A stretch of DNA of 64,000 bases from an uncultured Clostridiaceae bacterium (GTDB taxonomy: Bacteria > Bacillota > Clostridia > TANB77 > CAG-508), in NCBI GenBank assembly GCA_949927585.1, contig CATLFA010000001.1:81795-145794 (forward strand). Reading direction: 5' to 3'. The notes under the pieces were generated by a model. The model worked only from the letters and a program-made list of their open reading frames with translations. It searched no databases and had not been told where the DNA came from. Positions 1 through 64,000 of this stretch are shown in pieces. A program made the translations under genes and the position numbers. Each line of letters begins with the position of its first letter. The first letter of the stretch is position 1.

Positions 1-248
1 AATTCTTGTCCTAAATCTTTAAATGCTTTTGACCTACCATCTAATTGATTCATTTTTTTTAGGATATTATCTGCTTCATTTCCTAATTTTTCATAATCAG
101 ATATGGCTTTGTCCATACCCTTTAGGTTAATTTCAACAACTTTTTTACCTTCAACCTCTTTTGTCACAGTTAAAAAATCAGACATCTTTTTATTTGCTTC
201 ATTATATCCATTAAGAATCATCTCTATTCCAATTCTACTGTTATTCAT
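1..248 (-). CDS. N-terminus of probable tape measure / tail protein (runs off window)
   Basis: Open frame MNNSRIGIEMILNGYNEANKKMSDFLTVTKEVEGKK..., follows tail genes; function by position only. Confidence 0.4.
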   Translation of the reverse strand, partial: MNNSRIGIEMILNGYNEANKKMSDFLTVTKEVEGKKVVEINLKGMDKAISDYEKLGNEADNILKKMNQLDGRSKAFKDLGQE

Positions 249-269
249 ATAGTTCTCACCCCTTTACTG

Positions 270-773
270 TTAAAAATTATTTATTGTATCTTCAATCACT
301 TTTTCTAATTTATCATCAATATATTGTTTGACATCTTCCCTTAAATTAAATCCATTATGTCCATATATTCCATTTGAAAAATATTCTTCTATATTTTCTC
401 GAGAATCTTCTCCAGAAAAACTTGTATATGTACCAAATTCTCCATATTCATTTTCGTGGGCATCTAACACTTCCCAATCAAATACATCTATTTCAAATGT
501 TACATTTCCTTGGAAATTTCCTCTTATTTCTGTCTTTATCAATTGTTGTAATTTCATTTTATCTAACAACTGTCCAGTTCTATCATAATAAGATGGATTA
601 TATTCTCCATAAAATTCCGCAATTTTTTCTTGGCAATAACCTTCTACTTCTTTTGCAAAATTAATAAGAGCTTGTCTTACTGCGTGACCTAACGCAATAC
701 GATAAGCTCTTAATCCCTTATACACTCTTCCGTGTTGAGATGTAATTAAAAAATCATCCATTTCAGAAAACAC
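270..773 (-). CDS. hypothetical phage tail-module protein
   Basis: ORF 167 aa, upstream of probable tape measure. Confidence 0.6.
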   Translation of the reverse strand: MFSEMDDFLITSQHGRVYKGLRAYRIALGHAVRQALINFAKEVEGYCQEKIAEFYGEYNPSYYDRTGQLLDKMKLQQLIKTEIRGNFQGNVTFEIDVFDWEVLDAHENEYGEFGTYTSFSGEDSRENIEEYFSNGIYGHNGFNLREDVKQYIDDKLEKVIEDTINNF

Positions 774-801
774 TCCTTCTTTGATTGTTACTCTAAAATA
801 G

Positions 802-1407
802 CTATTCTTGTGTATTAGTTTCTTGTATTTGTTTTTTCATTTCTTCGTTAATATTATTATCTAATATAACATTTTTGATTGTATTCATTGTTGGGTCATT
901 AAATGCCAAAATACTTTCAATAGTTTTTAGTTTTTCAGGAGATTCATCTTTAAATAACCCACTAACTGATGTTTGTAGTTCTTTCATTTCATCAACAGTT
1001 GGCATACCTTTCTTGAATACTTCATATAACTCTTGTAAGACCTGATTTTCTTTTCCAACAATAATCTCTTCTACAATATCCTTAAAGAATTTTGCTTGTT
1101 CATTTAATTCCAATATTGCTTGTTCTATATATACATTATAATCTTCAAATTCTTCATCTTCTGGGATTAGTTCTATATTAGTAAGATTTTGGAAGATATA
1201 TAGCATAATAACATATTTCTTTTTAAATACAAAAAGACCGATAAAATCTTTATCAAAACGAATGATTTGTTCTGCTAAAGAATTTGCATCTACAGCAAGC
1301 TGAACTTTTGTTGATGTCTTCCAAAAGTCTTTTTCTCCTTTTAATCCTTCTTTAATCTCTTCTACACTTTTACCAAAATATTTTTCTTTAAAATCTTTAA
1401 ATTCCAT
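802..1407 (-). CDS. possible tail assembly chaperone-like protein
   Basis: ORF 201 aa with RBS; position just before probable tape measure. Confidence 0.45.
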   Translation of the reverse strand: MEFKDFKEKYFGKSVEEIKEGLKGEKDFWKTSTKVQLAVDANSLAEQIIRFDKDFIGLFVFKKKYVIMLYIFQNLTNIELIPEDEEFEDYNVYIEQAILELNEQAKFFKDIVEEIIVGKENQVLQELYEVFKKGMPTVDEMKELQTSVSGLFKDESPEKLKTIESILAFNDPTMNTIKNVILDNNINEEMKKQIQETNTQE

Positions 1408-1427
1408 AATAATTCCTCCTAAAATTT

Positions 1428-1679
1428 TTACTCTATATTTATAATATGATTTCCATCATCAGAAAGGATGAGGCATCTTTGATAAAAACAATTATCACAA
1501 ATATCATCTTTCCCCATATTTTTATATTTTATCTTATTGGGGCAAAAACTTTCTATATCCCTCTTTAAAGAACCATATGATAATCCCAATGCCTTTAACT
1601 CACAAATATGATAATGATTTGTATATTTTCCAACATATGCTTTATTTATTCCCATTAAACCTTTAACAAATTCATCCAT
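1428..1679 (-). CDS. small Cys-rich protein
   Basis: MDEFVKGLMG...CPNKIKYKNMGKDDICDNCFYQRC; RBS gaaaaggagag before ATG. Confidence 0.6.
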   Translation of the reverse strand: MDEFVKGLMGINKAYVGKYTNHYHICELKALGLSYGSLKRDIESFCPNKIKYKNMGKDDICDNCFYQRCLILSDDGNHIINIE

Positions 1680-1817
1680 AATTACTCTCCTTTTCAACAA
1701 TAAAATCAATGCCATTTTTAAATAAATAGCATATTATTCACTTAAAAATAGCATTGACTACTATTCTTATTATTTTGGCAGGGAGAAATCTCCCCACCTA
1801 AAATAATACTTTTATTA

Positions 1818-1846
1818 ATTATACCACGCTGACAACTATTTGTCAA
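1818..1846 (-). promoter_or_regulatory. sigma70-type promoter
   Basis: TTGACA-17 nt-TATAAT on minus strand (TTGACAAATAGTTGTCAGCGTGGTATAAT). Confidence 0.75.
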
Positions 1847-1847
1847 T

Positions 1848-2261
1848 TTAATTAGTTTTATCTTCTGCTTCGCCATTTTCTTCTGCGTTTACTTTATTTA
1901 ATTGTGCTTTAATTAATTCTATTTTTTCATTTAATTTTTGCTCATTATCAAATCTTTCTTTAACAAGAGCATCATTTCCTTTATAAAAAGTATATACTAA
2001 TGTATTCTCATTTATTATATCTTTTTTTACATTTTTAATATGTATCAAGTTTACCAACTTATCTTCTCTTACTTTTATAAAAGAGCTTTGGTTTGATAGT
2101 TCTGTAAGTTTTGCTTTTGCATCATCTTCAGTTTCCATTTCTTCTTTTAATAAAGCTCCATCACTTAAATAGTAATTTACCTGTGTTAAAACTTCTTTAT
2201 CTATTTCAACAGTAACTATTTTCTTAACATTAAATATTGTATCTTCAACAAATAAAAACAT
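1848..2261 (-). CDS. fibre-associated protein, paralogous to N-terminus of 8788-10092
   Basis: MFLFVEDTIFNVKKIVTVEIDKEVLTQVNYYLSDG matches MFLSVNNNILNEKRITTIEVDRDTPSEVNYLFSDG. Confidence 0.6.
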   Translation of the reverse strand: MFLFVEDTIFNVKKIVTVEIDKEVLTQVNYYLSDGALLKEEMETEDDAKAKLTELSNQSSFIKVREDKLVNLIHIKNVKKDIINENTLVYTFYKGNDALVKERFDNEQKLNEKIELIKAQLNKVNAEENGEAEDKTN

Positions 2262-2292
2262 TTATTTCTCTCCTTTCATTATGTATAATTGT

Positions 2293-2617
2293 TTATTTCT
2301 TGTCTTCCTTGACTTCGGTTATTTTGATATCAAAATGTTTTGTTAAAATCTTAGGAAGAAAATCACTAAATATTTTTAAAATAGAGTCTCCCATATATCC
2401 GTGCGACCCCTGTCGCAAAGCTAGTCATTTGCCAACTTAAATTAAAACTTGAACATAACATATAAGTCAATAGCCCTGCGAAACCACCTATGATGGCAGA
2501 AGCAAAAAAGAAACTCAAACTTTTTTTTGCTTTCTTTGATGTTACACTTTTAATTAATCCTCCAAAGAAAGAGAAGGATAGATTAAAAAATAAATCATAC
2601 CACGGTATTTCACCCAT
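2293..2617 (-). CDS. putative holin (needs +1 shift at CGG 2399-2401)
   Basis: ORF 2366-2617 joined in +1 frame: ...SFATGVA-(C)-GYMGDSILKIFSDFLPKILTKHFDIKITEVKEDKK*; hydrophobic segments. Confidence 0.6.
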
Positions 2618-2639
2618 ATTTTCTCCCCCTTATCATTCT

Positions 2640-3269
2640 TTATTCTTTTTGTTTATTGTTAGAAATGTGATGTATATTACAATAAAGAGATGCGCATAAC
2701 ATTATAGTTAGCATTCCTATCATTATTTTACAAGAAATAATTGCTTCATTTGTTTGGACTTCTTGTTTATTTACAGCTAAAATAATAAAATATTCACATT
2801 CACTTCTCAAACCACTTGGTATTCCTTGCCAATATACAACCATATCTTGGTCTGGCATATCTATAGTAATATACCCGTGGAATCCGTGATTAACTAAAAC
2901 ATTAGGGGTTTGTTCTTTTAGTGCTTTTATAATTTGTTCTCCAACTTCGTGTTTTTGTTGTTTACTAAAATTAGATAATAATTCACAATCTTTATTAAAT
3001 AAATAACAATATACCCCTGATTGTTCATTTATACTTTCAACAGAATGAATTATCATATCTCTATTAACTGGGTCACTGTTTAATGGTTCTTTTGTTATTG
3101 CTGCGATAGTATCCATTTGTGTTGCAATAACTTGAACTTGAGATTCCTTTAATAATCTTACTCTTTCATATGTTTGATTCTTATTTAGATTAAACATATA
3201 TGCAGAACTAAATAATATAATTCCAGTTATCAATAGTGGAACTATTTTTAAAATTATCTTTTTCATCAT
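2640..3269 (-). CDS. membrane protein, TM - extracytoplasmic domain - TM, sensor-like
   Basis: N-terminal and C-terminal hydrophobic helices flanking ~130 aa; adjacent to holin-like gene. Confidence 0.6.
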   Translation of the reverse strand: MMKKIILKIVPLLITGIILFSSAYMFNLNKNQTYERVRLLKESQVQVIATQMDTIAAITKEPLNSDPVNRDMIIHSVESINEQSGVYCYLFNKDCELLSNFSKQQKHEVGEQIIKALKEQTPNVLVNHGFHGYITIDMPDQDMVVYWQGIPSGLRSECEYFIILAVNKQEVQTNEAIISCKIMIGMLTIMLCASLYCNIHHISNNKQKE

Positions 3270-3324
3270 ATTCTAACTCCTTAATAGGGACATATAATTA
3301 CTATATATCCCTTATTAAAATTTA

Positions 3325-5050
3325 TTATGTTGAAGATGAAGGATTTAAACTATCTAAATAGTTTACCTTATAATTTCCACCTTCTAAAAATGTAACTTTC
3401 ATTTCTGTATCAGATATATATTCATATTGAGCTTCAGATTCCTTAAAATGCCTCCAAGACCCTACTAAATCTGCAATCTCTCTAATATTATCTAAAACAG
3501 TTTTTCCATTTGCTCCATTTTGTGTAATACACGCTGCAAACCTAATAACTTTTGCTTTATATCCATTCCAACTCTCTAATGGAATTGTACTAAACTGAGC
3601 TAAACTATATCCATTATCCATAAATTCTTGTTTATTGTGTATGTCAATATCTGTCCAACTACCAGCATTGTAAGTTTGCCAAGTTTTCCCACTGTCTTTT
3701 GACATTGCAAATCTTACATCTAGGTTATCTAAATTATGAGTAGATGTAATACTTTTAATTAAGGAAATATCTGAAATACTTACATCTTGTATTTGTTCTA
3801 TTATGGCTCCATTGATGTGTCCAGATATATTTATTGATTCTTTTGCTTCTTTGGACATAACTAAAAATCTTGCATCATCCAATAAACCAATTCTATTAGT
3901 AATTATAGTGTTTCCATAATCTTTATATGTAATTTCTTCTGGAACACTTTGATTATCAATCAACTTCCACTGATTTGTAAATATTGGTCTTACTGTACCA
4001 TCAAGACATTCAGCACCATCAAAATATTTATATCCTTCACTATCTTTTGCTAATATATATTTACTCTCATCTCTTCCTAATTCAAGTTCTATAAATCCAT
4101 AGGCTGTCCAAGGATTCGTTAGATTTCTTTCAGAGTCTGCCTCTACAGTTGCATATCCTCTTGAAATCTCACTACATAGTGATGGATTGATGTAAGAAGT
4201 TCCACCAGAACCTCCAGCACCATTACCTCGAGAGTTACCACCAGAGTAACCTCCTCCACTTCCACCACCATCGTAGGAACCTCCTCCTCCGCCCCATCCA
4301 CCGTAGTGGGTAGTATTAAGAGTTGTATGAGAAGGGGTACCTGACAATATTGCGTAGGCTTGGTTTCCACCAGAACCTCCAGCACCATTACCAGTTAAAC
4401 CAGCACCACCTCTTGTGTGGCTTGAAGTACCACCATTTGTATTTGTTCCATTAGATGTAACAGCATCCAATCCATAATAAGTAGCATTTCCAAAAGAAGA
4501 GTCAAGACATCCTCCTCCTCCACCTGCCACAAATAAAACATCAACTTTCCTATTTAAAGGAGCAAATGTATAAGTTCCTACTGGATTATCTTTAAGAACT
4601 ACAGAAGCTCCTCCTCCACCAGAACCATAGTCAGAACCGTTATTACACCAACCACGCATACCAACTAACATATAAAGTATATCACCCTTTTTAAGTTTAG
4701 CTGTTCCGACTATTTTCGCTCCTCGTCCGTGGTCTATTTCCAGAACCAGTTATTTCCCCAGTAGTAGGATTAATTGAGAATCCAGATTTCCCTGTTGTTC
4801 CGCCAGCTGCTCCACGAACAGTAAACTTAATATTTCCAGATGATGGGATTTCATATTTTTGCCAACCATATCCAATTCCTGTTACCTTTCCAGCTAAATT
4901 AGGGTCATCAGCGTAACAACTATCTATATGATTAACTATATTTGAAGGAGACTCTACACCAATATAATAATAACTACTTGGTGTTACAGCTCCTAGCCCG
5001 TTGTACTCTCCACCTTTTGCACACGATTTAAACTTTAAAATTTTTGCCAT
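3325..5050 (-). CDS. glycine-rich tail/receptor-binding protein (needs +1 shift at CGG 4727-4729)
   Basis: ORFs 4697-5050 and 3325-4671 join as ...GSGNRP-(C)-GRGAKIVGTAKLKKGDILYMLVGMRGW...; Gly-rich GGGGG repeats. Confidence 0.75.
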
Positions 5051-5063
5051 AAGTGTCTCCTTT

Positions 5064-8000
5064 CTATCCTATATTATCAATATCTTTATAATCTGATAAA
5101 TCTATATCAACGTGAGAATAATAAAAATCCGATACTGTATCTAAATCAGTCTCTTTTTCTTTTATTGATATAGTTAATTTACTTGATGCATTTACATTTA
5201 ATAAGTCATCATTATATTTGAACATAGCTGGGTCATCAACAGTTACAATAATTTTTTCTTGATTTTTCAAACCTTCAATTTCTCTCAAAATCTCAACAGG
5301 TAAAAATGCAAAATATTGATTTGGAGAAAATGTTATTTTATACTGAGAACCTTTAACTACAGAAAAGTATTCAGCCTGTAAGATACTCATATCTCCAACA
5401 GCAGGAGCAGAATCTTGAGTTCCTCTACCTAGAACTTGATAACTTCCATCTTTCCATACTGATATTGAAGGATAGTTTCTAACCCTACCATCTTCATATA
5501 TTACATATAAAGTATCTAATTCTCCTATAGTTGGTAACATATTCTCATTTGCTAAGAACATAACCTTAACACCAATCTCTACTCCATCATATGTAAAGTT
5601 ACCAGCTGCTGATTGCCCAATTTTATCCAATACTGTTTTATTTGTATGACTATGTGCAACTGTAACAGCATTATCAATAGCTAATGGTGTAGATGCTGGT
5701 TTCCCTTGTAATGCTCCCCAAGTAAATGTTAATGATACTTGATTTGCATCTAATTGTTTCCAAGCTGTTCCATCCCATAAATATTGGTCACATACAACAG
5801 GAGTAACTCCTGCCGCAGAAACTTGGACATAGCCTATATTACCTATTTGATTTCCTGTCGCAGGTAAATCAGAAACATTTGTTACATAGTATGCTTTATT
5901 CATCCCATTCCATTTATCTTTATCTGCTTGGGTTACGTGAATTACTGTATCAGATATATGATTATCATAATCTGTTAAATCTGACTTGTCTACTTTTGCA
6001 TTCCATTTATCTTTATCTGCTTGAGTTACGTGAGTTACTGTATCAGATATATGATTATCTAAGTCTGTTCTTAAACCAGCTTCAATTCCTTTTGCTCTTG
6101 TTGCTTCAGTATTTACTAATGTGGTTGCTGAATTTAATGTAGCAGTATCTTTATTATCTATTTCTGTTTTAGAGTAAGTGTCAGTTAAAGCATCTGGTAA
6201 GTTTCCAGTTGGAACTTTTCCGTTTGCATCTAATGGAGCATATCCATTAGCTTGACCTTTTTTACTAGAGTCTTCAGGAGTATATCCTAAAGCTGTAGTA
6301 ATATCATTAGCAGTTAGTGTTGAATTGCCATAAAATGCTTTAAGACTTCCTAATGATGTTGTTCCATCTCCTATAACTAATATCTTTCTGTTGGTATCAT
6401 ATACTAATTCATTTGCTTTAGGTACATAAGTATTATCAGCTAAATCACTTTTTGTTTTAATTGTAACTTCTACTTCATTCCCATCTACTTTTGTAAATGC
6501 TTCCCATTGTCCATTTGTATTCCCAGTGTCTCTTTTCCTAAAATATAATTTTCCATCATCAGTAGGCTCAGGGAAAGTAAATGTTCCTTGTGGGATTGGA
6601 TTAATATCCCAAGATGTTCCATTATATAAACCAATACCTGCTTGACCATTAGCGGTATTAACACAATTCTCGATTAATACCCAATTTCCTTTAATTGCCA
6701 ATGTAGGTAAATCAGAAGCATTATCAGTTTTTACTGAACCTAAACATTCTGGCACACTAACGTCTTCTCTTGTCATTCTGATTAAATAAGCATTATCCAA
6801 ATCAGATTTGAAAGATTCTTGTACTGTTGCCAATGTGTCATTAGATGTAAAGTCTGTTAAAACTCTTACTAATATATCATCTAAAAATATTAAACTGTCT
6901 TTTGTATATGGCTGTCCTTGTTTATATTCTTCTATATTTGCTCCACCTTGAACTTCTGGTAATTCATACCATTTTTTACCATTGCCAACAAACATCTTCA
7001 TTTTTGCATCTATAACTGCACCAGTACCATTAGTCTGTTGTATAGCATCTGATGGAATAACATTAATTATTTCTCCACTTCCACCTACTTGACTAATTTC
7101 AACATTTATATCCTGTGTTGTTGTTGCAATTACTTCCCCTACAGAATATCCTGCCCCTGAAAGTTGTATAGTATATTCATAATCTTTTGGAGCTGGTGGC
7201 ATAAATTCTACTTCCCTACTAGTTACTGTTTTTGTTTTAATTATACCATTATTAATATCAATTTCTTTTATTAATGATAATGTTCCTAAATGACCATATA
7301 CTGCTTCATTTATTCTCATATTTTGAATAGTCTCACTATTTTCAAAAACAATAGTATTAACTGGAATATTATTAATAGCATTTACTGTTTTATTCAAATC
7401 CATAGTTGTTTCATACAATTTGAATCTATAGTTTTCTGCCATTTCTCTTAAATTTCCGTTTGCTATATCAATATTTATTGAATCTTCTAAAGTGGCACCT
7501 GTATTATCAGATATATAGTCATTTAATACTCTACCAATTCTACCATCAGCAAATACTAATTTATCTTTATAAAATAAAGTTCCTTGTTTGTATGGAAGTA
7601 TTCCGTGGTTCTGCTTCTTTATTTAATACTAATAAATTTCCAGCAGTAACATCTTTATCGAAAGAGTCATCTATATTTGCCCCAGTACTATCTGCAATGA
7701 AATCTTTCATTACTCTAGTAATAAGATTTCCGTTATATACAAGAGTATCTTTGAAATACATATTTGATTGAGCATATTGATTCATAATTTGAACGTGGTC
7801 TGTATTAATTAAACTTATTTTATTATTCTTAATATCTGCTTCAAATGATTGTTCTAATGTATTCCCAGCTGTATTATCTGAATGATAATTAGCTTCTACT
7901 CTTGCAATTTTTTCATCTAAAAATACTAAACTGTTTTCTAAATAATCAGTATCTTGTGCATATGGCAAAACTGCTACAAAATCTCCAGAATTAATAGGAA

Positions 8001-8772
8001 CTAATTTACTATTAGCAACATCAAAATCAAAAGATTCTTCTACAGTCGCTTGTGTAGCATCAGATGTATAATCAACATCTACCCTTGCGATTTCACTTCC
8101 TATATATACTAATGTATCTTTATCATATTGTGTAGCTTGTGTATATGGTAGTACTTTTGATACTTTTCTTTCTGTTACAATAGCAACTAAATTTCCTGCC
8201 TTTAAATCCTTTTCAAAACTTAAATCTTCATTTGCTTCTATTATATCAGCAGTAAAATCAATTGTTACAATATATAATTTATTGTTGTGTTTTACTAATT
8301 TATCAGTAGTATATTCTTCTCCTTGTTTATATTTTAAACAGTTTGTATCAATATAATCATCTTTATTTATAGGAACTAAATTCCCATTATCTAAATCATA
8401 TTTAAAACTATCATCAACAGTTGCTTCTGTATTATTTGATGTAAAATCTTTTGTTACCAAATATGCTTCATTGTTGTATATAATCAATGTATTTTTTTTT
8501 AAATCTATACCTTGTTTATATTCTTCAATTACAGCATCTGGTGTAGTTGCTACTCCCGTTTCTAATTCTCTCCATTTTTTTAATATAGCATCTACTGAAT
8601 TATTTGAATTAAAAACATAAAACTTGCTAGTTTCTTTATTATACACCATTATTCCATCATATATAATTGATTCAGCCATACTTGTCATATCAGCTATTGT
8701 ATCTTTAACTATACGAGAGTCTAATGGTTTTCTTCCTTGATAAAGGAAGTTATCTGCTATTCCTATTGCCAT
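5064..8772 (-). CDS. large modular tail fibre (needs +1 shift at CGG 7603-7605)
   Basis: ORFs 7567-8772 and 5064-7442 join as ...NKEAEP-(C)-GILPYKQGTLFYKDKLVFADGRIGRVLNDYISDNTGATLEDS...; repeated YKQG..KDTLVF..RV..D.TSD module. Confidence 0.8.
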
Positions 8773-8787
8773 TTTTTACTCCCCTTT

Positions 8788-10092
8788 CTATCCATATATC
8801 TGTTTAAAATTTGTTCCTGTTGTTGCATCTGTTAATACATATACATAATAAGGAACAACATCTCCAGTTATAGGACTTGTTAAATTTACTTCCAATTTTG
8901 TATATCCATCAATTTGACTAAATCCATTTCCATCTTTAATACTTGTTAATGCTCCAAATGACTTTGGATACATATAACAAAATCTTGCATCATTTAACAT
9001 TATATTTTCCCAAGTTAATGCTTTAGTTTTCTTAATACTTTTAGCAAAAGTTGATGCCAAGGTTGTTGCTAAAGCGTCATCTATATTTGCTGTTGATGTA
9101 GCTCCATAATATGAAGCATATACAAATTCAACTTTTCCTGTATGTGATGATTTTATATTACCATTATAAATTAATTCCACTTTGAAAGTAGTATCTGTAG
9201 TAATCTTATTTGTATATTCATATATATACTCTGATTTTCCTTTTACATAGTTCATAGTGTGTACCAAATTATTTCCATTATAGAACTTGACTTCATTGAT
9301 AGGAACCGTAACTGAGCTTTCATTATTTATCTTCAATGTCATTCTACATCCATTTACAATAGTTCCAACTTCATTTAATACGTTAGCACTAAAAGATGAA
9401 CTAATTATTGGTGTAATATCTTTTCTCAATATTTTTTCTGCGAACTCTGTAAATGTCATTCCTTCTTCAAAAAATGTACCAATATTTGCAGCTCCACAAA
9501 CTACATTAGATGTAATATCTTTTTCTAATATTGTAGTACCATCACTTTCCATAGGATTATATGACTCTGAATCATCATCCCAATAATACATCTTTTCTGT
9601 ATCTCTTGCTAAATAAATACAATTTTCTTCCCCAATTAATGGAAAATCTGAAGCTGTTGCCATTTGGATAAGTCCACCATCATCACTTCCAGTTCCTCCA
9701 CTACCAGAACCAGTTCCGTGACGTAAATCTTCAAGTTTCTTTTTTAATTCTCCTACTTCTGCTTTCACATCAGCTTCACTATTGTATAAAACTTTAACAG
9801 GAGCACCTTTATATAAAATATACATTAATCTCTTAGGATTAATTTTGTCCTGTACAATATCTTCTATATAAATTATATTGACTAGTCTTTCATCACCAGT
9901 CTCCCAAAAGTGATGATGTGCTTCTACAATTATTTGTAGTTTTTTTACTGATTCAATATGATTTTTAAATCTCTCCTTAACGATTCCACCATCACTAAAT
10001 AAGTAATTTACTTCAGAAGGAGTATCTCTATCTACTTCAATAGTAGTTATCCTTTTCTCATTTAAAATATTATTATTTACTGATAAAAACAT
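8788..10092 (-). CDS. tail fibre/baseplate-associated protein
   Basis: ORF 434 aa, fibre-like LIQMATASDFPLIGEENCIYLARDTEKMYYWDD. Confidence 0.6.
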   Translation of the reverse strand: MFLSVNNNILNEKRITTIEVDRDTPSEVNYLFSDGGIVKERFKNHIESVKKLQIIVEAHHHFWETGDERLVNIIYIEDIVQDKINPKRLMYILYKGAPVKVLYNSEADVKAEVGELKKKLEDLRHGTGSGSGGTGSDDGGLIQMATASDFPLIGEENCIYLARDTEKMYYWDDDSESYNPMESDGTTILEKDITSNVVCGAANIGTFFEEGMTFTEFAEKILRKDITPIISSSFSANVLNEVGTIVNGCRMTLKINNESSVTVPINEVKFYNGNNLVHTMNYVKGKSEYIYEYTNKITTDTTFKVELIYNGNIKSSHTGKVEFVYASYYGATSTANIDDALATTLASTFAKSIKKTKALTWENIMLNDARFCYMYPKSFGALTSIKDGNGFSQIDGYTKLEVNLTSPITGDVVPYYVYVLTDATTGTNFKQIYG

Positions 10093-10110
10093 TAATTTTC
10101 CTCCTTCCTA

Positions 10111-10918
10111 TTATAAATTTAATACCGCCTCTATTTTTAATTGTTTATCATTCAAACAATGCTTTACTTGTTCCATATCTATATGCTCATTACTTACGAA
10201 TCCTATTCCAATAAACCCAATAACAACATCATCCTTAATGTTATGTATAGCTTTTGCAAAATATGCTTTTGTTCCTGTTTGAACAAAATAATCATATAAT
10301 GAAGTATCAATTTTTTTTAAATTTTCAACGTCTTCTATAAAACATAAACCTTTTTCGTTTAACTCTTTTATTAGGAATGTTGAAAAACTCCTTAATTGAT
10401 TTTGAAATGAACTTATATTATGTGTTACACCAGCTGCACATTTTTCATTAGACATACTCATTTTTAATATAGAATTTCCTAACATATCGTTTCCACCATT
10501 ATGGAACTTAATTAAACTTACTCTACTAGCGTTACACGCAACTAATGTTCTATCTAAAAATACATCAATCTCTTCATCTATCTTTGTCATCCTTTGATTC
10601 TCTTCGGACGATAAAATATGTGGCTGTTTTATTCCTTCTAAAACTTTATCTATTAATTCCTGATATTTTTTTTCTGACATATTTTTACTTTCCATTAATA
10701 TATCATATAAATTATCTGATTTCTTTTCCAAATTATCTAATAATTCATCATATCTTTTTTGTCTTTTATCTTCCATTTCTTTAACTCTTGAAGATACTGC
10801 TGCATCTTTTTTATTTTTTCTAACATACATATCGTGTACTTGCCATAGTACAAATCCAGCCGCCGTTACAATAAATCCGAAGGTCTGCAATAGTTTTAAC
10901 TATTTCTAGCCATTCCAT
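10111..10918 (-). CDS. TM-anchored GAF-like protein (needs +1 shift at CGG 10877-10879)
   Basis: MEWLEIVKTIADL-(C)-GFIVTAAGFVLWQVHDMY... then coiled coil and VSLIKFHNGGNDMLG domain. Confidence 0.65.
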
Positions 10919-10934
10919 TAATACATCTTCCCCT

Positions 10935-12017
10935 TTATTTCTTTTTCTTTCCTTTTGACCTATTCTTTGGAGCTGTTTCTCTCAAGGCTTCAGCAAGTTT
11001 ACCTAATCCTTTCCATTCTCTTTCGTCAACTCTTAGGTCATTATATATTGCAACCATCTCAGAAGAAGTCCATCCTACAATACTTTGTATTAGTTCTGCT
11101 TCTAATCCTATTCTACTTAGATATGTTACAAAATAATGTCTAAAACTATGCGAATAAATGTCTATTCCTGACATTTCCGTCCATTTTTGTGTCCAACCAC
11201 TTACAACACTTGTAGTTATTGGATTTCCATCTCGCTTTATAAATATTGCATTATGTTCTTTAACATTATTTTCTTTCATTATCTTTTCTCTAATAGGCAA
11301 CCATTCTTTGTACCAAGGAAGAAATAAATCTTTAATGATATATTTATAAAGCATTTTACCTGTTCTTCCTCTACCTTTTGTTTTAATCTGTTTTTTAGTT
11401 ACTAAAAATAAATCATCAAAGGCAGTTTCTTTTTCATCAATCAAATCAATTGTAATTCTTAATGTTTCATTTAACCTTGTACCAGTACTTACTGACAACA
11501 CTATATATAAGGCTTCTTGAAATCTATAAGGGTCATCTTTCGATAATTCTTTTAATTGTTTAGTTAATTTATCAATTTGTTCTGGAGAGATAATAGTTTT
11601 TTCTCTAACTGGTTCTTTAACTGGTTTCTCTATCTTCTGTACAATATTTCTGAAATTTTCATATCTCTCTATTTCATCTAATTGATTTTCTATATATGTA
11701 CTTAAAGAAGACAAAGAAGAGTGCATTTGTGCAAATCTATTAGGACTATATTGTAGTTCTTCCGAACAAAAAATAAAGAAATCTTGCATTTCTATTTTCT
11801 TTATTGTTTCAAATGGTTTGTTATCATTATATTCTAAGTTCCAACAGAAAAATATATCAAAATTACTTTTATATACAGTAATTGTTCCTTCGCTTTTCGT
11901 TTGTGACATATATCTTAAAAATCTTTGTACTAACTTTTTATTACTATCTTCTATCTTCTCTATCTTTTCTGGAGAAGTAATTACCTTTCTAAAAGTTTTC
12001 CTTGCCAACTCTCTCAC
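10935..12017 (-). CDS. tyrosine recombinase / phage integrase family
   Basis: STGTRLNETLRI (Arg I), HSFRHYFVTYL (HxxR), terminal Y; SAM-like N-terminal domain. Confidence 0.85.
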   Translation of the reverse strand: MRELARKTFRKVITSPEKIEKIEDSNKKLVQRFLRYMSQTKSEGTITVYKSNFDIFFCWNLEYNDNKPFETIKKIEMQDFFIFCSEELQYSPNRFAQMHSSLSSLSTYIENQLDEIERYENFRNIVQKIEKPVKEPVREKTIISPEQIDKLTKQLKELSKDDPYRFQEALYIVLSVSTGTRLNETLRITIDLIDEKETAFDDLFLVTKKQIKTKGRGRTGKMLYKYIIKDLFLPWYKEWLPIREKIMKENNVKEHNAIFIKRDGNPITTSVVSGWTQKWTEMSGIDIYSHSFRHYFVTYLSRIGLEAELIQSIVGWTSSEMVAIYNDLRVDEREWKGLGKLAEALRETAPKNRSKGKKKK

Positions 12018-12032
12018 CTTCTTTTATTATTT

Positions 12033-12623
12033 TTATCTAATTATGATAATATTACAAATAACATTTAAGTCTTCTAATGATATAAATTTTGGAGATGTCA
12101 TAAACTCTTTTATTCCATTTTCTAATAAATCCAAATTAATTCTATTCTCCCATTTTTCTTTACTGTCGTCTCCACAACAAACAACGAACAATCTATTTTT
12201 GAAATGTTGTCGCCCCTCATTAGATTGATTATTATATAGCCAAGTGGCTAGTTCTGCTTTACCATCATTTGTATCTAAATTAAAATGTTCATATGCAGTT
12301 GATGGGTAATTCGTTACTTTGACATCAAATGGGATATTATTTATATAAATGTCTTTTTCTTTATCTTTTTTGTTTTCCACTTTTATTGCTCCATATTTAC
12401 AAAATAACTCTTCACAAGCATTTGATATTTGTAAATTTATCCATCTATGAATTGCATAATCTATATCATTTTCTTTACTTAATAATAAATGACTCACTTT
12501 AATAAGTGAGTCATAATCTTTAATATCATATATAAATTTTGTTTTATAATCTAATATATTATTTTGTTTTACCCAATTACTATTCATTATTTGAATAGCT
12601 TTTTTTAAATCTTCTATAATCAT
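12033..12623 (-). CDS. possible PD-(D/E)XK-type nuclease
   Basis: EKDIYINNIPFDVKVTNYP pattern (D...DVK). Confidence 0.4.
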   Translation of the reverse strand: MIIEDLKKAIQIMNSNWVKQNNILDYKTKFIYDIKDYDSLIKVSHLLLSKENDIDYAIHRWINLQISNACEELFCKYGAIKVENKKDKEKDIYINNIPFDVKVTNYPSTAYEHFNLDTNDGKAELATWLYNNQSNEGRQHFKNRLFVVCCGDDSKEKWENRINLDLLENGIKEFMTSPKFISLEDLNVICNIIIIR

Positions 12624-12644
12624 ATTTTCTCCTAAAACAATATA

Positions 12645-13682
12645 TTATAAATAGTTTAATGGATTAACAAAACATCCATTAATTTGTATCTCAAAATGTA
12701 AATGGTTTCCTGTTGAATTACCAGTTGTTCCTACATAACCAATTGTTTGACCTTTTTCTACTCTTTGTCCTTGTGAACAAGCATATCCACTACAATGACC
12801 ATATCTTGATACAGTTCCATCATCGTGTTTTACTATTATGAATTTACCATAACCCCCAGACCATCCTACAAAAGTTACTGTTCCACTTTTCCAAGCATAT
12901 ATTGGAGTTCCTGCTGGAGCAGCGAAGTCTACACCAGTATGGTTTCCACTCCCACGTTTCCCATAATAAGAACTAATATATGTATAACTTGCCATAGGGG
13001 CTCCACCTGAATAATTTTTATTTACTCTGTAAGTTCCACCCCTTGATGTCACTTTTGTTCTTTGTCTTTTTAATTCTTCTTGTCTCCTTATTTCTGCATC
13101 ATTTTTTTCTTTCTGCTCTTTTACACTATTTAATTTATTATCTAATATATCTTGTTTAGTTATTACTCTATAATCTTGAGTATCTCCATTACAAGTATAT
13201 TCTTGTGTTATGTACTCATTCAAAGATTTTACAAATTCATCACATTCTGTTTGACTTTTAAAATAATATATTGTTTCATCATTTTTAATTTCTAATTTTG
13301 TACACAATACAGAAACATCTAAATGTTTGATGATTGTACTTTTTATCTCCTCTTCGTTTATTGTTGATTTAGGGATTATAGCTATATTTTCTATAAATGC
13401 TTTATTCAACGAAGATGTTACTATATAATAACCATCATCATTTAGTTGTTCTAGGTACTCATTAATTGTTTTATCTAAAAAATTTTCTTCTTTTGTCGCC
13501 CCAATATAAACGGTTTGACTATTATTTATCTCATAATATTTATACCCTAAACCGAAATCTCTTAAAATAAAAATACCTAAACTTGTTAAAATTGTTACTA
13601 TAATCATTATACATATTAATAATTTTCTTAAATTTTCTCCCATCCTCTCTTTACGAGAGACGGGTAAGTTTTCTGTTTTCAT
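12645..13682 (-). CDS. M23-family metallopeptidase, membrane anchored (lysis/peptidoglycan hydrolase)
   Basis: HTGVDFAAPAGTPIYAWKSGTVTFVGWSGGYGKFIIVKHDDG...GNHLHFEIQING; N-terminal TM. Confidence 0.9.
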   Translation of the reverse strand: MKTENLPVSRKERMGENLRKLLICIMIIVTILTSLGIFILRDFGLGYKYYEINNSQTVYIGATKEENFLDKTINEYLEQLNDDGYYIVTSSLNKAFIENIAIIPKSTINEEEIKSTIIKHLDVSVLCTKLEIKNDETIYYFKSQTECDEFVKSLNEYITQEYTCNGDTQDYRVITKQDILDNKLNSVKEQKEKNDAEIRRQEELKRQRTKVTSRGGTYRVNKNYSGGAPMASYTYISSYYGKRGSGNHTGVDFAAPAGTPIYAWKSGTVTFVGWSGGYGKFIIVKHDDGTVSRYGHCSGYACSQGQRVEKGQTIGYVGTTGNSTGNHLHFEIQINGCFVNPLNYL

Positions 13683-13749
13683 TTTATTTCCTTTCTTAGA
13701 TATACAAATATTTTAGATGCGCTTTGTACATCTTATATATAATTATACA

Positions 13750-13778
13750 ATTATATATAAGAAAATTAAAATTGTCAA
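13750..13778 (-). promoter_or_regulatory. sigma70-type promoter upstream of M23 gene
   Basis: TTGACA-17-TATAAT on minus strand. Confidence 0.7.
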
Positions 13779-13779
13779 A

Positions 13780-15274
13780 TTAATTTGCTGGTGGAGTATA
13801 TTGGTCAATATTTCTCATTACTCCTCCAACTTTGACTTTAATATAATTAATTTTTTTCATCTGTCCGCCTACTTTTACATAAGCTCTAAGATGTTTTATA
13901 GTACTATTTACTTTACCTACACTCATACCATCTGTGTAGATAGTTATTGCTGGGAAATTACCCCAACTAGAATACTTTCCATAAGAATTCTTAGCTCTTA
14001 CTTGAACAATAACTTGTTGCCCATCTATGGCTTGCGGTGTAAAGCTATATGTCCTCGTACCAGTTCCTATTGTTGTTGAAACTGTTGTATAACTTGACCC
14101 ATTGTTGGCTGTATATCTTATTTCATATCCAGACAATGAACCGCTGCCTGCTGTAGATGCTCCCCAAGTACACGTTATTCTTGTATTTGGCTTCATTCTA
14201 CTTGTGGAAACATTTCTGCTTCCGAGGAGTTGATGGTAAATTTATTTTTACACTTAATGTTTTTGTGTTCCAATCAGAATATCCATAATGTCCATCAAAA
14301 ACTCTTACTCTATACTGAATCTGACAAGAATCGCTACTACTATTTGTAATAGACTTAGGAGTTCCTTGTGATATACTTGTACTTCCAGTATTAGATATTC
14401 TAGTCCATCCTCCCCACGAAGAGCCATTATAAACTCTTCTCTCTATTTGATATTGGTATATTCCTTCACTTCCAGCTTTTGCTCCACTCCAATTTATATT
14501 GAATGCAGTATCTATTTCTTGAGAAGAAGGAACATTAAATGTTGTTGGTGCACTAGGTTTTGAATATATGTGAAAGCTTCCTCCCCAATATGTATGACCC
14601 CACCAAGTTCCATCTGTTGTTGCCATTCCAACTCTTACTTTTACTGTTTCTCCACCTTTTAAACTTAGACCTGATAAAGAAACATCACTTGCACTACCAC
14701 TTAAATTATTTCCTGCGACTAATTTTGGATTGTTAGCACTTTTCCAGTTATCTTTTGTTACATCTATTGAATATTGGCTAATTGTAAATGTTCCACGTGT
14801 TGCACCGCTCCAGCTAACATCAAATGTTGCAGAATCCTTGTCTAACCACCAACTATTATTTGAACCACCACTACATACGACTGAGTTTGGTAATGTAGGA
14901 TTAACAACTGGTGGCTTTATGTTATCTATAGTCCAATTTCCACCTGCTGCTGCGTTATCGGTTCCATAAGTATAGATATCTCCGTGTATCTCAACAGAGA
15001 AATTACTTCCTCCACTAACAGTTAAACTTCCACTTGCGAAAACTGAATCCTTATAACATTTTGTTTTCCCACCACCAGCATTAAATCTTTCTACACCATT
15101 TATAATTACTCTAACATTTTTAGTATAATACCAAGTTGCACTACCTGAACGGGCTATTAAATTCCAATTAACTGTTCCTGTACCACTGCTAGTATCTCTA
15201 CTAGCTAATGACCAATTAAATTCAAAATACCTTCCACCATATCCACCAGTATTAATCTGACCACTACTTGCCAT
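13780..15274 (-). CDS. fibre protein with fibronectin-like repeats (needs +1 shift at CGG 14222-14224)
   Basis: ORFs join as ...INLPSTP-(C)-GSRNVSTSRMKPNTRITCTWGAST... Confidence 0.75.
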
Positions 15275-15287
15275 ATTTTACTCCTCC

Positions 15288-16515
15288 TTAATATACCAGA
15301 TAAACTGTTCCATTAGAAACCTTACTTTTATCTAATACATCATATGATGCTTGTGAAATAATTCTAATATCTTGAATTGAATCATCTCCACTAGAAATTA
15401 AATTTGCAATACCAGTTAAATCAGTTAACTTTGTAGGAACTGTTATATTAGCTGTTACGTTTGTACTTCCATCAAATGTTTTTACTGTTGTCCCATTCTT
15501 TTGAATTGTTAAAGTATGTGAAAGTCTATCTGCTGAATCGGCATTCGCAACTCTACCAGAACCTGTTACAAAACCAGAATTGTTTATTAAATCTGAAGTT
15601 TTTGTTGGAATAGATAAATCTATATTATTATCAACTTTAGCAACTTTATTTCCATTAACACTTAATGTTAAATAATCTTTTCCAATAATTATATATTCTA
15701 AATTTCTTTCTTTACCAATATCCCAATCTATAAATTGGATAATATCACTTTCCTCACCTTTTGTACCTATCTCATTAAATTCCGTACCAAGACAAAGTAA
15801 TATATCATCTATAAAAACTTGTAGTTTGTTCTCTCCTACAACATATTTATGTTGTAACTTATAATTTGTATTTTTAGGAATAGTTGCCGCTCTTGTATTT
15901 GCAGGAGAGGTGAATCTTATTACATTAACAGGTAAATCGAAATTCTTACTAGAACTTTCTATTAGCATTCTTGTATTCATAGTATCTAAGTACATATTAG
16001 CTTTTGTAGTTACATATAATGTTCCGTGGGATTAATCCTTTATGATTTTGTAAATATTCTTCTGTTGTAAATACACTATGAAAAGGCATTTGAGTTTCTG
16101 CTTCAGCACTTGGGTCATATTTTTCATAACTAATATTTAATGCTTTATTTGTAAATACATTTGGCGATGCAAAATTCCCTGTTGATGTAAAATTTAATAC
16201 TGCATTTGTAGCAGCAGCTGTATCCTCAAATGTTAATACTCCATTGATACTATGTTCTGCTGTACCATTCCAACTTTCATTTGTTGATTTAATTCTTTGT
16301 GTGTCTTCTCCAATTTTTGTTCCACCATTTACAATTATATCTATGTATGTAGCTTTAGCAATAGAATTATTAGATGCTTTTAATCTCATTTGAACTGTCC
16401 AATCTATTCTGACTTCTTTAAAATTTCTACTTACCCTAGCATTACATTTCGCTTGTATTGTACTTTGTAAAGTATCAAACCAACCAGTTGTAAAATCCTT
16501 CATCTTTGTTTTCAC
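15288..16515 (-). CDS. fibre/baseplate protein (needs +1 shift at CGG 16024-16026)
   Basis: ORFs join as ...NHKGLIP-(C)-GTLYVTTKANMYLDTMNTRML... Confidence 0.75.
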
Positions 16516-16539
16516 TCTCCCTTTATTTTAAATTATTTA

Positions 16540-18354
16540 TTATTTATATCCTAATACTCTTGTGATACAAATATTTTGATAGTTTGCCACAGTGAAACTT
16601 CCAGAAGCAAATAACGTTCCTACTTGTTGGGCTTTTGCTACACTAATACTTGTTCCACTTATTTTATATTCTTTTGTTGATACAAACATTCTTGCATCTC
16701 CACCTTCAATAGATTGTATTCTAAATCCTTTATTATTTGGATTGAAAATTGTAGTTGGGCAATGTGCTTGTGTTTTATTATCTGAGTTTATGGTATATAC
16801 TTCTATCCTTGCAAAATTTGCAGCTGTTTCATTTAATGTTATATTTCCTGATGCTCCATTAGCATTGTCGTATAATATTTTAGGCTTTGCTTGAATTTCT
16901 CCTTGGGAACAATATTTTAAATTCGAGTTATTACCTGTATTGTATGCTCCATTCCACCAAGACAACGTACCTAGTGTTGCTAGATATCCTTGGTTTGTAT
17001 TATATCTACTACTACATACAGCTGTAGGCATATCCCTTAGAGTATGTTCTAATTTTCCACTTTTGATGACAGGTATCCAAGTATCTGTTGTATTTAATGT
17101 ATCAGCTGATACTGAACCACACCACTTTCCATATCCTTCATTTACATATAATTTATTCCAAGTATTAGCTTCTGTCCCTAATTGTCCTATTTTTGTTGTC
17201 ATTGGGCATAAGTTTCCGTATTCAGAATAATACATTCCAATCCTATTTCCTATGCTATTACATTGGCTATAGAAATTAATTTTTCCATCTGCTGCTAAAT
17301 GTAAATCTTCTGTAGTTGCACCTATTAAACTTTCAAAAGCCTTTGCACTTTCTCCAGCCCCTACAATAGTAGCTCCACCAGCACCAACGGATATTCCTAA
17401 TCCATTACCATCTCCACCATATACTTTTAAAGGAGTATCTGTTTTACCATACATATTGTATGACAAGTTTCCTGTTAATGTATCTCCTGCTTTATTAACT
17501 GCATTAATCGCCGAACGAAAATTAGCATTATCGGAAATATTATATGTGAGATTTCCACTTTTATCCATTACTATACGAATACCTTTTTGTGCTATGTAAT
17601 CATCTACATTAGATGAAGTAGTCGCATAATTTCTAACATACCAAAATCCTTCAACATTTCCATTAGGTCTAATAACCATTTCGTTTCTTCCCATTATTCT
17701 GGAATTTTTATCAATAAATGAGTTATTAGAAGGATATATAACTTCAGTTAGACCATTATCTGCAAGTGTTAAATCTGCTTTATTACTTTTATTTATAATT
17801 TCATTTTCTACTCTGATAGTAGAGCTATACAGATTTGTAAAGTGTGCAGATGCCCAACGGTAAGAGCTGTTTCCTATACTTCCTATGTTATCAGTTGGAG
17901 TAAATTGTTTTATAGGTAATAATTCTTGACTGCTATTCAGTATCATTCCTATAATATTATTTAAAGTGCCTCCTGTAGTTACTCCTCTGCCACCACCACT
18001 ATTAAAATATATATCTTTGTCAGCTATCATATGTATTGATTCCCAAGTATCTTCAATATCTTGATTGGTTTCTGTATCTGTCATTTGAAAAAAAATATCC
18101 ATATTATTATTTACACATTCTCCAGCACTAATAATTGTTTTTTCATTTCCTCCTAAAAAAACATTTGCTCCAACAAAATTTGAATCTCTATATTGCAATT
18201 TCCCTTGTAATATAGGATATAGATAACCATCTGGTCTCTTTGCTTTAATAAAAAACATATCATTTGTTTTATCACTCATATCGAATATTATATGAGGATT
18301 GTTATTTTTTAAAATTACATTACCATCAAATATTGAACTTTTAAATTTTCCCAT
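16540..18354 (-). CDS. tail fibre protein
   Basis: ORF 604 aa with fibre-type repeats. Confidence 0.7.
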   Translation of the reverse strand: MGKFKSSIFDGNVILKNNNPHIIFDMSDKTNDMFFIKAKRPDGYLYPILQGKLQYRDSNFVGANVFLGGNEKTIISAGECVNNNMDIFFQMTDTETNQDIEDTWESIHMIADKDIYFNSGGGRGVTTGGTLNNIIGMILNSSQELLPIKQFTPTDNIGSIGNSSYRWASAHFTNLYSSTIRVENEIINKSNKADLTLADNGLTEVIYPSNNSFIDKNSRIMGRNEMVIRPNGNVEGFWYVRNYATTSSNVDDYIAQKGIRIVMDKSGNLTYNISDNANFRSAINAVNKAGDTLTGNLSYNMYGKTDTPLKVYGGDGNGLGISVGAGGATIVGAGESAKAFESLIGATTEDLHLAADGKINFYSQCNSIGNRIGMYYSEYGNLCPMTTKIGQLGTEANTWNKLYVNEGYGKWCGSVSADTLNTTDTWIPVIKSGKLEHTLRDMPTAVCSSRYNTNQGYLATLGTLSWWNGAYNTGNNSNLKYCSQGEIQAKPKILYDNANGASGNITLNETAANFARIEVYTINSDNKTQAHCPTTIFNPNNKGFRIQSIEGGDARMFVSTKEYKISGTSISVAKAQQVGTLFASGSFTVANYQNICITRVLGYK

Positions 18355-18380
18355 AATTTTTATTTACGAGCTAATAATTA

Positions 18381-18801
18381 TTAAGTATTTATTCCTACTC
18401 CGTTAACATTAATCCTATACCATCCACCATAGCTATTTACATTTGGTCTATAAAATACATTTCCATCTGTTAACATATATATTTGCCAATTCCAATTTGA
18501 TAAATCAGAAGCTTGCCATCTATATGGTCTTGAATTAATAACTATTAATACTCCACTATAATTAGTTCCTGCTATCTGTGGAGAATTTACCCATTTTTCA
18601 CTTACCCAATAAATTCCGTGGAAAAGTATAATTATTAAAATTTTTGTCTGATGTATAAAATACATTATCATAGTGAAATGTTAAAGAAGGTAGTATGCTT
18701 GTTAGTGTTGAATAACTCCCAGTTGAAAAGATAGGCTTTCTACAAGCAATTCCATCTGTACTTAAATAATTATTGTTTTTAAATTTAAAACTCTTACTCA
18801 T
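18381..18801 (-). CDS. short fibre paralogue (needs +1 shift at CGG 18616-18618)
   Basis: MSKSFKFKNNNYLSTDG...NNYTFP-(C)-GIYWVSEKWVNSPQIAG... Confidence 0.75.
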
Positions 18802-18822
18802 TTTTCATTTATATGTTAAAGA

Positions 18823-19221
18823 TTATGTAATATTTAATTTAGTTATTGTAGTAGTATGATATATTGATGGATAATCTATTTGTAATGTTATACCATTTGT
18901 TAATGTTGCAGTGAATCCAGAATCTGCATATATTTGTCTAACTTTACCAGTATTAGATGCTGTTTGACCACAGAAGACAATCCAAATTGCGTGGCTATAA
19001 ATATTTGAATTTCCAACATTACTAGATGTCACTAAGTATGTTCCAAATCCACTTAATGTATATGTTTTTTGTGTTTTCTGGTCATAATCATAAGCCTGTT
19101 GTTTTCTAAATATCCAATTCATAATTGATTTTAAATCATATATATGGTTTTCTGTTGTTTTAAATACTATACTACTACTATCTAAATAAATATTGCTTTT
19201 AAATTTAATTGATTTACTCAA
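18823..19221 (-). CDS. short fibre paralogue (TTG start)
   Basis: MSKSIKFKSNIYLDSSSIVFK leader. Confidence 0.75.
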   Translation of the reverse strand: MSKSIKFKSNIYLDSSSIVFKTTENHIYDLKSIMNWIFRKQQAYDYDQKTQKTYTLSGFGTYLVTSSNVGNSNIYSHAIWIVFCGQTASNTGKVRQIYADSGFTATLTNGITLQIDYPSIYHTTTITKLNIT

Positions 19222-19339
19222 TTAAATCACCCCTAACATATTGAACCTCCTTTCTTGGAGATTCAAAGCAGAAAAAAGAAGAGAGATTAAACTGCCCTTC
19301 TCCTTTCTGCAAAAATATTGGAAATATGGTTGTACCATA

Positions 19340-19349
19340 CCCCCCCCCC
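19340..19349 (-). repeat. poly-G tract (G10 on minus strand) in leader ORF
   Basis: 10 consecutive C on + strand. Confidence 0.9.
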
Positions 19350-19434
19350 AGATATAGGGATTATTGTTTGTAATGGTTTATTCATATTCTACAAACTTAT
19401 TATTTACTAAGAACTGATTTTTATTTTATATTTA

Positions 19435-20184
19435 TTATGCAGTACGTTTCCATACATAAACAGTTATATATGGAGGCATATTTGTATGTGATTTTCCACC
19501 TCCAGCATTAGCAGTATTACCACTAGCTGCGCCACTATTAAAAGCTGTGCTATTTGCAGTATTTCCTGATGCTTTTCCACTATTAAAAGCCGTACTATTT
19601 GCCGTATTACCACTAGCTGCGCCACTATTTGTTGACGTTGTAGATATTGTATGACTATGTCCTTGCCCTCTATCATTTTTGCCATATCCATTTTCATAGT
19701 TTCCCCATCCACTTAAACCACTTGCCCAATTATGGTTTCCTGCACTATTGGTTCTTTCCTCCCTTACAACTGCGGATACTGGTAAATGTTGTGCCGTAAT
19801 CGCAAATGAACCAGTATTAGCATTTGATTTTGCATAAGTGTGTGTATGACTATTTAAACCGTGGGCGTGCGCTCCTACACTATGCACGTGTTCATTTAAT
19901 CCGTGACTGTGTGCTCCTACACTATGTGTATGGCTATTTAAACCGTGTGCGTGTGCTGGTATTTGGTCTGTTGTTAATGTTACAGATGCACTACCTCCTG
20001 TGGTATTCTCTTTATATGTATCTCCGACTGCTAATAAGAATTTATCTTTTAATCTTTCCCAAGTACCACCAAAATAAGTACTTGGATTTATATTAGTTAT
20101 GTTCATATAAATACTTCCTACTGGAAAGTATGGATGTACATAATATTTTTCAGTTCCTTTTTTTAATTGTATTGATTTACTCAT
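19435..20184 (-). CDS. fibre with His-rich HxH repeats (tail collar-like)
   Basis: MSKSIQLKKGTEKYYVHPYFPVGSIYMNITNINPSTYFGGTWERLKDKFLLAVGDTYK; HAHGLNSHTHSVGAHSHG. Confidence 0.85.
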   Translation of the reverse strand: MSKSIQLKKGTEKYYVHPYFPVGSIYMNITNINPSTYFGGTWERLKDKFLLAVGDTYKENTTGGSASVTLTTDQIPAHAHGLNSHTHSVGAHSHGLNEHVHSVGAHAHGLNSHTHTYAKSNANTGSFAITAQHLPVSAVVREERTNSAGNHNWASGLSGWGNYENGYGKNDRGQGHSHTISTTSTNSGAASGNTANSTAFNSGKASGNTANSTAFNSGAASGNTANAGGGKSHTNMPPYITVYVWKRTA

Positions 20185-20217
20185 CTTTATTATTTTAGAG
20201 TACGATATTATTTTAAT

Positions 20218-20844
20218 CTATTTTGTCCTCTTCCAAGCATATATAGCTAGAAAAGGAGGCATATTTGTATGTGACTTACTACCACCAGAATTTGCCGTAT
20301 TTCCAGATGCCCCTCCAGTATTTTGATTGCTCCTTCCTATTCCGTGAGTGTGTCCCTGTCCTCCTCCTGCACTTGCTATACCTCCAAAATTATCTGCACT
20401 TGCACTTGTTCCATCTCCATTTACAGCAATATTTGAAAATGCCCTAGCATTATTAACTGGTTCTCCATATGTAGTACCAGCAAAGTTCCTCCAAGAAATT
20501 ATTGTATGTTTATGACTAGGAATTTCATTTATAGTTAAAGTATGACTATTTGTATTATCATTACTTCTACTATAACTGTGTGTATGACTATTCAATCCGT
20601 GAGCGTGTGCTGGTATTTGGTCTACTGTTAATGTTACATTTTCACTTCCACCTGTTTTACCTGCTTTATATGCTTCGACACTATCATTAGCACATAATAA
20701 AAATTTACCTTGAATCCTTTCCCAAGTTCCTCCAAAATAAGTTGATGGATTAACATTGGATGTACTTAAATAAATATATCCTATTGGAAAGTAAGGATAT
20801 GGATAATAATATTCTGTGCCTTTCTTAAATTTTATAGATTTCAA
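20218..20844 (-). CDS. fibre with HxH repeats (tail collar-like), TTG start
   Basis: MKSIKFKKGTEYYYPYPYFPIGYIYLSTSNVNPSTYFGGTWERIQGKFLL. Confidence 0.85.
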   Translation of the reverse strand: MKSIKFKKGTEYYYPYPYFPIGYIYLSTSNVNPSTYFGGTWERIQGKFLLCANDSVEAYKAGKTGGSENVTLTVDQIPAHAHGLNSHTHSYSRSNDNTNSHTLTINEIPSHKHTIISWRNFAGTTYGEPVNNARAFSNIAVNGDGTSASADNFGGIASAGGGQGHTHGIGRSNQNTGGASGNTANSGGSKSHTNMPPFLAIYAWKRTK

Positions 20845-20966
20845 ATAATATCACGAGGTACTCTATATAGTACCTCCTTTGCTCCAAAATACGAAAGAAG
20901 GAAACCTATTAATAAATAATAAGTCTTCCTCCTTTCGATATAATTTTTGAGGTCTTGCAGCCCCTT

Positions 20967-20977
20967 CCCCCCCCCCC
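20967..20977 (-). repeat. poly-G tract (G11)
   Basis: 11 consecutive C on + strand. Confidence 0.9.
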
Positions 20978-21083
20978 AAGTATAGACACTTTTGTATCCA
21001 TAGAAGGAGTATTTATTTTATTTTGAATATTCATAATATGATATTCAATACTCTTTAATTTATTTGTTTATTTATTTAAAATA

Positions 21084-21761
21084 TTATTTCTCTTTCATTA
21101 AATATGTTACATTAAATATATACACATTTCCTACAGCTCCAGTATTTGTAATTGTATTTTCTACTTCTAAAGTCCCAGAATTATTAAAAAATGCAATTCC
21201 ATCTATAGTATATCCACCTGTAGAATAAGGTACTCTCATTGTATGGCTTAGTTTTGCTCTATATTTATTTTTTATTACTCCAACACTCTGTGCTGTATTC
21301 TTTTTTGGAACGTTATTGAAAACTAATCTTTGAATATTTATCATATTTCCTATTTTATAAATATATGCAGATTCTATATTGAAATTTGTAGAAGTGAAAA
21401 AATCAGATGGATTTATTAATTCATATGTTTCTTCCATTATTTTATTTCCTGTCTTAAAATTGTATATTCCTCCATTACTACAAACATCTAATCTTCCTAC
21501 AATTTGACCATCATTATTATTGTCAACTAATTCTAATGCAACACTACTAAGATATTCTGTTGTCCCAAATCCTAATTCTGGATTACCATTTCCTAATTTT
21601 GCAGTATAAACCTTGTTATTATGTTCATTTTTCCTCTTTCCAGATATGATTATAAAATCTGTATTATATGCAATATTATTTAATGTTGTATTTTCTCTTT
21701 TAATCCAAATACTACTTGTATCTAAATAAACATTATTCTTAAACTTAATTGATTTTGCCAT
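21084..21761 (-). CDS. short fibre paralogue
   Basis: MAKSIKFKNNVYLDTSSI leader. Confidence 0.75.
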   Translation of the reverse strand: MAKSIKFKNNVYLDTSSIWIKRENTTLNNIAYNTDFIIISGKRKNEHNNKVYTAKLGNGNPELGFGTTEYLSSVALELVDNNNDGQIVGRLDVCSNGGIYNFKTGNKIMEETYELINPSDFFTSTNFNIESAYIYKIGNMINIQRLVFNNVPKKNTAQSVGVIKNKYRAKLSHTMRVPYSTGGYTIDGIAFFNNSGTLEVENTITNTGAVGNVYIFNVTYLMKEK

Positions 21762-21846
21762 AATATTTACAGCCAATGATATTTATTTATATATCTAATA
21801 ACATCATTATTATAATATTTTTTATAACCGTTCTAACTAAATATTT

Positions 21847-22338
21847 TTAATATACTGCTTGAATTACAATAGCCTTCTGATTTCTCAATGTAGTTTTAAT
21901 GAGCACTCTACCACTTGAATATATCATACATAATGCTGGATTCATTCCACTACTATATAACCATTCAGGATAATCATAATTTTGAGTAGTATAACAACCA
22001 ATTAATGGCATTCCATTTCCTTTTGTTTTTGCATATTTTGTAGGTATTATACAGCAAGGAGTACTATCATTGTCTATAATACTTGGTAATCCAGTTTTCG
22101 TTCTTAATATTATTGATAGGAATGTCATATTACCTATTTGTTTTGCATATGCACTAAATATCTCTATATCGTCCACCAAAATAGTTGATGTTAAATTTTT
22201 ATATATCTTCAATGGTTGTACTTCATTTTTTATATTTATATAATCTTGTGTTAAATACTTGTCTAATGTCATATGGTTATATACTACACTACTACTATCT
22301 AAATAAATATCATTTTTAAATTTAAAACTTTTCGCCAT
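21847..22338 (-). CDS. short fibre paralogue
   Basis: MAKSFKFKNDIYLDSSSVVYNH leader. Confidence 0.75.
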   Translation of the reverse strand: MAKSFKFKNDIYLDSSSVVYNHMTLDKYLTQDYINIKNEVQPLKIYKNLTSTILVDDIEIFSAYAKQIGNMTFLSIILRTKTGLPSIIDNDSTPCCIIPTKYAKTKGNGMPLIGCYTTQNYDYPEWLYSSGMNPALCMIYSSGRVLIKTTLRNQKAIVIQAVY

Positions 22339-22362
22339 AGTTTTTTAATTAGGTATTAATGT

Positions 22363-22905
22363 TTATATCAATTTTTTAACATATACTGCTGTTCCGCTTG
22401 GAAGAGTAGTTCCAATAGGAACACAACTTGTAGTAACTTTACCAAAATTATCTTCTGGTCGTAATTTTGTTATTGATAATATGTTTATTGCTGGAGAGTT
22501 AGAACCTTCCATTTTATAAAAAACTTGAACCTGATTAGTATTTGTTACAACTGCAACTAATTTAGTTGTAATATCAACATAACCTGCTAAATTTTGAAAA
22601 AAATTAATACAATTAAATGAATCTATTCGTAATTTATCATTAGTTGTTGCTTTATGAACAAATAGATTAACTAGATTTGATGTATTATTATTTTGAGTAT
22701 CTGTTAACATAAATAATACATTACATTGCTTATGAATAGCGCTAAAATCTAATGTAAATAATCTACACCAACTACCGATTACTGTATCTTCTCTAACTTT
22801 CCCATATTTATAATTATCTATAATATCTTGTAAATTTTCTCTTCTATATGTTACCGAACTACTATCTAAATAAACATTGTTCTTAAATTTAATCGACTTA
22901 CTCAA
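22363..22905 (-). CDS. short fibre paralogue (TTG start)
   Basis: MSKSIKFKNNVYLDSSSVTYRR leader. Confidence 0.75.
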   Translation of the reverse strand: MSKSIKFKNNVYLDSSSVTYRRENLQDIIDNYKYGKVREDTVIGSWCRLFTLDFSAIHKQCNVLFMLTDTQNNNTSNLVNLFVHKATTNDKLRIDSFNCINFFQNLAGYVDITTKLVAVVTNTNQVQVFYKMEGSNSPAINILSITKLRPEDNFGKVTTSCVPIGTTLPSGTAVYVKKLI

Positions 22906-22990
22906 TTAAATCACCACCTAATTTATACCTCCAATCCACAAAAGATTTGGAAGTATAGGAGTTGGCGTCAGCCTTAAATTTATTGGCTGA

Positions 22991-23000
22991 CCCCCCCCCC
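22991..23000 (-). repeat. poly-G tract (G10)
   Basis: 10 consecutive C on + strand. Confidence 0.9.
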
Positions 23001-23109
23001 AACTATAGTTTCTCTATTGAATACAATACTAAACAAATAAATAACATTAAAGAATATTGATTCTCCTTTCTTTAAAAGTTTAGTATTGTTTATAAAGGTA
23101 GGTCGTAGA

Positions 23110-23119
23110 CCCCCCCCCC
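23110..23119 (-). repeat. poly-G tract (G10)
   Basis: 10 consecutive C on + strand. Confidence 0.9.
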
Positions 23120-23214
23120 AACATAAGAAACATATGTTGAGTTTATTTCATTGTGTTTGTTTTGTTCCATAATATATTTTTAATATATTATAAAGTTTTA
23201 TTGGTTTTGTATAT

Positions 23215-23589
23215 TTATCTTATTTCGAACCAAGTTCCCCATTTTTTACTTTCTATATGTGTTCTCATCCATAATTTTCCTCTACTTGGAGAAACAATAA
23301 ACTGAACTCCATATATTGTAGAACAGAATTGAAAAATTATTCCATATTCGTTTCCAATTAATGGGTTATTAATATATTCTCCAGTATAACCACTAAAGGT
23401 ATATATTCCATTTTTATCATATTGATTAAAACAAGTATCCTTTCCTTGATAATGCCCTCTATATATCATTCCATATTTTAAAAATTGGTTCAATATATTA
23501 CTTACACTATCTCTACTTTCACCCATTTTATGAATTATTGATTGAGAATCTAAATATACACTATTTTTAAACTTAATTGATTTTGCCAT
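23215..23589 (-). CDS. short fibre paralogue
   Basis: MAKSIKFKNSVYLDSQSI leader. Confidence 0.75.
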   Translation of the reverse strand: MAKSIKFKNSVYLDSQSIIHKMGESRDSVSNILNQFLKYGMIYRGHYQGKDTCFNQYDKNGIYTFSGYTGEYINNPLIGNEYGIIFQFCSTIYGVQFIVSPSRGKLWMRTHIESKKWGTWFEIR

Positions 23590-23617
23590 ATTTATATAGC
23601 TATTTTAAAATGATTAT

Positions 23618-23995
23618 TTAGAAAACAAAGGCGTGAGCTGTTACAGCTTCAGAAAAATTAAATGTTATCTTATTATCTCCTGTTACAACATTAGCTGTAA
23701 AATAATCAGAACTTTTATCATATATCTTTACATAGTGATATCCACCTGTAGTTGATGCTCCACCTTTCCATATAAAAGCTACAAGACAATTATTAACAAT
23801 AACTAGTGCGTGTTGTGGACTATATATTGGGAAAGAAAAAGTCTTCGCCCAACCATTATCTATTGTAAATCCACGAACTCGATTTTGTATTCCAGAATCC
23901 ATTTTATATAATTTATCTTGTAAATTTTCTCTATGATACATTATACTACTACTATCTAAATAATAATCATTTTTAAATTTAAAACTTTTTGCCAT
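23618..23995 (-). CDS. short fibre paralogue
   Basis: MAKSFKFKNDYYLDSSSIMYHR leader. Confidence 0.75.
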   Translation of the reverse strand: MAKSFKFKNDYYLDSSSIMYHRENLQDKLYKMDSGIQNRVRGFTIDNGWAKTFSFPIYSPQHALVIVNNCLVAFIWKGGASTTGGYHYVKIYDKSSDYFTANVVTGDNKITFNFSEAVTAHAFVF

Positions 23996-24025
23996 AATAT
24001 TTTATGCTAGTATATTAAATAATAT

Positions 24026-24409
24026 TTATAAAATAACATTTAATTTAAACATATTACCTCTACATTGTACTCCTGTTGCAACTACTCCAGTTAATACTCT
24101 AGTTGTAAAATCATAAGTAAATTTTGGCATAGCTAAGTCTTCACTTTTGAAAATTACATCTACGTGAAATATTTTAACATCATCATTTACTGAAATTAAT
24201 GCAACTGCTCTTTTATAACAATGAGCATTTATAAATAGATAACTACCCCAAGCATCTAATGTCCAAGTTTTTGTTTGCCCATCACTGATATATGGAAGCA
24301 TTCTTGTTGCAAATCTATTACCTATTATTGATGAAAGCAATGTTCTTCCATACATAATACTATTGCTATCTAAATAAACATTATTTTTAAATTTGATGGA
24401 CTTATTCAT
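24026..24409 (-). CDS. short fibre paralogue
   Basis: MNKSIKFKNNVYLDSNSIMYGR leader. Confidence 0.75.
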   Translation of the reverse strand: MNKSIKFKNNVYLDSNSIMYGRTLLSSIIGNRFATRMLPYISDGQTKTWTLDAWGSYLFINAHCYKRAVALISVNDDVKIFHVDVIFKSEDLAMPKFTYDFTTRVLTGVVATGVQCRGNMFKLNVIL

Positions 24410-24632
24410 AAGACCACCTCTTTATACTAACATTGAACCTCCTTTGTAAGAGATTCTTTAGAGTGGCAAGCTTTAAATAAATAGCCTGCCCCCCCCCCCA
24501 TCTATAGGTATTTTTTAAGTATCTATTAATAACCATTAAAACTTTAGATAATATATTATCTCCTTTCTGTTTTAATTGGTTATTTTGTTGAGAATGAGGT
24601 CGTAGACCCCCCCCCAAGTATAGACACTTCAT
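24402..24632 (-). CDS. leader ORF spanning two poly-G tracts and overlapping next fibre start
   Basis: MKCLYLGGGLRPHSQQNNQLKQKGDNIL...YRWGGGQAIYLK...SYE*, stop TAA overlaps ATGAATAA of 24026-24409. Confidence 0.45.
   Translation of the reverse strand: MKCLYLGGGLRPHSQQNNQLKQKGDNILSKVLMVINRYLKNTYRWGGGQAIYLKLATLKNLLQRRFNVSIKRWSYE
24489..24499 (-). repeat. poly-G tract (G11)
   Basis: 11 consecutive C on + strand. Confidence 0.9.
24607..24615 (-). repeat. poly-G tract (G9)
   Basis: 9 consecutive C on + strand. Confidence 0.9.
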
Positions 24633-24686
24633 ATAATTTATTTCTTTTCATATGAAACATCCTTTCTAATATTTTAATTTTGTTGA

Positions 24687-25244
24687 TTACCAACTATCAA
24701 CTTGCTCATACTCTAAAGTACAAACATTTCCAAAAGCTCCTTTATTACAATATGCCAAATTAGAGTTTGTTCCACTATATGCTCCATTCCAATAACTCAT
24801 AAATGACATATCAGGAACTTTTGTCCTCTCTGCTGTTGTACTCCATCCAGTATCTGTTGCAGCAGAAGCAGTCTTTACAGTTCTTGTTGCAGCATTTCCT
24901 AGACTAAGAGCACTTCTAAAGTTTGCAACATCATCGAATTGATATGTTAAGGTTCCAGCTTTATTCATAAATAAATGTATTCCTTTTTGAGCAACCATAG
25001 TTCCAGCTGTGTCATAATTTCTAACATACCAAAAGCTTCCTATTCTTCCATCACTAGTTATCAAGCCCTCTTGTCGTACAATTATATTTTTATTTTTATC
25101 ACATATTGAATTTATAGATGGATATTGTGTACTAGATACTCCATTATCAGCAGCTTTTGCATCTATGGTATTCCATATTAAATTTTGTAATCCATCTATT
25201 ACATTAAGACTTCCAGTGACTTTAGTACTTTTTAAATTTGCCAT
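24687..25244 (-). CDS. fibre protein
   Basis: MANLKSTKVTGSLNVIDGL leader related to 56663 and 57641 ORFs. Confidence 0.7.
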   Translation of the reverse strand: MANLKSTKVTGSLNVIDGLQNLIWNTIDAKAADNGVSSTQYPSINSICDKNKNIIVRQEGLITSDGRIGSFWYVRNYDTAGTMVAQKGIHLFMNKAGTLTYQFDDVANFRSALSLGNAATRTVKTASAATDTGWSTTAERTKVPDMSFMSYWNGAYSGTNSNLAYCNKGAFGNVCTLEYEQVDSW

Positions 25245-25274
25245 ATCTCACCCTCCTTTTTAAAGGGTATTGAG

Positions 25275-26091
25275 TTAAGCAACTCTTCGCCAAAAATAAA
25301 CTACGATATAAGGTTGTAAATTATTATGAGCCGTACCTGAACCAGTATTGCTATTTGTTCCTGATGGCGTGGCATTCCCACTATTGAATGCAGTACTATT
25401 AGCGGTATTACCGCTAGCTGCGCCAGTGTTCTGACTAGTTCTTCCTATCCCGTGCGTATGACCTTGACTTCCTCCTGTAGATGTTATAATATCCGTTGCT
25501 GTTCCTGTTTTATTTGAGCCAGCAGAAATCCATTCCGATGTTCCTCGTGCAGCGGTTTTAGCCCAAGACCATCCGTGTATATGTGCTGGTATTTGGTCTA
25601 CAGTTAAAGTATGACTATTTGTGTTGTCATTACTTCTTGCATAAGTATGAGTATGCGAATTAAGCCCGTGAGCGTGCGCTCCTACTGAGTGTGTATGTGC
25701 AACTCCAGTAAAAGTATGAGTATGTGATGCCAAGTTAGCAACACTTAGAACAACTGATTTTTCTCCACCAGTAGCGTTTACTGTTTTAAAATTATTGTCA
25801 TTACTATCCAACCCTACTAATACTTTCCCTTTTCCATACTGCTCCCAAGTTCCAAATCCTAAATAATCTGCTGGATTTGTACCTGAAGTATTAGTAATAA
25901 TTCTTCCTACATAATATCGTTTTTTATTGTTTTCTAAAATTTTCTGATTTACTAGATTGATAATATAATCGGCAAGAGCTACCAGACCCCCCCCCATCAT
26001 CTATATTAATGGTTGAAGAAGTAATAGTATCTGTGATTATATTACCAACTTTTAAATTATTTTCTATTATTGTATCTTTTAATCTTGACAT
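25275..26091 (-). CDS. HxH-repeat fibre split by G9 tract (out of frame in this consensus)
   Basis: MSRLKDTIIENNLKVGNIITDTITSSTINIDD-poly-G-LVALADYIINLVNQ...; G8 would restore one frame. Confidence 0.75.
25987..25995 (-). repeat. intragenic poly-G tract (G9)
   Basis: 9 consecutive C on + strand. Confidence 0.9.
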
Positions 26092-26117
26092 AACTATTAC
26101 CTTCCTATATTAATTTT

Positions 26118-28026
26118 CTATAAAGTCGTTCCTGTATTTTCTGTTAGTTCATTACAGTTAAATACTCCTGTGTTACTTAATGTTCCAACTACTGTACCTG
26201 CAATTACAAATTCTATTTTGTTTGTTGTTTCATTATATCTAATTAATGTATCCTTACCTTTTAATGAAACTTGATTATAAAAATTACTTTCTACTAATTG
26301 ATATCCAGCTCCATTATATACAAATTCATATATTGTACTTCTTTGTAAAAAATTTGCAGGAATTGAATATCCTCCACCAAATGTTACTGCCTTTGCTCCA
26401 GTATTATTTACATTTAGTGTCATTGAACCAGAAGTATCAACATATGAGAAACTTACTGCAATTCTTGCTCCAGAGACTAATGTAAATCCGAGGACAACTT
26501 ACAGTTTTTGCAGCTGTTGCAGCTGCTGTAGTACATTGTCCATAATGTATTATATCAGCACTACCATTAAAACTTACTCCATCTATTTTTCTAGCTGTTG
26601 TTAAAGTTTTCGCACTATTAACATTTTTATTGGCATCAGCTGTATTATCAACATTCGTTAATCCAATACTAGATTTTGTAAGAACTACTGCTCCAGTTTC
26701 CCCATTAACTGATGTTACAGTACCAGAACCCAAAGAACTGTCATTAATAATTGAAGTCCAAGCATTTTTTGTTGAATTCCATATATACATAACTTGGTTC
26801 TCTCCAACTATTGCATAATCACCATTCGTCCCTGTACCAGTTGCCGCTAATGCCGCAGCTGTTGCAAAATATCCTTTGTAATGATTTATATTTGTAATTT
26901 GAGCTGACGATATAATATCTGATGTTATTATTTCACTATATGGTGTCCACACTAATGTCCCACTATTATTGTAGACTTTTCTAAAATACATATGTTTGTT
27001 TTGATGATGAGAATCATAAGCTATCCAAATTTGTGTTCCAGTTTTTTTAGAAACTCCTTCCGAAACAATAACTACCCAATAATTACCTTGGAAACCAAGA
27101 ATTGTTCTTGGCAGATTTCCTTCATATATACCTGCTCTCAAATCGAATCCGTCAGCTTCAGCTGCTGTAATTTCTCCTCTATTTGCCTTATTATCCTCTA
27201 AAGTATCAATATCATCTGCGTTTGTTTTTATGTTATTTTTATTTGTTGTAATTTGTGTTTGTAAACTACTTATATCTGTATTAGTTGCAACCTCTTTAAA
27301 TTCTGACCATATGCTAGTTTCAATAGTTGCTCCATTTCTAAATCTAAAATACATATGTAAAGGCTTATTATATTCGTAACTTATCCATATTTGTGATGCA
27401 GAATATATATTTCCTCCACCATAATTTTCTCCAACAATTACTATCCAAAAATTAGATGTAAATCCTAGTATCTCTTTTGAAACATTGTTCAAATCATAAA
27501 TTCCAGCTCTCAATGTAAAACCATCAGCTTCTGCTTCAGTAATTTTTTTTCTATCTGCTTTCGCATCCAAAGCTGTTTGTTGTGGCTTACTTACTGGTTT
27601 ATTAATATCTGCTGTATTATCTACATTTCCTAAACCTACATCTGTTTTCGTTAAAACTACTTCCCCAGTTCTACCATTAACACTAATTACTATACCTTGT
27701 TCAGTACTATTTAACCAACTATTGGTTGTGTCATCCCAAAGCCATACAGTATCTGTTGCTCCAACTATTGCATAATCTCCAACTTGTGGAGAAGCAACTC
27801 CTGCTGTTAAAGCAGACTCTGTTGTAAAATATCCCTTAAAATGTACTACTCTATTAAAATTTTGTCTATCAGCAGTTGTCCAGTGTCTAGTATCATCTGC
27901 TTTATGGTCATCTATACTTTTTTTGTTTGCGGCTATATTTGTTTTATTAGTCGCTATATTTGTTTCATTGGTAGCAACTTTTGCTTTTAAGTTGCTTAAT
28001 AAGTCTAAAATATATGGCATTGCCAT
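26118..28026 (-). CDS. tail fibre (needs +1 shift at CGG 26488-26490)
   Basis: ORFs join as ...TAAATAAKTVSCP-(C)-GFTLVSGARIAVSFSYVDTSGSMTLNVNNTGA..., a typical phage fibre C-terminal motif. Confidence 0.85.
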
Positions 28027-28238
28027 TAGTTGCCACCTTCCTTCCTTCTTATATCTTCTTTAATTTCTATCCCACAACCATAAGATTCATATTTCTCATT
28101 CATCCTTGGGCAATTATGCACTGGACACCATCTTATTTTAGGACAGAAATCTTTAGTTATCGTGCACTTTACTAAAACTCTCGAACCTTGTGAACAGTTC
28201 AATGCATACTTGCACAATGGTAATTTTTCATTATTCAT
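28026..28238 (-). CDS. small Cys-rich protein
   Basis: CKYALNCSQGS...CPKIRWCPVHNCPR. Confidence 0.6.
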   Translation of the reverse strand: MNNEKLPLCKYALNCSQGSRVLVKCTITKDFCPKIRWCPVHNCPRMNEKYESYGCGIEIKEDIRRKEGGN

Positions 28239-28290
28239 ACTTTATTTTACCTCACTATCAAGGAAAAAACTCTTGCGCAAAAGTTTTTAT

Positions 28291-28680
28291 TTATTTTCTA
28301 TTATTATTTTTTTTCTTTCTTTGTGGTTGTGTATTATTTCTTGGTTGACTATTTTGAGAAGGTTTTACATTAACATTTTCAGATTCTGTATTTTCTACTA
28401 CTTCAACAACTTCTTCTTTTATATCAATATTTTCAGGCTCTATAGTTTTTATAACTTCTTCTTTTACAGTTTTTTTAGTCTTTTCCTTTTTTTCTTCAAT
28501 AATTTTTTCTTTATTTAAAAAACAACCATTTTTTAAAAATGCCATACCTACCCTAGCTTTACCAGTTCTATAATCAATGTGTGGACAAAGTTTTCCAGTT
28601 TTACTACAAGCGTAATATAATCTTAGTGAGTCAGATTCATTTCTTACGTATGGGCAAAAATTATTTGGTGTTAAATCCAT
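28291..28680 (-). CDS. Cys-containing protein with charged tail
   Basis: ORF 129 aa with RBS. Confidence 0.55.
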   Translation of the reverse strand: MDLTPNNFCPYVRNESDSLRLYYACSKTGKLCPHIDYRTGKARVGMAFLKNGCFLNKEKIIEEKKEKTKKTVKEEVIKTIEPENIDIKEEVVEVVENTESENVNVKPSQNSQPRNNTQPQRKKKNNNRK

Positions 28681-28702
28681 AATTTATTCCTCCTTTTTTA
28701 AA

Positions 28703-28755
28703 TATAAAAAATAGGTAAACAGCATATTAAAAGATATACTATTTACCTATTTATA
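28703..28755 (-). terminator. rho-independent terminator-like hairpin
   Basis: AAATAGGTAAA...TTTACCTATTTTTT on minus strand after 28778 gene. Confidence 0.6.
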
Positions 28756-28777
28756 TCAAAAATATTTATTACTATAA

Positions 28778-29896
28778 TTAGTCTCCAGCTACTACTGTAA
28801 CCTTTGCTGTTTTAGATAGAACAACTTTTTCTTGAGTTGCTTCTCCAACAACTTCATTAATTTTGTATTCTATAGTAATATTTGTTTCACCAGCAGCAAC
28901 ACCAGTTACAACACCTTTTTCGTCAACAGTAGCTATTGCTGTATCTCCACTAGTGAATGTTAAATCTTCATAAGGAACGTTTTCTAATGAATCCATTGCC
29001 TCATTATATCCTTTAACATTTAATTTTTCTTTTTCTCCAACTTGAAGAGTTGCTCCACAGTCAACAACAACTAATCTATCAACTGTATCCCAAATTGATG
29101 TTGTATAAAGTATTTCTACTATATATCCTAAAGTACCATCATCTTTTGGACATTCTCCAGTTGTTACTGAGTAATCAACTAAAGCTGTCATATTTAATAC
29201 TGTTGTAGCATTTGATGTTTGAGATAAGTCAATATTTAAGTTCCCGTCTAATTGAGCACGTGGGATAACTATTTGAAGTTCTCCTATTTTAATACCTTCA
29301 TTAGAGTTTTGAATTCCGTCTGAGCTATAAATTGGAGTTCTTAAAACAGCTCTACCAATTTTTGGAGCAAAGTTAGAACCAATTACAAAGTATTCAGCAT
29401 TTGAGCTTTGTGTAAAGTAAGAGATACATACTCTATCTCCTTCTTTTCCATTTACTACAGTGAATTCTTTTGTTTCTGGGTCTATAGAAACTTTATTTGC
29501 ACAGTTTACATAACCTACTATATCGTATGTTCTTGAACCAAGGGCAGCAACTGGATTAGATTTAACTTTTCCTTTTCCACCTTCTCCTAGAACTACTTCG
29601 TCTTGAACTCTATATATACCATTTGGCATTATTGATGTACCAACATTTAATACAAGACCATCAATTGTAAAGTTTTGAGCTGTCATTGCAACTTTAAGTT
29701 CAGCATCTGATGGGATTTGAATCAATGTAGCGTTACCAATTCCACCTTTGATAGCATTTAAGTTTGTGCTAGTTGTGATACTAGATTCAGAAATGTATCT
29801 TGATTGGAATAATAATGCATCTGATGCTATATCATAGAACTCAAAAGAGTAGATTCCTTGTACGTATAGACCTTTTGTATTACAATCTTTAACCAT
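28778..29896 (-). CDS. tail tube/major tail-like protein with C-terminal Ig-like (Big_2) domain
   Basis: TSGDTAIATVDEKGVVTGVAAGETNITIEYK signature. Confidence 0.6.
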   Translation of the reverse strand: MVKDCNTKGLYVQGIYSFEFYDIASDALLFQSRYISESSITTSTNLNAIKGGIGNATLIQIPSDAELKVAMTAQNFTIDGLVLNVGTSIMPNGIYRVQDEVVLGEGGKGKVKSNPVAALGSRTYDIVGYVNCANKVSIDPETKEFTVVNGKEGDRVCISYFTQSSNAEYFVIGSNFAPKIGRAVLRTPIYSSDGIQNSNEGIKIGELQIVIPRAQLDGNLNIDLSQTSNATTVLNMTALVDYSVTTGECPKDDGTLGYIVEILYTTSIWDTVDRLVVVDCGATLQVGEKEKLNVKGYNEAMDSLENVPYEDLTFTSGDTAIATVDEKGVVTGVAAGETNITIEYKINEVVGEATQEKVVLSKTAKVTVVAGD

Positions 29897-29922
29897 ACTA
29901 TTTTTTCCTCCTTGTTAAATTT

Positions 29923-30690
29923 TTATTTAATTACGCCACCAAAGCTAGATGAAACCTCACTTACACTTCTCATCGCAGTATCTGAACGCTCTTCGTTTTT
30001 CAACCAAGACTTAATAGGACTACCATTTTTAAATGTTACCATTCCACCCATTTCGGCAGAACGATATATTTTATAATGTATTAATCTATCACAAGCTTTT
30101 AATACTTCATTAAACCTATTAATAGACCAATTCATTATTTCTTCAACATCTACACCTGTTTCTACAGATACAGAATATACTTGGTCTCCTATTGTTGGAT
30201 TACTTCCTGAGTTATTCAATGATGCCATCGCTCTTTTGGCTTTAATAATATCTTGATTTTCTCTCAAGTTTAGAACTTCTAAACCATTTTGATAGCAAAT
30301 CAAATTTTTAATTTTTGTGAACATTCCACCATTTACAACCTTCCATATATTGTCTTGTTTAATAAGTAGTGTATGTTCAATCATTCCGTCTTCATCTTCA
30401 GTAGAATTTATTTTTATATCATCTTCCGTTATATGTAAACTAAGACAAAGTATATCAACAAAATTCTTTCTGAACTCCTCTTGAAATTGGCATAAACCAA
30501 TTATTAACTCTAAGTAACTCATAGAAGCTACTTTAGGGTCATTGAAGTCTAAAGGATTTATTAGTAATACTCCAGCACATTTATAAAATTTAAAAACGTC
30601 TTTCATAATTACTGGATACGTAACAATTCCTAAATACTTTATAGGTTGCTCAAAGAGAATCTCTGAAGCATATTTCTCAAAAATTTCCAT
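29923..30690 (-). CDS. phage structural/connector-region protein
   Basis: ORF 255 aa in tail module. Confidence 0.5.
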   Translation of the reverse strand: MEIFEKYASEILFEQPIKYLGIVTYPVIMKDVFKFYKCAGVLLINPLDFNDPKVASMSYLELIIGLCQFQEEFRKNFVDILCLSLHITEDDIKINSTEDEDGMIEHTLLIKQDNIWKVVNGGMFTKIKNLICYQNGLEVLNLRENQDIIKAKRAMASLNNSGSNPTIGDQVYSVSVETGVDVEEIMNWSINRFNEVLKACDRLIHYKIYRSAEMGGMVTFKNGSPIKSWLKNEERSDTAMRSVSEVSSSFGGVIK

Positions 30691-30694
30691 TATT

Positions 30695-31327
30695 CTAACA
30701 CTCCCTTGATTTAGGTCTTATATAATTACAACTCATTGTAAATGAATGCCCACTAAATTGTACATTAAATTTAACGAAATCACTTCTATCACTAATTCTA
30801 GTGTCCATATCATAGTTAAATTGTAATGTACCAACTCCTCCTACTTCAACACCATTAAGAGTTTCTAATATCTTTTCTTGTAGAACATCTGCTCTATTTC
30901 TTACTATATTATCCACAATAATAGTTTGAACTCCAAAATGGCAAGGTAAATCAAATTTCCAAGCCACAGAAGACCTAAAAGCATTACTTGGTAATATTCT
31001 TGACCTATAAATTCTTAATTGTTGAATCTGGTCATTAATCTCCTCATTTTGAGGAAACATTGTAAAAAATACTCTAAACTTATTTACATCATCTACTCCT
31101 TGATATATTAAATCTCTTTTTTGTTTTGCTGTTAAATTTGGCATTTCTAATGGTTTTACTATAGGATTTTTATTTTCATCAAGAGTATAATAGATTAGTT
31201 TCCAAATATCTTCATTATTAAATAAATATTCAGTAACAATAGTATTTGGTACGGTACTCATATCGTTGAATGAATTAAAAGTCATAGCATTAAATCTGCT
31301 TCTTTGGTCAATTTCACTATCTAACAT
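30695..31327 (-). CDS. phage structural protein
   Basis: ORF 210 aa. Confidence 0.5.
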   Translation of the reverse strand: MLDSEIDQRSRFNAMTFNSFNDMSTVPNTIVTEYLFNNEDIWKLIYYTLDENKNPIVKPLEMPNLTAKQKRDLIYQGVDDVNKFRVFFTMFPQNEEINDQIQQLRIYRSRILPSNAFRSSVAWKFDLPCHFGVQTIIVDNIVRNRADVLQEKILETLNGVEVGGVGTLQFNYDMDTRISDRSDFVKFNVQFSGHSFTMSCNYIRPKSREC

Positions 31328-32701
31328 TATAAAATACCTCCTAATCTAATATTTAAAGTTCCTATTAAGTTACTTGTAGTATTAGAATAGATTTCTATTT
31401 TTAATCTACCTTTAGTAAACTCTCTATTATTTGTAATAGTAATACTATTACAATCTGTCAAATTATTAGTATCTGCATCAATACTGAAATAATAATTTCT
31501 ATATTGACCCATATAAGGAACTCCACTTAATTTGACATTAAAAGTCTCATTATCTTGTACTTCATCTATTGTATGATAGAATGTTATTGTTTGAACATCG
31601 TTCTTTAAAATAACATCTAAATTTAAAGGATTGATAACATATTCTTCTTTTTTTGGCAATTTCTCTTTCATAATTCCAGAGACAATAAAAGTTGCTTTTA
31701 CATCATCATTTTCTAATAAATGACAAGTTATTACAGCTTTACCAACCCCAACAATAGATAACATTCCATTCTCATCGACTTTTGCTACTTTGGGATTTGA
31801 ACTTTCCCATTCTACTTGATATTGAATAATATCATTATCTTTATAAACTTGGTATTGTAATTGTTTCTCAAATCCTACAGCCTGAACTATATCTTCTTCA
31901 TTTAAGTCAATTCTATACCAGTCTTTTCTATATATATTCGCTATATTATTATATAAGTCATCTGTACCTTCATTATTATTAAGTCTCCTCATTTCAAGAC
32001 CCAATAATTTTTCATTACAAACTTCATCGTCCATAAATGTTTTAAATGCATAAACCTCATACAACTGCCCTTTAACTTTATCTGGAATACCACCAAAGAC
32101 AAATCTCTGATTTAAAGTAATATTTGCTGTATCATCATTTCTTTGTGTAACCAATAACAAGTTACCTTCAGCAGCAATAACTTGGAATCTTCCGAGGTGA
32201 TGCTTCTAAGTATTTATCATCTACTACACAGCGATAAGATATAAGCTTTCCATAATCGTCAATCCATTTCAAACTATTATTTGTTTTTTCTATATGTGCT
32301 ATAACATTATATTTCTGATTTTTTGAAATAGATGTGATTAACCAAGTTGTTTCTATATCATTGTAAATACAAGTAATATAATCACCAATATCAAATTTAT
32401 ATTCATCATAAGGATATGAAAACATTTTTTGATACCCAACTTGTTTATAATCATAATCTCCTTCTCCAATCCAAACCCATAAAGGCTCATCATAATTGAA
32501 ATTTTTATAAACTGTTTGAAATTGTGGATTTCTGAAAAAACTTTCTCTTACTTTTTCCATATTTTGATTAATTTCTTCTTTATAGTTTTCAATAAATGGT
32601 TCAGCTTGATATGATTTAAAGCTTTTTTGAAGGCTATTAGCTCCTAAATAAGGAGTACTATCAGAAGCAGTTAATAATTTTGCCATTATAACTACCCCCA
32701 A
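31327..32701 (-). CDS. phage structural protein with Ig-like motif (needs +1 shift at CGG 32192-32194)
   Basis: ORFs join as ...KYLEASP-(C)-GRFQVIAAEGNLLLVTQRNDDTANITLNQ... Confidence 0.75.
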
Positions 32702-33411
32702 TCCTCTAAACTTATATCATAATTTTTAATTATTTCCTTTTGTTTATTCTGTTTATTTAAGTCTAAATCAGGATTACTTTCATAAGTATAGGCATTTATT
32801 CTACCTTCTACTTCATATTTTGTATCTTTTAATATAGTATTTAATTGTTTCAAATGCTCAGCTTGTGAATACATCTTAGCTCCAGTACCATAAACCATAT
32901 GATTCATAACACTTTCTTTTTGTAATTGACTTTCTATAAAAGGAATAACCATTCCTCTTGCAAGTATTAATTTTTCTTCTATATCTAAGTCATCAAAAAA
33001 GAACCCTATTCTATAAACAACAATATGGCATTTAAAACTATGATTTACTGCTTTATTAAAAGTTACTTCAGCACTATTGTACTTAAAAGAATAATCAGTT
33101 TCTGGTAGTTCTGCAAAAATACCTGAATCCTTTTCTGTCTCTACTTCTATATAAATTTTAGTATCTACAGTGAAGGCATTTTCACTAAGCATATACTCAG
33201 TTTCCATACCATCACCTGTAAAATTAAATTCTTTATAGACATAAGGTTGAATAGTTTTAAGGTCTTTAAAACATCTTGCATTAAAATGTCCAATAGAAAT
33301 TTGTAGAAATTTATAAAGGATTAAGTATTTTTTATATAATGGAGCTTGTTTTATTTTTTCATCCTCCATTATCATAGTAGCCAATTCATAAATTTCTTCA
33401 AATTTGGTCAT
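32692..33411 (-). CDS. head-tail/connector region protein
   Basis: ORF 239 aa. Confidence 0.5.
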   Translation of the reverse strand: MTKFEEIYELATMIMEDEKIKQAPLYKKYLILYKFLQISIGHFNARCFKDLKTIQPYVYKEFNFTGDGMETEYMLSENAFTVDTKIYIEVETEKDSGIFAELPETDYSFKYNSAEVTFNKAVNHSFKCHIVVYRIGFFFDDLDIEEKLILARGMVIPFIESQLQKESVMNHMVYGTGAKMYSQAEHLKQLNTILKDTKYEVEGRINAYTYESNPDLDLNKQNKQKEIIKNYDISLEDWG

Positions 33412-33436
33412 AAAACTACCTCCCTAATTTAATTGG

Positions 33437-34144
33437 CTAATTTTCATCACGCTTAAATGGTAAGTTTGAAAGTAAATCATTAAATTGTACAGTCACTTTA
33501 GAACAGAAAATCTTATTTAAAGTAACATTTATAGTACTTGTTTCTTCCATAGGAAGTTTTCCTTTTGATACTAAATCTAATGCCTTATAACATAATTCGT
33601 GTTGTAAAGCACTTGCTTCATCTTTTTTGAACATTTCTGTCAATTTAGATGCTGTTTTACTTATCTCTTCTGCACTAAACATTTTTAGTACATTTTCTTC
33701 TGACATATCAAATTTCTTATTAATACCATAAATTTTATAAAATCTTTCGTCTTCAAACTCTAAGATTCCATACTCAAATAATTTTCTCATTTGAGGAAGA
33801 TTCATTGCTAATTTAATATAATCTCTTTCAATTGGTCTATGTTTCTCGCTAGGCATAATTTTAATAGCATTTTGCCCCATTTTGTCTGTTGAGAAAATTT
33901 GTTTTCCTATTGAATTATTATTAATATATACTAGACCAGCGATTTCATCTCCATCTGTATTTGATGTAGCAGGTTGATTAGTATTCACTTGTGTCATTTT
34001 AACAATTTCACTTAATTGTCTAATCATATCCTTTAAATCATCAGTTTCTTTGTCCTTTTGTGCTAACATTTCTTTTAATTCTTTAACTTCATCATTTTGA
34101 GCAGCTGCTGATTTTGCAGCTGCTCCTGTTTTTGTATTTGCCAT
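33437..34144 (-). CDS. structural protein
   Basis: ORF 235 aa with coiled coil. Confidence 0.5.
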   Translation of the reverse strand: MANTKTGAAAKSAAAQNDEVKELKEMLAQKDKETDDLKDMIRQLSEIVKMTQVNTNQPATSNTDGDEIAGLVYINNNSIGKQIFSTDKMGQNAIKIMPSEKHRPIERDYIKLAMNLPQMRKLFEYGILEFEDERFYKIYGINKKFDMSEENVLKMFSAEEISKTASKLTEMFKKDEASALQHELCYKALDLVSKGKLPMEETSTINVTLNKIFCSKVTVQFNDLLSNLPFKRDEN

Positions 34145-34186
34145 TGTCTAAAACTCCTTTTCTATAATTTTATATATTAGTTGCTA

Positions 34187-35344
34187 TTAAACTTCTTGGA
34201 TTCCGAAGTGAGATTTTGTAGCGATTCCTGTATCCCAGAACATTTGTACTAAATATTCTTGTCTATCTAATCCTTTTTCTACACTTCCATCTCTTGTAAT
34301 AACATTTGCAACTCTACTTCTAACCATTTTTACTGGTTTATCTCCATCATATCCAGAGATTAATAGAATTTTGTTGTTTGGAACTCTTGTTCCTAATGCA
34401 CTAGTAATAGTGTTGATAGCTTGTGGAATTATGTTTGTTTTAATTCCATAGATATCAGCTATTAATCCAGTTTTGATTTTTTCATCTTGAACAGTGAATC
34501 CTGTTGTGATGTTGTTGCTGATTGTATGGAATGCAATGTTTGTTCCGAAAGCTTGAACTTCAGCGCTATTTAAAGCTCTGATTTTATCAGCCATAATCAT
34601 ATAGTTATCAGCTGAGAAAGATGTCTCATAGAATGGTGTTAATGCACTTGTTACAGAGAAGATTGTACTGATTATATCAGCATATTGTCTAGCTCTGAAA
34701 GAAATTGCTACCTTAGCCATTTCTCTACCAAAATCATATGTTCCTAATCTTAACATATGGAATGGGAATTGAACTCCTAAAGATTTTCCCTTTGGAGTTA
34801 ATGTGATAGCTGTTTCGTAGCTTGTATTGTATCTACCAATGTTAGCTCCATAAGAACTATCTTGGATTGGATAAATCATTTTGCTGTCAATATTGAATGT
34901 TAATGAATTTTCTGGAGCACAGTCTCTGATATCAGCGAATAGTAAGCTATCTTCTACTTCGTTATCAGCTACTACGTTTACTAATGCTTCAAGAACTATA
35001 GCGAAAGCTAATTTCTTAACATTTTCATCGTTTACTATTAAATTTTTTCTAGTTTCACTAGCATTTTGGTATGTATCAATACCATAAACTTGGTCTATTG
35101 CATATGTAAATAATGCTTTAGATGTTTTTTCGTTTGTTAATTGGTAATCAGCGTTTTTACCTGCTTCATAGTATTTTACTGGTAAATAATCATCTCCACC
35201 ATATCTTTTGCAAGCAAATCTTACTAAATTTGTTACAGCGCTAACCATTGCGTTGTAGTCTTGGTCTTTATTAGCAGAATCAGAAGCACTGAAAGTAATT
35301 AATGCGTTTACTGATTTTGCAGTATCTCTAACTATATCGTTCAT
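34187..35344 (-). CDS. probable major capsid protein
   Basis: 385 aa, position downstream of protease/scaffold, strong RBS. Confidence 0.65.
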   Translation of the reverse strand: MNDIVRDTAKSVNALITFSASDSANKDQDYNAMVSAVTNLVRFACKRYGGDDYLPVKYYEAGKNADYQLTNEKTSKALFTYAIDQVYGIDTYQNASETRKNLIVNDENVKKLAFAIVLEALVNVVADNEVEDSLLFADIRDCAPENSLTFNIDSKMIYPIQDSSYGANIGRYNTSYETAITLTPKGKSLGVQFPFHMLRLGTYDFGREMAKVAISFRARQYADIISTIFSVTSALTPFYETSFSADNYMIMADKIRALNSAEVQAFGTNIAFHTISNNITTGFTVQDEKIKTGLIADIYGIKTNIIPQAINTITSALGTRVPNNKILLISGYDGDKPVKMVRSRVANVITRDGSVEKGLDRQEYLVQMFWDTGIATKSHFGIQEV

Positions 35345-35392
35345 AGATATATCCTCCTTATAAATTTTATTCTCTTTTATTTTTCTTATGAA

Positions 35393-35421
35393 AAACGAAC
35401 TAAAATTAATTAGTTCGTCTA
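35393..35421 (-). terminator. terminator-like hairpin
   Basis: ACGAACTAATTAATTTTAGTTCGT followed by TTTTT on minus strand. Confidence 0.65.
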
Positions 35422-35474
35422 TTCGTCATTTGTAGTTATTTATAATTTTAAAGTTATAAATTAAATATTACAGA

Positions 35475-35987
35475 TTAAAGGATTGTAGCGTATGTTGCTT
35501 TTTCAACACCCATACCAAACATTCCACCCATTGGAATTTCTACTCCAGCTTTTTCGATTGCTAATGTTGCTAAGTCAGCTTTAGCATCTACTACAGCTAG
35601 TTTGTGTTGTCCAGCTTTTGGAGCTAAGAATTTTCCAACTTCTGCTGTTCCATCAATTTGATTTTCAGCAATAACAAATGGGATTGGAGCATATCCTAAT
35701 ATTACAGCGTGTAATATTGTTCCTGCTTTGAATGTGAAAGATGTGAAGTTTGGTTGTCCTTCTGGTCTCCTTCCATCTTCTAATTCTTCAAATCCTTGGT
35801 TTACGATTATAGCATATCTAATATCCCCAGCTGCTGGCATAGTTGCTTCGTAAACTTCTCTATTTTCATCATCTTCAACTAATTTGTTGATAGCTACTAC
35901 ATCTCCAGCTTTTAATTCGTCTTCAGCTTTTACATTTACTACATTTAGAGCTGGTGCAGTATCTCTTGTATCACATATATAATTCAT
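35475..35987 (-). CDS. small head protein (decoration-like)
   Basis: 170 aa between scaffold and capsid. Confidence 0.5.
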   Translation of the reverse strand: MNYICDTRDTAPALNVVNVKAEDELKAGDVVAINKLVEDDENREVYEATMPAAGDIRYAIIVNQGFEELEDGRRPEGQPNFTSFTFKAGTILHAVILGYAPIPFVIAENQIDGTAEVGKFLAPKAGQHKLAVVDAKADLATLAIEKAGVEIPMGGMFGMGVEKATYATIL

Positions 35988-36029
35988 AGTTTAAATCTTC
36001 CTTTCTTTTAATTATTTTTTAATTAAGAA

Positions 36030-37680
36030 TTATAGTATATCAGAGTATTTGTCTAATATTCTATCAGCTTGATTTTTGTCTGATGGTAAATCTATCTCAT
36101 CAGCTTTCTTTTCATCGTCATTCATTGAGAAATAACTAATTATTCTCTCCATATTTGAATAAACTTGTTTTCTTGAATATCTTTTTAGTACATCAGCCAT
36201 AAATGCTTTAAAGTCATATACTGAAACTTTATAATCATCTATTTTTTCTTGTACTGCTGTTTTATCTTCATCTTCTAAAGCTTCGAAGTTACAAGTAGCA
36301 GCATATTTTTCTTTTTCAACTTTTAATCTGTCTAACTCTACATCTTCTTTATATGATTCTAATTCAGCTATTTTTTTAGTAGCTTCTTCATATAATGCTT
36401 TGAAAGGTTCAGCAACTTTTAATTCTGCTTTTACAGCTTTCAAGTTATTCTCTAAAGTAGCAATTCTTGCTTCGAAAGTTTTTCTATCAGCTTTTGACAT
36501 ATCAAGAGCTTCTTCAACTTTTTCTTCTTTTTCGCATTCTTTCTTTTCGTTTTCTTTCTTTTCACATTCACATTTTGACATTTCTTTTCCACAACTTTCG
36601 CAAACTTTAGCTTCATCTTCCATTTTGTCATCATCTTTGTCATCGCTATCGTCTTCTTCGTCATCAGAATCTTCTTTGTCTTCTTTGTTGTCTACTGCAA
36701 ATTCGTCTTCTTTAGCTTCTTCCTCCACTTTTTCCTCAGCTTTTTCTTCAGGTGTTTTTTCTTCTTTCATTTCTTCACCTTCAGCTTCAAAATTTACTGG
36801 AGTATTTTCTACTTCTTCAGCAGCTACTTCTTTATTGTCAAGTTCTTTTTTAATTGCCATTTCTTCGCTCTCTCCTTTCTTAATATTTGTATTTATAACT
36901 TCATCAATCTCTTTAGAAGATTGACTAAAATTAATAACTTCTTCATCACTCATATTGTGAGCTTTTTTAAAATCATCTATAATTTTTTGAGCGTCATTTA
37001 CTAAATTTTCAACTTCCTCTTTAACATTTTCTTTTAAAGAGAATTCTTCTTTTTCTTGTTCTACTTTATTACTTTCTAAATATTTATTGTAATAATCATT
37101 CAAAACTTTACAGTCTTCGTCTCTTTCAAACTTAATAACTCTTAAACCTGCATCAGGTATTCCGAGGTTTTACATCTTCTCCAAGTAAACAAAGTCCAAT
37201 AAATTCAAATGTTTTTACATCAATTGTACCATCTTTCATTTTTTCAGTTTCTTTTGCTAAGACTTCCATACTAATTGTTGTCTTTATATTATTTTCTTCA
37301 TTCTCTGCCATTTTTCCAAAAAATTGTGGAAAATAATTTTTCCAAACAACAATATCTGCTACTAAATATTCTAATCCATTTTCTCTTATCTCGAAATGTG
37401 GATTCGCACTTTCTGGAACTACTCCAACAGCAAACGTTTGTCTTTTTTCACTTTCAGAATGTGCGTGTGCTTTAAAATCATCTACTAGGTCGTTATATAT
37501 ACCTATTAGGGGAGTGTTTAGTATGGTAGGAATTGCTGCTGTGATAGCTTCTTTGCTAAAATTGGTTTGATTATAATTCTTACCAACATTAACTATGTCA
37601 GCCTGAACAATAGCACAATTGTCATTAGAATCCTTAACAGAATAATTAAGTATTTCAAATTTCATTGTATCTGTTGCCAT
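36030..37680 (-). CDS. prohead protease - scaffold fusion (needs +1 shift at CGG 37162-37164)
   Basis: ORFs join as ...LCLLGEDVKP-(C)-GIPDAGLRVIKFERDEDCKVLNDYYNKYLESNK...; acidic coiled-coil C-terminus. Confidence 0.8.
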
Positions 37681-37720
37681 CTAATTTCCTCCTTTTTATT
37701 ATACATTTCTAAAATAAGTT

Positions 37721-37948
37721 CTATTTTTTATTTGGTCTATTATCTGTCCATTGTTTTAATAATTCTTGTAATCTTTCATTCTTAATGAATACAGTAAACA
37801 CTTTTTTTGTTGTTTTATGTATATCTTTTGCTATAGGAAATACTTGATTTTCTTCCAAGAATTTGAACAATGGGAAACTAAAACAAAGATATACTTCATC
37901 TTTAGAAAGTTCCTCTTTCCAATTCTTTATATACATTTTTATTCCCAT
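37721..37948 (-). CDS. hypothetical small protein
   Basis: 75 aa ORF with RBS. Confidence 0.5.
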   Translation of the reverse strand: MGIKMYIKNWKEELSKDEVYLCFSFPLFKFLEENQVFPIAKDIHKTTKKVFTVFIKNERLQELLKQWTDNRPNKK

Positions 37949-37962
37949 CCTTTTTAAAATAT

Positions 37963-39840
37963 TTACATTCCTTCTGAATTTGCATTTTTATCAGTTTCTC
38001 TTGTTGCTTGACCTGATTCTGACAAGTCTTCTGCATCTTTTTCTGGTCTGCCACCTTCAGAAGTAGTTTGTGTTACTGTAACCTTTGAACTATTTTTATT
38101 CTCACTAGAACCATCACTACCACTTTGTTGGAATTGACTTACTAATGGTTTCATCATATCTTTTAATTTTGACTTTTCTCCCATTTGTAACATTCTTTCA
38201 AAATCGTGTGGTTCAAATCCTAGGTTTGCTCCCAAGTACTCTGCTGGTAGATTTGCAGTTGTAAAGTTACTCATTGCTTCTTTTTGTTCTGATTTATCTC
38301 TGTAAAAATTTCCAAAAAAGCTTACTTTCCAATCTTTTTCTCCAACATATATTTCAATTAATAAATTTGTAATTGTTGTAAATTGATTATATATATATCC
38401 AACAAAACTAAAATCTGTTAAGTTAGAAAAGTCAATTACTGCTTGATTCTTAGCTTCACCAACACCCATTACATTTCCTGCAATACCAACAGAACTAAAG
38501 AAGTTTTGTTCTCCTTTTCCTGTAATATTATCTTGTGTATTACTATTTTGTAAACTAATTGGGTCGGAAATATCCAATGGAGTACTGAATGTAATAACTC
38601 CTTGTGGTAACGCTTTTTGTAACGCAGCAATTGTTTGCTTTGCCAATTGTAAAGGAACTTTTGGCTTTTCTACAGACTCATAAGGAATAATTTGTGGTAT
38701 AATACACCACGTCTCTAATATAGATTTTTGTTTTTGTATATTCTTATATTCTAATATATCTAATGAATCAGGTAATAATGCAGCCAATAATGGTACTTTT
38801 GTAGCCCTATATGGGTCTGCGACAATACAACATCCGTGTAATGGACTAATTGGGATATAAATTCTATTTCTAGCATTTTTTACTCTATCAACAGGTTTCC
38901 TCTTTACTGTACCATCTGGATTTCTTAAAACATTTCCATTATCATCTAATTCTGCTGGGCTCATATTGTCTTCTATTAAATCTCTATAATAATCATATAT
39001 TTCTGGAGCAATTTGTCCCATTTCATATAAATCTTGGAAGTAGTAAGCATCTACTTCGAAACATACTCCAAAAGTGCTTCTAACATTTGTTATCCTACAT
39101 TGGTTAGTTGGAATTCTTAAAAAGTCAAAATAATCTTTACTCTTTCTACTAAATAAATAAAATCCACAACCATTTTTAATTACATCTGCTACTATTCTAG
39201 GATATTGCTCTCTTATTCTTAAAGATTCCAAAAAAGTATAAATTCTTTTTTTACTCTTATCAAAGCTTGGTATCTCACTTACATCTCTTTTTGGAAACAA
39301 ATAGTATTTAAAACTAAAAAGTGATATGAAATACTGTTCAACTCTTTCAAACTGTAATATGTTATTTCTAACAAATTCGGCAGCTTGTCTTATATCTAAA
39401 GAATTTTTTTCTGGATTCTTTAATAGTGTTCTAATCTTATCTCGAGTGTATTCCACACTTTGTGGATACATACCCTCGACTACACCTTCACTAAATATTG
39501 GAGAATAGCTCCCCCAGTCAGCAGTCTTTAATGTATCAACTGTTAATTTCTTTAATGCAGACTTAATAGAAAACATTGCTTTTTCTTCTCCACCCAATTC
39601 TTCTATCTTGTCTTTATTAAGATTTTCAAAGAAAACAGTCGCTGTTCTATTTAATAAATCTTCCCTCATCGCTATTGCATCTGAATACTTCAATGATTGG
39701 GCATATTCATTTAATTCTTTATAATAATCTTCCCAATTCATATTTTCTTCAGGTTTATTATTTATATCTTCTGACACAGCGTTACTATTCCCCCTCTCAT
39801 TTATAATTTTAAAAACTGTATCCAAAATTATTGTTTCCAT
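37963..39840 (-). CDS. portal protein
   Basis: 625 aa, between TerL and protease; portal-like content. Confidence 0.75.
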   Translation of the reverse strand: METIILDTVFKIINERGNSNAVSEDINNKPEENMNWEDYYKELNEYAQSLKYSDAIAMREDLLNRTATVFFENLNKDKIEELGGEEKAMFSIKSALKKLTVDTLKTADWGSYSPIFSEGVVEGMYPQSVEYTRDKIRTLLKNPEKNSLDIRQAAEFVRNNILQFERVEQYFISLFSFKYYLFPKRDVSEIPSFDKSKKRIYTFLESLRIREQYPRIVADVIKNGCGFYLFSRKSKDYFDFLRIPTNQCRITNVRSTFGVCFEVDAYYFQDLYEMGQIAPEIYDYYRDLIEDNMSPAELDDNGNVLRNPDGTVKRKPVDRVKNARNRIYIPISPLHGCCIVADPYRATKVPLLAALLPDSLDILEYKNIQKQKSILETWCIIPQIIPYESVEKPKVPLQLAKQTIAALQKALPQGVITFSTPLDISDPISLQNSNTQDNITGKGEQNFFSSVGIAGNVMGVGEAKNQAVIDFSNLTDFSFVGYIYNQFTTITNLLIEIYVGEKDWKVSFFGNFYRDKSEQKEAMSNFTTANLPAEYLGANLGFEPHDFERMLQMGEKSKLKDMMKPLVSQFQQSGSDGSSENKNSSKVTVTQTTSEGGRPEKDAEDLSESGQATRETDKNANSEGM

Positions 39841-41649
39841 AACTTATAGATACTAAATCATTTACGTCATACTCCTCTTCAACTTCTTCATTGTCCATAA
39901 ACATTTTTGCATAGTATAATAAATAAGAAATTGCAGAGAATTTATCCTTGTTAATTGTTCTTTTTATTTGTTTAACTTTTAAACTCTTATTGTCTTCACT
40001 AACAACTGTTTTTAAGTTAGACATTTCATTTATAAATCCTGAAACTTGATTACATTGATATTCAATATCTTCTACAGAAACACCTAAATTTAATCCATAG
40101 AAATCTTGCATCTCGTATTGTTTCTTTCCTTGTTTATTTAATCCATCAATAACATCTTTTCTAACTGCATCAAATGTAGATGCCATTAAAACGTGATGTC
40201 CTTTAAACATATTTATAAAGTTAACAATAATATCATTCTGTTTACCAGATACTATCAAATCCCAAACAAGTTTTGGAGAATTTTTATTTTCTGGTTTTTT
40301 AGTAATTTTACTTTCAAACATTAAATCAAAACTTCCTAAATTTGTATTTGTTTCTGGGTCAAAATGATTCTCCATTAACTCTTGAACTAAACCTTGACCA
40401 ATAGCGTTAGCATCAACAACTATCGATTTTACACGGCTTTTTGTCAAATCTAATGAGCCACCATAAGCATAAAATAATTTCTTTATAAATATTGCATCTT
40501 CTGAAAAGTCTCCAGAAGTTGGTATTGTATTGAGACTTACAACTTGGACTTTGTCTAAAGTGTTGTTTTCTTTTTTAAGTATTCTTCCAACTACAATAGA
40601 TGTTGTATTCTCACCAGTACCAGCAACGTCCACAGAAATAACAAATTCCGTATTAGGATTCTTTTTATTTAATTCTGCTATTTTAAACATATCATTAAAT
40701 TTCAATGTTCTACAAGCCATTAAATCATTTGCACTTACTAATGCTCCTTCTGTACTTCCTACCCATTCACACAAATAGTTCATACGAAAGGCAATTTCAT
40801 CTTTCTCTCTTGCAGAATTTACAGCTGTCTTTGTTAATCTACCATATCTATATGGTAGCATCCAATTTGCCCCAAATAAATAAGAGCCTTTAAGGTCTGA
40901 CATATTTTCAGCAACTTTTGTAATTATTTCAAATTCATCTGCATTACGATATCCACTTGTGGTATATCTTGCAATTTGTCCGTTTAATTCTTCATAATCT
41001 GCTACTCCACCCATAGTTTGTCTAGGAACTACAAATATAGGAGCAACTATATCTTCATAGTCTGCGTGATTTATAATATTACTTTCTTCTATACTTCCTC
41101 TATGTCGTCTTTGTCCTTTCGATGCTTGATTTATAGGTAAAGATGTACATCTTGACCCATTTTTAAAAATAACTTCTGCCGTATCTTTTGCAAAAGAACT
41201 TTTAACAATTTCTTTTTTTAAACTTGGAAAAAATCCCAAAACTTCTCTATGTTTATCTGCCCAAATATTAACCGCTTGTTCTTTTGTTCCTGATGTTATA
41301 CTTAACTGCACTCCGTGGGTAAAATATCGCCAAAAAGTACAAATATAAAACATCAAGCATTGTTTTACCAGTTCCGTCTTGGAATACATAAATATGGGTC
41401 AGGAAATCTAGCTAATATTCTTAATTGCATCCTTTGATGGTCATCGAAATTTATTGCTTTTTTTCCTTTTGGTTTTATCATATCATAGTATATATCTGGG
41501 TAAAACCTAAGCCAGCTAATTAATTCAGCATATTTATGACTATTTCTTATAAAATGCTCATAATATATTTGATTTCTTAAAGGGCTTTTAGGTGCAAAAT
41601 TATTTGGATTCCATTGTTTTAATTTTAATTGTACTTCTTGTTCTGTCAT
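39809..41649 (-). CDS. terL: terminase large subunit (needs +1 shifts at CGG 41374-41376 and 41313-41315)
   Basis: Joined: RFPDPYLCIPR-(C)-GTGKTMLDVLYLYFLAIFYP-(C)-GVQLSITSGTKEQAVNIWADKHREVLGFFP...; Walker A PRGTGKT; nuclease-domain DVAGTGENTTSIVVGRI. Confidence 0.9.
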
Positions 41650-43439
41650 TACTCATCATCACCGTCCTCATCCTCATCATCACCAAACGTTGGTAACAAC
41701 CATAAAGGTTCTTGATAAGTATCTGATAAGTCTTGGAATATTGCATTTCTTTCATTTTTTGCTTGTTCAATTTGGTCATCTGTCATTCCAGAATCCCTCA
41801 TCTTTTTAGTTAGTTCTTCATCATAAAAATGATAAATATCTTCATAAGAAGCTTCTGGTTTTCCTTCTAGTCTTCTTATATAATTAACATTTTGCCAAAT
41901 TAAGAAGTCCATATCATCATATGGCATTTTTCTTGCTTTTGGTAATGTTGGAATTGCCGAATAGTATTCCTCAACTGTTTCTGCTAATTGAGCAAAGCTA
42001 TCTACTCCATCTCCAAAATCACCTGTTAATTGTTTAACTTTTAATTGAGCATTGTCAGCAGCTTTATCTGCCAAACTACTCCATTCTTTTATTTCTTTTA
42101 AGTCTTTTCCTTCTGCTAATGCTATTTTTTCTTTTAAACTATATATTATATATTTTTTTAAGGCTTCAATATGTAAATCTGTTTTTTTAGTTAAAAATTT
42201 TTCCAATTTATGGTATTCTTCTTCCATTGATTTATATTCCTCTGGCTTAAATCCTCTACCCCATTTATCTTCCATACTTTCAACTACTTCATTTTCAACC
42301 TTTACTTTTTTCTCAACCAAGCCTTCATTTAATTCTTTTATAAATACTCTTGAAGTTAATGGATGATATTCCTCATATCCAAAAATATCCCCAACAAAAT
42401 GACTATTTCTAAATTCTAACATTGTTGTAGGGGCTTCTTTCTTTGTACCATACATTCGTTTTAACTCAGTTAAATAACTTACAAATAATGATTTTGGATG
42501 TCCTTTTCTATTCTCCCATTGTCTACATACAAGTTCAGCAACTTCTTGGTCAACAATAACATTTGCAATCTGACATACAGATATTATTACATATAATGGA
42601 TTTTTACACATTTCATATGTCTGTATGCAATATTGTTCTAAACAACCACTACAAATATGTATTTTACCATCTTTTGTAACTAATTTATCAATATGGTCAT
42701 AAAAACTATGGTCTTTTGATAGATATCTACCACATCTAATACATTGAATGTGATGTGATGGAATAATCATATATTCCATATCTTCATTAAGTACTGTTCT
42801 GCTATTTAATAAATCCATTAGTGCTCCGCCATTATTTCTGACTTCGTCACTTAATTTTTTTGGAATAATAGATAAAGATTCTATATTTCCATATTTTTCT
42901 AAATCATCTGCTAATTGTCTTAATCCATCAACAGTATCTTTTGTAAAAAAGTTTTTATTTTTTCCTCGAAAATCTGGCTTTACTACTCCATTTATTCCAT
43001 ATAAGTCTTTCATCTCATTTTCTAATAAATTTTTTGTTCCATATGAAATATCGCTATCTATAGATATAATTGGAGTATCTCCTTGTTTTTTCTTTTCATA
43101 GAAATCTGGTTTCATCTTTCTAATCCCCAAGAAACTTTTATTATATCCATCTGGTTCAAGGGTTTTTAAAGAAGATATATAGTCATCTGCTTTTTCATTT
43201 GCTATTGACTTTTCTGCCTTTGGATTCCTTCTATTTTCAACCTGTTCTAAAACTTCCATATCAAAGACATCAGCTCCATACTTTTTTTTGTCTTTTGCTA
43301 ATTCATAGTCTTTATATGATGATTTCGTAACATTATTCATCCAAGTTCTTTTCGCCAATATTAAATCTTTTTTTGCAGTACAACCAACAAGAGCTTTACC
43401 ATTTTCTCGGTTAGTCATTTTATATATCGTTATCATCAA
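41649..43439 (-). CDS. protein with degenerate GIY-YIG-like N-terminus and zinc-ribbon
   Basis: MMITIYKMTNRENGKALVGCTAKKDL...; CIRCGRYL...HICSGCLEQ. Confidence 0.5.
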   Translation of the reverse strand: MMITIYKMTNRENGKALVGCTAKKDLILAKRTWMNNVTKSSYKDYELAKDKKKYGADVFDMEVLEQVENRRNPKAEKSIANEKADDYISSLKTLEPDGYNKSFLGIRKMKPDFYEKKKQGDTPIISIDSDISYGTKNLLENEMKDLYGINGVVKPDFRGKNKNFFTKDTVDGLRQLADDLEKYGNIESLSIIPKKLSDEVRNNGGALMDLLNSRTVLNEDMEYMIIPSHHIQCIRCGRYLSKDHSFYDHIDKLVTKDGKIHICSGCLEQYCIQTYEMCKNPLYVIISVCQIANVIVDQEVAELVCRQWENRKGHPKSLFVSYLTELKRMYGTKKEAPTTMLEFRNSHFVGDIFGYEEYHPLTSRVFIKELNEGLVEKKVKVENEVVESMEDKWGRGFKPEEYKSMEEEYHKLEKFLTKKTDLHIEALKKYIIYSLKEKIALAEGKDLKEIKEWSSLADKAADNAQLKVKQLTGDFGDGVDSFAQLAETVEEYYSAIPTLPKARKMPYDDMDFLIWQNVNYIRRLEGKPEASYEDIYHFYDEELTKKMRDSGMTDDQIEQAKNERNAIFQDLSDTYQEPLWLLPTFGDDEDEDGDDE

Positions 43440-43456
43440 AAATCACTCCTCTAAAA

Positions 43457-44089
43457 TTATTCTGTTGGTTCCTCTGGAACTTCTGGAGTGTCTTCTAATT
43501 TTTCTTCTTCTCTTTCAACTCTAATAAACTCATAAGCAACTTTTTTTTCATCTACTCTTGAAACTGCCATACTAAATGATTTTGGTAATAAAACTTTATC
43601 CATTTTTCTTTCTCCATCTTCATATAGCACTATTTTATTTACTGTTCCATCATTATTATCGTAAATTAGAATTTTATTTACTGTTCCATCTTCATTTTCT
43701 TCACTCATTATTTTATGATTTTCATCAAAAACAATAATATCTCCTGCATCTGCTCCTAAATAATTAGCCTCATCTAAGAATATAAATTTATCAGCTAATT
43801 CATCACCTTCAGCAATATGTCTTAATAATATATAATCATATGTCTCTTTAAAAACTTCTGCCTTACAAGGATAAATTTCTCCTTTAACTCCTTTTATAAT
43901 AAAGTCTCCTTGTATCGCATTCATTACTCCTTCAAGAGTTTTAATTTTTACTATTTCATTAACATTTTCTAAAAAAGCATCTATATTTGATACGTTATTC
44001 ATCCTAACTTGTTCTTGAAACCAAGTCGGAATCTTATCATATCCAAGACGAAAACTTTCAACATATACGGGTTTCTTTTTAAATACCAT
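43457..44089 (-). CDS. hypothetical protein
   Basis: 210 aa ORF with RBS. Confidence 0.6.
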   Translation of the reverse strand: MVFKKKPVYVESFRLGYDKIPTWFQEQVRMNNVSNIDAFLENVNEIVKIKTLEGVMNAIQGDFIIKGVKGEIYPCKAEVFKETYDYILLRHIAEGDELADKFIFLDEANYLGADAGDIIVFDENHKIMSEENEDGTVNKILIYDNNDGTVNKIVLYEDGERKMDKVLLPKSFSMAVSRVDEKKVAYEFIRVEREEEKLEDTPEVPEEPTE

Positions 44090-44119
44090 TTTATTTCCTC
44101 CTTAATAAATATTCCTTCT

Positions 44120-44196
<77 letters not shown>

Positions 44197-44202
44197 TATA
44201 AA

Positions 44203-44231
44203 AACGGCTACCACAAGTGGTGCCGTATATT
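44203..44231 (-). terminator. terminator hairpin
   Basis: ACGGCACCACTTGTGGTAGCCGTTTTT on minus strand. Confidence 0.7.
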
Positions 44232-44234
44232 TTA

Positions 44235-45581
44235 TTATTCAACTATTGTATTAATTATTTCAACTAATCCTTTATCTTTATCTAAAATAAAAGTTTGACT
44301 CATTTTATTTGTTCCACAATATCCTTGTCCAGATGTCCAATCTGATGCTCCTACAACAGAACTCATTCCATAAATATCTACTCCGTGGTCATCTTCTAAT
44401 TGACGTTTTGTATGAAGGTGTCCAAGTAAAAACATTTTATATGTAGTTTCTCCCCAAGCTCTTCCTGCTTCGGCAGCCATTATTTTTGCAACGTCATTTA
44501 TTTTTTCATTATGAGACATTCCTATTAAGTTACAACCATATCTTAAATATTTTCTATATTTTGCTCCAATATCTATGGTTACCGAACTACTATCTTTATA
44601 ATAAGCATTTAATGTTTGCATAATCCCAAACATAGACATTTCATCGTGGTTTCCTTTTACATTAACTACTTCAATTTGTGGGAAGAAAAATCTTAGTTTT
44701 TCAATTCCTTCTATTAGCATTTCAGTTGCTTTAGTAATTATTTCAAACCAATTTGTTTCTTGGTCTTGTTGTGTAAAATGTCTTGATGTTGTTCCTTGAA
44801 TATTATCTGCATTTAAGAAGTCGTTTCCTATTAATAACACAACTTTTTCAACAATATCTAAGTTACTTTTTCTTCTTATTACATCAGTGATAATACTATT
44901 AAATCTTTCTTCTGCTATTTTCATATTATATTCTTCACTCAAATTATCTTTTGCAAGTAATCCATAATGCAAATCTGCAACTCCAATTACAGCGATTTCT
45001 CTTCTTTCTATTGGTTCATTATCTTTTTCCACTATTCTTGCATATTCAGTACAAGAGTGAATTACATCATCGTTAGCAATTCTGTCGAATATTTTTTTAA
45101 TATTTTCTTCACTCCAATTAAATCCTTCTCGTGGTTTAACTGTTATTTTAGAACTATACAATTCATTGTCTAATTTATTATTCCATATTGATTGTTTTGC
45201 TCCAGTAAGTTCCCATTCATTTGGGTCATATCCGTGTAGTTTTAAAAGATAATCTGGGTCTTTAAGTTGTTCTTCACTTAGTTTTGCGACAATTGTTGAT
45301 GACTGTTCTCCAGTTTTTAATATTTGGAAATCCTTTTTTTGCTCTCCAACAAACTCTTTAACTGCTTCATTCCTTTCTGCTTCAAGTGAATTTACATAAT
45401 TCATCCCTTCATTGAAAGCATACCACCATTTACGATACTTGCTTTCTCCATAATTATCCCCATACTCTTCATTTAAGATTTGTGCTACTTCATCCCAAGT
45501 CAATCCTAAATTCTCTCTCTCACTACAGATTCTTATTTTATATTCTGTAAGAGATTCATCTTTATCTCTTCCTAATCCCAT
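44235..45581 (-). CDS. metallophosphoesterase (calcineurin-like)
   Basis: GVADLHYG, GNDFLN, VKGNHDEMS, LGHLHTK motifs. Confidence 0.85.
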   Translation of the reverse strand: MGLGRDKDESLTEYKIRICSERENLGLTWDEVAQILNEEYGDNYGESKYRKWWYAFNEGMNYVNSLEAERNEAVKEFVGEQKKDFQILKTGEQSSTIVAKLSEEQLKDPDYLLKLHGYDPNEWELTGAKQSIWNNKLDNELYSSKITVKPREGFNWSEENIKKIFDRIANDDVIHSCTEYARIVEKDNEPIERREIAVIGVADLHYGLLAKDNLSEEYNMKIAEERFNSIITDVIRRKSNLDIVEKVVLLIGNDFLNADNIQGTTSRHFTQQDQETNWFEIITKATEMLIEGIEKLRFFFPQIEVVNVKGNHDEMSMFGIMQTLNAYYKDSSSVTIDIGAKYRKYLRYGCNLIGMSHNEKINDVAKIMAAEAGRAWGETTYKMFLLGHLHTKRQLEDDHGVDIYGMSSVVGASDWTSGQGYCGTNKMSQTFILDKDKGLVEIINTIVE

Positions 45582-45634
45582 ATAAATTCTCCTATCTAAA
45601 ATTTAGTTGAAGGGAGAGAATTTTCTCCCTTGTA

Positions 45635-45847
45635 TTATTCTTCATCTTCTTCTAAAGCATCTTCTGCTAATATACCAGTAGTTTTAGCAACAGCTATTTT
45701 AACTAATTGTCCATCAAATGATTCTAACATTGCTGCTAGATTTCTACTTCCTAAGTCTTCTACCTCAATTACGATTTTGTCATCCTTGATGTTTAATACT
45801 CCCTCTACTGATAAATTGTGTTTTTCTACGATTTTTGATTTTGCCAT
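45635..45847 (-). CDS. small hypothetical protein
   Basis: 70 aa ORF with RBS. Confidence 0.6.
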   Translation of the reverse strand: MAKSKIVEKHNLSVEGVLNIKDDKIVIEVEDLGSRNLAAMLESFDGQLVKIAVAKTTGILAEDALEEDEE

Positions 45848-45981
45848 TTTAATGACTCCTTTCTAAAATTTAATTTTCTAAAATAGAAATGCTTATCTTT
45901 CTATTCATTACTTATAATTTGTATATATACCTTCAAACCATAAGGGCTGCTATAAGTTTGAAGATTTTTCGCTTTCTTCCA

Positions 45982-46728
45982 TTACAAACTTTTGTTTGTT
46001 TTACTTCTTTGCTTTGATTGATTTGTTTGTAAATTTTTAATGACTTTCTTACAATCTTTACAATATTTATTGTTGCTTGATGTTATCTTTATCAAACATC
46101 CACAGTTCTCACATTTTTTAATTTTCTCTCCAAGATATTGCCTATAATGTAATACTGGATGTTTGAAATCGTTTATTCTAAATGCTTCTTCTCCATCTTC
46201 TTTAGTGATTAACACTTTAATTAACTCTTTAGTTCTTGTGTCTACAAACTTTATAAATTCGCTATCTTCTAGTAATTTATTCTTAATCTGTAAATCTTTA
46301 TTTCTTAATGATTGTTTACCCAATAGTTTTTTAACATCAGCTTCTTTAACAAAAAACCCTTTTTCGTCATTTGACCATTTAGAAAGGAATAGATATACTA
46401 TTGCTAAATCCCTTAAAGACTCATCTATTGTATTATTTATAATATCTACTTCTTCTTTATATATAATTACTGAGTTCATTACTTTTAGGTTTTCTGTCTT
46501 TGCAAAACTTATTGCTTTGTCTATTTTTAAAACTAAGTAATTAATTGGGATGAAGGTTTGTGAATTTTTTAATATATTAAGCATTTCTTCTCTAGCTTCT
46601 TGGTCTGTTCTATGCTTATAATGAATAAAATACTTTGCTAATATTTTAAAGTCTACTAAAACATTTCTTTGTGAACAACCATTTCGTATTATCTGTTCTG
46701 CATAAAGAACTTCATCAAAAATTATCAT
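45982..46728 (-). CDS. protein with C-terminal zinc ribbon
   Basis: CENCGCLIKITSSNNKYCKDCKK. Confidence 0.6.
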   Translation of the reverse strand: MIIFDEVLYAEQIIRNGCSQRNVLVDFKILAKYFIHYKHRTDQEAREEMLNILKNSQTFIPINYLVLKIDKAISFAKTENLKVMNSVIIYKEEVDIINNTIDESLRDLAIVYLFLSKWSNDEKGFFVKEADVKKLLGKQSLRNKDLQIKNKLLEDSEFIKFVDTRTKELIKVLITKEDGEEAFRINDFKHPVLHYRQYLGEKIKKCENCGCLIKITSSNNKYCKDCKKVIKNLQTNQSKQRSKTNKSL

Positions 46729-49523
46729 TCTTCTTCTCCTCCTAAATTAATATCCATTATTTTAAATGAATAATTTTCTCCAAAATATACATACTCTCCA
46801 TCATTATCTTTTACTGGGACAGCCATTTTCCCTTTATTAATTGCTTTAAATATCTGGTCAGGAAATATATTCCATAAAATGTGATGCCCTTGTTTATACT
46901 TTGTATATATTAAATCTACAAAATAGTTGTATATCTCTTCTCTAGGAAGTCCAATATGCTCTATCTCTTTCTCTAAAAAGAACATTTGATTTATATTTTT
47001 CATCTCTTTGATATATTCATCTAACTCTTTTGAAGAAGTTGAAATTTCCATTAGAGCGTTTACAGAATATGCTATATCTGCTTGTGTATTTTTGTACCTC
47101 TGTAGAATATCTGTAATCCTTGCATATAATGCACTACGTTTCTTTACTTCATATTCTTTATTTAATAAAATAGTCCAGTCGAAGTCTTCTTTTTGTTTGA
47201 AATATTTTAAATTAAAATCAGTATCTTCTATATGCATACATAAATAGTTCATAATACAATCATTCTTCATTACTGGCATATATCTATTATATAAGTAAAT
47301 CATTCTTTTTTCTGTATCAGTTCTTTCTTCTGCTGGAGTATCAAAGATTTGATTTAATGTTTTGCCAGTATAACGAATACATTTTGTATTGTTTTTATTT
47401 ACATATTTTTTATAATCTTGTAATAACTGAGGATATATGTAACTCATAAAATAAGGTTTCTTATCTACTGTTATCCTATTTTCAAACTCTTTCCTTTCGA
47501 TTTCTTCTTCTGTATCATTTTCATAATCAATTTTTTGTTTATGATTCCAATTTTTAGGCATTGGAATTCTATCTAATCCTTTGGCTGCATCAATCTCACA
47601 ACCTTGTGTCTTTCTCATTTGTTTTAACCTTTTTTCTAGTTCTTGATATTCTGGAGTATCTGGTTTAAATAATGCTTGCTTACAAAACATTGAACTTGCT
47701 ACATTAGTTATCTGTCCTATTTGGCTACCGAATCCGTGTAAGTCATTTTTTATTAGATTACTTTGTGTAATTTTATGATTTGGTGCTTTACGTTTAGCAT
47801 ATGTTACAGGTGGAGATGGCATTGTTCTATTTAACATAATATTATTATCTGTACTAAATATAATATCACCATCATAATCACTATCTGACATATTTACAAC
47901 CGCAATATCCCAAATACTGTTTACGATTCCACTCCATAGATATTGATACCATTCTTCCATTTCTTCATTTACTACCAAATCTCTTACTAAATGTTCTGAA
48001 CTATGTACCAATGGACTTCTACTACACAATATTTTCTTACTATTAGTTCTTTCATTCCAGAAGTTACAATACATTTCATTAGCTTTAAGTAGCCCTGTAA
48101 CGTCCATCCCAAATGCCCATTGTGCCAATCCGTATGGGTCTGATATTTGAAAACTGTAATTTCCTCTAACCCACAATCTACCTATCTTTGCATCTCTAAT
48201 TTTTCGTTTTAGAGTTTTTAAAATTTGACTTTTAACATACTCATCTTTTAGTAAATCAGGATTTAACATAATTGCTTTTACAAAATCCATTTGAACGTCA
48301 TTAAATATTTCCTCTGCTTCTTCTAAATCATCGTTTCTACTTCCCATTAGATAAAGTAAAACATTCATTAAATCTCCTGTACCAATACTATTTATCCATT
48401 CTATTGTAGGTCTTGCTAGTTCTTGAATATCTTCTTTACTTAAATCTAATGTTTGCAAATACTGGTAGTTTGTCAAGACAAACTCATCATCTTTCTCTTT
48501 ATTCACTCTTGAAACTCCCCAAGAATGTTCATATTTATTGAAGTAGTATAAGTAGTCTTGCCAGTTTTCGTATTGTTTCCACATTTTGAATTGTGATACG
48601 GTTAATATTACATCAATGTTGTCTATATCATATTCTTTCCCCCATACATCTTTTATCTTGTCAGTGTGAGCAACTTCTTTAGCAAATTTATGAAAGTCAA
48701 AGGGGGCACAGAGACCTTTTATATATGGAGCTCTTACTATAAATCCAGCAGGCAAATATGATAAATCTAAATCCTCTGCCCATTTTTGAGCCATATTTGG
48801 ACTTATTAATCCCATTCCATCAAACCAATTCATTGGCAAATCCATTGTTCTTCTCTCAATTATTTCTTCTCCATATTCATTAGTTGTTATATAATTTACT
48901 TCTTGATTTGGCAAATCTGTTTCATAATCATTAATAACACAAACATTTGGAGTTGTTACTTTATTTATTGCACTCATAAATAGCCCATAGTATGCACTAT
49001 ATTTTCCTAGATTTGTTTCTTTTAACTTTCCATCCAGACCACACATAAGTATTTCATTAATTTGAGCGAAGTATTTTTCATTAATAAAACATACTACATT
49101 ACGTCTTAGATATGCTGCTGTACATACAAACCTAACAAATTTTATTCCATTAATCTTAAATCCTGTTTTTACTAAGTCTTTATAGTGTTGTTTATTATTC
49201 ATCTTTACATTAATTATATCTGGAATAAATAATATCTCATCTATCTGTCTTTGACACTCATCTATTTTCTGTTGATTCTGTTTCATTTTTGGTAAAGACT
49301 TCTCATCATTTCTTATCTTATATATTGCATCTAATTTTTCTCTATTAAATTCTACTCCTTTAATTTTTCTAAGACATTGAAATGTTTGATTGTCCGCTAA
49401 ACTTACTAAATTCAAATCTTTTCTGGCTTGAAAGGTATCATACTCCATATCTTTTCCTAAAGCATTTCTTATTAAGAAATCCGAATTAAACTTAAAAATA
49501 TAGAATAAATTATTCTTTGCCAC
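46725..49523 (-). CDS. putative two-barrel (RdRP/YonO/QDE-1-like) RNA polymerase
   Basis: CSRSPLVHSSE...VNMSDSDYDGDIIFSTDNN: DxDGD catalytic-type motif in 932 aa protein. Confidence 0.7.
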   Translation of the reverse strand: MAKNNLFYIFKFNSDFLIRNALGKDMEYDTFQARKDLNLVSLADNQTFQCLRKIKGVEFNREKLDAIYKIRNDEKSLPKMKQNQQKIDECQRQIDEILFIPDIINVKMNNKQHYKDLVKTGFKINGIKFVRFVCTAAYLRRNVVCFINEKYFAQINEILMCGLDGKLKETNLGKYSAYYGLFMSAINKVTTPNVCVINDYETDLPNQEVNYITTNEYGEEIIERRTMDLPMNWFDGMGLISPNMAQKWAEDLDLSYLPAGFIVRAPYIKGLCAPFDFHKFAKEVAHTDKIKDVWGKEYDIDNIDVILTVSQFKMWKQYENWQDYLYYFNKYEHSWGVSRVNKEKDDEFVLTNYQYLQTLDLSKEDIQELARPTIEWINSIGTGDLMNVLLYLMGSRNDDLEEAEEIFNDVQMDFVKAIMLNPDLLKDEYVKSQILKTLKRKIRDAKIGRLWVRGNYSFQISDPYGLAQWAFGMDVTGLLKANEMYCNFWNERTNSKKILCSRSPLVHSSEHLVRDLVVNEEMEEWYQYLWSGIVNSIWDIAVVNMSDSDYDGDIIFSTDNNIMLNRTMPSPPVTYAKRKAPNHKITQSNLIKNDLHGFGSQIGQITNVASSMFCKQALFKPDTPEYQELEKRLKQMRKTQGCEIDAAKGLDRIPMPKNWNHKQKIDYENDTEEEIERKEFENRITVDKKPYFMSYIYPQLLQDYKKYVNKNNTKCIRYTGKTLNQIFDTPAEERTDTEKRMIYLYNRYMPVMKNDCIMNYLCMHIEDTDFNLKYFKQKEDFDWTILLNKEYEVKKRSALYARITDILQRYKNTQADIAYSVNALMEISTSSKELDEYIKEMKNINQMFFLEKEIEHIGLPREEIYNYFVDLIYTKYKQGHHILWNIFPDQIFKAINKGKMAVPVKDNDGEYVYFGENYSFKIMDINLGGEEE

Positions 49524-49526
49524 GGC

Positions 49527-50105
49527 TTATCCTCCTATACATTCCTCTTTATCCATCTTTAATATATCTTCTAATATTGCTTGAACTGCATATCTTATAT
49601 CATTTAAACTTTTATTTTCTATCTCGTAATTTAATTGAATATTGTCTAAAGAAGTTTCTGATGGATGATTCTTTTGTTCTTCTGTTAACCCATTATCGAA
49701 ATCACTACCATCTTCGTTTTTTCTATTTAGTCTTATTGAATATGTAAAGAATGGTGTATCTGACCAATCTAGTTCATTAGGAAATCTACAGTCTGGTATT
49801 AACACAAAGTCATATTCTGTTTGTAATGCTTTAACAATTTCTTTAACACATCCTACCCAAACATTTTCATTATTTTTCCTACCCATATCTGTCCCTAACC
49901 ATTGTAATAATGTTCTTCCTGTTTCGTCTTTTTCTCCATTCCAGTTATAATATTGTTTGGCAACAAATTTTAAAACATCTCCATATTTAATTCTTAAACA
50001 TCTATATCCCAATTTAACTTGTGCTTCATCTATAAAAGCGTCTGCAAAACTATCTTTTCCGTGTTGTGCTTTAGCACTAATTAATAAAACTATTGGTTTA
50101 TTCAT
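49527..50105 (-). CDS. deoxynucleoside monophosphate kinase-like
   Basis: LLISAKAQHGKDSFADAF P-loop-like; WLGTDMGRKNNENVWV; DCRFPNE. Confidence 0.8.
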   Translation of the reverse strand: MNKPIVLLISAKAQHGKDSFADAFIDEAQVKLGYRCLRIKYGDVLKFVAKQYYNWNGEKDETGRTLLQWLGTDMGRKNNENVWVGCVKEIVKALQTEYDFVLIPDCRFPNELDWSDTPFFTYSIRLNRKNEDGSDFDNGLTEEQKNHPSETSLDNIQLNYEIENKSLNDIRYAVQAILEDILKMDKEECIGG

Positions 50106-50143
50106 CTAAAATTCCTCCTCATAAAAGTTTTACGTGAAACTTT

Positions 50144-50626
50144 TTATTTTAATTCTTTAATTGTTATCTCTACTCTTGGGTGTTCTTTCTCAACATATTT
50201 GTTTCCATCTAAAACTAAATACATATTCCCAAAGCAGTCATCAGTAATTACTTCTGCTTCTGATAATCCATCAGCTATAAACTTATTAAAAAATACATAG
50301 TTGTCTGCATCGTGTCTTCTTTGGCTATCAAATACCCATTTATAATTAATTTCAAATTTATCCAATTTCCAACCATTTATCTTTTCCTTTTTCGCCCACC
50401 AAACTATAAAACTTTTCCAATTTTGCTTTAAATTATTCTGCATAATTCTATTTGGTAAGTTGGTAAATTCATTAATTGAACAACCATATATGTACCCTTT
50501 TGTTTTATCTTTGTTGTTAGGTTTTGCCAATGGATGATTTTTGCTCGTTGGATGAAATTTCTTCCAATACTCTTGATATTCTTCTAAGAGTTCGTTGTCT
50601 ATCACTAACTTTATACTCCTCATCAT
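50144..50626 (-). CDS. RusA-like Holliday junction resolvase
   Basis: QRRHDADNYVFFNKFIADGLSEAEVITDDC. Confidence 0.75.
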   Translation of the reverse strand: MMRSIKLVIDNELLEEYQEYWKKFHPTSKNHPLAKPNNKDKTKGYIYGCSINEFTNLPNRIMQNNLKQNWKSFIVWWAKKEKINGWKLDKFEINYKWVFDSQRRHDADNYVFFNKFIADGLSEAEVITDDCFGNMYLVLDGNKYVEKEHPRVEITIKELK

Positions 50627-50774
50627 TTTCCCACCTTTCTGGAATATATTCATTTTTTATTCTATCTTGCATAAGTTCTATACTAGAAGGATAATCACAT
50701 TTTCTACTTTCAAAATATCTTTGCAAAGTCTCATAATCTTCTGTTCCTACTACTAATTCCATATCTATCGCCAT
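50517..50774 (-). CDS. small hypothetical protein
   Basis: 85 aa ORF with RBS. Confidence 0.5.
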   Translation of the reverse strand: MAIDMELVVGTEDYETLQRYFESRKCDYPSSIELMQDRIKNEYIPERWENDEEYKVSDRQRTLRRISRVLEEISSNEQKSSIGKT

Positions 50775-51123
50775 TTTCTCACCTCCATAATTATTTACCT
50801 CTCTATATATATTATAAAAATTTTTCTAAAAATTTTTCCAAAAAATTTCTACCTCGAAAACATAACTGACAGTTGGATTTTTATTAAGAGTATAATGATT
50901 TACTTAGAAAATAAAGACTTTTAACAATTTTTATATCAAAAATTCTAAAGTTCAACTGCTAGTTGCATAAAAAACTATACCTCGTAGTTTTCAGCTAAAC
51001 AATAATAATCTTTGCCCCCACCCACGAGTAAAGTTGAGATTTTGAAACTGCTGGTTAGTAATTCACATTTCAATCGTTCGTTTTCCCCACTGTTTAGCGA
51101 TTTTTTTCGTTAAACGATATATA

Positions 51124-51480
51124 CCTAGAGCCACATAGGTTTGATACTAATTTTTATTAAAAATATACGGGCGACAGTTTTTTATGTGGATAACTTTGTG
51201 GATAAAATGTGGATAACTTCTGTATCTAATATGTACCAATTAAAATCATCTACTTAATATATTTTACATCTTATGATACTAAAAAATGGATAGTTTGAAA
51301 AAATCTTCTGTATCCTATGTGGCTCTAAGTCTGTAGCGATTCAAATCCTGTACACTTAGAGCGGCAGTAGTTTCCAGATTTTCATCTTCTGTATCCGTTG
51401 TGGCAGAACGACTTTTTTTCGTTACGACCGATACTCTTAGAGCCACTTAGGTTTGATATCATTTTTTATTAAAAAATTAT
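51124..51480. repeat. direct/inverted repeat family around origin
   Basis: cctagagccacataggtttgata (51124) and cttagagccacttaggtttgata (51435) direct; cctatgtggctctaag (51314) inverted. Confidence 0.75.
51185..51216. promoter_or_regulatory. cluster of three perfect DnaA boxes; candidate replication origin
   Basis: TGTGGATAA (=TTATCCACA complement) at 51185-51193, 51197-51205, 51208-51216. Confidence 0.85.
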
Positions 51481-51514
51481 TATATATATAATACACGACC
51501 TTTCGCTCTCTCCA

Positions 51515-51524
51515 CCCCCCCCCC
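51515..51524. repeat. non-coding C10 tract
   Basis: 10 consecutive C. Confidence 0.9.
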
Positions 51525-51642
51525 TTTAAACCCCCTATTTTTATTTTCTTATTTTTTTCTAACGAAAAAACTAAAAAAAATACGCTATATCGAGGATTTT
51601 GAAAACCCTATAAAAATTTTTCTAAAAAATTGGTATATTTAC

Positions 51643-51671
51643 TTGACAAATAAAATAGAATATGATTAAAT
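51643..51671 (+). promoter_or_regulatory. promoter for rightward operon
   Basis: TTGACA-17-TTAAAT upstream of 51701 ORF. Confidence 0.55.
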
Positions 51672-51700
51672 AATTCCATATAACAAAGGAGGGATAATGT

Positions 51701-52147
51701 ATGGATGGTGGAAACATAAATTTAGATTATCTAAAAGATACAGATGGTAATTATATTTTGAGGAATAAAACATTTGATAACTCAAATTTTAGTAAGTTTA
51801 TTAAACATATTGGAACATACAGTGAAAATTTGTTAATAAGCAGAAAGTATTTTGATAAGAAGCTAAAACATAAACTTGAAGATATAGTAAATAGGATTGA
51901 AAACTCAGTAATGGTTGAACAAAAAATTACAATGGATGATATAATATCTGAAAGGATTATCCTAAAAATAAAACCTGAAGAAGAATTTAATCCTATATTT
52001 AAAATAATGGATGAAAAAGAAATTGCTGAATACACAATTGATTCCAAAAAAGTTCGTGTAGAAATTGATTTTGAGATGTACATCAAACCTAGACAGCATC
52101 TACTTTTAAACGGTTTTTTAAATTCTTTAATGGATTTTAAGAAATAA
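51701..52147 (+). CDS. hypothetical protein
   Basis: 148 aa ORF, RBS aaaggaggg. Confidence 0.7.
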   Translation: MDGGNINLDYLKDTDGNYILRNKTFDNSNFSKFIKHIGTYSENLLISRKYFDKKLKHKLEDIVNRIENSVMVEQKITMDDIISERIILKIKPEEEFNPIFKIMDEKEIAEYTIDSKKVRVEIDFEMYIKPRQHLLLNGFLNSLMDFKK

Positions 52148-52149
52148 TA

Positions 52150-52178
52150 TTGACTTTATTCTTCTTATATAATATAAT
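52150..52178 (+). promoter_or_regulatory. sigma70-type promoter
   Basis: TTGACT-17-TATAAT. Confidence 0.75.
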
Positions 52179-52240
52179 GTGTAAAACAAAGAGAAGAAGG
52201 AGGTAATTTTTATAAGAAAAAGTTAAAGGAGGAAAAAGAG

Positions 52241-52786
52241 TTGGTACAGCAATTAGAACAGAAGGAAGCAATAGAAGTATTGAAAAATATCAAGGTACTT
52301 CCTATTAATTATAATTTTTCAGTTGTTCCTTGTGACAACGTAAAAATAGTATGCAGAACATACTACATAGATAAAGAAAGTAATAAATATCCTTCATTGG
52401 ATAGAATAACCATTAAATATGGAGTGAATAGATTTACAGAAAGAGTCACAGACTACTCTGTTTACTTAACAAATGATTCTGGAGATATATTATATTTGTG
52501 TAAATACTCCCCACAAATACTTAACACTTTATTTAATAATATAATATCATTAGAATTAAGCAACTGGCATAGAATTATCGAAAACAGAAAACCTTTAAGA
52601 ACTATGAATGACTATAAATCTTTAATGTTTGAATTAAATAATAGTTCAAACAAAAGAACTATCAACATATTAAGGAAAAAAATAGAAAAGAATATTAATA
52701 CTTCCAAACTTCTAAACCATTTTGACAAATACTTAGACAGCAATGAAATAATTCCTACTACTATATGGGAAACACAGATTATTTAG
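52241..52786 (+). CDS. hypothetical protein
   Basis: 181 aa ORF. Confidence 0.65.
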   Translation: MVQQLEQKEAIEVLKNIKVLPINYNFSVVPCDNVKIVCRTYYIDKESNKYPSLDRITIKYGVNRFTERVTDYSVYLTNDSGDILYLCKYSPQILNTLFNNIISLELSNWHRIIENRKPLRTMNDYKSLMFELNNSSNKRTINILRKKIEKNINTSKLLNHFDKYLDSNEIIPTTIWETQII

Positions 52787-52793
52787 TTAGCGA

Positions 52794-52828
52794 TTTTAAG
52801 GGAAGAAAATTTCCCTTAAAATTTTTTT
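52794..52828 (+). terminator. rho-independent terminator
   Basis: TTTTAAGGGAAGAAAATTTCCCTTAAAATTTTTTT. Confidence 0.85.
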
Positions 52829-52835
52829 AAATTAC

Positions 52836-52864
52836 TTGACAAATCTTTCAGCTTATGATATAAT
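52836..52864 (+). promoter_or_regulatory. sigma70-type promoter
   Basis: TTGACA-17-TATAAT. Confidence 0.85.
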
Positions 52865-52895
52865 ATGGATATAGTTAAGAAAGAGAGGTTTTGCT

Positions 52896-53145
52896 ATGTC
52901 ATACATTAGACCATTAGAAAATAAATCTTGCTTATATATTTATCCAGAATCTGGACAAATAAGATTTATGAGTTTTCCAAATCATTCAAATGAAACAATT
53001 CCTGATGAGATGTTAGATATTCTACTTGCTAGAATGTCTGAAACAGAAATTGTTAATAGACAAATACATCGGTCATACTCTGCTTAAAGCATTGGATGAA
53101 GAAGATTATGACTTTTATAAAGAAAATAAAAAATTTTTTAAATAA
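52896..53145 (+). CDS. hypothetical protein (needs +1 shift at CGG 53070-53072)
   Basis: ...NRQIH-(C)-GHTLLKALDEEDYDFYKENKKFFK*, ends just before the next gene's RBS. Confidence 0.75.
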
Positions 53146-53148
53146 TAG

Positions 53149-53625
53149 GTGGTGAATTTTATGAAAATAATTGACGAATTCGTAAATGAATATGAAAATT
53201 TTAGAGAAACGTTTGACTATCAAAAAAATTGTGCTTATGATGTTTTCAAAAAAACTATGCAAAGAGGTAGTGTTGATGAAGACACATATTCTGCTGCTAA
53301 TGCATTTACTTCTATTGTGAATCAAATAGTGAATAGAAAAGTGGAATATGGTAATTTCATTATAGCTGGTCAAATTGAATTACTAACATTTTTAAATACG
53401 TATGATGACAAATACTTGTCAAATACTAAGAATTTAATAGAGTGCCAAAACGCAAATGAACAAGTATTTCTCGCTGAATTAGACGAAGATATTTGTAATA
53501 TTCTTTTATTCTTAGAAGATTTTCTAAAGAAACTTGTAAACAAGAATAAGGAATTTAAAATGGAAGATGAGTTATCTAAATTTTTAAAAGAATTAGGTGA
53601 CAAAAACAAAAGAGGTGAAATATAA
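53149..53625 (+). CDS. hypothetical protein
   Basis: 158 aa ORF; likely ATG at 53161 after RBS aggtgg. Confidence 0.65.
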   Translation: MVNFMKIIDEFVNEYENFRETFDYQKNCAYDVFKKTMQRGSVDEDTYSAANAFTSIVNQIVNRKVEYGNFIIAGQIELLTFLNTYDDKYLSNTKNLIECQNANEQVFLAELDEDICNILLFLEDFLKKLVNKNKEFKMEDELSKFLKELGDKNKRGEI

Positions 53626-53782
53626 TGGAAAATTTTTTCAAATGTCTAATAGTGCTTATAGCAATTGTTGTATCTCTTATATGTATAGCTCTAAATGCAA
53701 CAAACAAAGAGATTCATAATTTACAGCAAAAAGTTGAAACATTAGAAAATATAACATATACTCAAGGAGGTATAGAACAATG
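53624..53782 (+). CDS. small single-TM protein
   Basis: MENFFKCLIVLIAIVVSLICIALNATNKEIHNLQQKVETLENITYTQGGIEQ*, overlaps next start by ATGA. Confidence 0.65.
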
Positions 53783-54751
53783 ATTGTTTTCTATCACGGA
53801 GATATGGATGGTATTGTATCTGCAAATATGTATATAAGAATGGTAGATAATGGTTACAACGAAAATGTTAAAAGATTCTTAAAGGTAATAGAATTTGAAT
53901 ATGATAAACAAGACTTAATATTAGATGCTGTAAAGAAAGCATCTGCAATAAATCCAATAGTATTTGTTGATTGTTGTCCTGATGAAGAAATATTACAACA
54001 AATAGTTGAAAGTCAATCAGCAGGAATGGTAACTATAATAGACCATCATATTAGTAAAAAAGAATTAATTGATAAATATATTCAAGAAGGGTTAATTAAT
54101 GGTATATCATATATTGGAGCAAGTGCTGCACTAATTACTTGGTGTTGGGGATATTTTAATAAAGATATCCAAGAGATTACATATTTTTTAGATAAAACAA
54201 AAGATAGTAAGACAGAACAGGATAAAAGTCCTATTCCATTAGCAATTAGATTGGTTAATAGCTGGGATATTTGGAATAAAATGTATCAAGATGCAGAACC
54301 ATATAAGATATTCTTTGAAGCTCAGGATTTTACTCCAATAGATGATGAAATTAAGGAACTAATAAGCAGTAATATAAAAATAAGAAATGCAATTCGAGAT
54401 GGAAATATAATGATGCAATTCTTCCATAATTGGGGTAAAATATATTGTGAAAGATATGGATATGAAGTAAAATATAAAACAAATGACTTTTTTGTTTTAA
54501 ATGTTGGAAATGCAAATAGCAAGATATTTGGAGATTTAATAAATAACTATGATGCAGTAATTATTTATTGTAACAATGGTGTTAAATGGAAATGTTCAAT
54601 ATACTCTCAAAAAGAAGATTTTGATTGTGCAAAATTTGCTGAACAATTTGATGGTGGAGGTCATAAAGGTGCAGCTGGCTTTGTATTAAAAGATTTACCT
54701 GTTTGGTTAAGAGATAAGAAATTAAATCTATTTCAGAAGGGAGATAACTAA
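53780..54751 (+). CDS. DHH-family phosphoesterase (nanoRNase-like)
   Basis: FYHGDMDGIVSANM, FVDCCPD, IIDHHIS, FDGGGHKGAAGF. Confidence 0.85.
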   Translation: MIVFYHGDMDGIVSANMYIRMVDNGYNENVKRFLKVIEFEYDKQDLILDAVKKASAINPIVFVDCCPDEEILQQIVESQSAGMVTIIDHHISKKELIDKYIQEGLINGISYIGASAALITWCWGYFNKDIQEITYFLDKTKDSKTEQDKSPIPLAIRLVNSWDIWNKMYQDAEPYKIFFEAQDFTPIDDEIKELISSNIKIRNAIRDGNIMMQFFHNWGKIYCERYGYEVKYKTNDFFVLNVGNANSKIFGDLINNYDAVIIYCNNGVKWKCSIYSQKEDFDCAKFAEQFDGGGHKGAAGFVLKDLPVWLRDKKLNLFQKGDN

Positions 54752-54753
54752 AG

Positions 54754-54999
54754 ATGATAATTAATGAAAAAGGAAAAGAAAATGCCTTTGATAGAGGAAT
54801 GGATAATGAATTAGAATGCCCACATTGTAGATGCAAATTCTCTTTTAAAGAAGATGATATTGAGGTTTCTATTCAAGGAATTCCATATGAAACAGGAATC
54901 AAAAAGATTCTAAATCTAAATAGAGATTATATAATGCATAAATATATTACTTGCCCTTGGTGTAAGGCAAGAATGAAGTTAAAATATACTATAATGTAG
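54754..54999 (+). CDS. small zinc-ribbon protein
   Basis: CPHCRCKF...CPWCKARM. Confidence 0.6.
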   Translation: MIINEKGKENAFDRGMDNELECPHCRCKFSFKEDDIEVSIQGIPYETGIKKILNLNRDYIMHKYITCPWCKARMKLKYTIM

Positions 55000-55098
55000 G
55001 ATTGGATAGTACCCTCGTGGCGGAACTCACGTTCCTCCCCTCGTGTCCTATTACTGCTGCGGCGCTACACTATTAATCAAAAGAAAGGAGTTTTAATA

Positions 55099-56397
55099 AT
55101 GGAACAACTTAGCATTAAAGATTACTTACAATTAAATATTGATAAAACTACAAAAAAATCAAAACCAACAGAATATACATTTTCACTAATATTTGATAAC
55201 GGAAGTGACTTTATAATTCAACGAGATACTTCTCGTGGAATTAAAAGGCAATTATGTTTTATCGCAAGCGATAACCTATTATTTATTAGAGACCCCAAAA
55301 GTAAAAAAGATTCTCCTATTACATCAAAAACACAAATAGAAAACTTTTTACAAAACGATTCATCACTACAACAAATTGGAGAGTTTAAAAACAAATATTT
55401 TCAATGTAGTTATATAGATAACTTTTCATATCGACTATTAAATCTACACTCAAAGATATATGAAACTTTTAGACAACTGGTAAAATATGGAATTAACCCT
55501 GATGAATATATTAGCACCAGTAACTACAATAAAAATAGAGAATTAGACCAGCTTAACAACTTAGATTTTAATAAATTATCAAAAATAATAAAAATTTGTC
55601 AGGATGACAAAGTTTTGTTGGATAGAAAAGATAAGGAATATAACAAACAATTAAATACTGACTTTGTAACTTTTTTATATTCTATATATGATAAATATTC
55701 TATTGACTATGTAAGATTATTTCTTGATATATATAACAACTCTGATTCTCGAGTTGAACCATATATTAATGACTATGTAGAAGATGACTTAAAGGTATAT
55801 TATGTGTGGAGAAGATTCAATAATCTTTTAGAAAACTACAACTTAGACTTTAGAAGATTTTGTACATATTTATTCCAAGATTTATATAGTCAAGGAATAC
55901 CAGAGATAGATAACAGGATTTTAGAGCTTTATGACGATACATTAAGTATGCAAGTAAATATTTACGGTAAGGTTAAAGAAAAATATCCAGAGCACCTTAA
56001 AGAATTTCACGATAGAGCTTGTCTGATATTTAACTTAAATGAAGAATATTTTAAAGAACAAAGAATCCTACAGTTAAAAGAACATAACAAAAACTTAGAG
56101 TTTTCTGATAAAGAATATACAATAATATGTGCTAAAACATCTCAAGATTTAATTGAAGAAGGTATTAATCTTCATCATTGTGTAGGAAGTTATGTAAATA
56201 AAGTTAATCGTGGAGATTGCTCTATATTCTTTCTAAGAAGAGCTGAAGAACCAGATACCTCATTAATTACCATCGAAGTTATAGATGATGAAATACTTCA
56301 AGTTCGAGGTCTATGTGAAAGACTTATGGATGATGAAGAGAGAAACTTCTTTAATAAATGGTTAAAAGAGAAAAAGTTAAAATTAATAAGTGAATAA
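55099..56397 (+). CDS. PcfJ-like protein
   Basis: EEGINLHHCVGSYVNKVNRGDCSIFFLRRAEEPDTSLITIEVIDDEILQVRG. Confidence 0.75.
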   Translation: MEQLSIKDYLQLNIDKTTKKSKPTEYTFSLIFDNGSDFIIQRDTSRGIKRQLCFIASDNLLFIRDPKSKKDSPITSKTQIENFLQNDSSLQQIGEFKNKYFQCSYIDNFSYRLLNLHSKIYETFRQLVKYGINPDEYISTSNYNKNRELDQLNNLDFNKLSKIIKICQDDKVLLDRKDKEYNKQLNTDFVTFLYSIYDKYSIDYVRLFLDIYNNSDSRVEPYINDYVEDDLKVYYVWRRFNNLLENYNLDFRRFCTYLFQDLYSQGIPEIDNRILELYDDTLSMQVNIYGKVKEKYPEHLKEFHDRACLIFNLNEEYFKEQRILQLKEHNKNLEFSDKEYTIICAKTSQDLIEEGINLHHCVGSYVNKVNRGDCSIFFLRRAEEPDTSLITIEVIDDEILQVRGLCERLMDDEERNFFNKWLKEKKLKLISE

Positions 56398-56409
56398 GGA
56401 GAAAGTATT

Positions 56410-56670
56410 ATGAATGAAGATAAGATTTTAAACCAATTGGAAAAAATTGGAAGTTTTAAGAATACTACATTAGCCTTTAATGAAAGCAAAAATATATATG
56501 ATGTATATGCTAGAATTAAGGGAGACGAAGAACACACAAAGGATGTACTTAATAATATAGAAGGTTTAGATTACACATATTGTGACTTTGGAATATTTGA
56601 ATTTTGGTTTACACCAGAGGATTCTAAAGAAGTTATTAAAAAATTAAAGGAGGAATTTAGCAATGAGTAA
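56410..56670 (+). CDS. hypothetical protein
   Basis: 86 aa ORF. Confidence 0.6.
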   Translation: MNEDKILNQLEKIGSFKNTTLAFNESKNIYDVYARIKGDEEHTKDVLNNIEGLDYTYCDFGIFEFWFTPEDSKEVIKKLKEEFSNE

Positions 56671-57616
56671 TTTAAAAGATACTAAAATAGATGGGAAATT
56701 ATCAGTTACTGATGACGTAACGGTTCAAAAAGATATTAATATTGGGGGGGGTCTCTTATCAGACCATTTACCAAATAAACTCAATATAACTAATCAAGTA
56801 TATGCACAAAATATGATATATAAACCTTTTCAAAAATCTTTAGGTCAATATAAAGAAAAAGATATTGCTATAAAAATTGGAAATGTTACTATTAATTTAC
56901 ACACAATGATTACAATACGAGGACACATCCAATTATATAACTCATCTTTTGGATTTGAAGTATTTGTATATTTATATCCACAAAATCCTAATAATATTAA
57001 TATTTTATATAGTCCATATTGTTTTATCACAAATAAGAGTATAATTAGAGAAGTATATTTTGCATTAGATTCTAATAATCAATTATGGTTAATTTTTAAA
57101 AGTGCATCAGATATTAGAAGTATAAAAAATAACTATATAAATATTTTTATAGATGAATTATTTTTAGGATACCAAGATACAGACGATACAAAATTTTTAT
57201 CTGGATGGGATGCAAAAATGGTTGTAGATATGTCAGAATTTACATATATTCAACAATGTAAAGATTCATCTTTACCAAATTGGATTGACTTAAATTTATT
57301 AAATGGTTGGGAAAACTATAATAGTAATAATACTTATGATTCCTTACAATGTTGTTTAAAAGATGGAATTGTATATTGTAGAGGATTAATCAAACACCTT
57401 GAACTTGTTACAGAGGGTAAACATCTTATATGTTTACTTCCAGAAGGATATAGACCTATAAGGAATTGTATATTTTCTGTTAGAGCTGGAAATAAAACAT
57501 CTAATATTACATTAGATATTAGCCCATCAGGCTATATAGGTATTAGATATAGTGAGGTTGTAAATTCAAGTGTTTCTTGGGTATCATTAAATCAAGTAAC
57601 ATTTGCAATTAATTAA
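56663..57616 (+). CDS. tail fibre with intragenic G8 tract (in frame)
   Basis: MSNLKDTKIDGKLSVTDDVTVQKDINIGGGLLSDHLPNK. Confidence 0.75.
   Translation: MSNLKDTKIDGKLSVTDDVTVQKDINIGGGLLSDHLPNKLNITNQVYAQNMIYKPFQKSLGQYKEKDIAIKIGNVTINLHTMITIRGHIQLYNSSFGFEVFVYLYPQNPNNINILYSPYCFITNKSIIREVYFALDSNNQLWLIFKSASDIRSIKNNYINIFIDELFLGYQDTDDTKFLSGWDAKMVVDMSEFTYIQQCKDSSLPNWIDLNLLNGWENYNSNNTYDSLQCCLKDGIVYCRGLIKHLELVTEGKHLICLLPEGYRPIRNCIFSVRAGNKTSNITLDISPSGYIGIRYSEVVNSSVSWVSLNQVTFAIN
56744..56751 (+). repeat. intragenic poly-G tract (G8)
   Basis: 8 consecutive G. Confidence 0.9.
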
Positions 57617-57640
57617 AATTTAAAAAGGAGGAATTTTAAA

Positions 57641-58265
57641 ATGGCACAATTAAAAACAAGTAAAGTAATTGGAGATTTTTATGTTACAGGAAACACTAAT
57701 ATTGGTGGCAATGTAAATGTAGATGGAGATGTTATTATTCAGGGGGGGGGTCTCTAAGAGACTAACCGATTTAGAGAATAACTTTAAATATCAATCTGTT
57801 TATGGAACTGATATGTTTGGAAGAGTGGCAACTGAAGTAGCTAGATATTCTGCTGGAGCTACAATTGGATGGACTAAATTATTATCAGGTACAAAAGGAA
57901 CAAAACATTGGGATAGTTTATTCTTTTCTATTGTGCTCCTTGATACAGAACACAATAGAATAATGTATAGAATAACTTTTGCTGGTGCAAACGCAAATAA
58001 TGTTGGTTTTCTTGAAAGTGGAGTTTTTACAGTACATTCTTTAAATTCAACAACAATAAGAGATAATTTTCCAGCAAGTGGTTTAAAATTAATCTGTACA
58101 AATACTGGTTGGGAATTATGGGTAAAACCAAGCTCTACTTATATATGGCTATCTGTTATTACAGAATTTTGTACTGATGGTACTCGTGTTATACATACAG
58201 GGAAACCAACGCCACAAACAAATCCACCTACTGGATTGAAAGAATATACTGCTGTTGCAATCTAA
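57641..58265 (+). CDS. tail fibre split by G9 tract (out of frame in this consensus)
   Basis: MAQLKTSKVIGDFYVTGNTNIGGNVNVDGDVIIQGGGL* ; G8 joins it to VSKRLTDLENNFKYQSVYGTDMFGR... Confidence 0.75.
57742..57750 (+). repeat. intragenic poly-G tract (G9)
   Basis: 9 consecutive G. Confidence 0.9.
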
Positions 58266-58279
58266 AAGGAGGTAATATA

Positions 58280-58459
58280 ATGGCAGAATTTTGTTTAAAA
58301 TGTTTTAATGAATGTTTACATAGTGGAGAGAATCTTACTGAAGAAGATGTTATTATGCAATGGGATATGTGTGAAAGATGTGGTCGTAATTTACCTTGTG
58401 TTATTCAAATTAAAACACAAGAACAAAAAGAGTTTGAAAGGATGAATTTGGATGATTAA
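58280..58459 (+). CDS. small zinc-binding protein
   Basis: MAEFCLKCFNECLHSGENLTEEDVIMQWDMCERCGRNLPCVI. Confidence 0.65.
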   Translation: MAEFCLKCFNECLHSGENLTEEDVIMQWDMCERCGRNLPCVIQIKTQEQKEFERMNLDD

Positions 58460-58667
58460 AGAAGAAGAATTCGATATAGTAGGATATATCAAGAAAACTT
58501 GTGTATGTGATAAATGCTTTTGTGAAATGTTACCAACAAATATAATGCTAACGTGTAATCCACCATTACAAGGTATGAAGTGTCCAAAATGTGGGAAAGA
58601 AGAATATATTGAAGAAAGTAAATTAAAAAGTCAAGTTAAAATATTAAAAAAGAAGGAGAAAGAATAA
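58452..58667 (+). CDS. small zinc-ribbon protein
   Basis: CVCDKCFCEM...KCPKCGKEEY. Confidence 0.6.
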   Translation: MIKEEEFDIVGYIKKTCVCDKCFCEMLPTNIMLTCNPPLQGMKCPKCGKEEYIEESKLKSQVKILKKKEKE

Positions 58668-59053
58668 TGGAAATTCAAGAAGCTAAAAATAATGTACAAT
58701 TATCTATAAACTGTTTTAAAGAAATGGGTGGAGATATTGGTACAATTAGTGATGGATATCATACATTTAATGAATTATATCATCATAGAGCTATTTTATT
58801 TTCAATGATTTGTAATCAAAATAAAGACAAAGCTTGGAAAAGTTTATTACATAACAATCCTAATGATGAAATGTATGATGGGATGTTTATTGTTGGAATA
58901 GATACTCCATTTGGTCAAGTAACTTATCATTATGATATAGAACCATATTGGGAAATGTTTAATGTTAAAGAATTAGAAAGAGCTCCTGAATGGGATGGTC
59001 ATACTCCACAACAAGCAATAGAACGACTACAAAAATGGTCAAGTAAAATATAA
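58667..59053 (+). CDS. phage protein with WDGHTP motif
   Basis: DTPFGQVTYHYDIEPYWEMFNVKELERAPEWDGHTPQQAIERL. Confidence 0.7.
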   Translation: MEIQEAKNNVQLSINCFKEMGGDIGTISDGYHTFNELYHHRAILFSMICNQNKDKAWKSLLHNNPNDEMYDGMFIVGIDTPFGQVTYHYDIEPYWEMFNVKELERAPEWDGHTPQQAIERLQKWSSKI

Positions 59054-59073
59054 TATAAAATATCTAAAAGCCC

Positions 59074-59102
59074 TTGACATTTATTACATCTTATGATACA
59101 AT
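59074..59102 (+). promoter_or_regulatory. sigma70-type promoter
   Basis: TTGACA-17-TACAAT. Confidence 0.75.
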
Positions 59103-59120
59103 ATAATAAAGGAAAAAAAT

Positions 59121-59240
59121 ATGGAATTTTTGTTATTTATTATATTATGTTTTATAATGTTTATGATTTTCGTAACAGGTCATTATTTATTATTTATCAT
59201 AATATGTATATTAATTGGAATATGGGCTTTTAGTAGTTAA
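59121..59240 (+). CDS. small membrane protein
   Basis: MEFLLFIILCFIMFMIFVTGHYLLFIIICILIGIWAFSS*. Confidence 0.55.
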   Translation: MEFLLFIILCFIMFMIFVTGHYLLFIIICILIGIWAFSS

Positions 59241-59283
59241 TTTTAATAAAAAATTGACAAGTATTTGTCAGAAAGGGATAAAA

Positions 59284-59619
59284 ATGGAATGGTTTAAAGA
59301 TAGTTTTTTAATGTTAATTTTTGTAGTAATATTTATAATCATACTTGGATTAATATTTAATTCACTTGAAGAAGGTTTCGTTTACGAAAATATTACTGCC
59401 AATATAGATTATAAGTTTCAGAAAAAAAATGACTCTTATATTGTATATTCTACTATAAAAGACGGTAAAAAGAATGTTGATATAGCAAGAATAGATGCTC
59501 AAGATTATGATAACTTAGAAATAGGTCAGTCATATAACTTATACATCAAATCATCTAATAATTGGAATCAAATTAAAAAGAAAATTGACAAAATTAAGGA
59601 GGAAACTAAAAATGATTAG
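59284..59619 (+). CDS. membrane-anchored hypothetical protein
   Basis: MEWFKDSFLMLIFVVIFIIILGLIF... Confidence 0.6.
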   Translation: MEWFKDSFLMLIFVVIFIIILGLIFNSLEEGFVYENITANIDYKFQKKNDSYIVYSTIKDGKKNVDIARIDAQDYDNLEIGQSYNLYIKSSNNWNQIKKKIDKIKEETKND

Positions 59620-60058
59620 AAAAATTTTAACTTATCCAGAAGATAAGGAAATATTAACACAAAAAAGTTGTGAAGTACTTGCAAAAGATGTGCAAGACCT
59701 TATTCAAGATATGAAAGATACTTTACATAGTACAGAACACGGAGTAGGAATATCTGCTGTACAAATTGGTGAATTAAAAAGAGTTTGTGTTATTCATTAT
59801 AATGGAAAAGATATAACTTTAATCAACCCAGTAATTACTAGAAAAAGAGGAGAACAAGATTCTAAAGAGGGGTGTTTAAGTGTACCTGAAAAATATGGAA
59901 CTTTTAAACGACCACAAAAAGTTTGGTGTAGTTATACTGATGAAGATGGAAACTTTAAAGAAATAGAAGGTGGAGGATTTATTGCTAGAGTAATTAGTCA
60001 CGAAGTAGACCATCTTGATGGTTGGTGTGAGGTTTTCAGTTTAGCTAAGGAGGAGTAA
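59612..60058 (+). CDS. def: peptide deformylase
   Basis: HGVGISAVQIG, KEGCLSVPE, SHEVDHLDG. Confidence 0.92.
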   Translation: MIRKILTYPEDKEILTQKSCEVLAKDVQDLIQDMKDTLHSTEHGVGISAVQIGELKRVCVIHYNGKDITLINPVITRKRGEQDSKEGCLSVPEKYGTFKRPQKVWCSYTDEDGNFKEIEGGGFIARVISHEVDHLDGWCEVFSLAKEE

Positions 60059-60060
60059 TT

Positions 60061-60357
60061 ATGGTTGAGTTTAAAACAAATGGATTGACTGTTAAAGTAA
60101 CTCCTGAAAATATTGCAATAATTGACTCTTACAGAATTAAAAGTAAGAAACAAATGAAAGTAATTATTAAGGATATACTTGAGAAAGCACCAATATATAA
60201 AGGAAAACGAAGTATTAGGTCTTTAGTTAGAGAATGGAGAAGCCATAATATATTCTATAATAGAGGTTGGTTTGTAAAACATACCAAAGACTGCGATTTA
60301 GAAGCTAAAGAAGCGTTATATAGAAGAGCTGTATATTTCTTTTTAGGGAGGTTTTAA
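60061..60357 (+). CDS. hypothetical protein
   Basis: 98 aa ORF. Confidence 0.65.
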   Translation: MVEFKTNGLTVKVTPENIAIIDSYRIKSKKQMKVIIKDILEKAPIYKGKRSIRSLVREWRSHNIFYNRGWFVKHTKDCDLEAKEALYRRAVYFFLGRF

Positions 60358-60359
60358 TT

Positions 60360-60929
60360 ATGTTAATTATTATTTTATTAATAATATGTTTGATAGTAAG
60401 TGCAATATATACTAAAACAAATGCTGGTAGTGGATGTACTAAAATGTATTATGTTAAATATTATTTAGTAACCTTCTTTGCACTATGTGTTGCTGGAATA
60501 ATAATATATGCTCTTGTATTAGCCATTGCTAGTTGTTGTGGTACAGTTGATAATCAATATATTGAAGAAGATTATAAGATTTATGGTCTTCAGTTTGATA
60601 AGCAACTTGAATCTTATTCTAAAGGAACTTTTATATTAGGTTGTGGTGGATTTAGTAGCGGTTCAAAAACAACTAATACTTATTACTTCTTTTCAGATTC
60701 AGAATATGGTAAAAAATTAGAGACATTAAACAATAATGGATTAGATGTTTATATAAAAGAAACTGATAATGAAGAACCTAATTTAAAAACAATATACAAT
60801 CATAATAAATTAAATGACTTCTGGCAATGGTTTTTATGGATAAGAGTAGATGTTAAAACAGAAAAAGGAAAAATACTTACTGTGCCAACAGATACTATTA
60901 AAATAGATTATAATGTAGAGGTGAAATAA
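60360..60929 (+). CDS. membrane protein
   Basis: two N-terminal TM segments. Confidence 0.6.
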   Translation: MLIIILLIICLIVSAIYTKTNAGSGCTKMYYVKYYLVTFFALCVAGIIIYALVLAIASCCGTVDNQYIEEDYKIYGLQFDKQLESYSKGTFILGCGGFSSGSKTTNTYYFFSDSEYGKKLETLNNNGLDVYIKETDNEEPNLKTIYNHNKLNDFWQWFLWIRVDVKTEKGKILTVPTDTIKIDYNVEVK

Positions 60930-60930
60930 A

Positions 60931-61575
60931 ATGGCAGATAAGATTAGGGAATTAACCGAAAAGGTCGCTAAAGAATTAGAAGGATATTTAGAAGATTATG
61001 GAGTTCGTGACTTAGAAGTTTGTATTGTTGAAGATAATTTTGTAGTTAAAGAAAAAGAAGACCATTGGTCTAGTTATTTCTATTGCAAAGTAAATAGAAG
61101 TTCTTATGAAGTAGAAGCTTTAGAAATGAAAAAGAAAGAATCGTTACAAAGAATTAATGATTGTGCTCAGTTGGTTGTAAACACTTTATCTGTTCACGCT
61201 AAAGAATTTGATAATATATTTGGTGTAAAGTTGGAAACTATTGACGATTTTAAGTATAGTGTGGTACAATTATTAGATAGTGGTATTGATAAAAGATATT
61301 GTATTGGTAAAGTTGTTAAAAGACAAAATAGTTGGAGTAATAACGAAACTTTTGATGAATATGGTATTTTATTTAATCCTGCTTGTTTCTTTAGTATAGA
61401 ATTTGACGATGAAGCTAAAAAGAATGAAGAAAAATCACATATGAAGTTTTATTGTGAATGGGACAGAGATACTATTGACCCAGAAAAGATGGGTAAGTTC
61501 TTATGTGATATTGTTGATGTTAATAAAGATTATATATTAAGATGTATTGAAGAAGGAAAAAGAAAGGAAGATTAG
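60931..61575 (+). CDS. hypothetical protein
   Basis: 214 aa ORF. Confidence 0.65.
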   Translation: MADKIRELTEKVAKELEGYLEDYGVRDLEVCIVEDNFVVKEKEDHWSSYFYCKVNRSSYEVEALEMKKKESLQRINDCAQLVVNTLSVHAKEFDNIFGVKLETIDDFKYSVVQLLDSGIDKRYCIGKVVKRQNSWSNNETFDEYGILFNPACFFSIEFDDEAKKNEEKSHMKFYCEWDRDTIDPEKMGKFLCDIVDVNKDYILRCIEEGKRKED

Positions 61576-62239
61576 TTTGAAAGATTATGAAGTAGCTTAT
61601 AAGTTAAGCTCTATAATGGAAAGTATAAATGGTAGTGCAATATATGACAATGGTGAGGAAAGAGCCTATATTACTATTCCTGTTAATAGAATTTTAAGTT
61701 TAGAAATGTATGGTATTAAGAATCCACAAGATGTTTTGTTTGATATGTGCAAAGCTAACGATTTTATAATTTTTATAGATGATGATAATAAACTAAAACC
61801 TTTAATTGTAATTGGTTGTGATAGATTTATTTACTATAAAAAGATTGTTAAGCTACTTTATGATTTTTGTAAATATGTCACTTCTCAGACAGACAAAATA
61901 ACTATAAAGTTACAAGATGAGAATGAAATAGCTATTGAATTACCTTTATTATGTTTGCTTAGATGCGTTCAAAATGACAGCTCTAAAGAAATTCATTTAA
62001 TATTAGATATAGTAGAAAACTTAATAAGTGATGAATTTGGAAGTGATTCTTATGAAAGTGTTGGTATAGATGGTAAGGAAACTCCATTTACTCATATTGG
62101 GAAGTATCATCTTACTATTGACTTTATAGATAGAGATGAAATATTTAAGGATATTAATGATATTCAAACTTTATCTAATATAATACATAATGCTTCTTTA
62201 AAGGCTTTAGATGTAATTTTTAAAGATTATATTAATTAA
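61547..62239 (+). CDS. hypothetical protein
   Basis: ORF 230 aa; true start may be a later TTG. Confidence 0.55.
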   Translation: MKKEKERKISLKDYEVAYKLSSIMESINGSAIYDNGEERAYITIPVNRILSLEMYGIKNPQDVLFDMCKANDFIIFIDDDNKLKPLIVIGCDRFIYYKKIVKLLYDFCKYVTSQTDKITIKLQDENEIAIELPLLCLLRCVQNDSSKEIHLILDIVENLISDEFGSDSYESVGIDGKETPFTHIGKYHLTIDFIDRDEIFKDINDIQTLSNIIHNASLKALDVIFKDYIN

Positions 62240-62251
62240 GGAGATGATATT

Positions 62252-62560
62252 TTGGAAGAGAATAAGAATATATATAAGGAAATTAAAAATGTTATACATA
62301 ATGATTTAGGAATCACTAAGGAGTATGTTGATAATGTTATTAAAGAAACTGTTAAAAACGAAATTAGTAAGTTAATGAATGATGATTGCTTTATTCGTGG
62401 TTTGGTTGAAAAAGAGGTTATGTATGGATTAAGAAGAAAAGATGAAAGTGCTTGGCATACAATCCACGATGCATCAAACTTTATTAAAGAAGAAATAAAT
62501 AGTACTATACTTCAAATGGTTAAAGATAAATTAGAAATAAGATTAAAAGGAGATGACTAA
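62252..62560 (+). CDS. hypothetical coiled-coil protein
   Basis: 102 aa ORF (TTG start). Confidence 0.55.
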   Translation: MEENKNIYKEIKNVIHNDLGITKEYVDNVIKETVKNEISKLMNDDCFIRGLVEKEVMYGLRRKDESAWHTIHDASNFIKEEINSTILQMVKDKLEIRLKGDD

Positions 62561-62799
62561 TGTGGACTTAGAGAATATAATTTGTATAATTGCAATTATT
62601 ATTGTTGTCATTACACTTATTTTTACTATTAATTATAAACATAATCTTATATATGAATGTGTTGATACGTTTGGTAATACAGTATATTGCGTTTATGCAG
62701 AACAGCGTAGACGGTGGAATGTTTGGTTGGACAGAAGATGGTACAAGAATTCAAATAACACAATATAAACCTGTTGTGAAAGGAGAAAGTGATGATTAA
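62553..62799 (+). CDS. TM protein (needs +1 shift at CGG 62712-62714)
   Basis: ...TFGNTVYCVYAEQRR-(C)-GGMFGWTEDGTRIQITQYKPVVKGESDD*. Confidence 0.75.
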
Positions 62800-63256
62800 A
62801 GAAAAATTAATGGAAGATTTAAAAGCGTCAATGTTCGCTTCGCTCAACAACGAACAAAGTTCTTATGAAAAGGAAAAGGCTAATATCGCTAAGAATACTA
62901 TTCAAATGATTAGAGCTAAAATATTACAAACCGAAAAAGATAAAGGTATTGAATTAGATGATAATGGGATTACTGATATTATTGTTAAGGAAGTAAAGGA
63001 TAGAAAAGTTGCTCGTGAAGAATTTGTTAAAGGTTTTAGACAAGACTTAATAGACCAGACAGATTATGAAATAGTTGTATTGGAAAGATATTTACCTAAA
63101 CAACTAACTCCTCAAGAAATTGCAGACATAGTTGTAGGACTGTATAATGAATTAGAGGATAAGAGTGTGGGGTCAATAATGAAGGCTGCAAAGGCTAAAA
63201 TAGGGGCGGGTAGTGATGGTAAAACTATTGCCGCTATTGTTAAGGAGATAATTTAA
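62789..63256 (+). CDS. GatB/YqeY domain protein
   Basis: LLxxRYLPKQLTPQEIADIV-type (ERYLPKQLTPQEIADIVVGLYNEL...GSIMKAAKAKIGAGSDGKTIAAIVKEII). Confidence 0.9.
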   Translation: MMIKEKLMEDLKASMFASLNNEQSSYEKEKANIAKNTIQMIRAKILQTEKDKGIELDDNGITDIIVKEVKDRKVAREEFVKGFRQDLIDQTDYEIVVLERYLPKQLTPQEIADIVVGLYNELEDKSVGSIMKAAKAKIGAGSDGKTIAAIVKEII

Positions 63257-63326
63257 TGTATTTATATAGATTTATGGTCACGATGTTCCTCAACATCAAA
63301 AAAATAATTTTAAAAGGAGTTTTAAA

Positions 63327-63755
63327 ATGTATTTATATAGATTTATGAGTATTGATGAATTTAATAAATTTATAAATGGTGAAACACTAATCAATAATGA
63401 AGAACATACTGGTTTTACAAATAGTGTAGGTTTTTGTTTTGGTAAGTGCGATGGGGATAATTTAGAAGATATTAAATATGACCCTAAATTCGATTGGCAA
63501 TACTTAGAAGGTGCTATTGAAGACCCAGATATATGTTGTATATTTGAAGTTGATGAAAAGTTTGTTAATAAGGGTTGGGGTAGATATGCTGACCCTTATG
63601 GAAGCTTTTGGGATTCAATTCGAGTTGACGAATATAGCACTACAATGTATAATAATAAGAACTTTAAGTTAATAGCATATTGTACTAACTTTTTAAAGTT
63701 TGATTTATTTGATAATGATGAAGCAGATTGGGAGTGGATAGAATGGATGAAGTAA
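63327..63755 (+). CDS. hypothetical protein
   Basis: 142 aa ORF with strong RBS. Confidence 0.65.
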   Translation: MYLYRFMSIDEFNKFINGETLINNEEHTGFTNSVGFCFGKCDGDNLEDIKYDPKFDWQYLEGAIEDPDICCIFEVDEKFVNKGWGRYADPYGSFWDSIRVDEYSTTMYNNKNFKLIAYCTNFLKFDLFDNDEADWEWIEWMK

Positions 63756-64000
63756 TGAGAAATAAATTAGTTGATGCATTTGAAAGTGTATTGTGTAGTA
63801 AGGGTATTAGTGTTAGTAAAGGGAATACGTTCATTGATTGCGATGATGAAGACGTAGAAGTTGGTATTAGATGTAATGAATGTTTTGATAAACATATGGC
63901 AGTCTATGTTATTGAGAAAATGATTAAAGAAGGTAAATTAAAGTTCAGTGAGAGTTTTGAGGGTGAGAAACCTTTAGATGACGATATTAAATATTTAAAA
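63745..64000 (+). CDS. hypothetical protein (truncated by window end)
   Basis: open frame MDEVMRNKLVDAFESVLCSKG... Confidence 0.5.

Follow-up and report, generated by a model that had tools for sequence, protein, structure and literature searches.

Here we report that the window, the whole 64,000-nucleotide stretch of DNA analysed, carries four leaders on its minus strand (Table 1), each of which probably switches a phage tail-tip operon of receptor-binding type by phase-variable translational coupling; we put the probability of this reading at roughly three in four. The repeat within the leader ORF would gain or lose units through slipped-strand mispairing during growth, and is followed by two hairpins that bury GGAGG motifs and then by the fibre start site, with TTG starts usually lying in a third hairpin. 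In the right phase, or the right combination where there are two tracts, the leader ribosome would read through the hairpins, open the start site and terminate at a stop codon that overlaps the start of the fibre gene, allowing re-initiation on a fibre presumed to bind receptors. Ribosomes in the other phases would stop short of the start or in or near the hairpin-1 loop, leaving the start site closed or poorly used, with the hairpins serving as locks against uncoupled initiation. We base this reading on repeats, reading frames, stop/start overlaps, predicted folds, covariation, a change in repeat number and a leaderless allele.

Table 1. Leader units W1 to W4 and the genes behind them, all on the minus strand
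Unit	Feature	Position	Detail
W4	Leader ORF	24402..24651	ATG 24651; phase analysis and folds
W4	Leader stop over fibre start		in right phases, TAA 24404-24402 overlaps ATG 24409
W4	Tract 1	24607..24615	9 G; 8 or 11 needed, OFF as assembled
W4	Hairpin 1	24527..24584	AATAACCAATTAAAAC...GTTTTAATGGTTATT, encloses AAAGGAG
W4	Tract 2	24489..24499	11 G; in phase as assembled
W4	Hairpin after tract 2	after tract 2	GGCAGGC...GCTTGCC
W4	Hairpin 2	24435..24456	GAATCTCTT-ACAA-AGGAGGTTC; GGAGG 24442-24438 buried
W4	Fibre-like gene	24026..24409	begins MNKSIKFKNNVYLDSNS
W3	Leader ORF	22898..23170	ATG 23170; spans two tracts
W3	Leader stop over fibre start		TAA 22900-22898 overlaps TTG 22905
W3	Tract 1	23110..23119	10 G; 8 or 11 needed, OFF
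W3	Hairpin 1	23023..23089	ACAATACTAAAC...GTTTAGTATTGT, encloses AAAGGAG
W3	Tract 2	22991..23000	10 G; 9 or 12 needed, OFF
W3	Hairpin after tract 2	after tract 2	TCAGCC...GGCTGA
W3	Hairpin 2	22924..22957	TATACTTCCAA...TTGGAGGTATA; GGAGG buried
W3	Fibre-like gene	22363..22905	TTG start
W2	Leader ORF	20841..21034	ATG 21034 or 21001
W2	Leader stop over start		TGA 20843-20841 overlaps TTG 20844
W2	Tract	20967..20977	11 G; 9 or 12 needed, OFF
W2	Hairpin 1	20892..20937	CGAAAGGAGGAA...TTCCTTCTTTCG
W2	Hairpin 2	20855..20876	GAGGTACT-ATATAG-AGTACCTC; inverted, SD in 5' arm
W2	Gp10_C-type collar/fibre gene	20218..20844	
W1	Leader ORF	19214..19385	ATG 19385
W1	Leader stop over fibre start		TAA 19216-19214 overlaps TTG 19221
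W1	Tract	19340..19349	10 G; 9 or 12 needed, OFF
W1	Hairpin 1	19268..19310	GCAGAAAGGAGAAG...CTTCTTTTTTCTGC
W1	Hairpin 2	19241..19266	TTGAATCTCC-AAGAAA-GGAGGTTCAA
W1	Hairpin 3	19210..19229	TGATTTA-ATTGAG-TAAATCA; TTG start codon in/at loop
W1	Fibre-like gene	18823..19221	TTG start

The contig holds 12 G/C runs that are 8-11 long and lacks runs of 6-7, and long perfect short-unit repeats occur far above chance, as in contingency loci. Across ten IMG/VR phage contigs, relatives retain this architecture and exchange the repeat, so that five units (G, CA, AT, TATG and ATAC) are found at the same leader position. The leader had originally been predicted to be gated by homopolymer length; repeat phase does set the leader stop, but the gate is not confined to poly-G. 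Two near-identical genomes, L051 and L052, align over 6148 bp with 0 mismatches and a single gap of 3 CA units, and in this one pair the repeat number thus differs while the phase is the same in both. A further relative, L054, represents a leaderless allele in which the 165-nt leader is absent between homologous flanks, identifying the leader as a separable 165-nt cassette. Three other G tracts of the window's phage (25987, 56744 and 57742) resemble the ordinary frameshift type.

In each of 14 leaders (14/14), one repeat phase only produces a leader ORF that crosses the hairpins and whose stop overlaps the fibre start. This ON-phase stop overlies the fibre start in all 14, at +8 or +4, with overlap sequences TTGAGTAA, ATGAATAA, ATGGGTAG and TTGA, an arrangement like that of coupled gene pairs. 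For a given leader, 3-15% of shuffled copies happen to leave the ON frame open (44% for the short leader L010). As assembled, all four window units are OFF by frame, and a clear Shine-Dalgarno (SD) sequence is missing at most window leader starts.

The course of the other phases indicates which element is decisive. In single-tract leaders the third-phase stop falls within the hairpin-1 loop, meaning that hairpin 1 is entered by translation in every phase and therefore cannot be what tells the phases apart; hairpin 2 is passed in two phases, and the start codon is reached as an endpoint in one. The expectation that a ribosome in the right phase would melt the hairpins holds insofar as the ON phase traverses them, but single-tract leaders enter hairpin 1 in every phase. 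Since hairpin 1 does not discriminate and one phase only ends on the start, the decisive element would be the stop/start overlap, that is, translational coupling. In two-tract units, the other phases of the first tract end at the foot of hairpin 1.

Phase-2 ribosomes pass both hairpins and stop about 9-18 nt before the start, mostly 11-12 (0 in W1), and the second phase may therefore be partly ON. A second buried GGAGG-type motif sits 6-8 nt before the TAG that forms the second-phase stop in 12/13 leaders. SD pairing could hold the ribosomes that terminate there, a trap resulting in a firm OFF, or they could be passed on to the nearby start, giving an intermediate level. A more general version would make the leader a portable gate for ribosomes, with three states, that works with whatever repeat unit it carries and occurs both in a large tailed phage and in small siphophage-like contigs; it is offered tentatively and is rather unlikely in that full form. 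Two serial tracts would add AND logic, and with it combinatorial tail tips in a phage population.

The hairpin stems listed in the original prediction are present in the minus strand at the tracts named and also appear in the minimum-energy folds, with two amendments: the stem at tract 22991 is longer than listed, its arms TATACTTCCAA/TTGGAGGTATA pairing the GGAGG itself, and the second hairpin of unit 20967 is inverted, with GGAGG in its 5' arm. Stretches from tract to fibre in the 14 leaders have a mean fold z of -4.28 against dinucleotide shuffles, compared with -0.46 (sd 1.23) in 120 windows drawn at random from the contig; values run from -3.2 to -6.2 in 12/14 leaders, the exceptions being L010 (-1.4) and tract 24489 (-1.7). 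Leader GGAG/GGGGG motifs are paired at a mean of 0.965 (88% above 0.8), while for 75 SD sites preceding ORFs of that contig the mean is 0.41 (9% above 0.8). The proposed burial of Shine-Dalgarno sequences is thus upheld for the GGAGG motifs, which are ~97% paired, but these are not the fibre's own SD: they precede the fibre start by ~25-35 nt and 70-95 nt, the wrong distance, and a separate AGGTGG-like site belonging to the fibre occupies roughly -13 to -8. In unit 24607 the AAAGGAG, also said to be buried, is only about half paired (0.52).

Around the start itself, TTG-type starts are placed in a third small hairpin (GATTTA-ATTGAG-TAAATC), which is absent from the original prediction. In predicted folds the untranslated fibre start codon has a pairing of at least 0.5 in 10/12 leaders, the start codons of the ATG-start leaders L044 and W4 being mostly unpaired; a ribosome placed at the ON stop frees the start codon fully, and hairpin 2 is able to re-form behind it. 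About 6 T are found in the 8 bases after hairpin 1 in L044, L053, L015 and L011-type leaders, a small extra hairpin with a T run occurs in the tetranucleotide leaders, and in L015 and L053 a small hairpin with TTTTT sits just past the repeat, so transcription may make some contribution.

Covariation was scored on stems whose arms were aligned without gaps and whose loops were trimmed to 4 nt, because whole-leader MAFFT alignment misaligned hairpin 2; this alignment is anchored on structure and thus biased towards it, and the per-sequence z-scores are independent of that choice. Hairpin-1 arms are 93% paired across leaders against 87% in shuffles, with covariation scores of 0.311 against 0.190 for hairpin 1 and 0.395 against 0.263 for hairpin 2 (0/500 shuffles in both cases), and covariation of both collapses when the partner arm is slid along. 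Hairpin 2 of W2 and the first hairpins of W3 and W4 are excluded from these counts. Covariation of both stems bears out the earlier proposal of conserved RNA folding, which came intact through the comparison of relatives, set beforehand as its refuting test. Rfam gave no gathering-level match in L011, L013, L051 or L053, and in window positions 18500-26200 all matches fell below threshold.

Among the rival readings, transcription attenuation of the Streptococcus gallolyticus Pil1 type, in which an intrinsic-terminator hairpin is prevented from forming by a long leader ribosome, survives best and is still improbable. It shares the overall design, a repeat in a leader peptide with a hairpin downstream (PMC3894217), and the leader stop does move relative to the hairpin with the repeat; the T-rich stretch behind hairpin 1 in several relatives and the TTTTT hairpin after the repeat in two of them speak for it as well, and hairpin 2 of L044 and of L015 gives a single weak terminator-like match in each case. 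Apart from those two weak matches, the succession of terminator hairpin and T run is missing: no terminator-like site falls at hairpins 1 or 2 in the window or in L011, and the window scan yields one such site, located at a poly-G hairpin, where shuffles give 1.7. Single-tract leaders have no phase that stops before the hairpin, and their hairpin 1, being translated into in all phases, would be melted every time. Attenuation would also leave the stop/start overlap of 14/14 leaders without a role.

The strong, conserved folds could instead suggest that the hairpins work alone, as a phage-protein binding site or an RNA thermometer, with repeat phase irrelevant. We consider this very improbable in view of the hypermutable repeat of varying unit in the same ORF, the one phase that always meets the start codon, and the homologous fibre gene of L054, which exists without leader and hairpins. 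Less probable again is ordinary frameshift phase variation, with the leader as a detachable fibre N-terminus and the ON phase a fusion. The three other G tracts mentioned above look just so, but in 13/13 leaders tested a stop 3-15 nt ahead of the start codon closes the fibre frame, which excludes a leader-fibre fusion, and the ON frame itself terminates over that codon. Finally, draft assemblies are prone to errors in homopolymer length and all four window units are OFF as assembled, yet the di- and tetranucleotide repeats that stand where the G tracts do, the open ON frame and the compensatory stem changes across separate contigs make it least probable of all that the leaders are decaying remnants or their repeats or lengths assembly artefacts.

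Two fibre proteins had no match among phage records, and DNA searches with neighbouring regions matched only short stretches of other phages; no cultured phage with the module was therefore found. A contig scan for GGTGRTTTAATTGAGTAA returned 25 matches, 0 of which then carried the window fibre N-terminus, and in relatives' genomes (sets of 97 and 393) the motifs were absent except for the window's own. In the literature, a repeat-gated leader switch in this form was not found described for phages.

If the coupling switch is real, phages too, and not their hosts alone, would randomise the tail-tip proteins they make through repeat slippage, using a compact device of RNA and reading frame with no dedicated enzyme. 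Its state would be the repeat length modulo 3, readable from ordinary sequencing data, making tail-tip switching in phage populations directly testable. Annotation pipelines would then be prone to overlook such leaders or to label the genes as constitutive.

Switches that randomise expression by repeat slippage are familiar from bacterial surface genes. In the poly-G tracts of Campylobacter and the short repeats of Neisseria and Haemophilus, slippage sets ON and OFF via the reading frame, as proposed here, with the repeat inside the regulated gene; the phage repeat lies in a separate upstream ORF and would act via termination at the start codon. Ordinary translational coupling likewise combines overlapping stop and start codons with a structured start site, but it is constitutive, whereas the phage upstream frame is hypermutable. 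Variation of phage tail fibres by invertases or diversity-generating retroelements also diversifies receptor-binding proteins at the population level and needs a recombinase or reverse transcriptase, while the leaders would use repeat slippage only. In Helicobacter pylori tlpB (PMC8295292) a variable G repeat, also in an mRNA leader, is reported to tune expression via pairing with the RepG sRNA, where the phage switch would use the leader reading frame.

The nearest known system is the leader-peptide attenuator of S. gallolyticus Pil1. At Pil1/Pil3, a GCAGA repeat lies within a leader-peptide ORF, and its number shifts the stop of the leader ribosome relative to a hairpin that acts as a T-run transcription terminator; surface-adhesion operons are thereby switched stochastically (Danne et al. 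2014, PMC3894217). The phage leaders differ in that their hairpins bury GGAGG and mostly lack T runs, their ON-phase stop overlaps the next start codon, their repeat unit is exchangeable, two tracts may stand in series, and the genome that hosts them is that of a phage.

We show that each leader unit, translated from its start through every phase of its repeat, has one phase (in two-tract units, one combination) that passes both downstream hairpins and terminates where its stop codon overlaps the start codon of the fibre. In the window's four units this ON-phase overlap reads TTGAGTAA (W1 and W3), TTGA (W2) or ATGAATAA (W4), and all remaining phases of leader units stop earlier; in single-tract units, one of the other two stops lies just upstream of the fibre start and one in the loop of hairpin 1. 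The ON frame is open by chance in 3-15% of dinucleotide shuffles per leader, and in 44% for the very short leader of the relative L010. A leader forming an N-terminal extension of the fibre is ruled out, because a stop codon 3-15 nt before the start closes the fibre frame in every leader tested.

The hairpins originally predicted to bury GGAGG-type Shine-Dalgarno (SD) motifs were recovered by folding: leaders have a mean z of -4.28 against their own shuffles (12 of 14 at about -3.2 or lower; random windows, -0.46, sd 1.23), and their GGAG-type motifs have a mean pairing of 0.965, versus 0.41 at the contig's ordinary SD sites (n = 75; rank test p = 1.6e-13, overstated since leaders are non-independent). 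Covariation, likewise anticipated, is present in both stems, in alignments of partly related sequences anchored on the stem arms and so biased toward structure. Hairpin 1 has 93.3% of cells paired, two-sided changes at 3 pairs and a score of 0.311 (0.190 shuffled, 0/500 as high; maximum 0.156 when slid); for hairpin 2 the values are 90%, 4 pairs and 0.395 (0.263, 0/500; 0.165). The leaders match no Rfam family.

To see which structures each phase opens, the footprint of a ribosome was masked at every stop. In the third phase this opens hairpin 1 but leaves hairpin 2 closed, along with the start hairpin where the start is TTG; in the second phase it opens hairpin 2 except in W1; in the ON phase it opens the start codon, and hairpin 2 has re-formed. 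The proposed gate, in which a ribosome in the right phase melts the SD hairpins, is therefore only partly retained: the ON phase alone ends over the fibre start, but hairpin 1 cannot distinguish phases, and it is not the buried SDs that the ON ribosome frees for the fibre. What that ribosome would provide is the stop/start overlap. The hairpins are most plausibly locks that stop free ribosomes from initiating within the leader or at the fibre. In 12 of 13 leaders the second GGAGG-type motif lies 6-8 nt ahead of the second-phase TAG, where it might either trap a ribosome or relay it.

Scanning IMG/VR by protein and by DNA pattern turned up ten more contigs with the same leader (see table). Sequence after the repeat keeps one design despite the differing repeat unit, and in every one of these leaders a single phase ends at +8. 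The 6148-bp alignment of L051 with L052 contains zero mismatches and a single 6-bp gap of three CA units; as three units preserve phase, it shows length instability, not a switch. L054 has a homologous fibre and upstream gene without the leader, 165 nt being absent between flanks 75% and 85% identical. Near position 7839 its upstream gene's stop directly precedes AGAGGTGGTTTAATTGGCTAAATC, which is the same start hairpin, and this adjacency suggests that fibre initiation depends on coupling to whatever lies upstream; same-family fibres also sit directly behind the upstream gene in L045 and L048. In both TATG leaders (L015 and L053) a further short hairpin ending in a T run lies immediately behind the repeat, before hairpin 1 (GACGC-TTAC-GCGTC-TTTTT, GAGCC-TTAC-GGCTC-TTTTT, with compensatory stem-pair differences), possibly a transcriptional element.

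The whole contig (C1) is only ~30% G+C, yet it carries 12 G/C runs of 8-11 bases, with none of 6 or 7; half of the 12 sit in W1-W4, within the region originally flagged, and all four units are OFF as assembled. Four tracts lie inside ORFs where one length yields a long fusion product. In the collar gene, 8 G would join MSRLKDTIIENNLKV... to the collar (277 codons) and 9 G brings an early stop, which by its reading frames appears to be direct frameshift phase variation; 56744, 57742 and C1:34327 are candidates for further such genes, and among tracts scored only 56744 is ON. No phase of C1:4237-4246 gives a product above 109 codons.

Repeat tracts outside W1-W4 and leader repeats of IMG/VR relatives
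Feature	Location	Strand	State as assembled
9-G tract within Gp10_C collar gene	window 25987-25995	-	OFF
8-G tract in tail-protein-like ORF	window 56744-56751	+	ON (open)
9-G tract in tail-protein-like ORF	window 57742-57750	+	OFF (8 G needed)
9-G tract in ORF	C1:34327		OFF (8 G needed)
10-G tract in AT-rich stretch (AAAGGGGGGGGGGTGGAGAGAGCGAAAGGTCG) without clear ORF	window 51515-51524	-	
10-G tract in KIDGNLNVTG... ORF	C1:4237-4246	+	
G7 leader	L010		ON
G10 leader	L013		OFF
CA leaders	L011, L012		OFF
CA leaders	L051, L052		ON
AT leader	L044		OFF
TATG leader	L015		probably OFF (start at contig end)
TATG leader	L053		OFF
ATAC leader	L049		ON

The window is the final 64 kb of the 145,794-bp contig, binned within a 1.8-Mb draft genome, and its gene content (portal protein, terminase large subunit match, tail and Gp10_C collar proteins, integrase) identifies it as a large tailed phage. 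Leaders precede runs of Gp10_C collar genes and short fibre-like genes, the latter sharing the N-terminus M(S/A/N)KS(I/F)KFKNxxYLDSxS. Later fibre genes in each run (23995, 23589 and 22338, minus strand) start ATGGC behind A+T-rich sequence with no visible SD, in contrast to the leader-headed first genes. In small relatives the same cluster is flanked by a DUF859 siphovirus tail-region protein and holin/endolysin genes, between which tail-tip proteins are usually encoded. Based on this position and company, we infer that the leader-headed proteins bind receptors.

No phage system of such design was found in the literature searched; as this covered few subscription papers, the result is weak evidence of novelty. 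The closest known system is the Streptococcus gallolyticus Pil1/Pil3 attenuator, in which a repeat lies in a leader peptide and a longer leader melts a terminator (PMC3894217). The general outline of working is alike; however, the Pil1/Pil3 terminator with its T run has no counterpart here beyond weak terminator-like matches in relatives, and the phase that stops before the hairpin in Pil1/Pil3 is missing from these leaders.
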